From assembly GCF_002019695.1 (NCBI RefSeq), contig NZ_KV917376.1, positions 3,128,040-3,192,039 on the forward strand: a DNA stretch of 64,000 nt. The letters run 5' to 3'. Below, piece by piece: positions 1-64,000 of the stretch. Source of the DNA: Evansella clarkii. GTDB taxonomy: Bacteria; Bacillota; Bacilli; Bacillales; Salisediminibacteriaceae. The position numbers and the translations under genes are program-made. The notes under the pieces are model-generated. The model was not told the origin of the DNA. It worked only from the letters and a program-made list of their open reading frames with translations, and ran no database searches. Position 1 is the stretch's first letter. The number at the start of each line of letters is the position of its first letter.

Positions 1-27
1 CCTTTGATGTAAATGAAAAATTAAGAA

Positions 28-60
28 AAAGCATCCTCCTAAACCCGGGAAGGATGCTTT
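28..60 (-). terminator. Rho-independent terminator of the TVP38 gene
   Basis: A perfect 10-bp stem (AAAGCATCCT / AGGATGCTTT on either strand) is followed on the minus strand by a T-rich tract. It overlaps the last codons and stop of the gene at 39-707, so the hairpin is partly inside the coding sequence. Confidence 0.8.
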
Positions 61-707
61 ACTTCTTTTTCTCCACCTGATCCAGCTTCAAGCTTCTTCG
101 TCCAGAAGCGGTAGCCGCTGTAAACGACAGCCAGGAATACTCCATAAATAATAACCATATACAAAAGCTCCGACGGGTTAGTGACGATCGTGTGTCCCGC
201 GATAGCAAACAGAGCCATAGAAGGAAGTTTCCCGAGTCCGGAAGCTATGGAGTATGAGACAAAAGAAACTCTGCTGAGAGCAGCATATGCGTTTATTAGA
301 ATGGAAGGGATAACCGGTATCATCCGTAAAACAGTAATGGACATAAATGCATTACGTTCAAACAGCAATGTAACTTTTTTCGTAACAGTATATTTCAAAA
401 GGATTTTTTTCCCCATGGCATCAAAACCTCCATACCGGACCATCGAGAAAAAGATCATCGAGGCAAAAGTGGATCCCATCCAGATGACTGCAGCTCCCAG
501 TAAAGGGCCATACGCTGCGCCGATAACCCCTCCTACAAGAGGATAAGGAATAACTGGAAAGAGCGACATTAACGTAGCTATAACTGTTGTTAAAGCCACA
601 TGCTCCTGTTCATTATTCTGAACCCATTGCAGCAATGATTCATGATAAAAGAATAACAATGTGATGATTGCCAGTGCGCTGATAAGTACAGCAGATTTTC
701 TGAGCAT
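39..707 (-). CDS. TVP38/TMEM64 (SNARE-associated/VTT) family membrane protein
   Basis: A 222-residue integral membrane protein. An N-terminal hydrophobic segment is followed by the family core: a Pro/Gly-rich re-entrant stretch ([11 protein letters not shown], about residues 50-60) and the signature [18 protein letters not shown] near residue 130. The tail is basic and soluble. VTT/DedA-type proteins are linked to lipid scrambling and membrane homeostasis; the substrate here is unknown. It is monocistronic, with its own terminator overlapping the stop. A second member of the family lies at 12328-13032, with the equivalent LRSIPVMPSNLI motif. The family call is firm and the function is not. 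Confidence 0.85.
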
Positions 708-844
708 TTTACTATCTCCCTTAAATATTATCCACGAAAAATATTATACAGGAGATTTGGCAGGTGTGAAAGTGCGGCAGCCCTTTATAAATCTGCCTGA
801 TTTACGAGTAGGGCAGCATTATTTGTCAATAACGAAGGTGAGAT

Positions 845-976
845 TTACGAAAACGGGAGGTTCTTGTTGCAAAATCAGGGGTCTTACTTGCGAAGAGGAA
901 ATCAACCTGTGAAAATGGCGATTCTATTTGCGAAAAAGGAAGTTCAACCTGCGAAATCACGGGTCTTACTTGCGAA
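845..976. repeat. Array of TTGCGAA-like words at ~21-bp spacing
   Basis: The 385-bp gap between the TVP38 gene and sleL has no convincing gene. It contains seven variants of TTGCGAA in one orientation, starting at 845 (TTACGAA), 867 (TTGCAAA), 888, 907 (CTGTGAA), 928, 949 (CTGCGAA) and 970. The spacings are 22, 21, 19, 21, 21 and 21 bp. A longer duplicate, GGGTCTTACTTGCGAAGAG, occurs near 879 and again near 961. The spacing is two helical turns. The function is unknown. Confidence 0.75.
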
Positions 977-1092
977 GAGAAATCTCTGTTTGTAATCCCA
1001 AAAGCATACTTTTTGTAATATTGAATATCTGGTTCTAGCAGCCCCTCTCCGAAGCGTATGATAAAACGATGAAGAAGGAGAGGGGTGGACAG

Positions 1093-2379
1093 ATGCAAAT
1101 ACATGTCGTCGGGCAGGGGCAGACCCTGTTTGGTATAGCGCAGGCATATTCCGTTACTGCAGACGAGATTGCGAGAGCGAATGAGCTTCCTGACCCGAGC
1201 AGAATAGTTGTCGGGCAGAGTATTGTTATCCCTATTGACGGGCAGTTTTACTGGGTGCGCCAGGGAGACACGTTATTTTCCATAGGCCAGAGGTTCGGGG
1301 TTCCTGCACAGGAGCTGGCCCAGATTAACCAGATTACCCTTGAAGGGCGGCTTCAGCCAGGTACCCGCCTCTATATTCCCCCAAGGGCAAAGACTAATGC
1401 TGAATCGAACGCTTATGTAGAGCCAATGGGAGAAACAGTTTCAGAAAACCTGATCGCTTCGGCCAGATCCCGGGCGCCTTTCTTAACGTATCTCGCTCCT
1501 TTCAGTTATGAAGTAAACAGGGATGGTTCGCTTACAGCGCCGCCACTGAACAATTTTGCTGCCATTGCGAGGGAAAACAACGCCGGACTCATGATGGTTA
1601 TTACAAATCTGGAAGAGGGGGCGTTCAGTGAAGAAGTAGGTGCTGCAATATTAAATGACGAAGCTGCACAAAACCGTATGCTTGATGAAATTGTTTCAAC
1701 AGCGCAAAATGTTGGATTCAGGGATATTCATTTTGATTTTGAGTTTCTTCGTGTGGAGGACAGAGAGCCGTATAACCAGTTCTTAAGAAAAGCTGCCGCC
1801 CGTTTAAAGGAACAGGGGCTGTTAATATCAACAGCACTTGCTCCAAAAACGAGGGCAGACCAGCCTGGACAGTGGTATGAGGCCCATGATTTCCGAGCTC
1901 ATGGCGAAATAGTCGATTTCGTCGTGTTAATGACATATGAATGGGGTTACAGCGGGGGTCCCCCAATGGCTGTTTCACCGATTGGCCCTGTAAGAGAGGT
2001 TATTGAGTATGCTTTGACAGAAATGCCGGCAAATAAGATTATGATGGGCCAGAATTTGTATGGCTACGACTGGACACTTCCTTATGAGCCGGGCGGGGAG
2101 TATGCGAAAGCATTAAGTCCGAACAGAGCGGTTGCCCTGGCTTATGAAAGAAATGTACCAATTCAGTATGACCAGGAAGCCCAGGCGCCTTTTTTTGAGT
2201 ACACAGATGATGAGGGAGCAGAACATGTTGTCTGGTTTGAAGACGCGAGAAGCATTCAGGCTAAATTTAATTTAATGAAAGAGCTTGGGCTGAGAGGAAT
2301 CAGCTACTGGAAGCTTGGTTTGCCTTTCCCGCAAAACTGGCTGCTTTTACGTGACCAGTTTAATATAAGAAAGTTTTAA
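1093..2379 (+). CDS. sleL: Spore cortex-lytic enzyme SleL/YaaH (LysM-GH18 N-acetylglucosaminidase)
   Basis: Cleaves cortical peptidoglycan fragments during spore germination. Two LysM peptidoglycan-binding modules (about residues 1-47 and 51-95) precede a GH18 barrel (about 115-428). The GH18 catalytic signature DIHFDFE is at 211-217, with E217 the expected proton donor. At 428 residues it matches B. subtilis YaaH in length and is very similar along its whole length as I recall it, including the segment around VLMTYEWGYSGGPP. The ATG at 1093 is chosen over an in-frame ATG at 1069 because a Shine-Dalgarno tract (GAAGGAG, then GGGGTGG) lies between them and the protein then starts directly on LysM. 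No signal peptide is seen, as for YaaH. Monocistronic. Confidence 0.93.
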   Translation: MQIHVVGQGQTLFGIAQAYSVTADEIARANELPDPSRIVVGQSIVIPIDGQFYWVRQGDTLFSIGQRFGVPAQELAQINQITLEGRLQPGTRLYIPPRAKTNAESNAYVEPMGETVSENLIASARSRAPFLTYLAPFSYEVNRDGSLTAPPLNNFAAIARENNAGLMMVITNLEEGAFSEEVGAAILNDEAAQNRMLDEIVSTAQNVGFRDIHFDFEFLRVEDREPYNQFLRKAAARLKEQGLLISTALAPKTRADQPGQWYEAHDFRAHGEIVDFVVLMTYEWGYSGGPPMAVSPIGPVREVIEYALTEMPANKIMMGQNLYGYDWTLPYEPGGEYAKALSPNRAVALAYERNVPIQYDQEAQAPFFEYTDDEGAEHVVWFEDARSIQAKFNLMKELGLRGISYWKLGLPFPQNWLLLRDQFNIRKF

Positions 2380-2390
2380 GTATTTTCCTG

Positions 2391-2418
2391 AAGCATCTGC
2401 GAGATGCTTTTTTTTTGT
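2391..2418 (+). terminator. Terminator of sleL
   Basis: AAGCATCT-gcg-AGATGCTT stem directly followed by a run of T residues, 12 bp after the sleL stop. Confidence 0.85.
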
Positions 2419-2518
2419 AAAAAAACTCTGGCAATTACATATGAAATAGGTTACTATTTCGAATAACGAAAGATTTAGTTAAAGTGCGAAGTTACAAGAT
2501 ATGAAGCGGGTGAAAGAG

Positions 2519-3448
2519 ATGATGAACAAACCATGGGTAATCTATGTAATGCTTGCCCTCGCAACGAGCAGCTGGGGGAGTGCTTTTATCGCGGGAAATT
2601 ATGCTACAAGGGACTTTGAACCGATAACAGTAGCATTTTTAAGATTCTTTTTTGCGGCCGTTATCCTGCTGCCGCTGATGTGGACGATGGAAAAAAACAG
2701 GCCCCGTCCTCATGGAAAAGACTGGCTGCTTTTTGCAGCACTGGGTTTTACCGGAATTGCTTTATATAATATTTGCTTTTTTATCGCAACGAAAGAAGCT
2801 CCTATTGTAAAAAGCTCGTTATTCATAGCGTCCAACCCAGTACTTATTATCTTAGTATCCGCGCTATTTCTTAAAGAAAAAATAACCGGACGTAATGTTA
2901 TTGGCCTGGCGCTCGCACTTGCAGGAGCTGCGGTTATCATAACAGAAGGCAACTTTCTCTCATTAGTAAGGGCCGGATTCGAACCTATCGACCTGGTGCT
3001 GCTGACAGCGGTTGTTTGCTGGGCGCTTTACAGTGTTCTGGGCAAGGTGGCGATGCAAAAATTCAGTCCCCTCGTCTGCACGACGTATGCAGTTGTTTTT
3101 GGGACGATTATGCTCATGCCGCTGGCTTTGGTGGAAATGACATGGGACCAGGCAGCTAACGCGACTCTGCTCACCTGGGGTTCTATCCTGCATATGAGTA
3201 TCATTGTGTCCGTAGTCAGTTTTATAATGTATTACCAGGGCATTCGTGCGATTGGTGCAGGAAAAGCTTCTCTGTTTATTAACCTTATGCCAGTGTCCGC
3301 TGTCATTCTGGCTGTCATTCTTCTTGGCGAACCGCTGCTTCCGGTTCATATTGCCGGGGCCCTCCTTGTTTTTGCAGGAGTAACGATAGGCACCCGCGCG
3401 AAAAAACAGAAGCGAAAGGCAAGTGTGCCAATGGCCGCAGCAAAATAG
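2519..3448 (+). CDS. EamA/DMT-superfamily transporter
   Basis: About 310 residues forming ten hydrophobic segments in two repeated five-helix EamA halves. The first half begins ATSSWGSAFIAG, typical of the RhaT/EamA N-terminus; the second begins after about residue 155 (VVCWALYSVLGK). The C-terminus is basic (RAKKQKRK). It is probably an exporter or permease of small metabolites; the substrate cannot be read from sequence. An in-frame ATG at 2501 has no ribosome site. The tandem ATGs at 2519/2522 follow GGGTGA, so 2519 is used, with uncertainty of six residues. Confidence 0.85.
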   Translation: MMNKPWVIYVMLALATSSWGSAFIAGNYATRDFEPITVAFLRFFFAAVILLPLMWTMEKNRPRPHGKDWLLFAALGFTGIALYNICFFIATKEAPIVKSSLFIASNPVLIILVSALFLKEKITGRNVIGLALALAGAAVIITEGNFLSLVRAGFEPIDLVLLTAVVCWALYSVLGKVAMQKFSPLVCTTYAVVFGTIMLMPLALVEMTWDQAANATLLTWGSILHMSIIVSVVSFIMYYQGIRAIGAGKASLFINLMPVSAVILAVILLGEPLLPVHIAGALLVFAGVTIGTRAKKQKRKASVPMAAAK

Positions 3449-3557
3449 CTTTTTTTTGTAAGCTAATGTTTAAATGTATCCCTGGTGGCTTTGTTCCCTC
3501 TCCCACTGGCCCAAAAAATAATAAAATGTGGCTGTATCTCCTCACCCGCTATAATGC

Positions 3558-3583
3558 GGCAGCAAGGGGATGCTGCCTTTTTT
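3558..3583 (+). terminator. Terminator-like hairpin after the EamA gene
   Basis: GGCAGCA-aggggа-type loop-TGCTGCC stem followed by TTTTTT, about 110 bp downstream of the EamA stop. It is the only strong terminator in the gap and probably ends that transcript, or a short untranslated one. Confidence 0.65.
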
Positions 3584-3689
3584 ACTTTTTGCGACGAAGT
3601 TGATTCTGCGCAGTGAAATTTTTCTATAGTTGTATATGCTTTTGTCCCAGGCACTTCTTTCATAGGAGTATAAACGTAAAAGTAAAATA

Positions 3690-3885
3690 AACGGAGTTTT
3701 TCCGGTTATTTGGAGATTGGAGCTCGTTTCGTGGGTGGATAAGGGGAAGTTTTTCGGTTATGTACAGCAAAATCTCTCATATTTGATTTTTTTGAGTTAA
3801 TAAGCGGAAACGCTCCGTCTATTTTAGCGTTTTTTAACAATTATTATTAATTAACCGGAATTTTTTCGTTAATTTAATAAATAAA
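3690..3885. repeat. Intergenic palindromic words (TAA-CGGAA/TTCCG-TTA type)
   Basis: The 677-bp gap 3449-4125 contains no convincing gene. Its middle carries related palindromic words: AATAAACGGAGTTTTTCCGG (about 3688), GGGGAAGTTTTTCGGTTA (about 3744), AATAAGCGGAAACGCTCCG (about 3799) and AACCGGAATTTTTTCGTTAA (about 3853). Each is an imperfect inverted repeat built on CGGAA/TTCCG flanked by TAA/TTA. The resemblance to the other word arrays in the window is one of style, not sequence. Confidence 0.5.
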
Positions 3886-3972
3886 TTAAGGGCCCGTTAC
3901 AGGGTGCTTCCATACTGAAATTCGGCATTTCCCCAGAACTTGAGGAACTTTGCCAAATTACATATTAATAAG

Positions 3973-3998
3973 GCTCGCCAAATTGGCGGGTTTTCTTT
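3973..3998 (+). terminator. Possible attenuator/terminator hairpin upstream of the AAA+ gene
   Basis: CTCGCC-AAATT-GGCGGG (six pairs, one G-T) followed by TTTTCTTT, about 130 bp before the AAA+ start codon. It could terminate upstream transcription or act as a leader attenuator; no antiterminator partner was identified. Confidence 0.45.
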
Positions 3999-4125
3999 AT
4001 AGGACCAGGCAAGCTTCCATGTCCTCAAAGAAAAAACCTCATAATTTGCCTGCAGCGATAAGATTTGTGAAAATACAGTAAGGAAAGACTTTTCACCTCC
4101 TCTGAATTTTGAAAGGAAGATTAAG

Positions 4126-6474
4126 ATGACGCGTAAACAAACTAACACAGCAGCTATTGCTGACAGCATATATAAATGGGAAAACTCAGGTTTTTCAAGG
4201 CTGAAGGAAACAGAAATTATCAGAACTTTAACAGATCTTGAAAAGGAACCTGAAGCAACGGAGAAGCCGTTTCAGAACATGAAAGCTAAGCTTCTTGCTA
4301 TGGCTGCAGCAGCCAGATATAACAGAACTCAGCTATTGGATAAGAAGGTTGCCGAGAGGCTGGAAGAAGCTAAAACTATTGATGATAAAAATATGTATGT
4401 GGCTGAAACAGTTATCTATATTTATTCGAAAGTAATAAATGAGCAGCTTCTTAGCGATAAGTTTCCTGTGATTCGGGAAACCGACCACAGCCAGGGGAAA
4501 AAGAAAGCGATTGATAAATCTTTATATATGGCTGAGGAGACAGAAACGAAGCTGAACGAATGGCTGCCGAAAATAAGTGAGCTGAAGAAGGCAGCGGAAA
4601 CATCGGGGAACAGCAAACTACTGAATGAAACGAGATCTGGAGAAGAAATCCTCCTGGAAGCAGCTGAACAAATGGATGTCCTTAAGGAAGCTGCAGCAGA
4701 ATATAAAGCGTCTATTTCAGGAATTTATTTTTCAAAAGAAAAGCATAAAGCGTTTAAAACTGCGATTGATGCCGTTTCAGCTGCCGCAGAAAACTGGGAA
4801 GCCTGGCGGGAGTCCCAGCTGGAGGCAGTAGAAGATGATGCATTGAAGAAACTTCATTCCATGGTCGGCCTCGAGGAAGTGAAGGAGAAAATAAATGAAT
4901 ATTATCATTATCTGATCTATGAAGCTGAACGCAAAAAACAAGGATATCAGCTGCAAAATGAACAGTCGCTGAATATGATTTTAACCGGGAATCCCGGGAC
5001 CGGGAAAACAGAGCTGGCCAGGCTGCTTGCGAAAATTTACTATAAACTCGGTGTCCTTCCGAGAGAAGAAGTAATCGAAGCAGACCGTTCTCAGCTCGTT
5101 GGAGCATATGTTGGCCAGACAGAGGAAAAAACGATGGAAGTGATAAAATCCGCAGCAGGGGGTGTGCTGTTTATTGACGAAGCATACAGCCTGAAACGGG
5201 AAGGAGCATCCGGAACTGATTATGGCCAGGCTGCCGTGGACACTTTGGTATCAGCCATGACGAGCGGGGCGTATGCCAGCAGGTTCGGTGTCATTTTAGC
5301 AGGATATCCTGAAGAAATGAGAAATTTTCTCTGGAGCAATCCAGGCCTGAGAAGCAGATTCCCCGAAAGCAATCATATCCATCTCCCCGATTATTCCATT
5401 GATGAGCTAATAGAGATCGGAGAGAGGATGGCGCTGGATAATGATTACACTTTGACGGGCGATGCTCTCGCTGCTCTCAGAAGGCAGATTATTAAGTCAC
5501 AGGTTGACGAGACGTTTGGCAATGCAAGAACGGTAAAAAATATTATCTTAGACGCTATTTTTAAAAAAGGAGCCGCAGTAGCCAGAAGTAGAGAATATAG
5601 TTCTGAAAACTTTACCGTCCTCGACGAAGGTGCTTTTGAAAAAGAAGGAAAAGAAAAGAAACAGGAAAAATCAGGAAAAGAACAACTTAATGAACTGATC
5701 GGCCTGAAAAAAGTAAAAGATCAGGTGAAGATGCTCGCTTCCTTTGTGGAGGTACAGAAGAAACGAGAAGAGGAAGGTCTTCCTTCCGTACCTGTACAGC
5801 TTCACGGAATTTTTACAGGGCCTCCGGGGACAGGGAAGACAACGGTGGCAAAAATCTACGGGAAGATTTTAAGCGAGCTGGGCCTCTTAAAACGGGGCCA
5901 TCTTGTTGTTGCAGGAAGGAGCGACCTTGTAGCAGGCTATACAGGGCAGACTGCTTCAAAAACAAAGAAAAAGATCAGAGAAGCTCTCGGCGGTGTGCTG
6001 TTTATTGACGAAGCATATTCTCTTACCTTCCAGAAAGGCGCACAGGATTTTGGCAAAGAAGCTATAGATACAATGGTGGAAGAAATGACAAAACATGATG
6101 AAAACCTTGTCGTCATATTAGCCGGCTATTCTAAAGAAATGGAACAGCTTATCGACAGCAACCCGGGACTGAGCTCCAGATTCAAGAAAATGATTGAGTT
6201 TCCTTCATACAGTCCAGGGGAGCTCATTGATATTCTTAATTATTATATTGGTGAATTTGGTTATGAAATAGATAAGGGAACTGAGGAAGCACTGGAGGAA
6301 GCCATAGAACAGGAAAAACCTGCCGGTAATGCCAGGGCAATGAAAAACCTGGCGGAAGAAGCGATTCAGCGACAGGCATACAGACTAATCCAGTCGGGAA
6401 AGCAGGAAAATAAAGATGTTTTGACGAAATTAGAAAAGGAAGATTTTTCTATACTGGATAAAGGAGCAGAATAA
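4126..6474 (+). CDS. Double-AAA+ ATPase, CbxX/CfxQ (SpoVK-like) family
   Basis: 782 residues. A helical N-terminal region (1-245, largely Glu/Lys/Ala) precedes two complete CbxX-type AAA+ modules. Module 1 has Walker A GNPGTGKT (about 287-294) and Walker B VLFIDEAYSL (about 347). Module 2 has GPPGTGKT (about 564-571) and an identical VLFIDEAYSL (about 624). A charged linker (KEGKEKKQEKSGKEQ) joins them. Both keep SRFP/SRFK arginine-finger-like motifs, so both look active. B. subtilis SpoVK has one such module of about 320 residues. Start: ATG with GAAAGGA upstream. The thioesterase gene follows after 2 bp, suggesting cotranscription. Family members remodel protein complexes; the partner is unknown. 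Confidence 0.85.
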   Translation: MTRKQTNTAAIADSIYKWENSGFSRLKETEIIRTLTDLEKEPEATEKPFQNMKAKLLAMAAAARYNRTQLLDKKVAERLEEAKTIDDKNMYVAETVIYIYSKVINEQLLSDKFPVIRETDHSQGKKKAIDKSLYMAEETETKLNEWLPKISELKKAAETSGNSKLLNETRSGEEILLEAAEQMDVLKEAAAEYKASISGIYFSKEKHKAFKTAIDAVSAAAENWEAWRESQLEAVEDDALKKLHSMVGLEEVKEKINEYYHYLIYEAERKKQGYQLQNEQSLNMILTGNPGTGKTELARLLAKIYYKLGVLPREEVIEADRSQLVGAYVGQTEEKTMEVIKSAAGGVLFIDEAYSLKREGASGTDYGQAAVDTLVSAMTSGAYASRFGVILAGYPEEMRNFLWSNPGLRSRFPESNHIHLPDYSIDELIEIGERMALDNDYTLTGDALAALRRQIIKSQVDETFGNARTVKNIILDAIFKKGAAVARSREYSSENFTVLDEGAFEKEGKEKKQEKSGKEQLNELIGLKKVKDQVKMLASFVEVQKKREEEGLPSVPVQLHGIFTGPPGTGKTTVAKIYGKILSELGLLKRGHLVVAGRSDLVAGYTGQTASKTKKKIREALGGVLFIDEAYSLTFQKGAQDFGKEAIDTMVEEMTKHDENLVVILAGYSKEMEQLIDSNPGLSSRFKKMIEFPSYSPGELIDILNYYIGEFGYEIDKGTEEALEEAIEQEKPAGNARAMKNLAEEAIQRQAYRLIQSGKQENKDVLTKLEKEDFSILDKGAE

Positions 6475-6476
6475 CT

Positions 6477-6926
6477 ATGCTAATTTCAACAGAAGAAGTT
6501 ACAGTCAGATACGCGGAAACGGACCAGATGGGTGTCGTATATCATGCAAATTATTTAGTCTGGTGTGAGATCGGCAGAACAAGCCTGATTAAAGAATTAG
6601 GTTTTCATTATGCGGATATGGAAAAGAGCGGAGTACTTGCGCCTGTGACAAATGTAAACGTGGATTATAAGCATCCCGCAAGATATGGAGAAAACATAGT
6701 GATACACACATGGATTGAAAAATATAATGGCTTCCGGGTTACTTATGGATATGAAATTGTCAATGAAGCAGGAAGAGTGTGCTGTAAAGCGACGAGTGAA
6801 CATGTATGCGTTGATGCAGAGACATTCCGCCCTGTTTCTATCAAAAAGCAATTTCCTGACTGGCATGAAGCATACGAGACGAATAAAAAACCGGAAGAAA
6901 CGGTTGCGAACCAGACGCAGACTTGA
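6477..6926 (+). CDS. yneP: Hotdog-fold acyl-CoA thioesterase, YneP/YbgC family
   Basis: 149 residues of the 4-hydroxybenzoyl-CoA thioesterase type. The active-site region is YAETDQMGVVYHANYLVW near the N-terminus, with the catalytic Asp in TDQMG. It hydrolyses small acyl-CoA esters; the true substrate is unknown. The ATG has an ideal AAAGGAG formed by the last codons of the AAA+ gene, so translation is probably coupled. In B. subtilis yneP precedes yneQ, as here. The last 15 residues are polar and dispensable-looking. Confidence 0.85.
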   Translation: MLISTEEVTVRYAETDQMGVVYHANYLVWCEIGRTSLIKELGFHYADMEKSGVLAPVTNVNVDYKHPARYGENIVIHTWIEKYNGFRVTYGYEIVNEAGRVCCKATSEHVCVDAETFRPVSIKKQFPDWHEAYETNKKPEETVANQTQT

Positions 6927-6947
6927 TAATTGAAAATAATTAAAGAA

Positions 6948-6985
6948 AAAGGCGGGGGCTGTTCAACAACAGCACTTGCTTTTTT
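6948..6985 (+). terminator. Terminator after yneP
   Basis: A stem built on GCTGTT-caac-AACAGC, extended by an AAGGC/GCTTT base with mismatches, then TTTTTTC. It closes the AAA+/thioesterase transcription unit. Confidence 0.75.
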
Positions 6986-7159
6986 CTTCTCTGTTTCAAG
7001 TTTATTCGTTGCTTAGTTATCCGCCATTATGGGAATAACAATTTTAATATACCGGATATCTGAAAAAAGTGTGTAAGGTTTTATTACAAGACGAGCCTTT
7101 GGTGTTGAAAGGTATCAAGCTTTCCTGTTTAAATGAAAGAGATGAAAGGAGACGGGGAG

Positions 7160-7471
7160 ATGGCTTTTGGAATCAACAGGAAAGAATTAATCGAGTGGAA
7201 AACAAAGGCCGGAAATGGTGAAATCTCATTTCTGACCCACTACTGGCTGGATGACCGTTTTCCAGATTGTAATACGGTTACGAAAGCTGCTTGCACAGAC
7301 AGAAAAAAATTGGTTCAGTGGGGAAGAAGCTACGGGTTAAGGCCTGAATGGATCCATGACAGGGACGACCTTCCCCATTTTGATCTTCTCGGAGAAAAGC
7401 AGCGGGAAATTCTAAAAAAAGAAAATAAATATTACCAGCTTCAGAAATTAGAGAAGCGGAAGAAAGGATGA
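7160..7471 (+). CDS. yneQ: YneQ-like small conserved protein
   Basis: 103 residues, soluble, function unknown. Recognisable blocks are [20 protein letters not shown] and [20 protein letters not shown]. From memory these resemble B. subtilis YneQ, and yneP sits just upstream in both genomes. The ATG at 7160 follows AAAGGAGACGGGGAG and is preferred to an in-frame ATG at 7133. The stop nearly abuts the nadE start, so the two genes are probably cotranscribed. No catalytic motif is evident apart from conserved His/Asp/Trp residues. Confidence 0.65.
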
Positions 7472-7476
7472 GGAGT

Positions 7477-8304
7477 ATGGCAGGTCTGCAGAATGAAATT
7501 ATTGCAGCTTTAAAAGTAAAATCTGAAATCGATCCAAAAAAAGAGGTTAGAGACAGGGTTGATTTTCTGAAACTGTACTTAAAGAAAACAGGTATGGAAG
7601 GCTACGTGCTCGGAATATCAGGAGGCCAGGACTCCACTCTTGCAGGAAAGCTTGCACAGATAGCCGTGGATGAGCTGAACGAGGAGGAGAGCACGGATAA
7701 ATATAAATTTATCGGAGTCAGGCTCCCGTATGGCGTGCAGGGCGATGAAGACCATGCGCAGGAAGCAATGGATTACATCCAGCCGACGGTCCGGGTGAAA
7801 ATAAATATTAAGCCTGCGGTGGACGCAGCGTTTGAACAATTTTACAGTGCGACAGGAGAAAGCTTAAGCGATTTTATAAAAGGAAACACGAAAGCGAGAG
7901 AGAGAATGAAAGCCCAGTTCGATCTTGCGGGCCACTACAAGTGTCTCGTTATTGGTACAGACCATGCTGCTGAAGCTGTAACGGGATTTTTTACAAAATA
8001 CGGTGACGGAGCCTGTGATATCGCGCCATTGTATGGACTTAATAAACGCCAGGGGATCGCGCTGCTAAGGGAGCTGGACGGACCTGAATTTATTTATACG
8101 AAGGTCCCTACCGCTGACCTGGAGGATGAGAAGCCTTTACAGCCTGATGAAGAATCCCTCGGGATGACTTATGACCAGATCGATGATTATCTGGAAGGTA
8201 AGGAGATTCCACAGGAAGCAAAAGATAATGTTGAACGGAGATACCGCCAGACTGAACATAAGCGGCAGCTTCCGCCGACTATTTATGATAACTGGTGGAA
8301 ATAA
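7477..8304 (+). CDS. nadE: NH3-dependent NAD+ synthetase
   Basis: 275 residues. Adenylates nicotinic acid adenine dinucleotide and amidates it with ammonia, the last step of NAD synthesis. The ATP-pyrophosphatase P-loop SGGQDST lies at about residues 48-54, and [20 protein letters not shown] and the terminal DNWWK are family hallmarks. Length equals B. subtilis NadE; there is no glutaminase domain. An ATG at 7468 overlaps the yneQ stop by 4 bp but has no properly spaced ribosome site. The ATG at 7477 follows AAGG and aligns with the known N-terminus. Confidence 0.95.
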
Positions 8305-8322
8305 ACAAGTGTCAGCCAGGGA

Positions 8323-9189
8323 GTGATTAAAATAAACGGGAAAGCAGATTTGCATATGCATTCCACAGCCTCTGATGGCAGTTATACACCAGAGGAGCTT
8401 ATGAAAAAATGTGCTGAGGCAGGACTAACGCTTGTCTCTCTTACAGATCATGATACAACACAGGGCATTGCTCCGGCTAAAAGGGCCGCTGAAGAACTAG
8501 GCATGAAGTTTATCAATGGGATTGAGCTGTCTTCCCGGGCTGAGGGAAAACATGTGGATATATTAGGGTACGGTATTGACCCTGATTACGGGCCGCTTCA
8601 GGAGGCGCTCACGTTTCAGCAGAATATGAGAGTTGAACGTATGGTTAAAATGCTTGAAAAATGCAATGATGAGGGTATGGCCATCAGCTTTGAGGAAGTA
8701 AAGGTATACGCTAAAGGAGATACTCTTTCCAGGCCCCACGTTGCAAAAGTGATGGTTGAGAAAGGCTATTCTTCGAACGTAAAGGAGGCTTTCCGCAAAT
8801 ATTTAGCAGACGGAAAGCCGTGCTACGTTCCGAAAGAAAAAGAGATGACTCCTGCTGAGGCGATTGAGCTCATTCATGAAGCTGGCGGCCTGGCAATTGT
8901 CGCCCACCCAGTCTTTTATTCCCTTGATGATGAAATCTTTAAATGGCTTGTCTCAGGGGATCTTGACGGTGTGGAAGTGTACCACCGTGACCACGATAAA
9001 GCAGCTGTCAGCCGTTATAAAGCGCTGGCGGAGAAAGCGGAAGCCGAAAGGGTAAAATCTGTATTAGTTACCGGCGGCTCAGATTTCCACCATGAATCCT
9101 TCGGCAGAGCAGGGGAACTGCTTGGAGAAACGAAACTCCCTTATGAGCACGGGCAATTGCTGTACAATATACTGCTGAACAAGGTCTGA
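8323..9189 (+). CDS. PHP-domain phosphoesterase (TrpH/YciV-like)
   Basis: 288 residues. Metal-binding PHP motifs are intact: DLHMHSTASDGS near the N-terminus, LTDHDT, a conserved Glu in GIELSS, VAHPV and GSDFH. Characterised relatives remove 3'-phosphates from nucleoside 3',5'-bisphosphates or trim RNA 5' ends; which applies here is unknown. The GTG at 8323 directly abuts AGGGAG, an unusually tight Shine-Dalgarno spacing, so the exact start (possibly ATT at 8326) is uncertain. It lies 18 bp after nadE and is probably in the same operon. A terminator overlaps its stop. Confidence 0.85.
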   Translation: MIKINGKADLHMHSTASDGSYTPEELMKKCAEAGLTLVSLTDHDTTQGIAPAKRAAEELGMKFINGIELSSRAEGKHVDILGYGIDPDYGPLQEALTFQQNMRVERMVKMLEKCNDEGMAISFEEVKVYAKGDTLSRPHVAKVMVEKGYSSNVKEAFRKYLADGKPCYVPKEKEMTPAEAIELIHEAGGLAIVAHPVFYSLDDEIFKWLVSGDLDGVEVYHRDHDKAAVSRYKALAEKAEAERVKSVLVTGGSDFHHESFGRAGELLGETKLPYEHGQLLYNILLNKV

Positions 9190-9208
9190 GTTGCGGGCCT
9201 TGTTTTTT
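9178..9208 (+). terminator. Terminator of the yneQ-nadE-PHP operon
   Basis: AACAAGG / CCTTGTT stem with a 13-nt loop that contains the TGA stop of the PHP gene, followed by TTTTTT. Confidence 0.8.
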
Positions 9209-9371
9209 CTGTGGAATACAGGAGAGGTGAAAATCACGCTGTTTATTTGCGGATCCTTATGGGGTGTATTTATCAGCGGATCGGATCCTCATTCCGTTAC
9301 TTCTCGCCCTCCTTTTAACGTAAATAGGCATCAGTGCATAAAATAAAGGACGATAAAGGAGGTACTTTGCA

Positions 9372-10463
9372 GTGAAAACAACTTATATATCCGGTAATAC
9401 GAGTGAAGGATTTTACAGCCTTGCAGGACAGTTCTGGCAGGGAGATACGGAAGTCTGGCTAATAACAGGCAGCAGCATGCTGGCAAGGGGAACTGTTTTG
9501 TTAAAACTTGCTGACCGGCTGGGGAAATACGGTGCTGAAACTGAATTATTTGTCCATCCGGATGACGGGAAAACTCCTGACGGTCTCTGCATTCCTGCAG
9601 TAAACCTGGTAATACTTTCCGATAATGAAGCTGCATTGCCAGCCAGCCGTTATTCAGGGCTGGCAGACCAAACGATAAATTTAAACGATTGTTTAAAAAC
9701 GGACCATCTTCGTAAGTCGCGGGGGGAGATTTTTGCCCTGCAGGAGGAGGCTGCCACGGAAAGGCAAGCTGCCTACAGGCATTTTAAAAACGGAAGGGTA
9801 ATCCATGAAGAAAAGGAAGCGGTTTACCTGAAGGCCATGGATTTCAGCAAAGCAGATCAGGCAGCGGATGAAATCATCGCTAAATGGATAGAAAAAGCCA
9901 GTGTGGATGGGAATGTGGGGTCAAAAACGGCAGTACGTTTTTTTGGCGCAGCGACAGCTTTCGGACCGTTAAATTTTATCGATGAACTAACAGAGGGGAT
10001 AAATAAACGAATTATTATTAAAGGGCGTTCAGGCAGCGGAAAATCAACCTTAATGAGAAAGGTAGCGAAGGCTGCAGAGGAAAAGCAATTATATGTAGAA
10101 TACTATCCTTGCGGGCTTGATCCGAAGAGCCTTGATATGGTTTTTATTCCGGAGCTGAGCTTTGCTATACTTGATGGAACAGCCCCTCACGTGATTGACC
10201 CCCGCCGAAAAGAGGATGAAGTGGTGGATATGTTTGAGCGGTGTATGGATCCTCTTGTAGAAGATGTTTATTCCCGGGAACTGAGGGAATATACAGCAAA
10301 CTATAAGGATACTATGAAAAAGGGTACTGCCTGCCTGAGCAGGGTGAATCAGATTCAGCAGCAAATAAACCAGTACTATGACCGAAACACAGATTATAAT
10401 AAAATAGATAACCTGGTTTCAGAGATTGAAAGTTTTCTTCATATGAAATTGACAGCTTTATAA
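9372..10463 (+). CDS. Two-lobed P-loop NTPase-like protein (PRK06851 type), N-terminal P-loop degenerate
   Basis: 363 residues with two related halves. The C-terminal half has a clean Walker A, GRSGSGKST (about 218-226). The N-terminal half has the same context (WLITGSSMLARGTVLLKLAD, about 28-47) but the P-loop Gly-Lys-Ser is gone (SSMLARGT). In relatives as I remember them, both halves have P-loops. The function of the family is unknown; a nucleotide-dependent kinase or ATPase is the usual guess. The GTG start at 9372 has an ideal AAGGAGG nine bases upstream. Its own promoter region (9209-9371) contains short words with GCGGATC. Confidence 0.7.
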   Translation: MKTTYISGNTSEGFYSLAGQFWQGDTEVWLITGSSMLARGTVLLKLADRLGKYGAETELFVHPDDGKTPDGLCIPAVNLVILSDNEAALPASRYSGLADQTINLNDCLKTDHLRKSRGEIFALQEEAATERQAAYRHFKNGRVIHEEKEAVYLKAMDFSKADQAADEIIAKWIEKASVDGNVGSKTAVRFFGAATAFGPLNFIDELTEGINKRIIIKGRSGSGKSTLMRKVAKAAEEKQLYVEYYPCGLDPKSLDMVFIPELSFAILDGTAPHVIDPRRKEDEVVDMFERCMDPLVEDVYSRELREYTANYKDTMKKGTACLSRVNQIQQQINQYYDRNTDYNKIDNLVSEIESFLHMKLTAL

Positions 10464-10613
10464 GGATTAGTGCCCGGCTTCTATGGATGACGCCGGGCTG
10501 CTGTCTGCTCTGCTTTCTTTCCTGAGAAATCTTAGCCATGACAGAAAGGGCATCCGTGATATAATATTTAAGCTTACTTGCTTATCAGTGAAGGCAGAAA
10601 GGAAATTTGAAAC

Positions 10614-11777
10614 ATGAATTCAACCTGGAAACTTAAAGGAATGCTGTTTTTCTTTCATTCATCAATGACAATTCTTATAAGCTATCTGCCTGTTTATTTT
10701 CAGGCTCTCGGCCTGACCGGCGGACAAATCGGAGTTCTTCTGGCTGCAGGTCCGGCAGCCTCTATTATCGCACAGCCCTTCTGGGGGTTTATGAGCGATA
10801 AATGGAAAACGGTAAAAAGGGTGCTGTTAATCTGCCTTTCAGGAGCACTCGCTACAGGATTTATTGTATTTCAGGTAACCGAGTATCTGCTCCTGATCCC
10901 GCTGATTTATCTTTTCTTTACCTTTATGTCGCCTGCCGGAGGCCTTGGAGACAGCCTTGCGCAGAAAGTCTCTGTTGTGAAAGGGGTTTCTTTTGGATCG
11001 ATAAGAATGTGGGGCTCCCTCGGGTTTGCGTTTTCTTCCCTTGGCGGCGGGATTATTCTCACACAAATCGGCATTATGAATATCTATTATGTCCTTGCTT
11101 TCTTTATCGTTATCGCATTATTTTTTACATACTTCGCTCCTGACAGTGAACCGTCAAAGAAACCTGTTAAACTGATCAATGCGCTGAAACTGGCGAAAAA
11201 TATGAAACTGCTCTTATTTCTGTTAATGTGCTTTGCTATCAGTCTCACACATCGGATTAATGACTCGTTTATTGGGCTGTATATTATTGAACTTGGCGGG
11301 AATGAATCTTATATTGGTATGGCCTGGTTCATTGGTGTTGCTACAGAAGCGCTGGTATTTGCATTAAGTGTGTACTGGATGAGGAAATTCCATCCCCTGA
11401 CGCTCATTGCCATCGCTGGTGCAGTCTATGTTGTGCGCTGGCTTCTCATGGCGGCAGTTCCGAATCCTGAATTTCTCCTCGCCGTGCAGGTGCTTCATGG
11501 CATCTCATTTGGTATGTTTTATCTGACTGCATTTCAGTTTGTATCGAAACTTCTGCCGGAAGAACTGGAGTCTACGGGTCACCTCTTGTTTATTTCTGTT
11601 TTCTTTGGCATCTCCGGTGTAATCGGCTCCCTTATTGGCGGGACGGTAATGAATTATTTTGAACTGAGTGTTCTGTACTGGATCATGTTTTTCCTCGCTT
11701 TAACGGGGCTTGCAGGGGCGCTCCTGTACAGAGCTTCATTTTTGAAGAACAACCGGGGAATGAATGAGCCTGTTTAA
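10614..11777 (+). CDS. MFS transporter (MFS_1-like / PPP family)
   Basis: 387 residues with 12 predicted membrane helices. It starts directly in TM1 after a short KLKG sequence and has the loop GFMSDKWKTVKR between TM2 and TM3, a variant of the MFS signature. SFGSIRMWGSLGFAFSSLGGG resembles the nucleoside/3-phenylpropionate symporter-like subgroup (B. subtilis YwbF type). The substrate is unknown. ATG with AAAGGAAA upstream. A hairpin GCCCGGC/GCCGGGC in the 150-bp gap before it may end the previous gene. Confidence 0.85.
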   Translation: MNSTWKLKGMLFFFHSSMTILISYLPVYFQALGLTGGQIGVLLAAGPAASIIAQPFWGFMSDKWKTVKRVLLICLSGALATGFIVFQVTEYLLLIPLIYLFFTFMSPAGGLGDSLAQKVSVVKGVSFGSIRMWGSLGFAFSSLGGGIILTQIGIMNIYYVLAFFIVIALFFTYFAPDSEPSKKPVKLINALKLAKNMKLLLFLLMCFAISLTHRINDSFIGLYIIELGGNESYIGMAWFIGVATEALVFALSVYWMRKFHPLTLIAIAGAVYVVRWLLMAAVPNPEFLLAVQVLHGISFGMFYLTAFQFVSKLLPEELESTGHLLFISVFFGISGVIGSLIGGTVMNYFELSVLYWIMFFLALTGLAGALLYRASFLKNNRGMNEPV

Positions 11778-11816
11778 AAATTGTACAGATTAATAATGAG
11801 GAGGTTCTTAAAAACA

Positions 11817-12025
11817 GTTGATTGTAGCGAAAAGTGCGAGACGCCTTCGGTAAAAGCATTCGGCGAAGATCCCGCAGGGACGAGCGACACGTCATGAATC
11901 CGCTTCGAGTTGTCTCGACGTAAACGCTTCGAAGAATATGCTCGCAGAGGAAGAGACACGCTCTTTTTTCCCGAGGAAGCTGAGGCAATGCACGAGGCAA
12001 GCGAGCATCTTTTAGCGAAATCAAC
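11817..12025. repeat. Composite dispersed repeat with terminal inverted repeats
   Basis: About 209 bp in a 550-bp gene-free gap. The ends are GTTGATTGTAGCGA (11817-11830) and TAGCGAAATCAAC (12013-12025), imperfect inverses. The outer parts (AAAGCATTCGGCGAAGAT, CCGAGGAAGCTGAGGC, GCGAGCATCTTTTAGCG) resemble a dispersed Bacillaceae intergenic repeat as I remember it. The middle carries the module GCTTCGAGTTGTCTCGACG (11902-11920) plus AGAGGAAGAGACA (11946-11958), which recurs in the unrelated-looking repeat at 45524-45790. It looks like one repeat inserted in another. Confidence 0.7.
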
Positions 12026-12051
12026 AACAAAGTTATAGAGCATAAAAGGAA

Positions 12052-12100
12052 AGAGAGACACTCATCCAAACTTTTTGGTATGAGTGCCTCTCTATTTTTA
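12052..12100 (+). terminator. Strong terminator downstream of the MFS gene and repeat
   Basis: AGAGAGACACTCAT / ATGAGTGCCTCTCT, a 14-bp stem with one mismatch, followed by ATTTTTATTT. Confidence 0.8.
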
Positions 12101-12327
12101 TTTACTGGATTTTGTCCCAGCCCCTTTTAAATTCCCGGGATGGTTTGCCATTGTTAATAACAGAGTTTCCAAAAATGCCCGGCTTCACAGTCTGGATGAT
12201 TGTTTTCATTAAACTACTGACATTTCTTTAATTAAGGCCTAAGTAACTGTATAATTGCATTATAGCTAAATTATTCAGGCATCCCTTATTAAGAGGGAGG
12301 TTTCAGGACAAAAAATCAGGTGATTAT

Positions 12328-13032
12328 ATGAAAAAGGGAATCCTAATTTTAACAGGATTCATACTTCTGCTCTTTCTGATAGATTTCGAATGGATTGCCC
12401 ATCTCAGGAATGAGGATATGGACTATTTTACAGATGGAATTCTGGAAGAAGCAGGTTACGGACTTTTATGGATAACTATACCGCTGATGGTGCTTCAGGG
12501 AGCTGTCACAATTTTTCCGGTAATTGTGGTCATATTAATTCATTTTTTAAGCTTCGGTGTAGTAGAAGGTTTTATCTTCAGTATGATAGGTACAACGATT
12601 GGTGCATTAGTTTGTTACTGGCTTGCGGAATCGTTCAGTGGAAAGTGGGTTGACCGGTTTTGGGAGAAAAGACAGCAGGCACTAAGCAAAATATTAAGAC
12701 AGATAAATGAATATGGCGTTCTGATGCTCATTGTATTAAGGAGTATTCCTGTAATGCCAAGTAACCTCATTTCCATTGCTGCTGCATTCAGCCCCATTAG
12801 TTTCAGAAGTTACTTTATTTCAACCGTTCTCGGAAATATGTCAATGATCTGGCTGCTAAGTCTCCTCTCAGCACCCTTATGGATAAGCGGGCCGGTGTTT
12901 CTTCCTTATTTAACAGCTTATATTGTTTTTGCGGCAATCGTTCTCGGCTCCTATTTGTACCGTTTTTTCACCAAGGAAGAGAGCACGACCCGGAGGAGGA
13001 GGTTCAGAAGGCTTTCCTTAGGCAGAAAATAA
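12328..13032 (+). CDS. TVP38/TMEM64 family membrane protein
   Basis: 234 residues, the second VTT-family protein of the window. It has an N-terminal anchor and a periplasmic-side loop (RNEDMDYFTDGI). The core has the Pro-containing hydrophobic stretch FPVIVVILIHFLSFG, and LRSIPVMPSNLISIAAAFSP matches the equivalent stretch of the gene at 39-707. The C-terminus is very basic (RRRRFRRLSLGRK). ATG start with AGGTGAT. Monocistronic. A role in lipid movement or membrane homeostasis is inferred from the family only. Confidence 0.85.
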   Translation: MKKGILILTGFILLLFLIDFEWIAHLRNEDMDYFTDGILEEAGYGLLWITIPLMVLQGAVTIFPVIVVILIHFLSFGVVEGFIFSMIGTTIGALVCYWLAESFSGKWVDRFWEKRQQALSKILRQINEYGVLMLIVLRSIPVMPSNLISIAAAFSPISFRSYFISTVLGNMSMIWLLSLLSAPLWISGPVFLPYLTAYIVFAAIVLGSYLYRFFTKEESTTRRRRFRRLSLGRK

Positions 13033-13154
13033 ACCTGGCTGAGACCGGTCTGTGCATTGATAGAGAAGTAAGGTAATTATTGCGAATTGAACCGCTTAAT
13101 AAGAAATCGAGAATAAGTTTTAACAAAGTCCTGTATTAAAGGAGGCATCCCCCT

Positions 13155-14177
13155 ATGACGACTGACTTTTTCGAAGCGGGCTCGGCGGTCTATTTGTTTT
13201 CTTTAAGTTTATTCTTTCTGCTCGCTGCTGTTATATTTCTAATTGGTTTCAAAGAGAATATCCGGAGAAAAAAACATAAGCTGGAATCGAAAAAGCTGCT
13301 TATTACTGAAGAGGATCTGGAAAAACTGCCGCCAGCGCTGGCAGCCCAGTTCCTTCACGGAAGAGAGGATAGTTCCAGGCATATATTGTCCGGGCTTCTC
13401 TCCCTTGTGGCTAAAGGGAAATTTCATTTAGGCTTCGATGAAAAACGAGGGGAATATTATTTTGAACGAGATCTCTCAGAGAGCGGGAAACTGGAGGAAG
13501 AGGAACAGTTTCTCGCAGACTGGTTTCTGGAAGAGATAGGGAAGCAGAGCAGATTTTATCCTTCCCAGCTGGAGGAATATACAGAAACCCGGGAAAACCG
13601 TGAGAGGTTTATTCAGCGGTATTATGAATGGGAGGAGAACAATGAACAGAAGCTGAAACAGCTTGGGCTTCTGTCCGACCTCCCGCCACGGAAGCTTTTA
13701 CTCGGTGCACTAGCCCTCGTTCAGCTTGTTGCCGGAGGAATATTATTATTTGTCGTTCCCTTTGTGAGTGTGTTATACCTCGCTGGGGCGATTGCATCGT
13801 TCTGGCTGATGTTTTATTTGAAAAACATGACTGATTATGGCTGGAAGATTTTTTACCGTTTCAAGGAATATAAGGAGCGGCTGCCGGAAACTGCAAGAAA
13901 TCAGACCGACCTTTCTCAATTTCCCCCTGCGGCTCTTTATGCCCTTGCTTTTGGTAAAAAAGATGATTATTTCCGGCATCTCCCGGTGAAAGAAGCCCCC
14001 CCTTCTCTGCGCCAGGAAAATTTTCCCCTTTACTTTGCAGCAGGCTCAGGAGTTTTTGCTTTGTCGTCCGAAGAAGGAGATTTAGCTGATGCCCTTACAG
14101 CATCGATCGAAAAGGCCGTTTCGCCTGCCTACGAGACAGCGGTTGAAGACGGTACGGGAGGATTTGATGCTTCGTGA
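13155..14177 (+). CDS. DUF2207-like membrane protein (C-terminal part of the family)
   Basis: 340 residues. One N-terminal helix (about 12-33), then a cytosolic winged-helix-like segment resembling the DUF2207 core: KLPPALAAQFLHG followed by a helix, then LLSLVAKGKFHL. Two helices at about 185-225 are followed by a soluble tail with FPPAALYALAFGKKDDYF. Full-length DUF2207 proteins also have an N-terminal extracytoplasmic beta domain, absent here. AAAGGAGG precedes the ATG. The 3' end overlaps the convergent gene at 14129-15001 by 49 bp. Function unknown. Confidence 0.65.
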   Translation: MTTDFFEAGSAVYLFSLSLFFLLAAVIFLIGFKENIRRKKHKLESKKLLITEEDLEKLPPALAAQFLHGREDSSRHILSGLLSLVAKGKFHLGFDEKRGEYYFERDLSESGKLEEEEQFLADWFLEEIGKQSRFYPSQLEEYTETRENRERFIQRYYEWEENNEQKLKQLGLLSDLPPRKLLLGALALVQLVAGGILLFVVPFVSVLYLAGAIASFWLMFYLKNMTDYGWKIFYRFKEYKERLPETARNQTDLSQFPPAALYALAFGKKDDYFRHLPVKEAPPSLRQENFPLYFAAGSGVFALSSEEGDLADALTASIEKAVSPAYETAVEDGTGGFDAS

Positions 14178-15001
14178 CTTTTACCTGGCGGACGAAATCT
14201 GATCATAAAGATTTTCCAAACTGCTGCATCACCAGCTTGTGGAACGGACCTTGCGTTACACTTGTAAACCAGCCACGGAAGGGCCGGTTTAAAGTGAAGA
14301 AGCGCAGTATACAACCAGGGGCCATCCTCATCCTCTCCTGATAAAAAGATAAATCTTCCATCTGGAGAGGATGCAGAACGCTCTTTGTTTAAGATGCCGC
14401 CCCGGATAACGAATTCCTGGACTCCCGGGACGCTGCCAGGCTGGTTTTCTTCCAGAATAAGAAGTGGTTTGGGACATCCTTTTGCAAGAAATAAATGGCG
14501 TTGGTCCTGGCTTTTTATATTCACCACTCCCCTGAAGCTTCTGTTCACCCAGTCAAAATAAAGAGTGGATGGCTCTCTGTTTTTCAGATGGCCTTCGTTA
14601 AGCTGAGACTTCTGTACAGATGTAACTGTATGCTTTACAGGAGCTGCCGTAAAATCGGCTGGTTCAGAAAAATGGTTATCATCAGGCATAACAAGGTGCA
14701 GCTCATTGCCAAATTCTGAGGCTGCTTTTTTTAAAAGAAGGCAGGCTAATTCATGCAGGAGATAATTATTTCCCTGAACGAGGTGGTCATTAGCCGTGAG
14801 CGGCCCTGCCATTAAAATTTTTGTGTATTTCCCTGCAAGGTACTGAAAAGAATCCCAGCGAAAAGGAAGCAAGCCATTCTTCAGGCGATTGCTTGCTGAA
14901 GAAAAACGATAGACTGGGATATTTTCTGCTAAATCAGGAAAGATCATTTGCAAGTGGTCATTCTTATAACTGGTGATTACAGCTTGTGTCAAAGTACTCA
15001 T
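14129..15001 (-). CDS. Orphan protein of unknown function
   Basis: 290 residues, not recognised. There are no membrane segments, signal peptide or known catalytic motif. It opens STLTQAVITSYKNDHLQMIF, has a mid-region rich in hydrophobic beta-like strands (KILMAGPLTANDHLVQGNNY) and a Pro/Ser-rich tail. The ATG is preceded by AGAGG at tight spacing, so initiation may be weak. The last 16 codons overlap the convergent DUF2207-like gene. The long open frame and the absence of a competing gene support coding. Confidence 0.6.
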   Translation of the reverse strand: MSTLTQAVITSYKNDHLQMIFPDLAENIPVYRFSSASNRLKNGLLPFRWDSFQYLAGKYTKILMAGPLTANDHLVQGNNYLLHELACLLLKKAASEFGNELHLVMPDDNHFSEPADFTAAPVKHTVTSVQKSQLNEGHLKNREPSTLYFDWVNRSFRGVVNIKSQDQRHLFLAKGCPKPLLILEENQPGSVPGVQEFVIRGGILNKERSASSPDGRFIFLSGEDEDGPWLYTALLHFKPALPWLVYKCNARSVPQAGDAAVWKIFMIRFRPPGKSHEASNPPVPSSTAVS

Positions 15002-15141
15002 CCTCTGCTGGTCTTATGAGTTAAAAATATCATACAAAAAGCATAGTGATGAAAATTCCGGCTTGATATTTTTATGATTTTTTAAATAGAAAAGGGTTAT
15101 CGGGGCAGGACGAAGAAATTATATTATACAGACTATAACTC

Positions 15142-15176
15142 ATCCTGAAGCACCAGTCACTCGAAAGCTTCGGGAT
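15142..15176 (+). promoter_or_regulatory. 5'-UTR hairpin upstream of ywpF
   Basis: ATCCTGAAGC / GCTTCGGGAT, ten consecutive pairs (one G-T) with a 15-nt loop, ending 8 bp before the AGGAGG ribosome site of ywpF. No T-run follows, so it is not a terminator; it may affect translation or mRNA stability. Confidence 0.5.
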
Positions 15177-15198
15177 ACGTCTCAGGAGGTCTTTTAAA

Positions 15199-15705
15199 AT
15201 GAAAACTTTTAAACTTTGTTCACTGGCTGTGCTTTTTGATGAAGAGCATAATGACAAAGGCCAGATAAATGGGCAGCATGTCCCGCTTGTAGACGGGCTT
15301 ATTATTAATAAAGAAGAAGCGGACAAGAACTGGCTCCTTGATGCAGTAGTTACAAGGGAATGGAAAGACTTTTTTCAGGAATACCTCGATGGGCAGGAAA
15401 AGTTTATGGCCGAGGTCACGATTACGAAAAAAACAAATGATCCGGCAACACTTGTCTGCCAGGTAACAGGGATTAATGATATAGGGAAAAACCTCAGCAT
15501 ACATCTGGACGGGATTCTGGTAGTTAAAAAAGATGACCTTTCGGATATGCTGCTCAAAAATCTTCTGAAGGAAGGCTATTCCGGTGACGAACTGTATGAT
15601 GAATTTAAACGGCGGAAGAAAGACAGGGGTAAAGCAATTCAGGGAATACTGACCAATGCGTATGAACAGGTAAAGCAAAAAGGCTATTACAACTCAGAAT
15701 CCTGA
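15199..15705 (+). CDS. ywpF: YwpF-like protein
   Basis: 168 residues. The N-terminus MKTFKLCSLAVLFDEE, the block LVDGLIINKEEADKNWLLDA and TITKKTNDPATL match the YwpF-like family as I know it from B. subtilis, whose role is unknown. Soluble, predicted alpha/beta. The C-terminal third is charged (KRRKKDRGKAIQGIL). AGGAGG sits 9 bp before the ATG, and a stable hairpin lies just upstream in the leader. Monocistronic with its own terminator. Confidence 0.75.
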   Translation: MKTFKLCSLAVLFDEEHNDKGQINGQHVPLVDGLIINKEEADKNWLLDAVVTREWKDFFQEYLDGQEKFMAEVTITKKTNDPATLVCQVTGINDIGKNLSIHLDGILVVKKDDLSDMLLKNLLKEGYSGDELYDEFKRRKKDRGKAIQGILTNAYEQVKQKGYYNSES

Positions 15706-15715
15706 TGGGAAACTG

Positions 15716-15747
15716 GACGTCTTCCTGAATGTGAAGGCGTCTTTTTT
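15716..15747 (+). terminator. Terminator of ywpF
   Basis: GACGTCTTC / GAAGGCGTC (one G-T pair), then TTTTTT. Confidence 0.85.
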
Positions 15748-15930
15748 GCACGAAGGAAGGATGTGAAGGGTAAGTAAAACATAGAGTGATAGAAGGCTGT
15801 TTACAAATTGCCTGGATTAAGGCTCAACAGAGAAATTTAACACAGCCTGTAATTAAATACAGAGTAAACCTGGCTGATCCGGCGATTATGATTCACGGGG
15901 ACCGTATCAGCATAATAGGGGGCGGAGAAA

Positions 15931-18900
15931 ATGAAAGAAACCAGGGAAATAGTGATCAAAGATTTTACCCCGGAGATGGCGGCAACTGTAGCGGATATGT
16001 GGAATAGAAGCCGCGAAGGCTGGGGCGGCCACGGGGATATCAAAACAAAAGAGCAGGTTCAGAACGAACAGGGAAATTCGACTAACCTCCATACATACAT
16101 TGCGATTGATGGAGAAGAGGCAGTGGGTTATTGCGGTTTGTCAGAATACCGGGACGACACAGGAGCCCTCTATATCCCGCTTTTAAATGTGAGGACAGAT
16201 TATCACGGGCGAAAAATCGGCAAAAAGCTTGTGCTTACTGCCCTTAAGGAAACTATTAACCGTAAATGGCCCCGTCTTGATTTATACACATGGCCAGGGA
16301 ATACGAAGGCCGTTCCACTGTATAAGAAATGCGGCTTTTTCTGGGAGAACAGGGATGATACAGTTCATTTAATGAATTTTCTTCCTATGGTGCTCAATAC
16401 CGAAGCATTTGCGGATTTTTTCCGTTCAGCAGACTGGTACAGCGACAGCGTCCGGGAGATCAGCACGGAACCGGACGGCCGGAAATCCGGAGATTTTGAA
16501 CTTTATGATTACCACTGGGAAAAGGACGGTCGTATTCTCCATGTAGCTGTTGAAAAAACAGGCAGGGGTATTTCTGCTGTCAAAACCGAAAATTACTCCA
16601 TCGAGATGAAGCTTGACAGCCACACTGTCATTCATGGTAAAAATAACAAGGCTGTTTTTCATATTGAAAACTATACAGACGGACCATTGAAAATTGAGAT
16701 AACAGGGAAGGATGACCGTAATATTAGTTTCCCTCTCTCCTTAAAAGAAACTGCAGGAGAAAAGGCCGTAATCGAAGGAAGCTTTACAGCAGAAGATTCC
16801 GGAGAAGAACAGGGGGACAGAAAAACCCATCCTGCAGTGACTGCAGAAGTATTAATAAACGGAGAAAAGATTGTTTTTAAAACAGGTGTTCTTCCTCTCC
16901 CGCCTGTTAATATGACAGGAAAGCTTTCAGGCAGATTTACAAAGACTGGTGCATGGGAGAACGCATTCATAGAGCTCGGGAATAATTGCCCGGAGGCGGT
17001 TCAGCTGAAGTTTACTCTTCCGGAGATGGAGGAGGTGGAATTCAGGGAGAAAAACTATGAGGTCAGGCTTGAGAAAAAAGAAAAGAAGACTGTCCCCGTA
17101 AAGTTCTTCCTGAAGAAGCCCGCCTTTATCAATGCGGATATTCCCGCTGTTGTGGAGACGGAAGCAGGAGACACTCTGACATGCAGCGGCAGGGCAGCAT
17201 TCGCCTTTAATTCTCCTGGTTCAAGGATCAGCGGCGAATGCAGTAAATATTATCATCTGTTCAGCGGCCTTGTTCATGTTGCTCTCAGTAAAGAAAGTAA
17301 TACACTCATCTATGAGCGGGGAAGAAGCAATAAAAGCGATTATTCTTTCTCGTATCCTAAGCTTGGAAAGCCTTTCTCGGAAGAATTTTCGATTATGAAG
17401 CCGGCGAAGGTGAGATTTTACAGTGATGAGTGGAAGAATGCCCTGGAACTCACCTACTTGTCCCGGGATTTCCCGGGAGCTGCACTCACGAGGTGTATCG
17501 AACTTACAGGGGATGGCTTACTGAATCATTTTTACAGGCTGGAAAATCGCGGCCTCGAAAAACTTAATTCCCTGCAGCTCCAGCAGACGGTGAACTTTCC
17601 GCTTATCGGTACGTACATTCCTTACCGGGGGAAGATTGTTTTTAACGATAGTTCTTATAACAGCGAAGTGAATATCTGGGAAGAGAAGGATATAACCGGA
17701 AACTGGCTGTTTTCAGATGCGGAGAATGAGAACAGCTCCCTTATCTGGAATGAGGAGCTTCCGCTTCATTTTCAGAACTGGTTCCGCCATTATTTCGAAG
17801 AAGCATTACCGGAACTGAGGCCGGGGCAATCAGCGGAGTCAAAACCTCTTGTTTTTGGCCAGCGAGTATTTTCTGCAGCAGAGGAAGTTCTGGAGTTCGC
17901 CGGGGGCAGGAAAGATAATGCCGTATCATTACCTGAGAAGGTTTACAGCCTTGAAGTGGATGGAGGAAATCCGTTTGTATCCGGTAAAGCAGGGATTAAG
18001 TTCAGCTCTGCCGTAACACGGTCTGCTGAGACAGAGCTTTTCGTGTATACGAACGGCGGGGATAAAAAACAAAAGCATGCTTCTTTTTACAAAGGGGAAG
18101 AGGAAAACTGGTCATCTCTGGAGACAGAGGTTCCTGTTCCTTCCGGGGGGCCGCAAATTCTCCCTGTCACTGTGGAGGGTAAAATGGACTCACAGCACAT
18201 TGCTGAACGGCTCCTTCTCTTTCCGGAAGAAGAAGCTACCATTAAGACAGAGGAGATAATTGAAAATGGCAAAAATGTCTTCCTGGTAAATAACGGAGTA
18301 TTTACTATGAAAGCGGCTCCTGATTTTTATCCGTGTATATATTCTCTTCATGATGGGGAGACGGAGTGGCTGGACTCTTCTTTTCCTGAAGCCCATCCAA
18401 AATCGTGGTGGAATCCGTGGGTCGGGGGCATTTCTTTCGGATTGGAAGGTTTAATCCAGAGAAGAATCTCGCAAATGCCTTCAGAAGCTGTTTTTATCAC
18501 CTGTTTTGACCAGTTCAGGAATGAATGGAAAGGGATCAGGCTGACAACGAGAGTGGAGGATCATGAAGAATTCGCAGGCCTTGTTTTACATCAATATGCT
18601 GTTACAAGGCCAGGGGCGCCGCTGCTTTCTCTGTTTACTGAAATTGAGCAGAACACAGGAAGGCATTTTTACGGAAAGCATCTTCGTACGTTCATGAATA
18701 TTAATAAAGGCCGAAGAGCGGGAGAATTAACAGTCTCTGTTAACGAGGGAGGCAAAAAGAAGCTATTTTCCCACCATCGCCATGAAGCTGATATATCCCA
18801 GCTGGATGACTGTATTTTTGAAAAGAAGGACGGGAGTTATTCTCTTCACTATGTTCCGGATATAAAATCTTTGCAACTGGAGCTGTTCATGAATGAAGAT

Positions 18901-19047
18901 ATTGTTCTTACTGTAAATAGTACATCCATGAATACGGAAAGCGGGACAAGGGAGATGGCTGATCCCCGGTTTCTCGTATTGGCCAGGGACTCATTCAGCC
19001 TCGAGGACTACCGCGGCCTCCGCCAGTTGAGGTTTACTGTTAATTAG
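15931..19047 (+). CDS. GNAT acetyltransferase fused to an ~880-residue beta-rich region of unknown function
   Basis: 1038 residues, unusually large for a GNAT protein. Residues 1-150 are a complete GNAT domain: motif A VRTDYHGRKIGKKLVL (about 87-102) and the C-terminal YKKCGFFWENRDD. The rest lacks signal or membrane segments. From about 215 to 430 there are strand-rich modules like NEW3/Ig-type sandwiches (NKAVFHIENYTDGPLKIEI; KTVPVKFFLKKPAFINADI). From about 440 on, long aromatic-rich strands (WWNPWVGGISFGLEG, FDQFRNEWKGIRLTTRVED) recall carbohydrate-active super-sandwich folds; this is inference. GGGGCGGAG precedes the ATG. A metal-dependent hydrolase gene follows after 15 bp. Confidence 0.8.
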   Translation: MKETREIVIKDFTPEMAATVADMWNRSREGWGGHGDIKTKEQVQNEQGNSTNLHTYIAIDGEEAVGYCGLSEYRDDTGALYIPLLNVRTDYHGRKIGKKLVLTALKETINRKWPRLDLYTWPGNTKAVPLYKKCGFFWENRDDTVHLMNFLPMVLNTEAFADFFRSADWYSDSVREISTEPDGRKSGDFELYDYHWEKDGRILHVAVEKTGRGISAVKTENYSIEMKLDSHTVIHGKNNKAVFHIENYTDGPLKIEITGKDDRNISFPLSLKETAGEKAVIEGSFTAEDSGEEQGDRKTHPAVTAEVLINGEKIVFKTGVLPLPPVNMTGKLSGRFTKTGAWENAFIELGNNCPEAVQLKFTLPEMEEVEFREKNYEVRLEKKEKKTVPVKFFLKKPAFINADIPAVVETEAGDTLTCSGRAAFAFNSPGSRISGECSKYYHLFSGLVHVALSKESNTLIYERGRSNKSDYSFSYPKLGKPFSEEFSIMKPAKVRFYSDEWKNALELTYLSRDFPGAALTRCIELTGDGLLNHFYRLENRGLEKLNSLQLQQTVNFPLIGTYIPYRGKIVFNDSSYNSEVNIWEEKDITGNWLFSDAENENSSLIWNEELPLHFQNWFRHYFEEALPELRPGQSAESKPLVFGQRVFSAAEEVLEFAGGRKDNAVSLPEKVYSLEVDGGNPFVSGKAGIKFSSAVTRSAETELFVYTNGGDKKQKHASFYKGEEENWSSLETEVPVPSGGPQILPVTVEGKMDSQHIAERLLLFPEEEATIKTEEIIENGKNVFLVNNGVFTMKAAPDFYPCIYSLHDGETEWLDSSFPEAHPKSWWNPWVGGISFGLEGLIQRRISQMPSEAVFITCFDQFRNEWKGIRLTTRVEDHEEFAGLVLHQYAVTRPGAPLLSLFTEIEQNTGRHFYGKHLRTFMNINKGRRAGELTVSVNEGGKKKLFSHHRHEADISQLDDCIFEKKDGSYSLHYVPDIKSLQLELFMNEDIVLTVNSTSMNTESGTREMADPRFLVLARDSFSLEDYRGLRQLRFTVN

Positions 19048-19062
19048 AAAGGAACGATCATC

Positions 19063-19938
19063 TTGAAAATCATTGACGCACATATTCATCTGTCACATAT
19101 AAATTCCTTTCATAATACAGCGAAAAATATCTCCCGTCTTGATTATTCCGTCCGGGGGCTTCAGCGGGAAATGAAAGAAAACAACATTGTACTCGGAATA
19201 GGGATGGGGCTTCGTGAAATTGAGGGAGGGGAAGGGTTTCCTGACTCCCTTCCTCCTACTCCTATGGGGCTGGATCTGATGAAAGAGCCTCTGGAGGAAG
19301 TGGTCTTCTGCGCGGGGGTGAACCCTTACCGCCTTGGCAGGCAGGAGCTGCAAAACCTGGAGAAGGAGCTGCTTAAGCCGGAGGTTGTGGGCATTAAGAT
19401 TTATCTCGGTTACTACCCTTTCTATGCATATGATAAAGTTTATGAACCTGTTTATGAACTGGCCAGGGATTACCGTGTCCCTGTCGTTTTTCACACAGGC
19501 GATACATATTCCGAGCGGGGGCTGCTGAAATACGCGCACCCCCTCACCCTTGATGAAGTTGCCGTGCGCCACCGTGAGGTTACTTTCGTTATGGCCCATT
19601 TCGGTGATCCGTGGATGCTCGATGCGGCGGAAGTCGTTTATAAAAACCGTAATATGTTTGCGGATTTATCAGGGTTAATTGTAGGCGATCATAAAGAAGT
19701 AAAACGAATTATGGGAACAGAGCATTTTTTTGATCATTTTAAGCATGCTCTCGCTTTTTGTGATCATTACGAGAAGTTTATGTTCGGTACCGACTGGCCG
19801 CTCGTAAAGATGGAGCCTTATATTGATTTTATAAGGAAACACCTCCCGGAAAGAACGTGGGAGGACGTCTTCTTTCATACTGCGGTTCGTGTCTTCCCGA
19901 AAATACGCAGCAGAGTGGGAGGAAGACACAGAAGATGA
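19063..19938 (+). CDS. Amidohydrolase-2 family metal-dependent hydrolase
   Basis: 291 residues, a TIM-barrel amidohydrolase (ACMSD-like). The metal-site pattern is complete: DAHIHLS at the N-terminus (His-x-His), FHTGD, MAHFGDPW and the catalytic Asp in FGTDWPL. The substrate is unknown. It has a TTG start with AAAGGAACG and lies 15 bp after the GNAT fusion, so the pair is almost surely one operon and may act on the same compound. The last ~10 residues (RSRVGGRHRR) are basic and atypical, ending about 30 bp before a dispersed repeat; a recent C-terminal alteration is possible. Confidence 0.85.
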   Translation: MKIIDAHIHLSHINSFHNTAKNISRLDYSVRGLQREMKENNIVLGIGMGLREIEGGEGFPDSLPPTPMGLDLMKEPLEEVVFCAGVNPYRLGRQELQNLEKELLKPEVVGIKIYLGYYPFYAYDKVYEPVYELARDYRVPVVFHTGDTYSERGLLKYAHPLTLDEVAVRHREVTFVMAHFGDPWMLDAAEVVYKNRNMFADLSGLIVGDHKEVKRIMGTEHFFDHFKHALAFCDHYEKFMFGTDWPLVKMEPYIDFIRKHLPERTWEDVFFHTAVRVFPKIRSRVGGRHRR

Positions 19939-19967
19939 TGTTTGTCTCGTTTGCGCAGTTTTTCGAG

Positions 19968-20125
19968 TTTATCCCGATGTAACCGTCCGTAAAACTCCCG
20001 CCTCAAAACATGAGTGGAAGCGAAGGTGTTTAGGCGGAAGATAACGGACGCTAACATCCCGATTGGTTCAACTAACAATCAGTGGGGGATGAATAAAACC
20101 CCCACTGATTGAAGGTTCACTTTAT
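19968..20125. repeat. Dispersed repeat, copy A (direct repeat flanking 20122-20505)
   Basis: 158 bp from TTTATCCCGATGTAACCGTC to GGTTCACTTTAT. It includes CTCAAAACATGAGTGGAAGC and GATTGGTTCAACTAACAA, and ends in a perfect hairpin, AATCAGTGGGGG / CCCCCACTGATT. Copy B at 20542-20673 is in the same orientation, and a short remnant lies at 25717-25764. The TAA stop of the minus-strand gene at 20122 lies inside this copy. Confidence 0.85.
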
Positions 20126-20505
20126 GGAACAGGCTGTTTTCCGTGATGTTCATCTATGCCGGTAAACAGCCTGACAATTCGTTTGCTCACCTGATTTTTC
20201 AGGTGGACATTCAAATATTTTGCGGTAAGGACATAGCCCCGGAAAAAGATAGTATATTCGGAGAAAGTATCATCTTTGCTGTTCAGCTGCACTTTAAGCC
20301 CGTATTCCTTCATCTTCGCTTTTACGGAGAAAAGCTCTTTGCTGAGTCTGCTGATATTCTGTTCAAGAAGGCGGATGTAAGGGTCTTTCAGCTTCATCGG
20401 TGACTTGCTTATGGCGGCCAGATCCCTTTCCAGCACTTTCCGGGCAAGCTCGGACAAAATGTATGACTCGGTTATGTATTCTTCTTCAGCCGTAAGTTTG
20501 GCCAT
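20122..20505 (-). CDS. Small helical YhjD-like protein between direct repeats
   Basis: 127 residues, soluble and mostly helical, with no catalytic motif. Blocks such as VLERDLAAI, SPMKLKDPYIRLLEQN and KDDTFSEYTIFFRGY recall, from memory, the uncharacterised Bacillus YhjD family. The ATG at 20505 follows AAAGGAGTGG. The open frame extends to 20637 only because it runs into repeat copy B and is not taken as coding. The gene sits exactly between two direct copies of a dispersed repeat, and its stop lies in copy A, suggesting that repeat and gene move or duplicate together. Confidence 0.75.
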   Translation of the reverse strand: MAKLTAEEEYITESYILSELARKVLERDLAAISKSPMKLKDPYIRLLEQNISRLSKELFSVKAKMKEYGLKVQLNSKDDTFSEYTIFFRGYVLTAKYLNVHLKNQVSKRIVRLFTGIDEHHGKQPVP

Positions 20506-20541
20506 TTCTGTCCACTCCTTTACATGAAAACGAGGTATGAT

Positions 20542-20673
20542 TTTATCCCGGTGTAACCGTCCGTATAACTCCCTCCTCAAAACATGAGTGGAAGCGAAGA
20601 TGTATAGGCGGGAGTTAACGATTGGTTCAACTAACAACCAGTGGGCCCACCCTTGATGAAAGGTTCACTTTAT
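20542..20673. repeat. Dispersed repeat, copy B
   Basis: 132 bp, same orientation as copy A. It starts TTTATCCCGGTGTAACCGTC and ends GGTTCACTTTAT. It lacks about 15 bp (GGACGCTAACATCCC of copy A), and its terminal hairpin is eroded to ACCAGTGGGCCCACCCTTGAT. The 365-bp gap up to the scdA gene otherwise holds only a long AT-rich imperfect hairpin (TCAGGGAA / TTCCCTGA) and the scdA terminator. Confidence 0.85.
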
Positions 20674-20814
20674 GTTGTGAAATTTAAAGGAAGCTTATTA
20701 CTCAGGGAAAATAATTTTTCGAACGTGTGTTCTTATTTTTATTTTACTTCTTCCCTGAAAATAGTCAAGAAAAACCAGAAATAAAATTAAGCCCATGACC
20801 GAAATATTAAGTAA

Positions 20815-20846
20815 CAAAAAAGTTCAGGGGAGATCCCCTGAACTTT
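20815..20846 (-). terminator. Terminator of scdA
   Basis: AAAGTTCAGGGG / CCCCTGAACTTT perfect 12-bp stem with a 4-nt loop; the minus strand continues into TTTTT. Confidence 0.9.
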
Positions 20847-20870
20847 GAAAAACAGTGATTCATTCAGATT

Positions 20871-21581
20871 TTACGCTTCTTCCTCAAGGCGAGGGAAGAG
20901 GATATTGTTTTCAAGGTGGACATGCTGGAACATATCACTTTCCAGTTCTTCGAGGCGTTTATAGGTCATGCGGTAAGTTGTACATGCGTCTGGCGGGAGT
21001 GTAAAATCAGAAGTAATCTCCCGGATATCCCGAAGCAGCGTGCCTGCATGGTCATGTTCAGATTCCAGCTCATCGATCTGGCTTAATGCAGCATCTCGTT
21101 CCGTCTGACCTCTTACAGCTTCATACTCTCTGATAGCAGGGAAGATATTTTGTTCTTCCTTCAGTAAGTGATGTTCAAGTTCGGTTTTCAGTTCATGGAA
21201 TGTACGGTGGAGATTAGCCAGCTCAGGGTGCGACCCACCGTGCACACGGAAGATTTTAGTTACGTAAAAACTAAGATCAGGCAGTTCGTTAACGAGATAA
21301 TGGTGATGGCGGTGGATAATATGATCAACCAGTTCCCCGTATGGTTTAGTAGTCCAGTCTTCGCTGTCTGAGGATTTCATTTCGTCAGCTTTTTTATAGA
21401 GATCTGAAAGTTCAGCCAGAAGCTGCTGTTCGTCCACTCCTTTTTCAGTTGCAGCTTCATGAAGGGGACGGTTGCCGCCGCAGCAGAAATCTATTTTGTG
21501 CCGTTTAAATAACTCATCTGAACGGGGAACCTTAATCACCAGCTCCCGTACTTTTGTATCTCTTGTAAAAACTTGTTCCAT
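20871..21581 (-). CDS. scdA: Iron-sulfur cluster repair di-iron protein ScdA/RIC (YtfE family)
   Basis: 236 residues. The N-terminal ScdA/DUF542 domain carries the diagnostic IDFCCGG motif (Cys33-Cys34). The hemerythrin-like domain has the expected His/Glu metal ligands in HHHYLV, HPELANLH, LEHHLLKEE, ESEHDHAG and HVHLENN. It repairs iron-sulfur clusters damaged by nitric oxide or oxidants. The ATG at 21581 follows a perfect GGAGG; the longer open frame to 21680 includes the promoter and is rejected. An Fnr-type box at -41.5 indicates induction under oxygen limitation or nitrosative stress. Confidence 0.93.
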   Translation of the reverse strand: MEQVFTRDTKVRELVIKVPRSDELFKRHKIDFCCGGNRPLHEAATEKGVDEQQLLAELSDLYKKADEMKSSDSEDWTTKPYGELVDHIIHRHHHYLVNELPDLSFYVTKIFRVHGGSHPELANLHRTFHELKTELEHHLLKEEQNIFPAIREYEAVRGQTERDAALSQIDELESEHDHAGTLLRDIREITSDFTLPPDACTTYRMTYKRLEELESDMFQHVHLENNILFPRLEEEA

Positions 21582-21611
21582 TGTAATTCCTCCTTCTGTT
21601 ATGCTGTTTTT

Positions 21612-21654
21612 ATCATACGATTTACGGGAAGACTTGTAAGTGATATGGCTCACT
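21612..21654 (-). promoter_or_regulatory. Fnr/CRP-type class II promoter of scdA
   Basis: The box AGTGA-N6-TCACT (21639-21654) is a perfect inverted repeat matching the B. subtilis Fnr consensus TGTGA-N6-TCAC(A/T) except for its first base. A -10 TATGAT lies at 21617-21612. With transcription starting about 7 bp after it (near 21605), the box centre (21646.5) falls at -41.5, the position used by Fnr activators in place of a -35 element. Confidence 0.75.
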
Positions 21655-21762
21655 AACGTGAAAAAAGTGATTTTGCTCAATGGGAGAAAAGAGGCTCCTT
21701 TCGAAAGTATATCTGTCGAAGGAAGAGCTGGAAATTAATTCAAGAAAATAGGAGTAGTGTTT

Positions 21763-22563
21763 ATGAAAAAATTATCAGTCTCATTTACTATGTTTATCAG
21801 CTTATCAGTGCTCCTCGCAGCATGCGGGGATAACAACGGAAATCAGGAAAACTTTACCGAGGGCAATAACGATAATCTTGCTACACCTCCAGCGGAAAAC
21901 GAAGATCCTCAGGATGAGGGAAATCCAGCGGAGGAGCTTCCACTGGAACGAGCGGAAGCACCTGACGATTACCCGCAGTTTAACGAAGAAGCAGCGGACT
22001 CAGAAGAGGTGATTGTCCATACGAATATGGGGGAAATTCATCTTCGCTTGTTCCCGCAATTTGCGCCTCTTGCAGTGGAGAACTTTCTTACTCTTAGCGA
22101 AGATGGATTTTATGACGGTGTAACCTTCCACCGGATTCTTGACGGGTTTATGATTCAGGGCGGCGATCCAACCGGCAGCGGAATGGGAGGAGAAAGTATT
22201 TATGATGGTCCTTTTGAAGATGAATTTACTACTGCTTTAGCTCATTTCCGTGGTGCTCTATCTATGGCGAACAGCGGGCCGAATACAAACTCCAGCCAGT
22301 TCTTTATTGTCCAGGCTGATGAAGAAGATTTATCTGAAGAATATTTTGAAATGCTTGAAGAAGAAGGCATGGTCTTCCCGGAAGAAACGGTGGAAAGATA
22401 TCTGGAAGTCGGCGGAACACCGCATCTGGACTTCGGCCATACAGTTTTTGGACATGTTATTGACGGAATGGATGTTGTGGATGAGATCGCTGCAGTTGAA
22501 ACGGACCAGCAGGGGCGTCCGGAAGAAGAGGTAATTATTGAATCTGTGGAAATACTTGATTAA
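21763..22563 (+). CDS. Lipoprotein peptidyl-prolyl cis-trans isomerase (cyclophilin type)
   Basis: 266 residues. Signal peptide with lipobox LAAC, lipidated Cys21. A very acidic Asn/Glu/Pro linker (about 22-75) precedes the cyclophilin domain, with the hallmarks VTFHRILDGFMIQGGDPTG (catalytic Arg in FHRI), SMANSGPNTNSSQFFI and LDFGHTVFGHV. It folds exported proteins at the outer membrane face. An insertion of about 25 acidic residues (DEEDLSEEYFEMLEEEG) interrupts the fold between these motifs. Start ATG 21763 with AGGAG; the GTG two codons upstream is rejected. The acidity is consistent with a salt-tolerant host. Confidence 0.92.
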   Translation: MKKLSVSFTMFISLSVLLAACGDNNGNQENFTEGNNDNLATPPAENEDPQDEGNPAEELPLERAEAPDDYPQFNEEAADSEEVIVHTNMGEIHLRLFPQFAPLAVENFLTLSEDGFYDGVTFHRILDGFMIQGGDPTGSGMGGESIYDGPFEDEFTTALAHFRGALSMANSGPNTNSSQFFIVQADEEDLSEEYFEMLEEEGMVFPEETVERYLEVGGTPHLDFGHTVFGHVIDGMDVVDEIAAVETDQQGRPEEEVIIESVEILD

Positions 22564-22569
22564 AGAAAA

Positions 22570-22603
22570 AAACTCCTTCGCTGTCTGGTGAAGGAGTTTT
22601 TTT
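22570..22603 (+). terminator. Terminator of the cyclophilin gene
   Basis: AAACTCCTTC / GAAGGAGTTT perfect 10-bp stem, then seven T residues. Confidence 0.92.
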
Positions 22604-22658
22604 CTTTGATTTAAACAAGAGCATATGTACAAGCCATCTGCTCTCTATGTACCGTTAA

Positions 22659-22838
22659 TCAATCGCGGAATGCGTAGTAAACCATAAGAATAATTGTCGC
22701 AAACGCTACTATTACAAAAGGCCCTTCCATTAAAGAAGAAGTCTCAGGTGTTTGCTGTTCTGCCGCAAACACTGCTGTAAGTGGTGCGAAAAAAAGTAAT
22801 AATGCAAATAGTGCTGCAGATACAATGCGTTTCATCAT
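22659..22838 (-). CDS. Small exported/membrane protein
   Basis: 59 residues. A signal-peptide-like N-terminus (MMKRIVSAALFALLLFFAPL) with probable cleavage after AVFA is followed by a short polar segment and one C-terminal membrane helix (FVIVAFATIILMVYYAF) ending RD. It has a perfect AGGAGG 10 bp before the ATG at 22838. The longer open frame upstream lacks a start signal. Not recognised; a small single-pass membrane peptide. Confidence 0.75.
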   Translation of the reverse strand: MMKRIVSAALFALLLFFAPLTAVFAAEQQTPETSSLMEGPFVIVAFATIILMVYYAFRD

Positions 22839-23031
22839 ATTATCAGACCTCCTAACCTTCCATACTCCTCCTATATTATAGATGGCTTTTCCTTTTCCTG
22901 CAATTAAAAGTGTTATAAATAATTTAACCGTTATCAAGGGAGATGAAACGCTTCCCGTTAAAATTGGTTCAGAGAAAACGCTCATTAGGAACAGTTTGCT
23001 CGGTTTATTTTCAGAAAAATCGGGAAAAGTA

Positions 23032-23089
23032 GTGACAACATCATAAAACTGTTATATAATATAAGTAACAAAACAGTTCTGTTTGTAAC
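23032..23089 (+). promoter_or_regulatory. SigA-type promoter with overlapping dyad upstream of yhfH
   Basis: -35 GTGACA (23032-23037), 17-bp spacer, -10 TATAAT (23055-23060). Just downstream lies a near-palindrome, GTAACAAAACAG / CTGTTTGTAAC (23065-23089), placed where a repressor could block the transcription start. GTAACAGATT (23084) recurs inverted as AATCTGTTAC about 100 bp further on. The leader to yhfH is about 165 nt. The rest of the 393-bp gap 22839-23231 shows no gene. Confidence 0.6.
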
Positions 23090-23231
23090 AGATTGGGCGT
23101 TTCTTTAAAGGGGAAGTAATACAGAAAAGGCTTATTCCGCTAAATCTTTTTGATTGTCCTATTATAAAGGGATGTAAAATTAAATCTGTTACAGTACAAA
23201 AAAACTACCAGTATTATATGGAGGGATTACA

Positions 23232-23363
23232 ATGATAATGTCCAGTACAGAGTTTTTCAGAAATCTGCCGCCGAAGGAATGCGCGAAATGCGGAGACAAA
23301 ATCGACGAGATGCATGATTGTTATTCCCATAAATGTACAGAATGTGAAAGCGAGATCTACTAA
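23232..23363 (+). CDS. yhfH: YhfH-like zinc-ribbon mini-protein
   Basis: 43 residues. Four Cys residues form two knuckles, CAKCGDKI and CTECESEI, around EMHDCYSHK, matching the YhfH family of Bacillus (FF.LPPKEC..CG). It is probably a zinc-binding mini-protein of unknown role. GGAGGG lies 6 bp before the ATG. A long leader and a dyad at the promoter point to regulated expression. A strong terminator follows at once, so it is monocistronic. Confidence 0.85.
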   Translation: MIMSSTEFFRNLPPKECAKCGDKIDEMHDCYSHKCTECESEIY

Positions 23364-23366
23364 GTA

Positions 23367-23405
23367 AAATGCCTGTTTCCCTGAAGAGGGAAACGGGCAT
23401 TTTTT
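23367..23405 (+). terminator. Terminator of yhfH
   Basis: AAATGCCTGTTTCCCT / AGGGAAACGGGCATTT, a 16-bp stem with one G-T pair and a GAAG-type loop, then a T-run. Confidence 0.92.
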
Positions 23406-23529
23406 AGTAGAGATCTCTGGCGGCAGAACAATCCCACAGAGGAATATAAGAAGACCCGATAAATAAAACAGGAATATCCAGCAGTATTAGAGAAAGATAA
23501 CAAGGAGAGAAATCTGGGGAGGATTAATT

Positions 23530-24312
23530 ATGATCGTAAAAGAAACTGCAAAATATTTTATTCTGATTGAGCAGCATTATCATGCAGAAATTTCCGGAGA
23601 GTTAGCAAATAAATGGAGAAAAGATTATTTTCTGGGGGCAGATAAGAGGGGATCTGTAGAACTGGCCATTCGAATGCATGACTGGTGCTGGCAGAAACTA
23701 GATAAGAAGCCGGTGTTTCTGACAAAAGAAAAACAGCCTGCTTCTTTTACTGATTATCCTCTAAATGAAAAAATAGTGGCCTACACGGAAGGGATAGAAT
23801 TTATGAAGGAGCGGGATGAGTATGCGGCCCTCCTTATCAGCAGCCATTATTCCAGCTTTTTTAACGGAAAGAGCGGAAAAAAGGAAACAAAATTCCGTAC
23901 GGAGGAAGAAGGCCGGCAGAATGAACTGAAACAAAAGCTTGGAGTAGAAAACCATGCAATGAAAGAGTTTCAGTTTCACTTTGATTTGCTGCAGTTGTGC
24001 GATAACTTATCTCTTTATTTGTGCATGAATAAATGGGGTGCCTCAAAAGATGAAGAAATTTCCTGGTTCCGTAAAGGATTTCCACAAAAGTTTACCCCGT
24101 TAAATAATGAGAAGCTTTATGGAGAATGGGAATCAGAGGGCAAAGTTATTCTGGAGCCTTTCCCATTTAGTATGCAGACAGTTGATGTAACGATTCCTTA
24201 TAAAAAGATTTCCAAAGGGGAGCATACTTCAGAATCATTACTTGAAGAATACCAAAACACAGAGTATACGTACCAAGACATAAAGATTCAACCGAAAATT
24301 AATTTTACGTAA
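23530..24312 (+). CDS. DUF3891 family protein
   Basis: 260 residues, soluble. HYHAEISGELANKW at the N-terminus, AIRMHDWCW, LISSHYSSFF and FDLLQLCDNLSLYLC form the conserved His/Asp pattern of DUF3891. These spaced His/Asp residues in helices suggest an HD-domain-like metal site; that is inference and no activity is known to me. It stands alone between two hairpin-bounded gaps; AGGA and GGGGAGG lie upstream of the ATG. Confidence 0.75.
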   Translation: MIVKETAKYFILIEQHYHAEISGELANKWRKDYFLGADKRGSVELAIRMHDWCWQKLDKKPVFLTKEKQPASFTDYPLNEKIVAYTEGIEFMKERDEYAALLISSHYSSFFNGKSGKKETKFRTEEEGRQNELKQKLGVENHAMKEFQFHFDLLQLCDNLSLYLCMNKWGASKDEEISWFRKGFPQKFTPLNNEKLYGEWESEGKVILEPFPFSMQTVDVTIPYKKISKGEHTSESLLEEYQNTEYTYQDIKIQPKINFT

Positions 24313-24407
24313 AGCCGATTTAGCTTCATATATTTTCGGCTGGCTCTGATCTTTGGTAGAATAGAGAATTACCAGTACTGGGGAAAGGAAAACAGAGGTG
24401 AACACAA

Positions 24408-25052
24408 ATGAAAAAAACTGTAATAAGCAACGGAGAAAATTGGGTGAAGACTATCTTTGCCGGGGATTCCACCGGGCATGACTGGTATCATACTGACAGA
24501 GTGCGGAAAAATGCAGTACATATAGCTCAAAAAGAAGGGGGGGACATTTTTATCTGCGAAATGGCAGCACTCCTGCATGATGCAGCAGATGAAAAGTTCA
24601 ATGAAAGCGAAGCTTCGGGACTTGAAAAAGTATCCAGCTGGCTGGACAGCCAGGAGATAACCTCAGAGGAGAAGGAAACCGTTCTTGAAGTAATCCGCAC
24701 TGTTTCCTATAAAGGCGGAAATAACCAGGACCCTGTATCAATAGAGGGGAAGATTGTTCAGGATGCAGACCGTCTTGATGCCCTTGGAGCTGTAGGAATT
24801 GCAAGGACATTTATGTATGCGGGAGCAAAAGGAGATCCGATGCACCTGCCGGAAGAGAGACCGAGAGAGCAGATGACTAAAGAAGAATACAGACAGGGGC
24901 GCTCCACTGCCGTAAACCATTTCTATGAAAAGCTGCTAAAACTGAAAGATTTAATGAAAACAGAAACAGGCAGGGAGCTTGCAGAAGAGAGGCACGAATA
25001 TTTAAAAGCATTTCTGCACCAGTTTAAAGAAGAGTGGGCCGGGAACAGGTAA
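24408..25052 (+). CDS. HD-domain phosphohydrolase, YpgQ/YedJ-like
   Basis: 214 residues. HD metal motif: HDWYHTDRV near residue 25, then ALLHDAAD (the HD pair) and the distal Asp in QDADRLDALG. VSYKGG, PREQMTKEE and AVNHFYEKLLKLKD are typical of the YpgQ group, whose B. subtilis member is a nucleotide phosphohydrolase. GAGGTGA lies 7 bp before the ATG. The DUF3891 gene upstream also has an HD-like pattern, but the 95-bp gap with a hairpin makes cotranscription uncertain. Confidence 0.88.
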   Translation: MKKTVISNGENWVKTIFAGDSTGHDWYHTDRVRKNAVHIAQKEGGDIFICEMAALLHDAADEKFNESEASGLEKVSSWLDSQEITSEEKETVLEVIRTVSYKGGNNQDPVSIEGKIVQDADRLDALGAVGIARTFMYAGAKGDPMHLPEERPREQMTKEEYRQGRSTAVNHFYEKLLKLKDLMKTETGRELAEERHEYLKAFLHQFKEEWAGNR

Positions 25053-25156
25053 GTGGCCTTTAGATGATTGGAAACCAGAGTAAAAGGGAATATATATTAA
25101 GCAGGATCTGAAGAATTTCTGAATCCTGTTGTACGTAATTTCGAAAGGGTGAAAGA

Positions 25157-25681
25157 ATGAAACTGTCGGACAAAAAAGTATTAACAGTCGTTGACCATGA
25201 ATTTGAAGATTCTGAGCTGATTTATCCTCACTACCGGCTTCAGGAAGAAGGAGCCATTGCCCATATTGCAGGAAAAGAGGCAGGGGTGGTCTATAAAGGG
25301 AAAAACGGTGTTCCCGTTGTTTCGGATTACAGCTTTGATCAGATAAATATAGAAGATTACGATGTATTATTAGTTCCCGGAGGCTGGGCACCGGATAAAC
25401 TGAGACGGTACGATGAAGTGCTTGATTTTGTGAAATACATGGACAGGAACGAAAGAATTATCGGCCAGATCTGCCATGCGGGGTGGGTCCTTATTTCCGC
25501 CGGGATTCTGAAAGGGAGAAAGGTGACGAGTACACCTGGAATTAAAGATGATATGGTTAATGCAGGAGCAGAATGGCATAACGAGGAAGTCGTGATTGAC
25601 GGGCATCTCATTTCCAGCAGAAGGCCGCCGGATCTGCCGGCATACGGTAAAGCGCTGGCTGAAAAATTGGCAGGCAAATAA
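25157..25681 (+). CDS. DJ-1/PfpI family protein (YfkM/YraA-like)
   Basis: 174 residues. Class I glutamine-amidotransferase-like fold with the nucleophile elbow GQICHAGW (Cys106 followed by His) and the acidic partner in DHEFEDSEL. Ends in SRRPPDLPAYGKALAEKL, typical of the YfkM/YraA general stress proteins. Roles proposed for the family are protein repair/deglycation or proteolysis; which one holds here is open. AAAGGGTG precedes the ATG. Monocistronic, with a strong terminator. Confidence 0.9.
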   Translation: MKLSDKKVLTVVDHEFEDSELIYPHYRLQEEGAIAHIAGKEAGVVYKGKNGVPVVSDYSFDQINIEDYDVLLVPGGWAPDKLRRYDEVLDFVKYMDRNERIIGQICHAGWVLISAGILKGRKVTSTPGIKDDMVNAGAEWHNEEVVIDGHLISSRRPPDLPAYGKALAEKLAGK

Positions 25682-25689
25682 TTCAGGAA

Positions 25690-25720
25690 ATCAGGCACCT
25701 TAATAAGGTGTCTGATTTTT
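25690..25720 (+). terminator. Terminator of the DJ-1 gene
   Basis: ATCAGGCACCTTA / TAAGGTGTCTGAT, 13-bp stem with one G-T pair and a minimal loop, then TTTT. Confidence 0.88.
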
Positions 25721-25764
25721 ATCCTCTTGTAATCATCCGTACAACTCTCACCTGAAAAATGAAG
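25717..25764. repeat. Truncated remnant of the repeat family at 19968/20542
   Basis: TTTTATCCTCTTGTAATCAT then CCGTACAACTCTCACCTGAAAA aligns with the first ~48 bp of copies A and B (TTTATCCCGGTGTAACCGTC, CCGTATAACTCCC...). The rest is missing. Confidence 0.6.
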
Positions 25765-25840
25765 CTCCCCTAATATCAGGGTGGAACAGCCTTCCATAAA
25801 TGGTGTATTATAAGGTATTATAAAATTTATTTAAAATGAT

Positions 25841-25990
25841 TATGTCGTTAGCTCAGAATGAATAAATGGTTCATGTTATACAAGAGTTGTTGTGGAGAGC
25901 GGAACGAATGAGACTCCTTCAAGGAACAGCTCATGTAGTTCTCTTCAACACACTTTTTAAGTAACAACCATAATTCTGAGCAAAAGGGAT
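25841..25990. repeat. MITE-like element with 9-bp inverted ends
   Basis: GCTCAGAAT (25851-25859) and ATTCTGAGC (25973-25981) are perfect inverted ends around TTGTTGTGGAGAGCGGAACG and related sequence. The left end, TATGTCGTTAGCTCAGAATG, recurs with three changes at 34832 upstream of mrfB. The element fills most of the 346-bp gap before the hydrolase gene. Confidence 0.6.
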
Positions 25991-26027
25991 AATCATATTA
26001 TTTAATTGGCAGGTGGGGATGAATTCT

Positions 26028-26993
26028 ATGACACAGCAGTACACCTGGATAGAAGATATGAATAATAATACTTATGGAATTGACGAAAAAAATCCGCATG
26101 ATCAAGATGAAGCTCTCCAGCAATATTTGAAGTATTACCAGTTCAACATGAAAGCAGTGGATGAATACCGGTGCGGAACAGTTAGAGCTTCAGGAAAAAA
26201 GCAATTCATTCAGTTTTTTTTAAAACAGCAGCCGGCAGGGACAGTTTATCTTATTCACGGTTATCTGGATCACAGCGGGGGATTGAGCAGGACGATAAAT
26301 CAGCTGCTGCAGAGAGGTTATCAGGTGATTGTGCTGGACTTGCCGGGCCATGGCTTTTCAGAAGGGAATGAAGGCCTCCTCACAAGCTTCGATGATTATA
26401 TCGCGGCGATTGAACAAGGGTATCATCTTATACTTGATAAACTGGATCTTAAGAGTGTTGCAGGGCTGGGGCATAGTACCGGAGGAGCTCTTCTGTTTCA
26501 TGCAAGTGCGGAAAAGAGAGTGAAGCTGGAGAGCTTAATACTTGCCGCTCCACTTTATTACCCGTACCAGTGGAAGTTATTTGAAGGATTGCTTACTTTG
26601 TCAGGAAAAGTTATCTCCCGTAAAAAGCGGGGTTTTAAGAAGAATTCTGAAGATAAGATATATCAGCAGTTTTTAAGGTCTGATCCGCTTCAGGTAAGAG
26701 TTCTGACTGCTGAATGGGTAACAGCTTTGAAAGAATGGCAGCTCAAGATTGAAGGCTGTCCTGTGGCAGAACAGCCTGTTTACGTGCTTCAGGGCACAAG
26801 AGATACAACCGTGGACTGGAAACAGAACATTCGTTTTTACAGGGAGAAGTGTGGAGAGTTTCAAGTGGCACTCTTCCCAGGAGCACGGCATCAGCTTCTG
26901 AACGAGCGGAAAGAAATCACGAATCTCGCACACCAGCGGATTCACGAGTTTTTGCGGAACCGCTCTGTTTTTTCACAAGCCAGAAAAGCGTGA
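26028..26993 (+). CDS. Alpha/beta hydrolase (monoacylglycerol lipase-like)
   Basis: 321 residues, serine hydrolase of the Hydrolase_4 type. Oxyanion region HGYLDHSGGL, nucleophile elbow GHSTGG (Ser150), charge-relay Asp in GTRDTTVDW and catalytic His in GARHQLLNE. The likely substrate is a lipid ester; unproven. The ATG at 26028 has AGGTGGGG nine bases upstream; GTG 26013 and ATG 26019 are in frame but lack room for a ribosome site. Its last 77 bp overlap the convergent MFS gene, so its C-terminus (FLRNRSVFSQARKA) is encoded opposite MFS codons. Confidence 0.88.
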   Translation: MTQQYTWIEDMNNNTYGIDEKNPHDQDEALQQYLKYYQFNMKAVDEYRCGTVRASGKKQFIQFFLKQQPAGTVYLIHGYLDHSGGLSRTINQLLQRGYQVIVLDLPGHGFSEGNEGLLTSFDDYIAAIEQGYHLILDKLDLKSVAGLGHSTGGALLFHASAEKRVKLESLILAAPLYYPYQWKLFEGLLTLSGKVISRKKRGFKKNSEDKIYQQFLRSDPLQVRVLTAEWVTALKEWQLKIEGCPVAEQPVYVLQGTRDTTVDWKQNIRFYREKCGEFQVALFPGARHQLLNERKEITNLAHQRIHEFLRNRSVFSQARKA

Positions 26994-28089
26994 GGGACAT
27001 GGCCAGGACCAGCCCCCCGCTGACTCGGAAAGGGTAGCCGAAAAAGTCAGCTGCCGCGCCGGCGAAGAAAGAGCCGGCTACTATACCAAGAGAATAAGAA
27101 GCATAGAATACACCAAATGCTTTCCCGCGGTCGCTCGTTCCGGATATTTCCACAATAATTCTGTTCATGGAAGGAAAAACGAAAGAAAAACCAGTCCCGT
27201 AAACAAGCATTACAGCAGTAATTAAATAAATGTTTTCAACGACGCTTAAACTGAACAGGGACAGGCCGATCAGTATCAGGCCCGCAATGATAATAGATTG
27301 GGGCCTGAATTTGTCATAGAGCCGGTTTGCTGGCGTCAAAAAGATAAAGAGGGCGATAATTCCAAAACTGCTAAGGAGCAGGCCGGTTACGGATGGGCTT
27401 AAACCGAGCTCCTCTGTCCTTAATGGCAGCGCAAACGTCAGAACTCCCATACTAAGCGTCAAGGTGAGCGCACTTAGAGACGCCTGTACCATGAAAGGGT
27501 TGAAGGCCAGTCTTCTGAAATGTGAGAGCGAGACATTCCGCCTTGCAGAGGCTGGTGCTGATTCCTTAAGCAAAAAAAGCACCGCAAGACAAGTGATAAC
27601 AAAAATGATGGATGCGATATAAAAAACTGCATCAGGGGAAATCCTGGCGGAAATAATCCCCCCGGCAGCCGGACCGATAATTGCTGCTGTTCCAATACAG
27701 GCTCCGGAAAACGCCATCATTTTACCTCTTCTGTTCTCTGGTGCCAGATCCCCTAAATAAGCGAATGCGGCCGGTATTAATGCACCTCCTGCAAGACCGT
27801 GAAAAAACCGGATAAAGAACAGCTGCCATCCGGTCTCCGCAAGAGGATAAAACAGCAATATTACTGCTGCGAACGCCATTCCAAAAAACAGGACCCTCCG
27901 CCGGCCAAACTGGTCGATCCAGTGTCCCGCAATGATATTGCCGCCCATATTTGCAAGTGAATATACTGCGATAATCATACCAGTTAACAGGTTCCCCGCT
28001 CCAACTGAATGGGCATATGTAGAGATAATCGGGAGCTGAAGAAATGTATCAAGAAATGCTACTATAATAATTGCATAAATAAAAATCAC
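26917..28089 (-). CDS. MFS transporter (drug/metabolite efflux type)
   Basis: 390 residues, 12 helices. The MFS loop GHWIDQFGRRRVLFFG follows TM2. FIRFFHGLAGGALIPAAFAYLGDL and GPAAGGIISARISP fit the 12-TM drug:H+ antiporter (TetA/YdhL-like) groups. The GTG start at 28089 has GGTGGTGA eight bases upstream. The promoter at 28116-28145 overlaps a perfect CACAATTGTG palindrome. The last 26 codons overlap the convergent hydrolase gene. Substrate unknown. It lies just downstream of the 6S RNA candidate but has its own promoter beyond that RNA's terminator. Confidence 0.87.
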   Translation of the reverse strand: MIFIYAIIIVAFLDTFLQLPIISTYAHSVGAGNLLTGMIIAVYSLANMGGNIIAGHWIDQFGRRRVLFFGMAFAAVILLFYPLAETGWQLFFIRFFHGLAGGALIPAAFAYLGDLAPENRRGKMMAFSGACIGTAAIIGPAAGGIISARISPDAVFYIASIIFVITCLAVLFLLKESAPASARRNVSLSHFRRLAFNPFMVQASLSALTLTLSMGVLTFALPLRTEELGLSPSVTGLLLSSFGIIALFIFLTPANRLYDKFRPQSIIIAGLILIGLSLFSLSVVENIYLITAVMLVYGTGFSFVFPSMNRIIVEISGTSDRGKAFGVFYASYSLGIVAGSFFAGAAADFFGYPFRVSGGLVLAMSLTLFWLVKKQSGSAKTRESAGVRDS

Positions 28090-28115
28090 CGAGTGTTCAC
28101 CACCATTCCCTCTTT

Positions 28116-28150
28116 ACTATACAGCTTGTCCCCAGCTTTTCACAATTGTG
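28116..28150 (-). promoter_or_regulatory. Promoter of the MFS gene with a palindromic operator candidate
   Basis: Minus strand: -35 TTGTGA (28145-28140), 18-bp spacer, -10 TATAGT (28121-28116). The perfect 10-bp palindrome CACAATTGTG (28141-28150) covers the -35, a good position for a repressor. The regulator is not in the window. Confidence 0.55.
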
Positions 28151-28173
28151 CAGTACAGAAAGAAAAAATATGT

Positions 28174-28404
28174 AAAAAAATCCTCATCTTCATGATGAAG
28201 AGAGGATGATTAGTTAATATATGTCCCACTCCGGCGCTGCCCTAAGTGCCTTAAAACCCGCTCTCGCAGGTGGGCATTCTCACCTTGCTTCCCAGCTTCC
28301 CTTTAAAAGGGCATGCTGTTCCCCAAGTTTATTGAACTCCCTGTATAAAACGCATCGGTTTAAGACAACATGAGCTGACGCTCGTCGCAGGGTTTGTTTA
28401 ATGC
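28174..28404 (-). ncRNA. ssrS: 6S RNA (SsrS) candidate
   Basis: An untranslated transcript with its own promoter and terminator, folding as a long rod by hand pairing. Closing arm: GCGU-CA-GCUC with GGGC-A-GCGC, then UGUCUUAAACC with GGUUUUAAGGCA (one bulge). A large central bubble follows, whose 3' strand can form an AGGUG/CACCU or CCUGC-GAGA-GCGGG hairpin. The terminal arm is CUUG...CAAG, CAGC...GCUG, CCCU...AGGG. This open-complex-like layout, the CUUAAACCGAU box and the AGCAUGCCC segment are what I know of 6S RNAs, which bind and inhibit the housekeeping RNA polymerase. Terminator: AUCCUC...GAGGAU and a U-run at 28174-28210. No covariance search was run. Confidence 0.72.
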
Positions 28405-28410
28405 TATATC

Positions 28411-28439
28411 AATATAACACGTACATTTTATTTTGGCAA
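28411..28439 (-). promoter_or_regulatory. SigA promoter of the 6S RNA candidate
   Basis: Minus strand: -35 TTGCCA (28439-28434), 17-bp spacer, -10 TATATT (28416-28411); predicted start near 28404. Confidence 0.65.
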
Positions 28440-28455
28440 TGAAGCTGATTAAAGT

Positions 28456-28587
28456 TTAAATATTTTCATTTTTTCTGCGTTTTTCTTTTGTCTCGTTCCC
28501 TGATGTATATTCGTAAGTGGCTTTAATACCGCTGCCCCGAAGAGGTTTTCCAATGGCTTTGTATTGTTTTTCAGTTCTGTACGGCAT
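28456..28587 (-). CDS. Small basic protein upstream of the 6S RNA candidate
   Basis: 43 residues, very basic and hydrophilic, starting MPYRTEKQYKAIGKPLRGSG and ending KEKRRKNENI. AGGAGG lies 10 bp before the ATG at 28587. The stop is 17 bp before the -35 of the 6S RNA promoter. Not recognised. The good ribosome site supports coding, but it is short and unverified by homology. Confidence 0.55.
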   Translation of the reverse strand: MPYRTEKQYKAIGKPLRGSGIKATYEYTSGNETKEKRRKNENI

Positions 28588-28760
28588 CGATTTTAATCCT
28601 CCTCTGAATGTATTAAACACAGGTTTCCAACATCGGGGAAAGATTATTCATCCTCACTCCCGGGGGCATGCTAAAAGTGCAGCCGTCTGTCATTGGCACA
28701 GGACAGAATCACAAGCAATGGCGGCCAGCTGAAAAACTATAAAGAAGGAGGGGATTTTCA

Positions 28761-28934
28761 ATGAGAAAATGGAATGAGGAAGCTGCACCTAATATGAATT
28801 TAACTTCTGCTGATTTGAAGGCGTCAAAATTTGTTCCCGAAAGTAAGAAAAGAGAGACAGAGTTTTCCGAAGAGCTATCAGACGGGGGAGAAAGAAACAG
28901 AAACATCGATATATTAACGAATCCGGATAAGTAG
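28761..28934 (+). CDS. Small acidic hydrophilic protein
   Basis: 57 residues, starting MRKWNEEAAPNMNLTSADLK, charged throughout (SKKRETEFSEELSDGGERNR), with no hydrophobic core. Probably disordered; composition would suit a small spore or stress protein, which is speculation. GGAGGGG lies 8 bp before the ATG, and a terminator follows within 10 bp of the stop, both supporting a real gene. Confidence 0.65.
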   Translation: MRKWNEEAAPNMNLTSADLKASKFVPESKKRETEFSEELSDGGERNRNIDILTNPDK

Positions 28935-28942
28935 TTTAGTCG

Positions 28943-28978
28943 GAAGGTGCCTGCAGAAAAGAGGTGCCTTCTTTTTTA
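28943..28978 (+). terminator. Terminator of the 57-residue gene
   Basis: GAAGGTGCCT / AGGTGCCTTC, a 10-bp stem with two G-T pairs, then TTTTTT. Confidence 0.8.
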
Positions 28979-29114
28979 AAAAAAACGAGCGAAGTATGCA
29001 GGAACACTTCTTTCCAGTTATAGCCCCCCATTCTTGTATAGGGAGGTTAAATCCATAAACCTAAAGGGAATGTAGAAGCCAGGGTTGACAGAACCGTGAA
29101 ATGAGGGAATAAAA

Positions 29115-29624
29115 ATGTTTGAAGCAGAAATAAACGAATTAGGAAGAATAGCTATAGTCGGAATATTATCTTATATTATTTTGATTGTTTTCTTAAGGGT
29201 TTCAGGAAAGCGCACCCTATCAAAAATGAACGCATTTGACCTGATCGTTACTGTAGCGCTTGGTTCCACACTTGCCACTGTATTGCTGGATAAGGATGTT
29301 TCCCTGCCGGAAGGTGTATTTGCGTTACTTCTTCTTGTGTTTCTCCAGTATGTTGTTGCCTGGCTGGCAGTAAGAGTTAACTTTGTGAACCGAATGATTA
29401 AATCTCAGCCAGTACTGCTTTATTCCAAGGGCGAGTTTTTAAGGGGGGCTATGAAAAAAGAGAGAATTCATGAAACGGAGATTTATCAGGCAGCCCGCAC
29501 CTCGGGGATTTCTGCTCTTGAGGATGTGGAAGCAGTTATTCTGGAGACGGATGGAAGCATCTCTGTTCTGAAAAAAAGCGGAAAGTCTTCTTCTGAGAGC
29601 ACTTTGAAAGATGTAGATGAATAA
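29115..29624 (+). CDS. DUF421 membrane protein (YetF/YkjA family)
   Basis: 169 residues. Three N-terminal helices, then the cytosolic DUF421 domain. Signatures: LRVSGKRTLSKMNAFDLIVTVALGS (split here at positions 27-51), FVNRMIKSQPVLLYSKGEF, and EDVEAVILETDGSISVL near the end. YetF-type proteins are small membrane proteins linked to spore or envelope functions; the biochemical role is unknown. The short form, like YkjA, lacks the extended second domain of YetF. A weak GAGGGA precedes the ATG. Confidence 0.88.
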   Translation: MFEAEINELGRIAIVGILSYIILIVFLRVSGKRTLSKMNAFDLIVTVALGSTLATVLLDKDVSLPEGVFALLLLVFLQYVVAWLAVRVNFVNRMIKSQPVLLYSKGEFLRGAMKKERIHETEIYQAARTSGISALEDVEAVILETDGSISVLKKSGKSSSESTLKDVDE

Positions 29625-29700
29625 AAACTGTGATTACACAAAAAATAATGAAAGTATGGAAGGATATCAGTTTTTACTAATCTGACAGGAGATGAAGTGT

Positions 29701-30579
29701 GTGAATCAGAAAAAAATGAAAATAGTACTCTGGGCCATAGTGGCAGTGCTCTGTTTTCAGGCTGCAGGACCGGCTGTTGTTTCTGCGGAAAACCTGTCTG
29801 ATAAAGACAGCAGACAGCAATGGTGGTGGAATAAAGATAAAAACAATCCTGAAGAGAGGCAGAATGAACTGCCTGATCCTGAGGGCGGCCCGGAATTGAC
29901 AGAGCGGCCCCGCAACCCTGTTTCAAATATCGTGCTGCAGCAACGCTACCCGGAGATAGTTGTACTGAGAGGGCCGGAAACAGAAAATAAAGTTGCTTTA
30001 ACGTTTGATGACGGGCCGGATCCGAGATTTACACCCCAAATTCTTGATGTTCTTAGTGAATATGGCGTCCAGGCTACATTTTTTGTAATGGGGGCGAGAG
30101 CGGAAGCAAACCCCGAGTTAACGAGAAGGATAATTGATGAAGGCCATATTGTGGGCAACCATACATACTTTCATCCAAATCTCGTGGAAGAAGGAGATGT
30201 CGCAACATTAAGGACAGAAGTTTCCCGGACGGAAGATGCGTTAGCAGACATTATCGGCTACAGAACAAAGTTATTCAGGGCCCCATATGGATTTCTTTAT
30301 AATGAGCTGGTGGAAGCGCTTGGTGAGATGGACTATACTGTTGTTGGGTGGTCGGTGGATTCTCTGGACTGGCGTGAACGGCCGGCAGAGGAGACAGCTT
30401 ACAACGTTATAAGCAACAGTGGACCAGGTTCGGTAATCCTTATGCATGATGGTGCGGAATCAGACGGGGACAGGACAAGCACTGTGGAAGCCCTCCGTCA
30501 GATTATACCTGCTCTTCAGGAACAGGGCCTGGAGTTCGTGACAGTACCGGAATTATTTGGCATCCCCTTCAGAAAGTAG
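29701..30579 (+). CDS. Exported polysaccharide deacetylase (NodB domain)
   Basis: 292 residues. Signal peptide with cleavage near VVSA-EN, a Pro/Asn-rich linker (about 30-85), then the NodB deacetylase domain. Motif 1 is TFDDGPDP (metal Asp at about 104), motif 2 is NHTYFH (the two metal His), RAPYGF is motif 3 and LMHDG is motif 5. It probably removes N-acetyl groups from peptidoglycan or another envelope glycan. The GTG at 29701, nine bases after AGGAG, is preferred to ATG 29692, which abuts the ribosome site. Confidence 0.9.
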   Translation: MNQKKMKIVLWAIVAVLCFQAAGPAVVSAENLSDKDSRQQWWWNKDKNNPEERQNELPDPEGGPELTERPRNPVSNIVLQQRYPEIVVLRGPETENKVALTFDDGPDPRFTPQILDVLSEYGVQATFFVMGARAEANPELTRRIIDEGHIVGNHTYFHPNLVEEGDVATLRTEVSRTEDALADIIGYRTKLFRAPYGFLYNELVEALGEMDYTVVGWSVDSLDWRERPAEETAYNVISNSGPGSVILMHDGAESDGDRTSTVEALRQIIPALQEQGLEFVTVPELFGIPFRK

Positions 30580-30614
30580 CTTAGTTAGTTAACATAATAA
30601 AATTATGGTAAATG

Positions 30615-30648
30615 AGCCTGCCTGTTCAGAAGGCAGGCTTGTTTCTTT
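30615..30648 (+). terminator. Terminator of the deacetylase gene
   Basis: AGCCTGCCT / AGGCAGGCT perfect 9-bp stem, then TGTTTCTTTG. The rest of the 334-bp gap (30649-30913) shows no gene. Confidence 0.8.
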
Positions 30649-30913
30649 GTTGATACATTTTATCCCTCTCTGGTTTAATGTTTCACATACCGTAATTGAG
30701 AGAATAAGACCATGGAACCAAATATTCAAGGACAGACATATACACCTGCTGTTTTCTTCCGTTAAAGCAGTCTATGACCTCCGGAAAAACCTGTTGGAAG
30801 CATAAAAAAATAAAACTGTCTGACATGGAATTATAGTAAAATAGAAGAAATGTAATCTATATGAAGCAGAGAGAAGTACAGAGTTTCAATTTAAAAATAT
30901 TTTTGGAAATGAG

Positions 30914-32092
30914 ATGAGAAGCGGAGTGGAAACGAGACAAGGGCGGAGGAAGAACAGCAACTGGGCAATTCCTGCCAAGATTAGTACATTGTTAATGTTA
31001 GTTTCAGTATTAGTCATGCTCGGGATATACTGGCAGCCTGCCACAGAGTCAAGAGAGGTTTCTGTATTAAATGCAGCAGATATGGCAGAAAGAAAAAATC
31101 CTGTCCACGGAAAAGCTGAATTTGCCTGGAGCAGGAACACAGAGCCTGTCAGGATTACTTTTACCGGGGATTTAATGATGGACTGGTCAGTAAAAGAAAC
31201 GATGAATGAAAAAGGCCCAGACTATCCTTTTGTCCATGTGACAGAGGAGCTGCAGCGGGCTGACCTGGCGGTAGCAAATCTGGAAACGGCTGTAACTACA
31301 AGAGATGACAGCTATAAAGACCGTTCGCAACGGTTTAACTTTAAATCTAATCCTGAACATCTGGAGGGATTAAAAAATGCCGGGTTTGGACTTGTTTCTT
31401 TAGCAAATAATCATGCGCTGGATTATGGGGAAGAAGGACTGCTGGATTCTATGGAGTACATTCAGGAATATGGCATGGATTATGTTGGTGCAGGAACGAC
31501 GATTGATGAAGCGTTTTCCGGGCAGACTTACACTATTAACGGACAGACAATCAGGATCATGGCGGCGTCACGCTTTGTACCAAGCCCGAACTGGTACACC
31601 TTCGATGCAAACACGCGGGCTGGTATAGCTGGTGCTTACGACCTTGATTATCTTCTGGAAAAGGTGGAAAAAGAAAAAGAGGGTGCAGACCATTTGATTC
31701 TGTACATACACTGGGGAATTGAGCAGACGGACATACCTGCAGAATACCAGAAACACTATGTAAAGAAGCTGGCCGAAGCAGGAGTCGACGCCATCGTAGG
31801 GCATCATCCACACTGGCTGCAGGGCTTTGAGTATTATGAGGGCATTCCTGTCGCTTATTCTCTCGGTAACTTTTTGTTCCCTGATTATGTGAGCGGGAAC
31901 AGTGCGGAAACAGGGCTGTTGACTTTAACGCTTCATAAAGATGAGATTAGGATGGAGTTTAAACCTTATTACATTAAAGACGACCAGATCATTCCGCTGT
32001 CTGCCGCAGAAGAGCAGCAAATCCTGGATAAGCTTGAGAGGGTATCTTTTGATGTAAGTATAGAAGGTTATGAAATTATTAATTTGAGATAA
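30914..32092 (+). CDS. CapA-family protein (YwtB-like, PGA_cap domain)
   Basis: 392 residues. One N-terminal anchor (TLLMLVSVLVMLGIYW, about 27-42) puts the rest outside the cell. The metallophosphatase-like CapA fold shows TFTGDLMMD, ANLETA, LANNHALDYGEEGL, YIHWG and GHHPHWLQGFEYY, and the end SLGNFLF. Family members act in poly-gamma-glutamate synthesis or release (CapA, YwtB); no capBC genes are nearby, so the substrate is uncertain. The start is weakly marked (GGAAATGAG). A 15-bp perfect hairpin closes the gene. Confidence 0.85.
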   Translation: MRSGVETRQGRRKNSNWAIPAKISTLLMLVSVLVMLGIYWQPATESREVSVLNAADMAERKNPVHGKAEFAWSRNTEPVRITFTGDLMMDWSVKETMNEKGPDYPFVHVTEELQRADLAVANLETAVTTRDDSYKDRSQRFNFKSNPEHLEGLKNAGFGLVSLANNHALDYGEEGLLDSMEYIQEYGMDYVGAGTTIDEAFSGQTYTINGQTIRIMAASRFVPSPNWYTFDANTRAGIAGAYDLDYLLEKVEKEKEGADHLILYIHWGIEQTDIPAEYQKHYVKKLAEAGVDAIVGHHPHWLQGFEYYEGIPVAYSLGNFLFPDYVSGNSAETGLLTLTLHKDEIRMEFKPYYIKDDQIIPLSAAEEQQILDKLERVSFDVSIEGYEIINLR

Positions 32093-32109
32093 GACGCTAA
32101 TAAAAAGAC

Positions 32110-32147
32110 GAGGGTTTCCCAAAAGCCTGGCTTTTGGGAAACCCTCT
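32110..32147 (+). terminator. Long perfect hairpin after the CapA-like gene
   Basis: GAGGGTTTCCCAAAAGCC / GCTTTTGGGAAACCCTC, more than 15 pairs with a tiny loop. Only a TC-rich, U-poor tail follows, so termination may be imperfect. The remaining gap to mrfA (32148-32496) holds short words around GCGAATC/GGATC and a doubtful 40-codon minus-strand frame. Confidence 0.7.
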
Positions 32148-32496
32148 CTCTATATAATTAATTTTAGTTAATTTAATTTGTTCGCTCGAATCGTTCTTCT
32201 TTATCTCATGCATTTAGCGAGGATCTTATGGTTACACAAGTGTTGCGTTTACTGGCGAATCGGTTCCTCATTCCATTATTCAGTTAAAATTCTTGTTATT
32301 AGCTATTTTTAGGATCCTGGTTCCACTATTCACCTGTTTTCCCCCTCCCTAATCCTTAAGCCTTTTTAGACTCCAGAACCCACCCACGATGTTGTTCCCA
32401 AACATATAAACAAACTTCAAATCCACCTTCCACACAGAGTAGCGCTTTTTTCCTGCCCCTTGTGTCATCATGTCCCAAGGATAAGTATTTTTCCTT

Positions 32497-32525
32497 TTGT
32501 CAGCCAAACGTGCATTCGCTATAAT
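32497..32525 (+). promoter_or_regulatory. SigA promoter of mrfA
   Basis: -35 TTGTCA (32497-32502), 17-bp spacer, -10 TATAAT (32520-32525); 25 bp before the mrfA start codon. It excludes the longer open frame that begins at 32497. Confidence 0.8.
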
Positions 32526-32550
32526 AAAAAGATACGGTGGAGGGGATAAA

Positions 32551-34821
32551 ATGTTTGGCAAAAAAAGCTTACAGGAACTAATAGCAGAACTGAAACGGGA
32601 CGAGCATGTTACACACTGGCATCAAATCCCGGAAGAAGAAGCAAAATATGCCCCATTTCCGGAGGCTATGAATGAAAAAATCAAGGCTGCGCTGCGTAAG
32701 CGGGGTATTGACTCTTTATATAAACACCAGGCAAGTGCTTTTGAAGCAGTTGTGAGCGGGAAAAAGAATATTACTGCTGTAACACCAACTGCTTCTGGAA
32801 AAACGTTATGCTATAACCTGCCTGTCATACAGCGCATTCTGGACAAGCCAGATTCAAGAGCACTATATTTATTTCCCACGAAAGCGCTGGCGCAGGACCA
32901 GAAAAGTGAAATAAATGAATTTATCGATGAAATAGATGTTGGCATTAATAGTTATACCTATGACGGGGATACGCCGGCGAATATACGCCAGATTGTACGG
33001 AAGGCAGGGCATATCGTTATTACAAATCCGGATATGCTCCATTCCGCTATACTTCCGCACCATACAAAATGGATATCCCTGTTTGAAAATCTTGAAACAG
33101 TAGTGATTGATGAGCTTCACACGTACCGTGGAGTTTTTGGGTCCCATGTGGCGAATGTGGTGCGCCGGCTGAAACGCATTTGCAAATATTACGGGAGTAA
33201 TCCGACTTTCATCTGCACATCCGCTACGATCGCCAATCCCCGGGAGCTAAGTGAGGAGCTTACGGGGGAAAATGTGCAGTTGATCGATAATAATGGTGCT
33301 CCTAAAGGAAAGAAGCATTTTGTACTGTACAACCCGCCGGTTGTTAATAAACAGTTAAACATTAGAAAGAGTTCTACGAGGGTGGTAAATGAAATCGCTG
33401 CAAACTTTTTAAAGGAAAAAATTCAGACAATCGTTTTTTCCAGGAGCAGAGTCAGCGTGGAAATAATCCTCAGCCATCTTCAGGAACTGGTAAAAAAAGA
33501 ACTGAGCCGGAAATCGATACGCGGATACCGGGGCGGATATCTCCCGAACCAGCGGCGGGAAATCGAACGGAGCTTACGAAGCGGAGAAACGGTAGGAGTA
33601 GTGAGCACGAATGCACTGGAACTTGGTGTTGATATTGGCCAGCTGCAGGTTTGTGTCATGAACGGTTATCCAGGTTCTGTGGCGTCAAGCTGGCAGCAGG
33701 CTGGGCGGGCAGGGAGACGGCAGGATGAATCTGTTGTAATTATGGTCGCCAACTCGAACCCTCTCGACCAGTATATTTTTCAGCATCCGGAGTTTTTCTT
33801 TGGCGGTTCTCCGGAAACCGCGAGAATAAATAAAGACAATCTGATTATCCTTGTAGATCACTTGAAATGCGCTGCCTATGAGCTTCCTTTTGAGCGGGGG
33901 GATTCCTTTGACGGAGTGGAAGTCGAAGAGATCCTTGATTACCTTGCTGAAGAGCGTGTGCTTCATGAAATGAAGAATAAATGGTTCTGGATGAATGATG
34001 CTTTCCCTGCCCATAACATCAGTCTTCGTTCGGCGGCACAGGAAAACGTCGTCATCATCGACCAGACATACGTGGAGAAGCACCGTGTTATTGGGGAAAT
34101 GGATACTTTCAGTGCGTTGACTCTGCTGCATGATGAAGCGATTTACCTTCATGAAGGCGTTCAGCACCAGGTGGAATACCTGGACTGGGATGAAAAAAAA
34201 GCTTACGTAAGGGAAGTGGATGTGGAATATTTCACAGATGCGAACCTTGCAGTGCAGCTCAAGGTGCTTGAAATTGACAAGGAAAAACAGGCAGGTAACA
34301 GCATGCTGGAATACGGCGATATGATGGTTACTGCGATGGCTACTATTTTTAAAAAAATTAAGCTTGAGACCTTTGAGAACATTGGCTCAGGCCCTATCCA
34401 CCTCCCTGAACAGGAGCTGCATACAAACGGAATTGCTCTGTCATTTCCGCCAGAGGAGCTGGAGGATATTGACGAAAAGGTTCTTGAACAAATTTTAATC
34501 GGCATCGCCCATGTACTGCAGCATGTTTCTTGTGTACGGGTAATGTGTGATAAAAACGATCTCCATGCTGTGCCGGAAGTGAAAGCAGTTCATTCCCAGA
34601 AGCCGACTGTGTTTTTATACGACCGCTACCCGGGGGGAATTGGACTTAGTGAAACGATTTTTAAACAAATGGATGCAATCATTGCAGAAGCAGTGGATTA
34701 TTTATACGCCTGTCCATGCGAAGAAGGCTGTCCGTCATGTATCGGTGTTGCAGGGGCAGGAGATAAAGGAAATATGAAAAAGTCGGTCAGGAAACTGCTG
34801 AAGGGATGTATGGAAAATTAA
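32551..34821 (+). CDS. mrfA: DNA repair helicase MrfA (YprA)
   Basis: 756 residues. DExH superfamily-2 helicase of the YprA type, working with MrfB in mitomycin C damage repair in B. subtilis. Motif I TPTASGKT (about 78-85), motif II IDELHTYRG, motif III TSATIANP, and the C-terminal helicase motifs TNALELGVDIG and QQAGRAGRR. The C-terminal MZB/DUF1998 zinc site is CPCEEGCPSCIG. The N-terminus KKSLQELIAELKRDEHVTHW matches YprA. The ATG at 32551 follows GGTGGAGGGG and a promoter just upstream. mrfB follows after 80 bp. Confidence 0.95.
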   Translation: MFGKKSLQELIAELKRDEHVTHWHQIPEEEAKYAPFPEAMNEKIKAALRKRGIDSLYKHQASAFEAVVSGKKNITAVTPTASGKTLCYNLPVIQRILDKPDSRALYLFPTKALAQDQKSEINEFIDEIDVGINSYTYDGDTPANIRQIVRKAGHIVITNPDMLHSAILPHHTKWISLFENLETVVIDELHTYRGVFGSHVANVVRRLKRICKYYGSNPTFICTSATIANPRELSEELTGENVQLIDNNGAPKGKKHFVLYNPPVVNKQLNIRKSSTRVVNEIAANFLKEKIQTIVFSRSRVSVEIILSHLQELVKKELSRKSIRGYRGGYLPNQRREIERSLRSGETVGVVSTNALELGVDIGQLQVCVMNGYPGSVASSWQQAGRAGRRQDESVVIMVANSNPLDQYIFQHPEFFFGGSPETARINKDNLIILVDHLKCAAYELPFERGDSFDGVEVEEILDYLAEERVLHEMKNKWFWMNDAFPAHNISLRSAAQENVVIIDQTYVEKHRVIGEMDTFSALTLLHDEAIYLHEGVQHQVEYLDWDEKKAYVREVDVEYFTDANLAVQLKVLEIDKEKQAGNSMLEYGDMMVTAMATIFKKIKLETFENIGSGPIHLPEQELHTNGIALSFPPEELEDIDEKVLEQILIGIAHVLQHVSCVRVMCDKNDLHAVPEVKAVHSQKPTVFLYDRYPGGIGLSETIFKQMDAIIAEAVDYLYACPCEEGCPSCIGVAGAGDKGNMKKSVRKLLKGCMEN

Positions 34822-34901
34822 GTTAAATGAGTATGTCATTAGCTCTGAATGATTATAAAATTCATTTATAACAGACAAAGCTGGAACGAGGAGGTGTTTG
34901 T

Positions 34902-36206
34902 GTGAGCATTAAATCTAAGCTGCAGAGAATGAAGGGCCATCTTAAGACGGAAAAACAGGCTGATAATCAGGATGCTGCACATGAAATTAAGAATCAGATA
35001 AATAACGCAGAGACAAATAATAAACAAGACAACGCCAAAAAAGGGAGCGACCTGCCTGAGAAATGGGAAAAACTTGATTTCCAGCCCTTTGATTTCGAGG
35101 GAGAAACCTCCTTTCAGCGGAAAGTGTACTATCCTTTTGCAGGGGAGAACAAAACCCTTAAATCAGACATGGAGTCTGTTCATACGTGGTGGAATAACAT
35201 AGAGATGGATCACCCTCTTTCTTCACGAGATGTTCCTTTGGAGCGGATGATGTTTTTTGACACGGAAACGACTGGTCTGTCTACAGGAGCAGGCAATTCC
35301 ATCTTTCTCATTGGCTATGCCAGGCTGCTGGAGGAAGGAATTGAAGTGACACAGCATATCCTTGGAGACCCGGCCTCTGAGGCAGCATTCATGTATGGAT
35401 TTCTCCAGGAATTCAGCAAGGATGACTATTTAGTAAGCTATAATGGTAAATCATTTGACTGGCCTCAGGTAAAATCACGCCATGCTTTTGTAAGAGAAAG
35501 AGTACCTAAACTTCCTGCGTTTGGTCATATCGACCTTCTTCATGCGGCCAGGAGACTGTGGAAACATGAGCTTCCTTCCTGCCGCCTTTCCATTGTGGAA
35601 CAGGAAAAGCTGTCTGTTCGAAGAGAGAATGACACCCCTGGAAGCATGGCTCCTCTCTTATACTTTGACTATCTGAATGAAAAGGATCCGGAAATTCTTT
35701 CAGGTATTATTGAGCATAATGATCAGGATGTCCGGTCTCTCATAAAGTTGTACGCGGAAATCAGTAAGCGGCTTAATCTGACGTATCAAGAGGGAATGAC
35801 AGCGATGGAACACCTTCAGATCGGCCACTGGTTTGAGCAGACAGGTTCTCCGTCCAGAGCTCTTGTCCATTATGAAAAGGCATCAGGGCTTTCAGGTTCA
35901 GGAAGAGAAAAAGCTTATCACAGGATCGGCCTCCTGCTGAAAAAAGAAGGAGATATAAACAGCGCGAAGGAAAACTTTCTCCGGGCGCTTGCCGTAAGCA
36001 GTACACCATTTCCTGACAGCTGGACAGAACTGGCGAAAATTGCAGAGCATCAGGAGAAAAATTTTTCTGACGCTTATAAATATTCCCGCCAGGCACTGGA
36101 GCAGCTTAAGAGTTCCACCCGGCTTACAGGGGGCGTGAAAAAACAGATTGAAGCTGCTGAAAAGCGTGTCTCCAGGCTTTCAGGAAAACTAGACGGGAAA
36201 AGATAA
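34902..36206 (+). CDS. mrfB: DEDD exonuclease MrfB (YprB)
   Basis: 434 residues. The partner of MrfA in mitomycin repair. Lys/Gln-rich N-terminus (1-55), then an RNase H-like exonuclease domain: motif I FFDTETTGLS (Asp120, Glu122), motif II YNGKSFDWP and motif III HNDQDV. The C-terminal third is TPR-like (ALVHYEKASGLSG, SAKENFLRALAVS). GTG start with GAGGAGGTG. The 80-bp gap after mrfA contains a half copy of the 25841 repeat (34831-34852). The next gene begins 15 bp after its stop. Confidence 0.93.
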   Translation: MSIKSKLQRMKGHLKTEKQADNQDAAHEIKNQINNAETNNKQDNAKKGSDLPEKWEKLDFQPFDFEGETSFQRKVYYPFAGENKTLKSDMESVHTWWNNIEMDHPLSSRDVPLERMMFFDTETTGLSTGAGNSIFLIGYARLLEEGIEVTQHILGDPASEAAFMYGFLQEFSKDDYLVSYNGKSFDWPQVKSRHAFVRERVPKLPAFGHIDLLHAARRLWKHELPSCRLSIVEQEKLSVRRENDTPGSMAPLLYFDYLNEKDPEILSGIIEHNDQDVRSLIKLYAEISKRLNLTYQEGMTAMEHLQIGHWFEQTGSPSRALVHYEKASGLSGSGREKAYHRIGLLLKKEGDINSAKENFLRALAVSSTPFPDSWTELAKIAEHQEKNFSDAYKYSRQALEQLKSSTRLTGGVKKQIEAAEKRVSRLSGKLDGKR

Positions 36207-36221
36207 GGGGGGAAGAAACAC

Positions 36222-38132
36222 ATGCCTGAAACGCTAAGAGACAAAAAAGTGATCAAAGCAACTTTTCCTTTTGAGCTGCTCACAGATAAACAATTTGAAG
36301 AAATTACGAAGGATTCAAGACGCCTGACATTCAGAGAAAATGAATTTCTCTTCCATGAAGAAGATGATGAAGTGGAGGTTTTCTTTTTACTGTCAGGCCT
36401 GGCGAAAAATGTTCTTCACACAAAAGACGGAAAGCAATTTTCTGTACGTTTTTACTATCCTGGTGACTTGATTGGAATGCTGATCCTTCTTGCCGGCGGA
36501 CAGATGAATTTTTCCGTGCAGGCTATGGAGAACTGCGAGGCGGTTCTTTTCAGGAAACAGGCTTTCTTAAAAGTGATGAAAGAAAATCAGGAGTTTTCAA
36601 ACATTCTTCTGACGGAAATCGGGGAGAGGATGAAGTCTCTCTATGATGAGATAAAAAGAGAGCGTACTGTTCCTGAAACAGAAAATCTCGTGCTGTTCCG
36701 GACGAGAGTCCACACGATTATGGAGAAAGCACGCTTTATATCGCCGGACCGGTCCCTGAGAGAAGCGGCAAAAACTCTTTCCGAGTGGAAAACGAGAGGC
36801 CTTGTGGCTGTATTCAGGGATAGTAAAATAGCTGGTGTGCTCACTGAATCACAAGTAATCCGGGGACTGATTAAAGAAGGACCGGATGCTAAGGTAGACA
36901 GCTGGATGGACAAAGAGGCAAGAACCGTTCAGGAAGATGCATTCAGTTATGAAGTGCTCCCTCTGTTTAAGGATGAGCAGACGGATCTCGTACCTGTGCT
37001 TAACGGAACGAGAGTAGTAGGGACTTTAACCTCGGAATCTTTTCTTCAGCTGCAAAACTCCGGATACCTATCCATGGCCCATTCCTTACAGAATGCCTCT
37101 GCTGTCGAGGAAGTACTTAAGCTGTCCCCGAAAAACAACAAACAGTTTCAAACCTTTACGGAAGAGCTCCTGAATGAAAGGACTCATCCGTCAGAGGTGA
37201 CTGAGTTTATTTCTAATTACAATGATCTGATACACCGACAGATTATTAAACTGGCTTTGCAGGAGATGAAAAAGGAAGGGCATGGACAGCCGCCGGTAAA
37301 CTTCTGTTTTATCGTTATGGGAAGCCAGGGGAGAAAAGAACAGGCATTCAGTACTGACCAGGATAATGGGTTTATCCTTGATAATTATGAGCATCTCCCC
37401 CATCACGAGCAAATAGCAGATTATTTTCAGCGGTTTGCCAGGAAAATTAACAGCGGACTCATGCGTTCTGGCTTTCCGGAATGTACCGGAGGTGTGATGG
37501 CTAAAGAGAAGAAGTGGTCCAGAAGCATTAATGAATGGGAGAAAGAAGTAAAGCGCTGGGTAAAAGACACAGATGCAGAAGAAGTCAGGGATTTTACTAT
37601 CTTTATCGACTACAGGCCGGTATACGGGGATTTTGGCCTGGCTGAGCAGCTGAGAGACGGGATTACCGATAAAGTTCAGCAGGGCAGAATTCTTCATGCC
37701 ATGCTTATGAAAGATACGATTCGTTTCCGCGTTCCTGTAAATCCATTTGGACGCATCCATTATAAAGGACGGCAAAAGAGCCTGGATATAAAAAAATCAG
37801 CTTTAATGCAAATTGTAAACGGAGTTCGTATATTTGCTATCAGGTATGGAGTTAAAGAAACAGGTACATTAAAACGGCTTGCTGAACTGCAGCGGCTGGA
37901 AGTTTTCCACCCGAGGGATGTAAAGAATGCGAAGCTTGCAATGGACTTCCTTCACTTTTTTAGAATCAGAGAAAACTTAAGGCAGCTATCTGCCAGGGAA
38001 ACGCTGTCCAACCAGCTGTCTGCACAATCGCTGACAAAGGAAGAGAAAAAACAACTCAGGGAAGCGCTGATTGTTGCAAAGCGTCTGCAGCAGATGAGCG
38101 AACTTAGTTTTGCCAGGAATCGAGGGATATAA
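36222..38132 (+). CDS. cNMP-binding/CBS/DUF294 putative nucleotidyltransferase
   Basis: 636 residues, four parts. A CRP-like cyclic-nucleotide-binding fold (about 15-135; YYPGDLIGMLILLAGG). A CBS pair (about 165-290; REAAKTLSEWKTRGLVAVF). A DUF294 nucleotidyltransferase-like domain with GSQGRKEQAFSTDQDNG (about 365-381, the GS and DxD-type signature). A DUF294 C-terminal helical domain to the end. In other bacteria such proteins sit beside DnaQ-like exonucleases, as here. Presumed ligand-responsive regulator or nucleotidyl transferase. AAGGGGGGA precedes the ATG; 15 bp from mrfB, and TAATG overlap with the next gene. Confidence 0.85.
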   Translation: MPETLRDKKVIKATFPFELLTDKQFEEITKDSRRLTFRENEFLFHEEDDEVEVFFLLSGLAKNVLHTKDGKQFSVRFYYPGDLIGMLILLAGGQMNFSVQAMENCEAVLFRKQAFLKVMKENQEFSNILLTEIGERMKSLYDEIKRERTVPETENLVLFRTRVHTIMEKARFISPDRSLREAAKTLSEWKTRGLVAVFRDSKIAGVLTESQVIRGLIKEGPDAKVDSWMDKEARTVQEDAFSYEVLPLFKDEQTDLVPVLNGTRVVGTLTSESFLQLQNSGYLSMAHSLQNASAVEEVLKLSPKNNKQFQTFTEELLNERTHPSEVTEFISNYNDLIHRQIIKLALQEMKKEGHGQPPVNFCFIVMGSQGRKEQAFSTDQDNGFILDNYEHLPHHEQIADYFQRFARKINSGLMRSGFPECTGGVMAKEKKWSRSINEWEKEVKRWVKDTDAEEVRDFTIFIDYRPVYGDFGLAEQLRDGITDKVQQGRILHAMLMKDTIRFRVPVNPFGRIHYKGRQKSLDIKKSALMQIVNGVRIFAIRYGVKETGTLKRLAELQRLEVFHPRDVKNAKLAMDFLHFFRIRENLRQLSARETLSNQLSAQSLTKEEKKQLREALIVAKRLQQMSELSFARNRGI

Positions 38133-38866
38133 TGGATGTATCCGTCACTCAGATAATTAAATACATGGTGTATGACTGGCACCGGTTTCAGTATAATAAA
38201 AAAAGCTGGCTTAAAAACAACATGGAGCAGCTGGAAAAAACAGCACTATCCTTGAAAAAGACTAAAAACAAGATAGACCCGGATATACCTCTGAAAGAAA
38301 TAGATTTTACGGTTTTTGATCTTGAAACAACCGGTTTTTTTCCCCGAATTGGCGATGAGGTTGTTTCTATCGGCGCTCTGAAAATGAATATAGAAAAAAT
38401 GCAGTTCGCAGAGCACTTTTATGAAGTAGTCCGTCCGGCAAAAAAGATACCTCGTGAAATTTTTGAATTAACAGGCCTGACTAGTAAAGATATCGACGGT
38501 GGGATTGAGTTTCCTCTGGCATTTAAACATTTTCTGGAGTTTTCAGAAGATACATTGCTTGTTGCCCATCCCGCTTCTTTCGATGTTCCTTTTCTTCAGG
38601 AAATGGTGCAGAGATGGGGTCTGCCTGATTACCAGCCTCCTTTTATAGATTCATACGAGGTTGCCAGATGGCTTTATCCACAAGAAAAAAATGGACTCGA
38701 CCAGCTGATCCAAAAGTTTGCTGTCGACAAGGAAGCGAGACACCATGCCCTTAACGATGCTAATATGACTGCGAAACTATTTGAGCGGCTTTTACATGAG
38801 CTTATGAAAGAAGGAATAGAGACTTATAAGGACTGGGAACTGGCAAAAAAACACCGCAGGAAATAA
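38132..38866 (+). CDS. DnaQ-like 3'-5' exonuclease (PolIII epsilon type)
   Basis: 244 residues. About 60 N-terminal residues (YDWHRFQYNKKSWLKNN) precede a DEDDh exonuclease: motif I FDLETTGFFP, motif II VAHPASFDVPFL, and motif III HHALNDANMT with the catalytic His and Asp. Start ATG overlaps the preceding stop (TAATG), so translation is coupled to the DUF294 protein. Its position, third after mrfB, puts two DEDD exonucleases in one apparent operon. The 3' end contains the terminator of the convergent ferredoxin gene. Confidence 0.88.
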   Translation: MDVSVTQIIKYMVYDWHRFQYNKKSWLKNNMEQLEKTALSLKKTKNKIDPDIPLKEIDFTVFDLETTGFFPRIGDEVVSIGALKMNIEKMQFAEHFYEVVRPAKKIPREIFELTGLTSKDIDGGIEFPLAFKHFLEFSEDTLLVAHPASFDVPFLQEMVQRWGLPDYQPPFIDSYEVARWLYPQEKNGLDQLIQKFAVDKEARHHALNDANMTAKLFERLLHELMKEGIETYKDWELAKKHRRK

Positions 38867-38877
38867 TTCTCCTGCGG
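38842..38877 (-). terminator. Terminator of the ferredoxin gene, inside the exonuclease gene
   Basis: CCGCAGGA / TCCTGCGG stem (38854-38877); on the minus strand it is followed by TGTTTTTTT (38853-38845). It lies over the stop of the plus-strand exonuclease gene and may also act as a weak terminator for it. Confidence 0.8.
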
Positions 38878-38881
38878 CACC

Positions 38882-39205
38882 TTAATTCTCCGGTCGGGGT
38901 CCAGGGTCCAGGCCGGATACAGCAGCGGTCATTTCAGGTTCAACTTTCACATCTTCGTCGGTGAGTCTAACCTGGCAGGAAAGCCGAAGTGAGTCATCCA
39001 TCCCTTTTCTTTTGAAAGCTTCTTTTTCGATGTCTGTCAGGGGTCCGAAATCGCCTTTGTGCACTTTCACTCTGCAGGTTGTACATTTAGCTTTCCCGCC
39101 GCAACGGTGAAGAATGTCAATTCCGTTATCTTCAAGGGCAAGGACAAGCTTTTTTCCTTTTTCTGCTTCAAAAGATTCAAAGCCAGGTACAGTAACTTTT
39201 GGCAT
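38882..39205 (-). CDS. 2Fe-2S ferredoxin
   Basis: 107 residues. Cluster ligands are Cys35, Cys41, Cys44 (C-x5-C-x2-C, adrenodoxin-like spacing) and Cys77 (RLSCQV). The acidic tail (DEDVKVEPEMTAAVSG...) is family-typical. An electron carrier; its partner reductase is not in the window. GAGTG lies 7 bp before the ATG. It sits between the mrf operon and cotD, which are adjacent in B. subtilis, so this block is an insertion relative to that order. Confidence 0.93.
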   Translation of the reverse strand: MPKVTVPGFESFEAEKGKKLVLALEDNGIDILHRCGGKAKCTTCRVKVHKGDFGPLTDIEKEAFKRKGMDDSLRLSCQVRLTDEDVKVEPEMTAAVSGLDPGPRPEN

Positions 39206-39397
39206 CTTTTATCACTCCTCTCTCATTACAGTATAAATATTTCCCGGCCTTTTTTTCAACAATATGAATATTTCCCAGGCAAGCGCAAAATGCAAGCACA
39301 TTCGAGGTTTTTTAAGGATTTATCGACAGAAAAAGCCGGGACTTTTTTATAACTTGGCGAAAAATGAAGAAATTTTGTACAGGAAATAAAAAACCTA

Positions 39398-39426
39398 TTG
39401 ATTTTCTGTAATTTTCTTCTTATAGT
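39398..39426 (+). promoter_or_regulatory. SigA-type promoter before a 21-residue peptide gene
   Basis: -35 TTGATT (39398-39403), 17-bp spacer, -10 TATAGT (39421-39426), giving a leader of about 55 nt to the ATG at 39489. Confidence 0.55.
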
Positions 39427-39488
39427 AGCGATAGAATGACAAAAATTTTAACGAATAATTAATTAAAGAAAGTCAGGGGTTAGAAAAA

Positions 39489-39554
39489 ATGGCGAGATTA
39501 TTTGTAATGTTATTTTTTGTAGTTATCGGCACCACCGTCTGGATGTTTCAATAG
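39489..39554 (+). CDS. Putative 21-residue membrane peptide
   Basis: A 21-residue frame beginning MARLFVMLFFVVIGTTVWM and ending FQ, essentially one membrane helix with a basic start. A CAGGGG ribosome site lies about 11 bp upstream, and a promoter-like sequence is 62 bp upstream. It is too short for statistical support and not recognised; proposed from context in a 479-bp gap (39206-39684) otherwise without genes. Confidence 0.4.
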   Translation: MARLFVMLFFVVIGTTVWMFQ

Positions 39555-39684
39555 TACAGTTATAAAGGAAAAGTAAATTGCATATACGCGGCGGATGGCA
39601 AAAATAGGTTTATATACTAGTACACCTTCGCCCCGGCTGACATAGTTTGTTATTGAATCAAAAAATAAAGGAGGAAATACAAAC

Positions 39685-39942
39685 ATGTTCAGCCCACGAC
39701 CAGTTGGACCAGGTAGACCGGCAGCAGGCCCTGCAGTAAACCTGCCGCCAAGATATACGCCTACACGCCACAATGTGAGACAATTTGCTCAGAACTATAA
39801 CGTACCTGTAGTACACCCTAGCCATACAACAAATGTTGTAACTCATAACTGGAGATATTTCCACAGCTATCCGCACACAGAGTCTACTGTGCACTGCACT
39901 ACTTGCCAGGATATCCACTGCGGACCAGGGAGAAGATTCTAA
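39685..39942 (+). CDS. cotD: CotD-family inner spore coat protein
   Basis: 85 residues, rich in His, Pro and Tyr. HPSHTTNVVTHNWRYFHSYP and the Cys-containing tail HCTTCQDIHCGPG match the CotD family, which is deposited in the inner spore coat. AAAGGAGG lies 8 bp before the ATG. Upstream, ACACC about 17 bp before CATAGTTTG (near 39639) could be a SigK promoter, fitting mother-cell expression; the match is imperfect. Position between the mrf genes and ypsA is the same as in B. subtilis. Confidence 0.88.
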   Translation: MFSPRPVGPGRPAAGPAVNLPPRYTPTRHNVRQFAQNYNVPVVHPSHTTNVVTHNWRYFHSYPHTESTVHCTTCQDIHCGPGRRF

Positions 39943-39950
39943 AAATGTAT

Positions 39951-39979
39951 GCGAACCGGCATCTGGCTGGTTCGCTTTC
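39951..39979 (+). terminator. Terminator of cotD
   Basis: GCGAACC / GGTTCGC stem with G/C inner pairs, then TTTC. Confidence 0.7.
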
Positions 39980-40035
39980 ATTACATATTGAAAGCAAGCT
40001 GCCATGGAACAACAATGATGGGAAAGGGGGATGAC

Positions 40036-40596
40036 ATGTACAAAGTTTTAGCAGTATCCGGTTATAAACCCCATGAATTAGGAATATTCAACGAAAAACA
40101 TGAATATCTTGATTATCTGAAAACAGCAATCAGGAAAAAGCTCCGTCAGCTAATTGAGGAGTATGAGATCGAATGGATCATAACCAGCGGCCAGCCTGGA
40201 GTAGAATTATGGGCGGCGGAAGCAGTTATTTCCATGAAACAAGAGTACCCTGTGAAGCTTGCCACATTGGCGCCATTTTTTGAACAGGAAGAAAGGTGGG
40301 GGGAACAGACAAAAATTCTGTATGAAAAAGTCTGGTCGGAAAGTGACTATACGGACTTTATTTCCAAACGAAAATATGAGCATTCATCCCAGCTCCGCAT
40401 GAAAAATCAGTTTATTATTGATAAAAGTGATGCTTTTCTTGTATTGTATGATGAGTTGACAGAAGGGTCTCCACAGTACTACATAAGCTGTGCTAAGAAG
40501 AAACAGGAGGCAGCGGGCTATCCGGTAATTTATCTTACACCGGATGAAATTGATGAAGTAATACGTGAAGAGCAGGAAAACAGCGGTTGGAATTGA
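40036..40596 (+). CDS. ypsA: YpsA, SLOG-domain protein
   Basis: 186 residues. Rossmann-like SLOG/DUF1273 fold: VLAVSGYKPHELGIF at the N-terminus, the Gly-rich ITSGQPGVELWAAEAVI loop, and SDAFLVLYDELTEGSPQYY near the end. YpsA influences cell division in B. subtilis and S. aureus; SLOG folds are thought to bind nucleotide-type ligands. The ATG at 40036 follows AGGGGG; the longer frame to 39949 lies in the cotD terminator. gpsB follows after 63 bp, as in B. subtilis. Confidence 0.93.
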   Translation: MYKVLAVSGYKPHELGIFNEKHEYLDYLKTAIRKKLRQLIEEYEIEWIITSGQPGVELWAAEAVISMKQEYPVKLATLAPFFEQEERWGEQTKILYEKVWSESDYTDFISKRKYEHSSQLRMKNQFIIDKSDAFLVLYDELTEGSPQYYISCAKKKQEAAGYPVIYLTPDEIDEVIREEQENSGWN

Positions 40597-40659
40597 CATT
40601 TCCCGGTCTTTTTGAAAAAATATAAATTAATATACGTTCTACTAATAGAGGTGAAATAA

Positions 40660-40974
40660 TTGGGGACAAAAAGAATTTCACGTTTAACGCAAAAGGATAT
40701 ACTGGAGAAAGATTTTAAAACTGGACTCAGAGGATACAGCCAGGAAGAGGTTGATCAGTTTCTCGACCAGATTATTAAAGATTACGATGCTTTTGAAAAC
40801 AGGATTGACTGGCTCGAAAAAGAGGTGGAGCGCCTTAAGAAAGAAGCTGCCGCTCTTAGTGAGCATACGAAAAGGCCTCAGCCTCAGCCTCAGGCCGGGA
40901 ATACAAATTATGATATCCTGAGAAGGCTTTCCAACCTGGAAAAGCACGTGTTTGGAAGCAAACTGTATGAGTGA
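40660..40974 (+). CDS. gpsB: Cell division regulator GpsB
   Basis: 104 residues. DivIVA-like N-terminal domain with the membrane- and PBP-binding segment [20 protein letters not shown] followed by [18 protein letters not shown], a coiled coil (about 45-65), a Pro/Gln linker (RPQPQPQAG) and the C-terminal trimerisation block [15 protein letters not shown]. It coordinates PBP shuttling between septum and side wall. TTG start with AGAGGTG; no ATG or GTG is available in frame nearby. Downstream, an RNase H-like gene separates it from rnpB. Confidence 0.95.
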
Positions 40975-41008
40975 CCCTTCTCAGTTACTTTAAAGGAGAA
41001 GACTTATT

Positions 41009-41410
41009 TTGATCGAAGTGTATATTGATGGAGGGAGTGCCGGGGACCCAGGTCCTTCCGGAGCAGGAATATTCATCAACGATAACGGAAGGCTAATCAG
41101 AAAATGTATTCCTCTGCCTTCTATGTCTAACCACGAAGCTGAATTCCATGCTCTTTTAGAAGCTCTTAAAATCTGTAAAGAAGAAGGGTTCCGCACACTA
41201 TCGTTAAGAACTGATTCCCAGGTGCTCGCTGATGCAGTTGAAAAGGAATACGTGAAAAAACAAGAGTATAATCTACTCCTGGAAGAAGCTATGCGTATGA
41301 TCGCAAATGATTTTGACTATGTTTTTGTTAAATGGATTCCAGGCAAGCAGAATAAAGAAGCTGACCAGCTTGCAAAAAGAGCTGTAAGAAAATCGTCTGG
41401 AATTAAATAA
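41009..41410 (+). CDS. RNase HI-like protein (YpdQ/RVT-3 family)
   Basis: 133 residues. RNase H fold with all acidic active-site positions: Asp7 in YIDGGSAGDPGPSG, Glu45 in NHEAEFHAL, the Asp of RTDSQVL and the Asp of EADQLAKRA. Family members degrade RNA in RNA:DNA hybrids, though the YpdQ subgroup is poorly characterised. TTG start, 10 bp after AAAGGAG. It lies between gpsB and rnpB, where B. subtilis has no such gene as far as I recall. The rnpB promoter begins 4 bp after its stop. Confidence 0.88.
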   Translation: MIEVYIDGGSAGDPGPSGAGIFINDNGRLIRKCIPLPSMSNHEAEFHALLEALKICKEEGFRTLSLRTDSQVLADAVEKEYVKKQEYNLLLEEAMRMIANDFDYVFVKWIPGKQNKEADQLAKRAVRKSSGIK

Positions 41411-41413
41411 CAG

Positions 41414-41443
41414 TTGATTAAGCGGCGGAATATGTGTTATTAT
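41414..41443 (+). promoter_or_regulatory. Promoter of rnpB
   Basis: -35 TTGATT (41414-41419), 18-bp spacer, -10 TATTAT (41438-41443); predicted start about 41450, fitting the RNA 5' end. Confidence 0.65.
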
Positions 41444-41449
41444 TTGTAT

Positions 41450-41870
41450 TGTCGCTTAAAGACAACCACTGATGTTTGAGTAATCGCTGCATCATTATGA
41501 TGTAGAGGAAAGTCCATGCTCGCACAGTCTGAGATGGCTGTAGTGTTCGTGCCTGGCGAAGTCATAAGCCAGGGTAGTCCGGTTTTTTACTGGGCTAACG
41601 GCAGGGAAAGCACCTAAGTCCTTATGGATATGGGGCGAATACCTTGAAAGTGCCACAGTGACGAAGTCTGGTTAGAAATGGCCAGAGTGGAACGAGGTAA
41701 ACCCCACGAGTGAGAAACCCAAAATTTGGTAGGGGCATCCCCAGGAAGGAAATGAACGGAATGGGGAACAGACAGATGTCTGTAGACAGATGATTGCTGC
41801 CCGAGTCCGAGGTTTGACAGCCGCTTGCAGGACGACGGTACAGAACATGGCTTACAAAACAAAAGTGGCG
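41450..41870 (+). ncRNA. rnpB: RNase P RNA, type B
   Basis: Catalytic RNA that matures tRNA 5' ends. Conserved blocks are near-identical to the B. subtilis RNA: GTAATCGCTGCA, AGAGGAAAGTCCATGCTCGC, GTGTTCGTGCCTGGCGAAG, GAAAGTGCCACAGTGACGAA, GTAAACCCCACGAGTGAGAA and TAGATGATTGCTGCC-like sequence, ending in ACAGAACATGGCTTACA. P1 forms between CCACT-ga-TGTTT (41466 on) and AAACA-aa-AGTGG (ending 41868). Mature ends are therefore about 41465 and 41869. Promoter and terminator are present. Confidence 0.97.
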
Positions 41871-41895
41871 TCATATTGATTTAATCAGTAAACGG

Positions 41896-41928
41896 ACTCT
41901 GCAGCTTCTCAGGCTGCGGAGTTTTTTC
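41896..41928 (+). terminator. Terminator of rnpB
   Basis: ACTCTGCAGC / GCTGCGGAGT stem (one T-G pair), then TTTTTTC. Confidence 0.9.
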
Positions 41929-42065
41929 TTTATTTTATGAGGATGGTGGGTAATTGGGGTATGGTATTGGACAGCGGATTTTGATAATTGCACCGCTATT
42001 ACGTTATTCGTGAATTTGGGTTCATCTATATGCAGGTGTTGGAATTTGTTTGTTCGATTAAAGGG

Positions 42066-42715
42066 TTTGCTGGACAAATATTTGGAGAATCGGCCTGATT
42101 TGTCCAGAATAAATGATTTGCTGGACAAATTCCGCATCAAATGGATAAATTTGTCCGGAATAACTCCCTATTTTTAACATTGATTACATAATTAGTATTT
42201 ATCCTGGGCGATTATTTGGAGAATCGGCTTGATTTGTCCAGAATAAGGAGTTTGCTGGACAAATATCGGAGGCAATGAGCAAATTTGTCCAGAGTATATG
42301 ATTTGCTGGACAAATTCCCAAAGAAACTCTCAAATTTGTCCAGAGTAGAATCCTTTTTTTTAGCGATAATTACATAATTAGTATATTTTCTGCGCAATTA
42401 TTTGGAGAATCGGCTTGATTTGTCCAGAATAAGGAGTTTGCTGGACAAATATCGGAGGCAATGAGCAAATTTGTCCAGAGTATATGATTTGCTGGACAAA
42501 TTCCCAAAGAAACTCTCAAATTTGTCCAGAGTAGAATCCTTTTTTTTAGCGATAATTACATAATTAGTATATTTTCTGCGCAATTATTTGGAGAATCGGC
42601 TTGATTTGTCCAGAATAAGGAGTTTGCTGGACAAATATCGGAGGCAATGAGCAAATTTGTCCAGAGTATATGATTTGCTGGACAAATTCCTCCTCAAAAG
42701 AAAAGATTTGTCCAG
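42066..42715. repeat. Nested array: 51-bp hairpin units inside 186-bp tandem repeats
   Basis: Fills most of the gap between rnpB and ypsC. The core is a perfect 10-bp inverted repeat, ATTTGTCCAG-N13-CTGGACAAAT, separated from the next by an 18-bp spacer (51-bp unit). Units are packed into a 186-bp block repeated in tandem from 42211, 42397 and 42583: the first two are identical over 186 bp, the third breaks off after about 107 bp. An older, diverged block (about 42075-42210) is about 136 bp, shorter by one 51-bp unit. Identity of neighbours shows recent expansion. The repeated 61-codon minus-strand frames in it are by-products. Confidence 0.93.
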
Positions 42716-42929
42716 ATTCGATGACCAACCAGCAAATTTAAAACGCACAATCGCGTCTCAATAAGGAAGACCACATATCGTCCAAGTTTTTCTTTAGTTA
42801 TACAGACGAAAATAGGAAAAGCTAAGAAAACATGTTACGATAACAAAGGTGTTTTTATACTGCTGCTGCAGATGAATATAAACCTCAGGAAATCATACAT
42901 AAAATTCAATTAAACAAGGAGGAGTTGCA

Positions 42930-44072
42930 TTGAATTCAGTAACATTAATCGCTACAGCGGCGATGGGACTGGAATCTATCGTTGCTGATGAAGTCAAGGC
43001 GCTCGGTTATACGGATATCAAAGTAGAGAACGGGAAGGTTATTTTTGAAGCAGATCCATCAGGTATTGCGAGGGCTAATCTCTGGCTCAGAACAGCTGAC
43101 CGGGTAAAGCTTCTCGTTGGGGAATTTAAGGCCCTGAGCTTTGAGGAGCTGTTTGAACAGACGAAAGCACTGCCGTGGAATGAATATATATCAGAAGACG
43201 CGGAATTTCCGGTTATCGGCCGTTCTGTAAAATCAAAGCTTTTCAGTATTTCCGACTGCCAGGCGATCGTTAAAAAAGCTGTGGTGGAAAGCTTAAAGCA
43301 GCAATACCATGTACAATGGTTCGAAGAAAAAGGGCCGCTGCAGAGAATTGAAGTTGCCCTTCATAAAGATATAGCCCAGCTCACAATCGATACGAGCGGG
43401 ACAGGCCTTCATAAACGGGGCTACAGGTATCTTCATAATGAAGCTCCATTAAAGGAGACGCTTGCTGCAGCTCTAATAAAGCTTACGAAGTGGAATCCTG
43501 ACAGGCCGTTCGTTGACCCATTCTGCGGTTCAGGAACATTGCCAATCGAAGCAGCAATGATTGGTCAGAACATCGCTCCAGGCATCAACAGGGAGTTCGC
43601 CTTTGAAAACTGGTCCTGGTATGAACAACGCTGGTTTGACGCTGCTCTTGAGGAAGCGGAGGATCTGGCGAAGTATGATCAGCCTCTGGATATCGAAGGT
43701 TTTGATATTGATCATAATATGATTGAGCTTGCGTCCAATAATGCTATGGAGGCTGGATTTCCTGATCAAATTAAGTTTAAACAGATGCAGGCAAAGGATT
43801 TCCGGACAACCAAAGACTACGGAGTCATCGTAGGAAACCCGCCATATGGCGAACGGATGCAGGAGAGAAAATATGTAGAAAAGCTTTACAGAGAAATGGG
43901 AGAAACATTCCGCCCTCTTGATACATGGTCCGTTTATGTGATTACTTCCAACGAAGACTTTGAAGAACTTTACGGAGCTAAAGCTACAAAGAAACGTAAG
44001 CTCTACAATGGGAATATTAAAACAGACTATTATCAGTATTGGGGAAAACGCCCGCCGCGGAATAAAAATTAA
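42930..44072 (+). CDS. ypsC: THUMP-domain rRNA guanine-N2-methyltransferase (YpsC, RlmL/RlmK type)
   Basis: 380 residues. N-terminal THUMP RNA-binding region (about 60-160), then a Rossmann methyltransferase: DPFCGSGTLPIEAAMI is the SAM motif, GFDIDHNMIELASNNAM binds the ribose, and GNPPYGERMQ is the NPPY catalytic motif of N-methyltransferases acting on guanine. It probably methylates 23S rRNA. TTG start with AAGGAGGAG. In B. subtilis it lies beside rnpB; here the hairpin array separates them. Confidence 0.93.
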   Translation: MNSVTLIATAAMGLESIVADEVKALGYTDIKVENGKVIFEADPSGIARANLWLRTADRVKLLVGEFKALSFEELFEQTKALPWNEYISEDAEFPVIGRSVKSKLFSISDCQAIVKKAVVESLKQQYHVQWFEEKGPLQRIEVALHKDIAQLTIDTSGTGLHKRGYRYLHNEAPLKETLAAALIKLTKWNPDRPFVDPFCGSGTLPIEAAMIGQNIAPGINREFAFENWSWYEQRWFDAALEEAEDLAKYDQPLDIEGFDIDHNMIELASNNAMEAGFPDQIKFKQMQAKDFRTTKDYGVIVGNPPYGERMQERKYVEKLYREMGETFRPLDTWSVYVITSNEDFEELYGAKATKKRKLYNGNIKTDYYQYWGKRPPRNKN

Positions 44073-44092
44073 AGATATTCGCCTTAAGAAAA

Positions 44093-44124
44093 GGGTCGTC
44101 TGAAGACTTGCAGACGACTCTTTT
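44093..44124 (+). terminator. Terminator of ypsC
   Basis: GGGTCGTCTG / CAGACGACTC stem (one G-T pair), then TTTT. The word GTCGTCTG/GCCGTCTG recurs at about 44147 and 44200 in the same 365-bp gap, which otherwise holds only the moaA promoter. Confidence 0.8.
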
Positions 44125-44384
44125 GGACATGGTGGAAGGTAAAATGGTCGTCTGGAAGCCTTAGAACGATGTTTTTGTTAAAGAGAGATAATGAAACGGC
44201 CGTCTGTCATCCTTTACGCTCGTTATAAAGAATTTTTTTCGTTCTCCCGATCGCTTCTTTTAAAAAATAATTATTTCACGTATCGTATTACCGTTCAAAA
44301 AACAAAAAAACTAACTCCAGAGCCATCAATAAAATAGCCATGCACCATGCATATAGTGTAAATAAGAAAGTTTTGTGAACCCCC

Positions 44385-44414
44385 TTGTATATTCAAATTC
44401 CCAGGACGTATAAT
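44385..44414 (+). promoter_or_regulatory. Promoter of moaA
   Basis: -35 TTGTAT (44385-44390), 18-bp spacer, -10 TATAAT (44409-44414), 23 bp before the moaA ATG. Confidence 0.6.
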
Positions 44415-44437
44415 GGTACTACCAGGGGGGAATTGTT

Positions 44438-45457
44438 ATGGAAACAAAACTAAAGGACAAATTAGGCAGACCTTTAAGGGATTTGCGCATCTCGGTTACA
44501 GACCGATGTAATTTTCGCTGCCGTTACTGCATGCCTCCGGAAATTTTCGATAAAAATTTTAAATTTTTACCTAAGCCTGAAGTACTCTCTTTTGAAGAGA
44601 TTACGCACTTAACAAAGCTTTTCGTAAAAATGAGTGATATAAAAAAACTTCGTATTACAGGTGGAGAACCGCTAATGCGGCAAAACCTCGTTCGATTGAT
44701 TGATATGCTGAACAGTATTGAAGGCATTGAAGATATAGCAATGACTACTAACGGATCACTGCTTCCTAAGTATGCAGAAGATCTGAAAGCAGCAGGACTC
44801 AAACGAGTAACTGTGAGTCTGGACTGCCTTAACGACGAAAAATTCAGGTATATTAACGGCCGGAATGTCGGTGTACAAAAAATTCTTGATGGCATAGAAG
44901 CAGCACAAAAGGCCGGACTTGGCGTTAAAATGAATATGGTAGTAAAACGTGGAATGAATGAAGAAGACATTCTTCCAATGGCTCGCTATTTCAAAGACAC
45001 AGGTGTTATTTTAAGATATATAGAATTTATGGATGTTGGAAACTCTAATGGCTGGAAACTTGATAATGTTGTCAGTAAAAAAGAGATATTCTCCATAATT
45101 AACGAAGAAATGCCAATTGAGCCCCTTGATGCCAACTATACAGGTGAAGTGGCAACAAGATACCGCTACAAAGATAACGGGAATGAGATAGGAATTATTT
45201 CCTCAGTAACAGATGCATTTTGTTCTTCCTGTTCAAGAATCAGGCTGTCAGCTGACGGAAAGCTTGTAACATGCCTGTTCGCTTCCGGAGGCCATGATAT
45301 CAGAGATGTATTGAGGTCCGGAGTGGGAGACGAAGCTGTAATGCAAAAAATAAGTGATGTGTGGGAAGGCAGAGATGACCAGTACTCGGTCGAACGCCTG
45401 AAGTATACAGATAAAGGGCAGATCAGAAAAATCGAGATGTCCCATATTGGCGGATAA
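44438..45457 (+). CDS. moaA: GTP 3',8-cyclase MoaA
   Basis: 339 residues. Radical-SAM enzyme of molybdenum cofactor synthesis. The first 4Fe-4S cluster is bound by Cys24-x3-Cys28-x2-Cys31 (CNFRCRYC), and GGEPL is the SAM-binding motif. The second cluster is bound by [18 protein letters not shown]. The C-terminal Gly-Gly needed for catalysis is present (HIGG). ATG with AGGGGGGAA. No moaB, moaC, moaD or moeA lies in the window, so it stands alone between terminators; the rest of the pathway must be elsewhere. Confidence 0.96.
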
Positions 45458-45463
45458 ATACAA

Positions 45464-45490
45464 ACGGGCGCAGAAATGCGCCCGTTTTTT
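45464..45490 (+). terminator. Terminator of moaA
   Basis: ACGGGCGC / GCGCCCGT perfect 8-bp stem with a 6-nt loop, then TTTTTT. Confidence 0.93.
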
Positions 45491-45523
45491 ATAACAGATC
45501 AGAAAGTATAACATCCCACGATA

Positions 45524-45790
45524 GTTGTCTAGCTCCAGCGACGAGCGTTTACATCACGAGTATGCTTCGAGTTGTCTCGACGGATACGCCCCAAAGCGCT
45601 ACTAGAAGAGGAAGAGACAGCTACTCGAGGTCACTTCAGGCATTTCAGAAGCCAAAGAGCGGCTTCTATCAAAGTCCTTCCAGTGCTTGGACCTGCGATT
45701 ACTCGGTCCAGGTAAAGAGTGCTCCTGCGGTTACTCGTCGCAGGTAAAGAGTGTCGCTCGTGACCAAGGCGCTTGCACTTTTCTTTATAA
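45524..45790. repeat. Dispersed Bacillaceae-type intergenic repeat
   Basis: About 267 bp from GTTGTCTAGCTCCAGCGACG to GGCGCTTGCACTTTTCTTTA. These end words resemble a TAGCTCCAGCGCC...GGCGCTTGCGCTTTTC repeat I remember from many Bacillus genomes. The interior contains GCTTCGAGTTGTCTCGACG (45564-45582) and AGAGGAAGAGACA (45607-45619), shared with the repeat at 11817-12025, and local repeats GGACCTGCGATTACTCGGTC / CCTGCGGTTACTCGTCGC. Its end overlaps the last codon of the HesB-like gene. Confidence 0.75.
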
Positions 45791-46087
45791 AGGATTAATC
45801 ACATTATCAATCTTTGGGTTATCAAATGTGAGCTCCTGCATATCTTCATCGAAATCTATTGTCATTCCGTCAAAATACCAGATTTCTTCGTCTGAAACAG
45901 AAAAGACGAGGCCACCTGACGTAACTTCTGTATAATCCCCATCGGGACGCCCCTTTTTAACACCGGCCGAGAATCCTCCTGAACCGATGCCTCCTACCCG
46001 GACAAAGAGGGCAAGGACATCACCTTCCTTCAAGCTCATTTCCTTTTTATATAAGTTTGCTGCATTTTCTGTAATTGTTAGTTGCAT
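45785..46087 (-). CDS. yneR: HesB-like protein (YneR family)
   Basis: 100 residues. HesB/IscA-like fold: LTITENAANLYKKEM at the N-terminus, LFVRVGGIGSGGFSAGV in place of the usual Cys-containing loop, and SGGLVFSVSDEEIWYFDGM. The three Cys of true A-type iron-sulfur carriers are absent, as in B. subtilis YneR, so it is unlikely to carry clusters in the standard way. The ATG at 46087 follows GGAGG; six upstream codons in frame are not used. The stop lies at the edge of a dispersed repeat. Confidence 0.82.
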   Translation of the reverse strand: MQLTITENAANLYKKEMSLKEGDVLALFVRVGGIGSGGFSAGVKKGRPDGDYTEVTSGGLVFSVSDEEIWYFDGMTIDFDEDMQELTFDNPKIDNVINPL

Positions 46088-46226
46088 GCCGGAACACCTC
46101 CTCACGCTATCGTATAGTAATCAGCTCCAGCGGGCAAGAAATTCTGATACTAAATGGACCATATCATGTATAATATGGAATGGGATAAGAATTTGCAATA
46201 CAAGATATCTGAAAGGGGAGATAGTT

Positions 46227-47744
46227 TTGACAGCAGATGTACATAAACTCGAGCATCAATTTCGCGATTATGTTAAGAAAATAGTGAACTACAACGAGGC
46301 GATCGGCGTGATCGCGTGGGATTTAAGAACAGGCGCGCCTAAAAAGGGAGTAAGCCAGAGGTCAGCTGTCCTTGGGACGTTATCCTCTGAGGTTTTCCGT
46401 ATGGGCACCTCGGAAGAGATGAAACAGTATATTGCCGAGCTGAAAGACGAGACTGTCTGGAACAGCCTGGATGAAGTGACAAAAGGAACAGTAGTGGAAG
46501 TAGAACGGAATCTTAATAAGCTTAAAAATATTCCGGAAAAAGAGTACGAGGAATATGTGGTTCTGACTGCTAATGCTGAATCTGTCTGGGCGGAAGCTAA
46601 GGAAAAGCAGGATTTTTCCATGTTCCAGCCTTATCTGGAGAAGATCGTGGAGTTTAACAGAAAATACGTGGACTGGGTAGGCTATGAAGGCAATAAATAT
46701 AACACTTTACTTGATGATTATGAGCCAGGGCTTTCTGTCGATGTAATTGACAAAGTATTCGGGCAGCTGAAGGAAGAGATCGTTCCATTAGTAAAAGCTG
46801 TAACTGAATCTTCAAAACAGCCTGAAACAGGCTTCTTGTTTAAGCATTTCCCTGCAGATAAACAAGAAGCACTGAGCAAGGAAATACTTAAGAGCATGCA
46901 GTATGACTTTGACGCCGGGCGTCTTGACACAACTGTACATCCATTTGCCATCGGGTTAAACCCAGGGGATGTGCGGGTGACAACTAAATATGATGAAAAA
47001 GATTTCAGAACAGCTGTTTTTGGAACGATTCATGAAGGTGGGCATGCACTTTACGAACAAAACATTGATGAAAAGTTTGTCGGCACCCCTTTAGCAACAG
47101 GGACGTCGATGGGCATCCACGAATCGCAGTCTTTATTCTGGGAAAACTTTGTTGGAAGAAACAAAGCGTTCTGGGAGAAAAATTACAGCCTCCTGAAGGA
47201 GTATGCACCTGAACAGTTTAATAATATTGATCTGGATGCCTTTTACCGGGGGATCAATGTGGCCGGACCGTCCTTCATCCGGATTGAGGCGGATGAGATG
47301 ACTTATTCTCTCCATATTATCCTTCGTTATGAGCTGGAAAAAGCGTTGATTAACGGAGAACTGGAAGTGAAAGACCTTCCGGAAGCGTGGAATGATAAAA
47401 TGGAAGAACTCCTTGGCATCCGGCCTGAAAACGACGGAGAAGGGGTACTTCAGGATGTACACTGGGCCGGCGGATCGTTCGGATACTTCCCGTCTTATGC
47501 TCTTGGCTATGTGTACGCCGCACAGCTCAAGAATGCAATGGATAAGGATCTCCCTGATTATGAGGAGCTGCTTCGGGAGGGGGAGCTTGCTAAGGTGAAA
47601 GAGTGGATGACGAAAAATGTCCACCAGTACGGGAAAAGCAAAAAACCTCTGGAAATTTTGAAAGCAACAACAGGGGAAGGTGTCAATGCGTCTTACCTGA
47701 TTAAATATTTAAAAGAGAAATACAGCAAGGTGTATGAATTATAA
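46227..47744 (+). CDS. ypwA: M32 carboxypeptidase (thermostable carboxypeptidase, YpwA)
   Basis: 505 residues. Zinc metallocarboxypeptidase removing C-terminal residues from peptides. The HExxH zinc motif is HEGGH (269-273), with the downstream HESQSLFWENFVG glutamate ligand and DVRVTTKYDEKDF, all M32 hallmarks. The TTG at 46227 follows AAAGGGGAG six bases upstream and gives the YpwA N-terminus; the frame open to 45987 runs antisense through yneR and is rejected. Cytosolic, monocistronic. Confidence 0.94.
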   Translation: MTADVHKLEHQFRDYVKKIVNYNEAIGVIAWDLRTGAPKKGVSQRSAVLGTLSSEVFRMGTSEEMKQYIAELKDETVWNSLDEVTKGTVVEVERNLNKLKNIPEKEYEEYVVLTANAESVWAEAKEKQDFSMFQPYLEKIVEFNRKYVDWVGYEGNKYNTLLDDYEPGLSVDVIDKVFGQLKEEIVPLVKAVTESSKQPETGFLFKHFPADKQEALSKEILKSMQYDFDAGRLDTTVHPFAIGLNPGDVRVTTKYDEKDFRTAVFGTIHEGGHALYEQNIDEKFVGTPLATGTSMGIHESQSLFWENFVGRNKAFWEKNYSLLKEYAPEQFNNIDLDAFYRGINVAGPSFIRIEADEMTYSLHIILRYELEKALINGELEVKDLPEAWNDKMEELLGIRPENDGEGVLQDVHWAGGSFGYFPSYALGYVYAAQLKNAMDKDLPDYEELLREGELAKVKEWMTKNVHQYGKSKKPLEILKATTGEGVNASYLIKYLKEKYSKVYEL

Positions 47745-47759
47745 TTAATTCCTTTGTAT

Positions 47760-47785
47760 GCCGCCGCTCTATGTGGCGGCTTTTC
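47760..47785 (+). terminator. Terminator of ypwA
   Basis: GCCGCC / GGCGGC stem, 9-nt loop, then TTTTC. Confidence 0.8.
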
Positions 47786-48010
47786 AATATACCGATAGAA
47801 AATGGTCATTAAAATATTTCACATACCGTTCATATATTTCACAAAAAAACAAATCAAATCACCTAAAACAAGAAATAATAAACCAACTAAGTTTTAACAG
47901 CAAACAAATAGGTAATACAACCTATATATTTCTTTTTACACGAAAACCGCGCATACATACTACTAACTAACATGGCCTGGATTAAGTAAATGAAGGAGCT
48001 GAACAAATGA

Positions 48011-49066
48011 ATGATTGAGTTTTCAAATGTAAATAAATACTTCGATGATGGTGTTCAGGCAGTAAAAAATTTAAGTTTCACCGTTGAAGAAGGGGAATTT
48101 TTTGTTTTGATAGGGCCAAGCGGATGCGGAAAGACAACAACATTGAAAATGATAAACCGCTTAATTTCCCCTTCAGACGGCACGATTAAAATTAATGAAA
48201 AAAACATAGAGGAGACAGATATCAAAAGGCTTCGCTGGAATATAGGGTACGTATTGCAGCAAATCGCTCTCTTCCCCCATATGACTATTGAAGAAAATAT
48301 AGCAGTGGTGCCGGAACTTAAAAAGTGGGACAAAAAAAGGATCAGAAACAGAGTCAATGAGCTTCTCCGAATGGTTGGGCTTGAGCCGGATACATACAGA
48401 GACCGTAAACCGGCCGAGCTTTCAGGCGGGCAGCAGCAGCGCGTGGGAGTAGTAAGAGCTCTTGCCGGGGATCCGGACATTATTTTAATGGACGAGCCAT
48501 TCAGTGCATTGGATCCGATCAGCAGGGAACAGTTGCAGAAGGACATAAGAAAGCTTCAGAGCGAGATTAAGAAGACGATTGTATTTGTGACTCATGATAT
48601 GGATGAAGCTCTTTCCCTGGGGAGCCGGATTTGCCTCATGAAAGACGGGGAAGCTGTGCAAGTTGCCAAACCAGACGAACTAATAAACAACCCTGCGGAT
48701 GATTTTGTAAAGGAATTTCTCGGGGAAAGGACAGATCCTCTCAGTGCCCCGGCAGAAGAGGTGATGGATGCAGGGACAGCCAATTTATTTTTCATGGAGA
48801 ATTCCTTAAGGGGTCCGGCAGAGGAAGGAAAATACATACAAGATACAAATGGGCAATTTAAAGGAATTTATAATGGAAAAAGCGTGGAAGAATTCCCCTT
48901 TACCGCAGACAGAAAAACACCGCTCAGAGAAGTGCTGAGACAAATAGAATTATCGGGCAAAGAGCACATTCCGGTGATTGATGGCGAAAAAGTGGCTGGT
49001 ACTGTTTCCTACAAAAGTATCGCTCTTTTCCTTGCTGGTGAACAGGAAGGAGGAGCAGGCAGATGA
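48011..49066 (+). CDS. opuFA: Compatible-solute ABC transporter ATPase (OpuFA-like)
   Basis: 351 residues. ABC ATPase of the glycine betaine/carnitine/choline group: Walker A GPSGCGKT, signature LSGGQQQRVG, Walker B LMDEPFSALDP, H-loop THDMDEA. The C-terminal extension has one CBS-like segment (REVLRQIELSGKEHIPVIDG), typical of OpuCA/OpuFA. The start ATG 48011 aligns with OpuCA; AAGGAG lies 12 bp upstream. A 3-codon frame (ATG-AAT-GAT-TGA, 48006) overlaps it at the ideal ribosome spacing. Overlaps opuFB by 4 bp. Confidence 0.92.
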   Translation: MIEFSNVNKYFDDGVQAVKNLSFTVEEGEFFVLIGPSGCGKTTTLKMINRLISPSDGTIKINEKNIEETDIKRLRWNIGYVLQQIALFPHMTIEENIAVVPELKKWDKKRIRNRVNELLRMVGLEPDTYRDRKPAELSGGQQQRVGVVRALAGDPDIILMDEPFSALDPISREQLQKDIRKLQSEIKKTIVFVTHDMDEALSLGSRICLMKDGEAVQVAKPDELINNPADDFVKEFLGERTDPLSAPAEEVMDAGTANLFFMENSLRGPAEEGKYIQDTNGQFKGIYNGKSVEEFPFTADRKTPLREVLRQIELSGKEHIPVIDGEKVAGTVSYKSIALFLAGEQEGGAGR

Positions 49067-50604
49067 CAGAACATATTCATTTATTCTTTCAGCTGATGAA
49101 TGAGAGGCAGGACCTCTTAATCAATGCTTTGTGGGAGCATATTAATATGTCCCTTATATCCCTCCTTATCGCTGTTTTTATAGCTGTACCTTTAGGTATT
49201 CTCCTGACCAAAAAAGAAAGTGTTGCAGAGCCGGTTATCGGCACTTCAGCAGTGCTGCAGACGATACCGAGTCTCGCATTGCTTGGTTTTATGATCCCCC
49301 TCATTGGAATCGGGACAGTACCGGCAATTGTAGCCCTGACAGCTTATGCCCTTCTCCCTATATTAAGAAACACATATACGGGTATAAAAGAAGTAGATCC
49401 AGCATTGATGGAAGCGGCACGGGGAATGGGAATGGGAGATTATAAGCAGCTTCACAGAATACAGCTGCCTCTTGCTATGCCGATGATTATGGCTGGAATC
49501 CGGACATCTATGGTCCTCATTGTCGGTACCGCCACACTGGCTTCGCTTATTGGAGCTGGCGGTCTCGGAGATTTAATCATGCTTGGAATACAGAGATCCA
49601 ATAACTATTATATCCTGCTGGGAGCTATTCCAGCTGCAATGCTTGCGATCTTCTTTGATAGTATTCTTCGGTTTACTGAAAAGTTTTCGGGGAAATCTTT
49701 GAAACCGATCGGGGCTGTGATCCTTATTGCTCTTTTAACAGTAAGTACACCTGCTGTTACAGCAATGTTTGAGGATGGGGAAGAGAATACAATCGTGCTT
49801 GGGGGAAAGCTTGGGGCTGAGCCGGAAATAATTATTAATATGTATAAGCTCCTCATTGAACAGGATTCAAACCTTGAAGTGGATTTGGAACCTGGCCTTG
49901 GGGGCACAGACTTTGTTTTCCAGGCCTTGCAGTCAGGTGATGTAGATGGATATCTGGAGTTTACTGGAACAGCGATTACTGCATTTATGGATGAGGAGCC
50001 GGTAAGCAACGAATCAGAGGAAGCATTTGAACAAGCAAAACAGGGGATGGAAGAAGAGTTCAATATGATCTTTTTAGAACCTATGGAATACAATAATACG
50101 TATGCGTTAGCCGTGACCCGGGATATTGCGGAAGAATATGGTCTGGAAACCATCTCAGATCTTCAGGCTGTGGATGATCAGCTGACAGCAGGGTTTACTT
50201 ATGAATTTACGGACCGTTCTGATGGATATCCTGGAATACAGGAGTTGTACGGTATTGATTTTTCTGATATTCAGACAATGGATGCAGCGTTACGTTCCAG
50301 GGCTCTCGTATCTGAAGATGTGCACGTAATAGACGCTTATTCTACCGATGGATATTTAATCGAATATGATCTTGTCGTTTTAGAAGATGATTTACTTCTG
50401 TTCCCTCCTTATAATGGTGCGCCACTATTCAGGGCGGAGACTTTGGCAGAGCATCCTGAGCTGGAAGGTATTTTAAATCAGCTTGGGGGAAGGATTTCGG
50501 AAGAAGAAATGCAGCAGATGAACTACCGTGTGGATTATCAGGATGAAGATGCGGAAACTGTTGCAAGAGAGTTTCTTGTGCAGGAAGGATTATTGGAGGA
50601 GTAA
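49063..50604 (+). CDS. opuFB: Fused permease and substrate-binding protein (OpuFB-like)
   Basis: 513 residues. An ABC permease domain (about 1-210; ABC loop EAARGMGMGDYKQLHRIQLP) is fused to an extracytoplasmic OpuAC/ProX-type binding domain (about 240-513; LGAEPEIIINMYKLLIEQD, DGYLEFTGTAITAF, YSTDGYLIEYDLVVLEDD). Such TMD-SBP fusion with a single ATPase is the OpuF layout described from Bacillus infantis, importing glycine betaine and related osmoprotectants. The exact ligand cannot be read here. ATGA overlap with opuFA indicates coupled translation. Confidence 0.92.
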   Translation: MTEHIHLFFQLMNERQDLLINALWEHINMSLISLLIAVFIAVPLGILLTKKESVAEPVIGTSAVLQTIPSLALLGFMIPLIGIGTVPAIVALTAYALLPILRNTYTGIKEVDPALMEAARGMGMGDYKQLHRIQLPLAMPMIMAGIRTSMVLIVGTATLASLIGAGGLGDLIMLGIQRSNNYYILLGAIPAAMLAIFFDSILRFTEKFSGKSLKPIGAVILIALLTVSTPAVTAMFEDGEENTIVLGGKLGAEPEIIINMYKLLIEQDSNLEVDLEPGLGGTDFVFQALQSGDVDGYLEFTGTAITAFMDEEPVSNESEEAFEQAKQGMEEEFNMIFLEPMEYNNTYALAVTRDIAEEYGLETISDLQAVDDQLTAGFTYEFTDRSDGYPGIQELYGIDFSDIQTMDAALRSRALVSEDVHVIDAYSTDGYLIEYDLVVLEDDLLLFPPYNGAPLFRAETLAEHPELEGILNQLGGRISEEEMQQMNYRVDYQDEDAETVAREFLVQEGLLEE

Positions 50605-50684
50605 GTGGAATAATTGATAATGGATGAGCTTTTCCCTGGTTTAACAGGCGCTTATAAACCTGGGATAAGGGAGGGGGATGGACA

Positions 50685-51107
50685 ATGTTTAAAAAGATAC
50701 TTCTTGCCGCTGATGGATCATCCCATTCAAAGAGAGCCGCAGAAAAAGCGATTTTTTTAGCAAAAAAAACAGAAGGTTCTTCTGTCACGTTAATTCATGT
50801 GATTGATGATATACCCGGCCGTACAGAAGTATTGGAGGAAGCTCTGTCACCGGGGAAAGTACCTGACCATCATAAAGAGAGAACAGCTTCGATTGAAAAG
50901 TCTCTTGAAGATGAAGGAGTAACATATGAAGTGCAGCATATTTTCGGGGAACCAGGGCCATCCATTATCAGAAATGCGAATAATGGGGATTACGATATCG
51001 TGGTGATTGGCAGCAGAGGTCTCAATCCATTTCAGGAAATGGTCCTTGGCAGCGTTAGTCATAAAGTCGCCAAGCGTGCAGAATGCCCGGTTATGATCGT
51101 TAAATAA
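50685..51107 (+). CDS. Universal stress protein (UspA family)
   Basis: 140 residues, alpha/beta fold. ATP-binding UspA subtype by the motif GSRGLNPFQEMVLGSVSHKV (G-x2-G-x9-G-S) before the C-terminal CPVMIVK. KILLAADGSSHSKRA forms the first strand and loop. Stress survival role by family. ATG with GGGAGGGGGA. It lies 80 bp after the OpuF genes; a hairpin between them is weak, so it may be partly cotranscribed with the osmoprotectant transporter. Confidence 0.9.
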   Translation: MFKKILLAADGSSHSKRAAEKAIFLAKKTEGSSVTLIHVIDDIPGRTEVLEEALSPGKVPDHHKERTASIEKSLEDEGVTYEVQHIFGEPGPSIIRNANNGDYDIVVIGSRGLNPFQEMVLGSVSHKVAKRAECPVMIVK

Positions 51108-51188
51108 CGCAGCTGCAAGTGTTCTGAAAGATTATGTATAAACGGAAGTACCCGGTTTTTAATAATATTTGCAAGGGTGGTTTATGAA

Positions 51189-51602
51189 ATGAAGAATCCA
51201 ACGAGGGAAGAGGTAAAACAAATTCTTGAATCTGCAAAAAAAATCGCAGTTGTCGGGCTTTCAGATAACCCTGACAGAACTTCTTACAATGTGGCTGAAG
51301 CAATGATGCATGCCGGCTACGAAATTATTCCGGTTAATCCTAATGCAGACGAAGTCTTTGGTATTAAAGCCCTTTCGTCACTGAGTGAACTGAAAGAACC
51401 GGTAGATATAATTAATGTGTTCAGACGCAATCAATTCCTGCCGGAAGTGGCCAGGGAAGCTGCAAAAGTGAATGCTAAAGTCTTCTGGACGCAACTTGGG
51501 CTGGCAAATGAAGAAGCATATAATATTGCCAGTGATGCAGGCATGACAGTGGTAATGGACAGGTGCATTAAAGTGGATCACGCAGTACTAGTAAGGAAAT
51601 GA
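51189..51602 (+). CDS. yneT: CoA-binding domain protein (YneT)
   Basis: 137 residues. Rossmann CoA-binding (CoA_binding_2) fold: KKIAVVGLSDNPDRTSYNVA is the dinucleotide-like loop, and VFWTQLGLANEEAYNIA and VVMDRCIKVDH complete the family pattern. Ligand and role are unknown. The ATG at 51189 follows AAGGGTGG; the GTG at 51177 is in frame but is part of the ribosome site. It precedes parE as in B. subtilis, but a terminator and a new promoter separate them. Confidence 0.9.
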   Translation: MKNPTREEVKQILESAKKIAVVGLSDNPDRTSYNVAEAMMHAGYEIIPVNPNADEVFGIKALSSLSELKEPVDIINVFRRNQFLPEVAREAAKVNAKVFWTQLGLANEEAYNIASDAGMTVVMDRCIKVDHAVLVRK

Positions 51603-51611
51603 AATACTGTG

Positions 51612-51645
51612 AAAAGCGGCTGGACAATGCTTCCGGCCGCTTTTT
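51612..51645 (+). terminator. Terminator of yneT
   Basis: AAAAGCGGC...GGA / TCC...GCCGCTTTTT stem with a T-run. Confidence 0.82.
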
Positions 51646-51682
51646 ATAGTGCTATTTGACAGGAAGAGCGCAGCAGGGCAGA

Positions 51683-51732
51683 TTGACAAATCAGGGAATT
51701 ATTCTATATTGTAATGAGTACTTACTTCATTT
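51683..51732 (+). promoter_or_regulatory. Promoter of parE-parC with a downstream inverted repeat
   Basis: -35 TTGACA (51683-51688), 16-bp spacer, -10 TATATT (51705-51710). Immediately downstream is AATGAGTACTTACTTCATT (51713-51731), an imperfect inverted repeat similar in form to TetR-family operators. The leader to parE is about 180 nt. Confidence 0.6.
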
Positions 51733-51900
51733 TTATACCACAGAGTGTTTATCTGTATACTGAAAGCTGGAAAGTAGCCAGATGAATCTCAAATAGCAAT
51801 TATACTGTTTTTAATTTATTTATCGAAACCAATGATAACTTATGGTATGTTTATTAAGGATACGAAGGTACGTTCGGGAGTTGGAAAGGAGTAATTATCA

Positions 51901-53877
51901 TTGTCTACAAAACAAAAGTTTGAATATAATGACGATGCAATTCAGGTGCTGGAAGGCCTGGAAGCTGTCAGGAAACGTCCGGGGATGTATATTGGCAGCA
52001 CAGACCACCGGGGTTTGCATCATCTTGTTTTTGAGATTACAGATAATGCTGTTGATGAAGTGCTCGCAGGCTACGGAAATGAGATTGCAGTTACGATTCA
52101 CAAAGATAACAGCATAAGTGTTAAAGATAATGGGAGAGGCTATCCTACAGGAATGCACAGAACAGGTAAGCCGACCCCTGAAGTTATTCTGACAGTTCTT
52201 CATGCCGGAGGTAAATTCGGCCAGGGAGGATATAAAACGAGCGGAGGACTGCACGGAGTAGGTGCATCTGTAGTAAACGCTCTTTCAGAGTGGCTGGAAG
52301 TCACTATATACAGGGAGGGGAAAATATACAGGCAGCGATTCGAAAACGGAGGAAATCCTGTAACTACTCTCGAGGTTATCGGAACAACAAAAAAGACCGG
52401 GACAACTGTCCACTTTAAACCGGACAGCACCATTTTCAGCACAACGGTTTTTCATTTCGACACGCTTGCTGAGCGTCTTAGAGAAGCAGCTTTTCTGCTT
52501 AAAGGATTAAAGATATCCCTGAAGGATGAAAGGCCTGATAAAGAAAATGACCAGGAGGTTTTCCAGTTTGAAACTGGTATCGAAGCCTTCGTTGAATATT
52601 TAAATGAGGAAAAAGAAACTCTTCACCCTGTCGTTTCCTTCCAGGGAGAGGCTGACGGAATTGAAGTGGACTTTGCCTTTCAATACAATGACGCGTTCAC
52701 AGAGAATATGCTTTCATTCGTAAACAATGTCCGTACAAAAGACGGTGGAACCCATGAACTCGGCGCCAAAACAGCGGTAACAAGGGTTGTCAATGAGCAT
52801 GCAAGGAAACTTCAGCTGTTAAAAGAACGGGATAAAAACCTTGACGGTAATGATATACGAGAAGGTTTTACCGCAATTGTTTCTGTTCGTGTTCCTGAAA
52901 ATATTCTTCAGTTTGAGGGCCAGACGAAAGGGAAGCTCGGAACACCAGCTGCCCGCTCTGCTGTGGATGGAATCGTTTCCGAGAAACTGAGCTTTTTCCT
53001 GGAAGAAAATCCGGAGCTTAGCAACAATCTGATCCGAAAGGCAGTTAAAGCTGCACAGGCAAGAGAAGCGGCAAGAAAAGCAAGGGAAGATGCAAGGAGC
53101 GGGAAAAAGAATAAGCGCAAGGATGCGATGCTGAGTGGAAAGCTGACACCAGCGCAATCGAAAAACCCTGCCCGAAACGAACTGTATCTCGTAGAGGGCG
53201 ACTCTGCCGGCGGATCTGCAAAGCAGGGCAGAGACCGGAAATTCCAGGCGGTACTTCCCCTTAGAGGTAAAGTTATCAATACGGAAAAAGCGAAGCTCGC
53301 GGATATTATGAAAAACGAAGAAATCCGCACGATCATATATGCTATAGGCGGAGACGTTGGTGCTGATTTTGATATTGATAATATAAATTACGATAAAATT
53401 ATTATTATGACTGATGCTGATACGGACGGAGCACACATTCAGGTGCTGCTGCTGACGTTCTTTTACAGGTATATGCGGCCTCTCGTGGAGGCAGGACGGG
53501 TATATATAGCTCTTCCACCCCTCTACAAAGTAAGCAAGGGTACCGGGAAAAAAGAAAAGATCGAATACGCATGGGATGAAGAAGGCCTGAAAGATGCAAT
53601 GAAAAAGATCGGTAAAGGATATACCATTCAGCGGTATAAAGGTCTTGGTGAAATGGATGCGACCCAGCTCTGGGAGACAACGATGGATCCTGAGACGAGA
53701 ACGCTTGTCCGGGTCCGGATTGACGATATTGCACGGGCGGAACGGCATGTTTCCACACTGATGGGGGATAAAGTGGAGCCCCGCAGAAAATGGATTGAGC
53801 GCAATGTGGAATTTGGACTTGCCGAGGAAACGAACATACTAGAAAATGAAAACTTGTTAGTGACAGAGGAGGAATAA
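51901..53877 (+). CDS. parE: DNA topoisomerase IV subunit B
   Basis: 658 residues. The GHKL ATPase domain (RKRPGMYIGSTDHRGLHHL, DNGRGYP, and LHGVGASVVNALS ATP-lid) is followed by the transducer and TOPRIM domains (YLVEGDSAGGSAKQGRDRKF; metal-binding DADTDGAHI), ending in the short ParE C-terminus. It decatenates chromosomes together with ParC. Assigned ParE rather than GyrB because of the adjacent parC and the yneT neighbour. TTG start with AAAGGAG; 3 bp between stop and the parC start codon. Confidence 0.96.
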   Translation: MSTKQKFEYNDDAIQVLEGLEAVRKRPGMYIGSTDHRGLHHLVFEITDNAVDEVLAGYGNEIAVTIHKDNSISVKDNGRGYPTGMHRTGKPTPEVILTVLHAGGKFGQGGYKTSGGLHGVGASVVNALSEWLEVTIYREGKIYRQRFENGGNPVTTLEVIGTTKKTGTTVHFKPDSTIFSTTVFHFDTLAERLREAAFLLKGLKISLKDERPDKENDQEVFQFETGIEAFVEYLNEEKETLHPVVSFQGEADGIEVDFAFQYNDAFTENMLSFVNNVRTKDGGTHELGAKTAVTRVVNEHARKLQLLKERDKNLDGNDIREGFTAIVSVRVPENILQFEGQTKGKLGTPAARSAVDGIVSEKLSFFLEENPELSNNLIRKAVKAAQAREAARKAREDARSGKKNKRKDAMLSGKLTPAQSKNPARNELYLVEGDSAGGSAKQGRDRKFQAVLPLRGKVINTEKAKLADIMKNEEIRTIIYAIGGDVGADFDIDNINYDKIIIMTDADTDGAHIQVLLLTFFYRYMRPLVEAGRVYIALPPLYKVSKGTGKKEKIEYAWDEEGLKDAMKKIGKGYTIQRYKGLGEMDATQLWETTMDPETRTLVRVRIDDIARAERHVSTLMGDKVEPRRKWIERNVEFGLAEETNILENENLLVTEEE

Positions 53878-53880
53878 TCT

Positions 53881-56325
53881 TTGCAGGAAAAAGACCGTTA
53901 TTTAGACCTGCCTCTGGAAGATGTAATTGGAGACAGGTTTGGACGTTACAGTAAATATATTATTCAGGACAGAGCTCTTCCGGATGCGAGAGACGGCCTG
54001 AAGCCAGTACAGCGAAGAATTTTGTATGCCATGCATATGGACAGAAACACAGCGGACAAGCCGTTCAGGAAGTCTGCAAAAACGGTTGGTAATGTTATCG
54101 GTAACTACCATCCTCACGGAGACAGCTCCGTGTATGAAGCGATGATCCGTCTGAGCCAGAACTGGAAGATGAGGCATATGCTGGTGGAAATGCACGGAAA
54201 TAATGGTTCTGTAGACGGAGACCCTCCTGCTGCCATGCGTTATACGGAGGCAAGGCTTTCCGCAATTTCTGCAGAAATGCTTGTTGATATTGAGAAAAAT
54301 ACGGTAGATTTCATGCCTAACTTCGATGATTCCCTGGAGGAGCCAGTAGTATTGCCTTCCAGGTATCCGAATCTTCTTGTCAATGGCTCTACTGGTATTT
54401 CCAGTGGTTATGCGACAGATATACCTCCTCACCATCTGGGGGAAGTAATTGATGCTGCAATACATCACCTGGAGAATCCCGATTGTTCTGTAGATGACCT
54501 TATGGAGCATATTAAGGGACCTGATTTTCCAACAGGAGGAATTATCCAGGGTGTAGACGGGCTTAGAAAAGCTTACGAAACTGGAAAAGGGAAAATCGTC
54601 CTCAGGGGTAAGACGGAGATTGCTGAGCTCCGTGGGGGAAAACAGCAAATCATTATTACTGAAATTCCTTATGAAATCAATAAGGCTAACCTTGTCAAGA
54701 AAATGGACGAGCTGAGGATTGATAAAAAGGTAGATGGAATCGCGGAAGTCCGGGACGAGACAGACCGTACTGGAATGCGGATTGTTATTGAACTGAAAAA
54801 AGATGCAGACGCAAAAGGCATTCTTACTTATCTGTTTAAAAACACAGACTTGCAGGTTTCCTATAATTTCAATATGGTAGCGATTTCTAATAAAACACCG
54901 AAGCTTCTCGGTTTGCGGGAAATGCTCAGGACGTATAATGAGCATCAGAAAGAGGTTGTCAGACGCCGGACTACATACGATTTGAATAAAGCAAAAGAAA
55001 GAGAACACATCGTAGAAGGTCTGATAAAAGCAATTTCGATCCTTGATGAGGTAATTGCAACAATTCGGGCTTCCAAAGATAAGCGTGATGCAAAAGAGCA
55101 GCTGAAGGCATCCTTTGGTTTTACAGAGCCTCAGGCGGAAGCGATTGTAACATTACAGCTTTACCGTTTAACGAATACAGATATTACAACACTTCAGGAA
55201 GAAGCAGAGGAATTAAGGAAGCAAATTGAAAGACTGGAGAGCATTCTTGGCAGCGAGAAAAAACTGATCAGTGAGATCAAGCGGGAACTCCGGGCAACGA
55301 AAAAGAAATTTGCCGATGAACGGAAAACGATTATCGAGCATGAAATTGAAGATTTAAAGATCAATATGGAGGTCGTTATTCCTTCTGAAGACGTTATGGT
55401 TTCAGTTACGAAGGAGGGTTATGTAAAACGCTCAAGCCTTCGTTCTTATTCTGCGTCTAACGGAGAACCGCCTGGTATGAAGGAAACAGACAGGATGATT
55501 CATGCAACAGAACAAAATACGACGGACACCATGCTTCTGTTTACGAAGAGGGGATCGTTTTTATTCCTGCCAGTGCATCAGATGCCTGAGACACGTTGGA
55601 AAGACAGCGGCCAGCACGTGAGCAATCTCATCACCATGTCCGCAGGGGATGAAATCATTAAAGCGATACCAGTGAAAGAATTCAGCGAGGATAAGTACTT
55701 GCTGTTCGGAACAAAAAATGGAATGATTAAGCGTACACAGCTTTCGGATTATAAAGTGCAGCGAAACTCCAGAGCACTGATGGCAGTCAAACTGAAAAAA
55801 GATGACGAACTGATATACACCGAAGTAACCGACGGCAGTGAAGATATATTCGCTGCCACAAAAAGAGGTTACGGCCTGTGGTTTGGCCAGGAAGAGGTGG
55901 CTGTTACAGGCCAAAGAACTGCCGGAGTAAAGGCGATTAATCTGAAAGAAGACGATGAAGCAGTGAGCTATTTCGCGTTTAATGAGGAAGATCTTCCTCA
56001 TTTGTTCTTAGTTACCCAGCGTGCCGCTTACAAAAAAATGAAACTGTCTAACTTTGAGAAAGCATCAAGGGCCAAACGGGGACTTGTAATGCTTAAAGAA
56101 CTGAAGCGCCAGCCTCATACAGTTGCTGCCCTTCTTCCGGTAAAAAGGAAGGGCCGTGTATTTATTAAAGTAATGAATGGAACGATTGATTCAGTAGATG
56201 TAGAAACAGTACGTTTTAATGATCGTTATACGAACGGCTCCTTCCTTTTTGATACTCAGGAGACAGGCGATGTTCTTGACGTATGGTATGAAAATGAAGA
56301 GGCAGAAGAAAACGAACAAACATAA
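53881..56325 (+). CDS. parC: DNA topoisomerase IV subunit A
   Basis: 814 residues. DNA breakage-reunion domain with the catalytic Tyr in AMRYTEARLS; the quinolone-determining region is YHPHGDSSVYEAMIRLSQNW with the susceptible-type Ser and Glu residues kept (SSVYE). The C-terminal DNA-wrapping beta-propeller (from about residue 495) has degenerate blades and no GyrA box. Acidic tail (NEEAEENEQT). TTG start after AGAGGAGG; operon with parE. Confidence 0.96.
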   Translation: MQEKDRYLDLPLEDVIGDRFGRYSKYIIQDRALPDARDGLKPVQRRILYAMHMDRNTADKPFRKSAKTVGNVIGNYHPHGDSSVYEAMIRLSQNWKMRHMLVEMHGNNGSVDGDPPAAMRYTEARLSAISAEMLVDIEKNTVDFMPNFDDSLEEPVVLPSRYPNLLVNGSTGISSGYATDIPPHHLGEVIDAAIHHLENPDCSVDDLMEHIKGPDFPTGGIIQGVDGLRKAYETGKGKIVLRGKTEIAELRGGKQQIIITEIPYEINKANLVKKMDELRIDKKVDGIAEVRDETDRTGMRIVIELKKDADAKGILTYLFKNTDLQVSYNFNMVAISNKTPKLLGLREMLRTYNEHQKEVVRRRTTYDLNKAKEREHIVEGLIKAISILDEVIATIRASKDKRDAKEQLKASFGFTEPQAEAIVTLQLYRLTNTDITTLQEEAEELRKQIERLESILGSEKKLISEIKRELRATKKKFADERKTIIEHEIEDLKINMEVVIPSEDVMVSVTKEGYVKRSSLRSYSASNGEPPGMKETDRMIHATEQNTTDTMLLFTKRGSFLFLPVHQMPETRWKDSGQHVSNLITMSAGDEIIKAIPVKEFSEDKYLLFGTKNGMIKRTQLSDYKVQRNSRALMAVKLKKDDELIYTEVTDGSEDIFAATKRGYGLWFGQEEVAVTGQRTAGVKAINLKEDDEAVSYFAFNEEDLPHLFLVTQRAAYKKMKLSNFEKASRAKRGLVMLKELKRQPHTVAALLPVKRKGRVFIKVMNGTIDSVDVETVRFNDRYTNGSFLFDTQETGDVLDVWYENEEAEENEQT

Positions 56326-56357
56326 TTAATTGTGCAGGACCAGACTACAGTTCAATG

Positions 56358-56388
56358 GGAACGGGAGGATTTTCTCCGGTTCCTTTTC
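56358..56388 (+). terminator. Terminator of parE-parC
   Basis: GGAACGGGAG / CTCCGGTTCC with one mismatch, loop ATTTT-like, then TTTTCTT. Confidence 0.8.
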
Positions 56389-56512
56389 TTATGTTTTTAT
56401 TAAATTTACTTTCTTTTATGAAAAGTCTGTTTTTAACTCTTTTCAGAAAGGAAATTAATGTTAAAATTATATAAACCTGCACACATTATAATTTTTAAAA
56501 GGAGGTAAAAGA

Positions 56513-57238
56513 GTGAAGCAAATCATTGCTATGGGAGGTGGTGGTTTCTCCATGGAGCCGGAGAATCCGCTGCTCGACTCTTACATACTGAACCAGTCAC
56601 CAAAAACAAGGCCGAAAGTATGCTTTTTGCCAACCGCCAGTGGTGATGCTGAAGGGTACATTAATAATTTTTATCAGTCTTTCAAAAACCACCAGTGTGA
56701 ACCGTCTCATCTGTCTTTGTTCCGCCCTCCTTCTCGTGATCTGGAGGAGTTTATTATGGATAAAGATATCATCTATGTGGGCGGGGGGAACACAAAAAAT
56801 TTACTGGCTCTCTGGAGGGACTGGAAACTTAATGAGTATTTAGAAAATGCGTGGCACAATGGAATTATCTTAGCTGGTGTGAGTGCTGGTTCTATATGCT
56901 GGTTTGAAGAAGGAATCACTGATTCGTATGGAGATAAGCTGGAACCATTGCAATGCCTGGGGTTGTTAAGAGGAAGCAATTGTCCTCACTATGACGGGGA
57001 AGCAGACAGAAGACCTGCTTTTCACGAGTTAGTGGCGTCTGGTAAAATTCAGCCGGGAATAGCTGCGGATGACGGTGTTGCTTTACATTATATCGGGCAG
57101 GAAGTAAACAGGATAGTAAGCTCAAGACCAGCAGCAAAAGCATTCCAGGTATTCTACGACAATACATTGGTGGAGGCTGAACTGAAAACAGAGTTCCTGG
57201 GTGCCTCAGAGAGGGATAACAAAGTAATGAATGAATAG
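56513..57238 (+). CDS. Peptidase E-like protein (S51 family, YgaJ type)
   Basis: 241 residues. S51 fold with the nucleophile in GVSAGSICWFEEG (Ser124), the strand IIYVGGGNTKNLLALW and CPHYDGEADRRPAFHELV, in which the His acts in the active site. Peptidase E cleaves Asp-X dipeptides; the YgaJ-like subgroup is uncharacterised. GTG start with AAAGGAGG. The GNAT-DinB gene begins 10 bp after its stop, so the two are probably cotranscribed. Confidence 0.9.
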   Translation: MKQIIAMGGGGFSMEPENPLLDSYILNQSPKTRPKVCFLPTASGDAEGYINNFYQSFKNHQCEPSHLSLFRPPSRDLEEFIMDKDIIYVGGGNTKNLLALWRDWKLNEYLENAWHNGIILAGVSAGSICWFEEGITDSYGDKLEPLQCLGLLRGSNCPHYDGEADRRPAFHELVASGKIQPGIAADDGVALHYIGQEVNRIVSSRPAAKAFQVFYDNTLVEAELKTEFLGASERDNKVMNE

Positions 57239-57248
57239 GGGTAAGATT

Positions 57249-58313
57249 ATGGAAATTAAAGATATTTATGGAGACCTGCCTATTTTGGAAACGGAACGCC
57301 TCCTTCTCAGAAAAATAACGATGGATGATGCTGAAGCGATGTTTTCATACGCTTCGATAGATGAAGTATCCCAATATGTAACGTGGGAGACTCACCGAAC
57401 CCTGGATGATTCGAAGAGTTTTATCAGCCATGTGCTGAAGCAGTATAACGAAGGAATGGTGGCTCCATGGGGCATCGAATTAAAAGAGAACGGAAAATTT
57501 ATTGGCACTATTGATTTTGTCTGGTGGAAACCACGGCAAAAAACTGCTGAAATAGGATATGTCGTGTCCCCTGAATACTGGGGGAGAGGGATAACGACAG
57601 AAGCTCTCAGAGAAGTAATCAAGTTTGGATTTTTACAAATGAAGCTGGTGAGAATTCAGGGCCGTTGTATCCTTGATAACACCGGATCTCTCAGAGTAAT
57701 GTCCAAAAGTGGTATGCAATATGAGGGAACAGCCAGAAAAAGTATGCTGATTAAGGGAAGACATGAGGACATACTTACGTTATCAATAACTGATGATGAT
57801 TTTGCAACCCGGCGTGATATATATGGTGAAAACAGGCTGGCTAAAACAGGCGGACAAAAGCTGGAAATCGCAGAACATTATGATTTTATGATAGGGCTTG
57901 CAAGATTAATAAAGAAATTCTCTGAAGAAGAGTGGAGAACTTTAATTGCTCCTCAAAAATGGAGCATTGCTGAGGTTATGGGACATTTAACCCGATGGGA
58001 TGAGTTTTTGCTGGAAAACAGACTGCCGTATTTATTTACGGATGAACCACTGCCTCCAGCCCCGGATGTGGAATCTTTTAATCAGGAAAGTGCCCGGCTC
58101 AGCAGGGAAAGCACCAAAGAAGAAATTATTGAACAGTTTATTTCTGTTAAAACAAAAATTTATGAAATTCTTCTGAAAACGGAACCGGAAGTATGGGGAA
58201 AAAATATCACCATTGGTTCCAGACAACTTACCTTTTATGAATACTTTGAGGGCTTGAAAAAACATGACAGACATCATCTAGACCAAATTATATCTGCTTT
58301 GCCAGAGGAATAA
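57249..58313 (+). CDS. GNAT acetyltransferase-DinB fusion
   Basis: 354 residues. Residues 1-180 are a GNAT of the RimJ/RimL type (ETERLLLRKITMDDAEAMF; acetyl-CoA loop VVSPEYWGRGITTEAL; NTGSLRVMSKSGMQYEG). After a linker, about 200-354 form a DinB_2 helical bundle: AEHYDFMIGLARLIKK, MGHLTRWDEFLL and KHDRHHLDQII supply the three-His metal site of DinB/bacillithiol-transferase folds. A chimera of two stress/detoxification folds. ATG at 57249 follows AGGGG; the ATG at 57231 overlaps the previous stop and lacks a ribosome site. Confidence 0.88.
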   Translation: MEIKDIYGDLPILETERLLLRKITMDDAEAMFSYASIDEVSQYVTWETHRTLDDSKSFISHVLKQYNEGMVAPWGIELKENGKFIGTIDFVWWKPRQKTAEIGYVVSPEYWGRGITTEALREVIKFGFLQMKLVRIQGRCILDNTGSLRVMSKSGMQYEGTARKSMLIKGRHEDILTLSITDDDFATRRDIYGENRLAKTGGQKLEIAEHYDFMIGLARLIKKFSEEEWRTLIAPQKWSIAEVMGHLTRWDEFLLENRLPYLFTDEPLPPAPDVESFNQESARLSRESTKEEIIEQFISVKTKIYEILLKTEPEVWGKNITIGSRQLTFYEYFEGLKKHDRHHLDQIISALPEE

Positions 58314-58360
58314 AGGAAAAATGAATTATCACTACTGTTTTTATTAAGGGGGCTATTTAC

Positions 58361-58864
58361 ATGGAGGGAGAATTAACAATTCGAAAAGCAGTACCGGAAG
58401 ATATTCCGTCAATACGGAAGGTGGCGCAAACATCCTGGAATAAAACATATAAGGGTCTCATCCCGCTTGATGTACAGAACAAGTTTATTAAGAGAGCGTA
58501 CTCGGACGAGAGTATGTCTAACCGAATTAATTTTTCCATTTTTCTTGTTGCTGAGCTGAAGGGAAATATAGTGGGCTTTGCTAACTTTTTTCGTGAAAAT
58601 TCCCAGGCAGAGTTAGGTGCCATATATATTCTTCCGGAAAATCAGGGATTAGGAATCGGCACTAAACTTTTTAACATGGGACTCAAAGAACTTCCGAATG
58701 TAACAGAGCTTATCGTACATGTAGAACGTGGGAATGAGTCAGCATACACTTTTTACATTGCAAAAGGGTTCCAGTTCTCGAAAGAATTCGAAGAGGAGTT
58801 CTTCGGCCATACATTAAAAACAAAACAACTCTCCATGAAGATTCAGCAGAGTGAAATTGTCTGA
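58361..58864 (+). CDS. GNAT N-acetyltransferase
   Basis: 167 residues. Full GNAT domain: TIRKAVPEDIPSIRKVAQTS at the start, IYILPENQGLGIGTKLFNMG (motif A, Q-x-x-G-x-G) and FYIAKGFQFSKEFE at the end. Substrate unknown. AAGGGGG precedes the ATG. It lies 47 bp after the GNAT-DinB gene in the same orientation. Confidence 0.88.
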   Translation: MEGELTIRKAVPEDIPSIRKVAQTSWNKTYKGLIPLDVQNKFIKRAYSDESMSNRINFSIFLVAELKGNIVGFANFFRENSQAELGAIYILPENQGLGIGTKLFNMGLKELPNVTELIVHVERGNESAYTFYIAKGFQFSKEFEEEFFGHTLKTKQLSMKIQQSEIV

Positions 58865-58954
58865 AATTAACTTATAACTTCTATCAGCCGCCGGATGCCA
58901 AAAAGGGCAGCCGGCAGGTGATAAATAAATAATTTTGAACCTGTTTAATGTATG

Positions 58955-59251
58955 TTACTGATTTTGATTATTTTGTCCCTGGTTCTTTCGCTGTTTATTC
59001 TGCTGCTGATTACGTCCTTCTCCAGTACCAGGTGTAGTTGCGGCATTTGCAGTTTTACTGATTGCGTTTGCCGTCTCGTCTACAGCTGTCATCGCGATAT
59101 TTTCTGTAGCCTGAATGGTGTTTTGCGCAGCATCAAAAACTACATCGGCGCCGCCCTTGATGGCATTTGCCACATTTTGCGCAGCACCTTGCTGCCCGTT
59201 ATTTTGCTGGCCGCCCTGCTGCTGATTCTGCTGTCTGTTTTGATTTTCCAT
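58955..59251 (-). CDS. Small Gln/Asn-rich protein
   Basis: 98 residues. Q/N-rich ends (MENQNRQQNQQQGGQQNNG; GRNQQQNKQRKNQGQNNQNQ) flank an Ala-rich, probably helical middle (ANAIKGGADVVFDAAQNTIQ, then MTAVDETANAISKTANAATT). No Cys, Trp or membrane segment. The composition recalls gamma-type small acid-soluble spore proteins or other spore/coat Q-rich proteins, but no SASP motif is present. A perfect GGAGGTGA precedes the ATG at 59251. Not recognised. Confidence 0.75.
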   Translation of the reverse strand: MENQNRQQNQQQGGQQNNGQQGAAQNVANAIKGGADVVFDAAQNTIQATENIAMTAVDETANAISKTANAATTPGTGEGRNQQQNKQRKNQGQNNQNQ

Positions 59252-59391
59252 AAGTCTCACCTCCTTCAGTACAACAGTTAGGTTTTGTATTTTTAATGAA
59301 AATATCCTTGAAAAAAAATTACTGGCTTAAGTGGGGCGATGGATGAGAAGGCTGTTTTTTAATATATATACATGAAGAAGGACAGATTTAG

Positions 59392-60813
59392 ATGGTAATA
59401 AAAAAAGCACTTATTTTCTTTTCTGGTATTATCGCGCTCATTATCCTTGTTTCGGTAGCCATATACGCTCAAGGCACATCTACGGTAACTGAGCAGGTTT
59501 ATGATGGTGGCTCCCTTCAGGAAAAAGATGATATTCATAAAAACGACTATTTATCCCCGGAAGTGATGCTTGAAGACTTTCATTTTCTCCACCAAACAAT
59601 AAAGGATGTCCACCCTGATCCTGGAAGGCACTTAGAAAAAACGTGGGAAGAACTTGTGGAGAAGACGGAAGAACAATTAAAAGAGCCATTAACGGCAGGC
59701 AATTTTGCCATTCGTCTTTCTGAATTCATCACACATATGGAAGATGCTCATACAAATGTTTATCCAGTGAACATGGAGAGAAGGCAGCTGCCTCTTTCTT
59801 TTGAATGGGTGAAAGAGGGGGTAATTGTGACAGAAAGCTCTTCAAACCTGGCAGAGCGGGGCGATTTGGTAAAAGAAATAGCTGGCAGGTCAGTAGAAGA
59901 CATACTGTTTGAACTGGAAAAAATCATTCCAGCTGAAAATACATACTGGGTTAAGCACACAGGGAGAAGATATTTACAGGACGAACTTTTTCTGAATGCT
60001 TTAGGGTTACTGGAGGGAGAACAACTGGAGCTGACAGTTAAGGCATTGGATGGAAGTGAGAAGACAGTAAAAATACCGCTTGAAAAGATAAATGATGATA
60101 ACGGAAATAATGGCCTGGAGGGTGGTTCACAAGATGAGTATTTCGGCTGGTCAATTGATGAAGCCAATAGCACGGGTTATTATTACCTGAACGATTCAAA
60201 GGCAACGGTTTTATTTGAAAAGAGTGTGGAGGAATTTTTTGAAGCTGTCGAAGAGTCCGGAGCTGAAAATATAATAATTGATCTAAGAAAAAACGGAGGC
60301 GGAAGTGGGGCGGTAATTCTTCCTTTTCTCAGTCATATGCCAGCAACTATGTATTACAGCTATGGAAGTGAAACAAAATTCTCCAGCCAGGCAAGTGAAC
60401 AGGCAGGATATGCGGAAACAAACGGAAAGGCAAAATCGCCCCCCTTGCCAGTAGGCAATGAACAAAAGGAGCCTCTTTTTAACGGGGAAGTATATATCCT
60501 TACCGGACCAGGAACTTTCAGCGCGGCGAGAGACTTCGCAGTTACCTTCCACGATTCAGGTCTTGCCACAATTATTGGTGAACCAACCGGCGGTGCACCC
60601 AGCTCATTTGGAGACATGCTTTTGTTCGGGCTGCCAAACACCGGCTTTACTTTAACCGTATCACACAGAGAGTTTATGCGGCCAGAACCGGCAAATGATC
60701 CTGAAGACGTTCTCTATCCGGATATTTTAATCGAGAGGGTGAGGATAGATTTTCTGTCTGAAGAGGATAAACAGCTGGAGCGGGCTGTAAGGAAAATATC
60801 TTCATTAAATTAG
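59392..60813 (+). CDS. Exported S41-family peptidase
   Basis: 473 residues. N-terminal signal/anchor (FFSGIIALIILVSVAIYAQG). A helical region (about 45-120), a PDZ-like segment (SNLAERGDLVKEIAGRSVEDIL) and the S41 protease core: IIIDLRKNGGGSGAVI, ILTGPGTFSAARDFA with the likely nucleophile Ser, GEPTGGAPSSFGD. It resembles the tricorn/IRBP branch rather than CtpA, with no clear Lys in the CtpA position. Probably acts on the cell surface; substrate unknown. AAGGACAG precedes the ATG. Confidence 0.85.
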   Translation: MVIKKALIFFSGIIALIILVSVAIYAQGTSTVTEQVYDGGSLQEKDDIHKNDYLSPEVMLEDFHFLHQTIKDVHPDPGRHLEKTWEELVEKTEEQLKEPLTAGNFAIRLSEFITHMEDAHTNVYPVNMERRQLPLSFEWVKEGVIVTESSSNLAERGDLVKEIAGRSVEDILFELEKIIPAENTYWVKHTGRRYLQDELFLNALGLLEGEQLELTVKALDGSEKTVKIPLEKINDDNGNNGLEGGSQDEYFGWSIDEANSTGYYYLNDSKATVLFEKSVEEFFEAVEESGAENIIIDLRKNGGGSGAVILPFLSHMPATMYYSYGSETKFSSQASEQAGYAETNGKAKSPPLPVGNEQKEPLFNGEVYILTGPGTFSAARDFAVTFHDSGLATIIGEPTGGAPSSFGDMLLFGLPNTGFTLTVSHREFMRPEPANDPEDVLYPDILIERVRIDFLSEEDKQLERAVRKISSLN

Positions 60814-60887
60814 CACATCCTGGCAGTTATAAGAGCAGGTGATTGCTCCAAGGCTCAATAAACCTAAATATTAAAGGGGTTTTAACG

Positions 60888-61304
60888 ATGAATAATAATT
60901 TCCAAGGAACAATTGACCGATTTTTAACCGCATGGAGAAATTGCTCCCTCAGTGACCTAAGCAGGTTTATTGATGAAAGCTATCAGGCGAGAGAAATCAG
61001 AGACGGCGAACCGCAAGACTTCGGGTATGAAGAATCTATTAAAGGATGGGAGCAGGCTTTCGGGTTTGTAAGAGAAAATAATGGCGAATGGGTTGTAAAC
61101 CAAATTTCAGCCATGGAACTGAATGAAGATGAAGTTATGGCAGTGCTCACAGGAACATTGATCTTAAACGGAGAGATAATGAAAACAGGCAATCTGTTTT
61201 TTGAAACGTTTAAGAAAAGCAGCGATGGAGAGTGGCGAATAGTCAGGAGTTATATTGAAACAGGTGTTCCGATGAAAAAACTAAATAATATACTGTTAAC
61301 ATAA
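60888..61304 (+). CDS. NTF2/SnoaL-like small protein
   Basis: 138 residues. A cone-like NTF2 fold is suggested by the N-terminal helices (FQGTIDRFLTAWRNCSLSDL), the alternating strands VAVLTGTLILNGEIMKTGN-like segment and FFETFKKSSDGEWRIVRSYI near the end, as in DUF4440/SnoaL proteins. Function unknown. AAAGGGG lies 9 bp before the ATG at 60888; the in-frame GTG-type start at 60843 has no ribosome site. Confidence 0.7.
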   Translation: MNNNFQGTIDRFLTAWRNCSLSDLSRFIDESYQAREIRDGEPQDFGYEESIKGWEQAFGFVRENNGEWVVNQISAMELNEDEVMAVLTGTLILNGEIMKTGNLFFETFKKSSDGEWRIVRSYIETGVPMKKLNNILLT

Positions 61305-61380
61305 TCTGTGGATTGTTAAGTGAGATTAATGAATTTGCTAGAGTAAGTAACTATGATTCCCAGTATAAGAAGGTGATTGA

Positions 61381-61584
61381 ATGTCTGAGCCAAGGAAGAC
61401 TATTTTAATCTGGATGTTGGTTATTCCGCTGATTGTCAGCATATTACTCGTTCTGACTGACTTTATTCAGGATGGATCTGTCTCAGTATTGAACTATATT
61501 CCCACATTTCTCGGACTGTCGATAGGCGGCTCTCTCGGCGCTTTTGTAACATATCAGGCAAAAAAGCTTCAATCTAATAAATAA
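61381..61584 (+). CDS. Small two-helix membrane protein
   Basis: 67 residues. Two hydrophobic segments (ILIWMLVIPLIVSILLVL, about 8-25, and IPTFLGLSIGGSLGAFVTY, about 40-58) with a basic C-terminus (QAKKLQSNK). AAGGTGAT lies 4-8 bp before the ATG. Not recognised. Confidence 0.7.
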   Translation: MSEPRKTILIWMLVIPLIVSILLVLTDFIQDGSVSVLNYIPTFLGLSIGGSLGAFVTYQAKKLQSNK

Positions 61585-61658
61585 ATCCGTTGGTTTTTCC
61601 ATTTGATAATGTTTCAGCAGGGTTTGGAGTCTTCAGTAAGTCACAGGGGGATAGTGCA

Positions 61659-62240
61659 ATGAGTCAGCTTCCGTTAATTAAAGGTGAGAGTATTTTACTC
61701 AGGAGGCCTGCAGAAACAGATATTAAGGATCGTTATAACTGCGGCTGGAATGAAGAGATTATAAGAATGTACGGAGGTAGTACAAAAAATATAAAACCCT
61801 TTACTCAAGAGGACGCTGAAAAGTTCGTCGAACGAATCCGATTAAATAAAAATGAATGGTGTGTAGAGTATGAAGGACGTTGTATTGGCCAGGCACGTCT
61901 AACTGTAGATAAAACCGATAACCGTGCAAGGTATGCAGTTGGTTTTTTCGACCCTTCGGTATTGGGAAAGGGGCTGGGAACTGAGGTTACCCAGCTTATT
62001 CTCCATTATGCTTTTAGGGGACTTAAGCTGCACAGAGTAGATCTGCGAGTTCTGGAATATAACAAACGGGCAATAGCCTGTTATAAAAAATGCGGGTTCA
62101 TTGAGGAAGGGAAGGAAAGGGAGGGTGCACTAATTAACGGGAATTATGAGTCAGATGTAATGATGAGTATTCTTGATAGAGAATATGAAGCTCCAAAGCA
62201 CAAATTTATTGAAGTAATCCAAATTAAGCAGTGGCCCTAA
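61659..62240 (+). CDS. GNAT N-acetyltransferase (RimJ/RimL type)
   Basis: 193 residues. SILLRRPAETDIKDRY at the start, AVGFFDPSVLGKGLGTEVTQ (acetyl-CoA loop G-K-G-L-G-T) and NKRAIACYKKCGFIEEGKER, the standard acetyltransferase end. Substrate unknown. ATG at 61659 after AGGGGGAT; the frame to 61590 is not needed. Fourth GNAT-containing gene in the window. Monocistronic with a terminator. Confidence 0.9.
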   Translation: MSQLPLIKGESILLRRPAETDIKDRYNCGWNEEIIRMYGGSTKNIKPFTQEDAEKFVERIRLNKNEWCVEYEGRCIGQARLTVDKTDNRARYAVGFFDPSVLGKGLGTEVTQLILHYAFRGLKLHRVDLRVLEYNKRAIACYKKCGFIEEGKEREGALINGNYESDVMMSILDREYEAPKHKFIEVIQIKQWP

Positions 62241-62267
62241 ATTAAACAGTACTGTTGATGTGTATTG

Positions 62268-62296
62268 AACGTTTCTTCCTCGGGAGAAACGTTTTT
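62268..62296 (+). terminator. Terminator of the GNAT gene
   Basis: AACGTTTCT / AGAAACGTT perfect 9-bp stem, 8-nt loop, then TTTTTT. Confidence 0.92.
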
Positions 62297-62443
62297 TACA
62301 TTCAATTAATGCCGCAGAAGCGCAAGCCTTCACCCCTTACTCTCATAAAGATGACAAATGTCATATAAACATCATGACACCCTCCACTAATTGGAAAAGC
62401 ATATAAACAATACAATAAAATCAGAAAAGCGGAGGTGATGGTC

Positions 62444-63343
62444 TTGAATGAGATAATTTGTTTAAAAGATGTTACGAAAACGTTTAAAGATAAAAAAGCG
62501 GTAGACGGAGTTTCCTTTTCTATCAGGCAGGGGGAAGTGGCAGCCATACTTGGCCCAAACGGAGCTGGGAAAACAACCACCCTTTCCATGATGCTTGGAC
62601 TGCTTCAGCCTTCAAGTGGAACAGTAAAGGTTTTAGGAGAAAATCCTAATTCCAGGAAAGTTCGTGAAAAAATCGGGGCGATGCTTCAGGAAGTTAGTGT
62701 AATTGATGCTTTAACTGTGAAAGAAGTGATTCAGCTGTTCAGAAGCTATTACCCGGAACCATTATCATTTGAAGAACTAGTAAATCTGTCAGGCCTTAAA
62801 GAATATGAGCTGAAAAAGCGGGCTGAAAAACTGTCAGGGGGACAGAAACGCCGGTTAAGCTTCGCTCTGGCAATGGCTGGCGACCCGGAAGTACTATTCT
62901 TTGATGAACCCACAGTCGGCATGGATATTCATTCAAGGAAAATTTTCTGGCAAACAGTGCATCTATTGAAAAACAGAGGCAAAACGATTATTTTTACCAC
63001 CCATTATCTCCAGGAAGCTGATGACACTGCAGAACGCATTATACTGTTCCATAACGGCAGGTTAATTGAAGACGGCTCCCCTGCAGAAATTAAAGCGAAG
63101 CTGACAAGGAAATCAGTTTCCTTCAGAAAAACCGAGGCAATAAATATAAAAGGTCTTGAAAACCTGCCTCACATTCAAAAAGTTTCTGTTAAGGGCGGAA
63201 GAGTGCACCTTGAAACTGATGATACGGATGCAGTCCTATCCTCTCTTTATAAGCTGAATGGATTCTGGAAAGATATCCAGGTTGATTCAGGACGTCTGGA
63301 AGATGCTTTCGAACAGCTGACAGAAGAAAAGGAGGCGGTATAG
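62444..63343 (+). CDS. ABC transporter ATP-binding protein (YvfR-like)
   Basis: 299 residues. ABC ATPase of the drug/antibiotic export (DRA/CcmA) type: Walker A GPNGAGKTT, signature LSGGQKRRLS, Walker B VLFFDEPTVGMD, H-loop TTHYLQEAD. The ~90-residue tail (SFRKTEAINIKGLENL) is usual for this group. GGAGGTGA is ideally spaced for the TTG at 62444; the in-frame GTG at 62435 overlaps the ribosome site. The permease gene starts at the stop. B. subtilis yvfR-yvfS is the closest arrangement I recall. Confidence 0.9.
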   Translation: MNEIICLKDVTKTFKDKKAVDGVSFSIRQGEVAAILGPNGAGKTTTLSMMLGLLQPSSGTVKVLGENPNSRKVREKIGAMLQEVSVIDALTVKEVIQLFRSYYPEPLSFEELVNLSGLKEYELKKRAEKLSGGQKRRLSFALAMAGDPEVLFFDEPTVGMDIHSRKIFWQTVHLLKNRGKTIIFTTHYLQEADDTAERIILFHNGRLIEDGSPAEIKAKLTRKSVSFRKTEAINIKGLENLPHIQKVSVKGGRVHLETDDTDAVLSSLYKLNGFWKDIQVDSGRLEDAFEQLTEEKEAV

Positions 63344-64000
63344 ATGAACGCTTTTTTCATGCAGTCCAAAGCGGAGATATTGAGGATTTTAAGAAACCCT
63401 TACTACGTTTTCTGGTCACTGGCAATGCCAATTGTGTTTTACGTTATTTTCACAAGGGTTTTCAACACAGGGATTGATGGCCAGCAGGAATGGCAGGCCC
63501 ATTATTTAATGTCAATGACAGCGTTCAGTGTGATGGGATCGGCTATTATGACACTTGGAATCAGACTGGTGGAAGAAAGAGCACAGGGCTGGTCGAAGTT
63601 CATGAAAATTACCCCGTTGACAGACACTGCCTATTTCTTTGCTAAAATGGTCGGCCAGACAGTGATCCATACATTTTCTATTATTGTTATTTTTACTGCC
63701 GGGGCAGTCATTAATGGTGTAGCACTCACTCCGGCAGAGTGGCTCATGTGCGGATTATGGATCCTTGCAGGTTCGTTCCCGTTTCTTGCTCTTGGTACGT
63801 TAATCGGAACAATGAAGAAAGTGGACACAGCAGCGGGGGTCAGCAATGTAATTTATATGCTTCTCGCTGTCTGCGGCGGAATGTGGATGCCGTTAGAAAC
63901 GATGCCATCTTTTTTGCAGAGTATTGGTATCTGGCTCCCTTCTTATAATTTTGGAAACGGTGCATGGCAGATTGTACAGGGAAATGCCCCGGAACTTGCA
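63344..64000 (+). CDS. ABC-2 type permease, partial (YvfS-like)
   Basis: 219 codons to the window edge, no stop reached. MNAFFMQSKAEILRILRNPY is the usual cytosolic start; then TM helices (FWSLAMPIVFYVIFTRV, MTAFSVMGSAIMTLGI, HTFSIIVIFTAGAVI, LWILAGSFPFLALGTLIG, VIYMLLAVCGGMWMP). LVEERAQGWSKFMKITPL and GGMWMPLETMP are typical of ABC-2 drug exporters. GGAGGC lies 8 bp before the ATG; it follows the ATPase without a gap. Probably 25-30 residues are missing at the C-terminus. Confidence 0.9.
   Translation, partial: MNAFFMQSKAEILRILRNPYYVFWSLAMPIVFYVIFTRVFNTGIDGQQEWQAHYLMSMTAFSVMGSAIMTLGIRLVEERAQGWSKFMKITPLTDTAYFFAKMVGQTVIHTFSIIVIFTAGAVINGVALTPAEWLMCGLWILAGSFPFLALGTLIGTMKKVDTAAGVSNVIYMLLAVCGGMWMPLETMPSFLQSIGIWLPSYNFGNGAWQIVQGNAPELA

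Follow-up and report, generated by a model that had tools for sequence, protein, structure and literature searches.

Dispersed arrays of paired inverted half-sites in Evansella clarkii and a half-site geometry recurring among the 52-nt tandem repeats of Bacillales

The intergenic array located between rnpB and a ypsC-like gene in Evansella clarkii is one member of a genome-wide family of repeats, which belongs to the published and unexplained class of 52-nt tandem repeats (Subirana and Messeguer, 2021; PMC8161180). New is the finding that an inverted half-site, namely TTGTCC-N17-GGACAA, recurs in arrays of 51- or 52-bp period across bacterial families. Regarding function, the array could be a cis-acting, helically phased DNA platform for a putative DNA-binding protein of two-fold symmetry, a reading to which we give about an even chance of being right. 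The window, i.e. the whole stretch of DNA analysed, spans 64,000 nucleotides of contig NZ_KV917376.1. The initial annotation, made from these letters alone, took the array as a single locus and recognised neither the dispersed family nor its place in the known 52-nt class, nor the half-site common to arrays of several bacterial families.

In the window, the array (42070-42715) is composed of 11 units of 38 bp each with the form CTGGACAAAT-N18-ATTTGTCCAG, connected by N13 linkers between units of one block and by N45 or N46 linkers between blocks (Table 1). The arms ATTTGTCCAG/CTGGACAAAT, the 13-nt and 18-nt spacings, the 51-bp unit and the 186-bp block are all present as first described; the original assignment of repeat unit and spacer has to be revised, the natural unit being the one enclosing N18, with N13 and N45/46 as linkers. 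One block had correctly been recognised as shorter by a unit, since the first block contains two units and not three (spacing of 134 vs. 185-186), and three of the four blocks begin with a unit whose left arm has decayed. The identity reported between neighbouring blocks is indeed an exact repeat but its length of 186 bp was too short, the true run extending over 294 bp at a shift of 186, which indicates a recent tandem duplication. Likewise, rnpB does form the upstream flank but a terminator-like hairpin stands between it and the array, which ends about 215 bp upstream of the ypsC-like gene. At gathering thresholds, an RNA-family search of the window returned two matches, rnpB and 6S RNA, the latter at 28219-28396 on the minus strand (RF00013, 73.8 bits). 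The single-contig genome of the sister species carries a comparable array at the corresponding site, which makes it unlikely that the whole array results from misassembly; the block number given here is that of the assembly.

Table 1. Features of the rnpB-proximal array and of its flanks, in window coordinates.
Feature	Position	Strand	Remarks
rnpB, RNase P RNA class B	41472..41859	+	RF00011, 323 bits
Hairpin and T-run resembling an rnpB terminator	41896..41927	+	by eye; array starts past it
Unit 1, block 1: CTGGACAAAT-N18-ATTTGTCCAG	42070..42107	+	
Unit 2, block 1, right arm ATTTGTCCGG	42121..42158	+	block 1 has two units only
N45 inter-block linker	42159..42203	+	
Block 2	42204..42343	+	units 42204-42241 (left arm decayed, CTGGGCGATT), 42255-42292, 42306-42343; N13 joints
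294-bp exact run, shift 186	42211..42504	+	copy at 42397-42690
N46 linker, block 2/3	42344..42389	+	
Block 3	42390..42529	+	units 42390-42427 (left arm decayed, CTGCGCAATT), 42441-42478, 42492-42529
N46 linker, block 3/4	42530..42575	+	
Block 4	42576..42715	+	units 42576-42613 (left arm decayed), 42627-42664, 42678-42715
THUMP/RlmL-like methyltransferase gene (ypsC-like), downstream flank	42930..44072	+	

The search for further copies suggested in the initial annotation reveals that the window array is not unique. When used as query against its own genome (5.48 Mb), 80 matches were obtained, those listed being all on contig 1, and units are dispersed over at least 27 places including the window (26 others were fetched), with five or more units in 23 of them and a single one in two; beyond these places lies at least one further single unit (L105). 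The pattern TTTGTCCAG-N5..30-CTGGACAAA has 78 matches in the genome against 1 for its backwards control, which excludes a chance origin of these pairs, and the spacing among the matches listed is N13, rarely N14. Over the 27 places, N18 is exact in 209 of the 216 units counted by a search tolerating up to 3 mismatches per arm and loops of 17-19, criteria that are biased towards conserved arms and lengths. The gaps between units are N13 (136 cases), N45 (40), N46 (5), 11 or 14 (3) and 95-97 bp (7), the latter looking as if one unit was lost. Usually, three units joined by N13 form a block and blocks are joined by N45, giving a period of 185. The spacer letters vary from array to array while the lengths hold, with a weak consensus by block position as judged by eye. 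In scans with exact arms, no match was found in viral contigs and one stray unit, in a Thermosynechococcus MAG, was found in named genome contigs, a set that may omit near genomes.

Within the bacterial family, core units are present in 2 of 35 genomes, namely E. clarkii (162 matches) and its congener G018 (118 matches), where N18 is exact in 147/153 units. At the rnpB-ypsC site, G018 bears a related array and the gaps of G014, G016, G017, G019, G020 and G021 are without it, the G015 locus falling short of rnpB. By their flanks, 19 places are orthologous between the 27 of E. clarkii and 22 of G018, the latter being those fetched from the match list and not a full census. The predicted variation in copy number is encountered at 18 of the 19, where unit number is unequal, the comparison being between sister species and not strains; besides, one G018 array matches a single unit in E. 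clarkii (L080/L105). Eleven places are unmatched, and in six of them compared with the other of the two species, four have no unit, one a single unit and one a lone half-site, with no target-site duplication seen by eye between flanks that have diverged. An inverted duplicated segment, lying at about 217 kb and 2349 kb of contig 1 (L024/L036) and identical at 99.9% over 1.86 kb with a further 0.84 kb at 99.6%, takes one family array to a second place.

This instability, together with the 294-bp tandem duplication in the window, supports the main and serious rival of the platform, that is a selfish or mutational turnover without host function, where tandem duplication and gene conversion would operate at tolerated intergenic sites and the spacing would be inherited from an ancestral 185-bp unit. 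Such copying, i.e. concerted evolution, could also give conserved arms and lengths. We nevertheless consider turnover alone rather unlikely, as several figures do not fit it well. Between non-orthologous arrays, even the best-matching loops disagree at 56% of positions, while loop lengths stay fixed. Given the 0.117 indels per substitution of orthologous non-coding flanks, which differ by 8.7%, the 816 substitutions in N18, N13 and N45 predict about 95 indels vs. 30 off-length spacers in both genomes, a count that excludes the 95-97 bp gaps and misses units outside the 17-19 window, which biases the comparison. The same half-site and spacing also recur in about ten families. Conservation resides in the core and not in the loop: over the 19 orthologous arrays, arm cores differ at 78 of 2144 sites (3.6%), with 8.2% at arm position 1 and 22.8% at position 2, and spacers differ by 19.0% for N18, 18.8% for N45 and 12.3% for N13, loop differences being minima as they are taken from best matches inside the orthologous array after units without equal-length partner were dropped.

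The 52-nt tandem repeats were described in Bacillus and other Firmicutes as constant in size, with no sequence conservation and of unknown function, the authors proposing either small RNAs or the polymerisation of a protein along the DNA (PMC8161180; see also PMC6749651 and PMC8625621). Their length of 51-53 nt is that of the 51-bp step inside blocks, and by its whole period of 185 the window family is a variant of the class. Several unrelated families of the same length per genome are a further trait of the class, and Tandem Repeats Finder uncovered, in both E. clarkii and G018, other intergenic arrays with unrelated letters and a period of 51-52 bp or multiples. The restriction to two of the 35 genomes, with 19 orthologous places, agrees with repeats depicted as species-specific and partly conserved among close genomes. 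The authors' claim of no conservation across species, which is their description and not a condition for membership, does not extend to TTGTCC-N17-GGACAA, common to about ten families. By eye, TGTCC-N17-(G)GACA can be read in Table 1 of PMC8161180 itself, in two B. coagulans families, a pair in which the G of (G)GACA is changed, and in one family of B. thermoamylovorans. In G016, from the same genus as E. clarkii, an array exhibits the signals GGTCATCAT and CAATGCT listed for B. cellulosilyticus in the same paper.

Other repeats were observed along the way. Beside a lone window-family unit, another intergenic family consists of 28 copies of a 52-bp repeat (L021:2148-3617) with the motifs CTTGAG/CTCAAG and TCTTGCA/TGCAAGA, and has relatives in G018 (L088, L096 and L099). 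Repeats of 40-42 or 82-84 bp (TTGCGAA, TTCGTTGATT and similar) occur in the window at 868-976 as well as at L086:3109-3600, L091:3342-3517 and L093:2509-2687, and make up a second class by length, close to four turns of the helix. A short palindromic repeat, CCTGCGATTACTCGTCGCAGGTAAAGAGTGCT, is present in about two copies at 45692-45753 of the window and also at L088:5110-5171, with a related form at L038:1784-1876.

Regarding geometry, perfect inverted hexamers in 35 arrays of about 52 nt are found almost only at odd spacings, most commonly 17 (13 arrays), 15 (12), 23 and 25 (11 each), in a tally where nested hexamers are not independent and which leans to N17, as the arrays come from 20-kb stretches of which 7/20 were placed on known TTGTCC arrays. 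In the published table, perfect hexamer pairs are present in 11 of the 18 families of exactly 52 nt, every spacing being odd in all 11, and one 54-nt family is even-spaced. With odd spacings, the dyad generally falls on a base pair. A 17/23 spacing taken as a law for all 52-nt families is unsupported, since 3/37, 5/35 and 15/25 also occur and 9/35 arrays have no qualifying pair; odd spacing holds more widely.

Across 299 genomes of the order, TTGTCC-N17-GGACAA has at least one match in 112 and five or more in 21, vs. five or more in 4/299 for the control. These 21 genomes, which were selected for five or more N17 matches, span about ten families (according to the labels of the tool) and total 480 matches at N17, 368 without E. 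clarkii, against 46 for the control, 130 for spacings 2-16 (8.7 each) and 266 for spacings 18-48 (8.6 each). The matches fetched from other families are mostly within arrays of 51- or 52-bp period or multiples. In these loci, which were seeded on N17 and several of which overlap, duplicates being removed by sequence, 79 pairs are at N17, one at N18 and one each at 41, 54 and 59, and the spacing on the way back is 23 (46 cases), 22 (13) or 24 (1). As none of 228 sampled genomes from other orders has five or more matches, the highest count being 4, this TTGTCC form seems to be restricted to the order. A literature search, with most subscription papers outside its reach, returned no paper on this half-site.

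Mutations in one arm of a unit arise independently of those in the other, a behaviour that favours DNA half-sites over a conserved RNA stem. At the one variable arm position, 42 one-sided and 4 two-sided changes are counted among 171 distinct units of E. clarkii (3.6 two-sided by chance), and 55 one-sided and 26 two-sided among 139 of G018 (20.6 expected), with the pair kept in 17 of the 26. Compared to shuffles, paired arms at this position amount to 126 vs. 126.0 over N18 and 61 vs. 64.0 over N13 in E. clarkii, and to 36 vs. 35.3 over N13 in G018, all three being at the level of the shuffles; the remaining comparison, N18 in G018 (75 vs. 63.0, p 0.007), falls to 75 vs. 71.0 (p 0.10) once shuffled within arrays, its excess being a between-array difference. 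The individual arm, cNGGACAAAT, behaves like a separate site. Among the four functions initially offered, a protein-binding array or a nucleoid or replication element is favoured, and a source of structured RNA loses ground on account of this independence. If RNA were the functional form, arrays would be transcribed and the inverted arms would form hairpins acting as sponges or processed small RNAs, as could be suggested by the reported transcription of 52-nt repeats in B. coagulans (PMC8161180; PMC8625621), by a 186-nt block folding somewhat better than shuffles (z -2.15; 6/200 as good) and by inner arm extensions that, by eye, are often mutually complementary in other species. This is improbable given that the two arms show no covariation within arrays of the window family, that inspection by eye shows a terminator-like hairpin ahead of the array at five places (window, L030, L032, L078 and L080) and that a stem does not need a fixed loop length.

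The placement of the arrays was assessed relative to genes called from long ORFs and not from annotation, the window array and L021 (without right-hand ORF) being omitted. With a baseline of 78 convergent, 378 tandem and 107 divergent gene pairs, 11 of 25 arrays in E. clarkii lie between convergent genes (odds ratio 4.9, p 0.0004) and 0/25 between divergent ones (p 0.013), the corresponding figures being 7/22 (p 0.029) and 1/22 (p 0.098) in G018. The placement of the E. clarkii arrays counts in favour of the platform, and the rarity between divergent genes also in favour of turnover at tolerated sites. The enrichment between convergent genes is what would be expected of supercoil management, in which arrays at gene ends would attract gyrase or a DNA-bending protein to sites of positive supercoil accumulation, as for the enterobacterial BIME-2 elements. 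The length of DNA wrapped by gyrase is close to the 140 bp covered by a three-unit block. For the 34 classified arrays of the general 52-nt class, the excess between convergent genes is not significant (7/34, p 0.31; 1/34 divergent, p 0.019), which speaks against this explanation, and we hold it for distinctly improbable.

Returning to the platform, the unit would present two inverted half-sites, with core TTGTCC/GGACAA, at a fixed distance, and each pair would be bound by one two-fold symmetric protein, probably a dimer. The steps of 51, 83 and 135 bp correspond to 4.90, 7.98 and 12.98 turns at 10.4 bp, and the whole block period of 185 bp to 17.79 turns; near-whole turns for a few distances arise easily by chance. 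With unit steps of 51-52 bp, and of 83 or 135 bp across linkers, close to whole turns, dimers would be displayed on nearly one face of the DNA, from which they may polymerise or bridge, and the platform could thereby organise intergenic DNA or insulate gene ends. Fixed lengths with free letters, independent conserved cores, helical steps near whole turns and an order-wide recurrence make a platform for a symmetric protein fit; the binding of a protein, its belonging to a single conserved family in the order and a structural rather than regulatory role are what we infer from them. Some 52-nt families without clear dyad count against it, i.e. the nine arrays without pairs and a published set in which a dyad surpassing shuffles at 0.05 is present in 8/27 consensus sequences, and a single sequence-specific protein cannot explain several different half-site families in one genome without paralogues. 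A broader and unlikely proposal, advanced here tentatively, would be that a single, diversifying family of dimeric DNA-binding proteins uses the 52-nt satellites of Bacillales as its platforms, with half-site letters varying between paralogues or species and a geometry that would be kept, namely half-sites placed as in the TTGTCC form 17 and 23 bp apart, a dyad on a base pair and five turns per repeat. If true, the satellites would make up a so far undescribed system that organises chromosomes throughout the lineage and is addressed by sequence. A binding protein, if one is found, would add a new factor to the chromosome architecture of this large bacterial order. PMC8161180 leaves open why 52-nt repeats whose length is constant and whose sequence seems arbitrary should occur by the dozen in some Firmicutes, and a defined half-site with a defined spacing makes this question directly testable by experiment.

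Among known systems, the closest are the 52-nt repeats (PMC8161180), with which the window family shares a length of 51-53 nt in blocks, several unrelated families per genome, a non-coding location, species specificity, an unstable copy number, and short signals together with their reverse in a repeat. It differs by blocks usually of three, a period of 185, the 10-18-10, 13 and 45 geometry, and a half-site of fixed spacing common to families, whereas PMC8161180 reports no sequence conservation. CRISPR arrays also have short conserved repeats and fixed-length spacers, but here the arms are inverted, spacers repeat and N18, N13 and N45 recur within an array, and at least 27 places are occupied in one genome, so that the early dismissal of a CRISPR stands. 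BIME-2/REP elements are made of alternating inverted motifs with two alternating fixed linkers, and are intergenic, located at gene ends and variable in copy number. All these features are shared with the window family, whose motif differs in being a 10-bp non-palindromic arm. By eye, the ends of its units are free of the GTAG or CGTC tag (for the tag, see in part PMC3733652). A Y1/RAYT transposase as driver was rejected, since Y1_Tnp shows no association (19/22 array-rich vs. 18/22 comparison genomes, one of the latter, G016, bearing 52-nt arrays of another motif) and the array-rich G117 (62 N17 sites), G248 and G297 have no Y1_Tnp. Finally, centromere-like iteron arrays of the parS/parC kind are phased tandem sites for a DNA-binding protein. 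Phased tandem sites are likewise displayed by the window family, for which the DNA-binding protein is putative, but its arrays are dispersed round the chromosome at tens of places.
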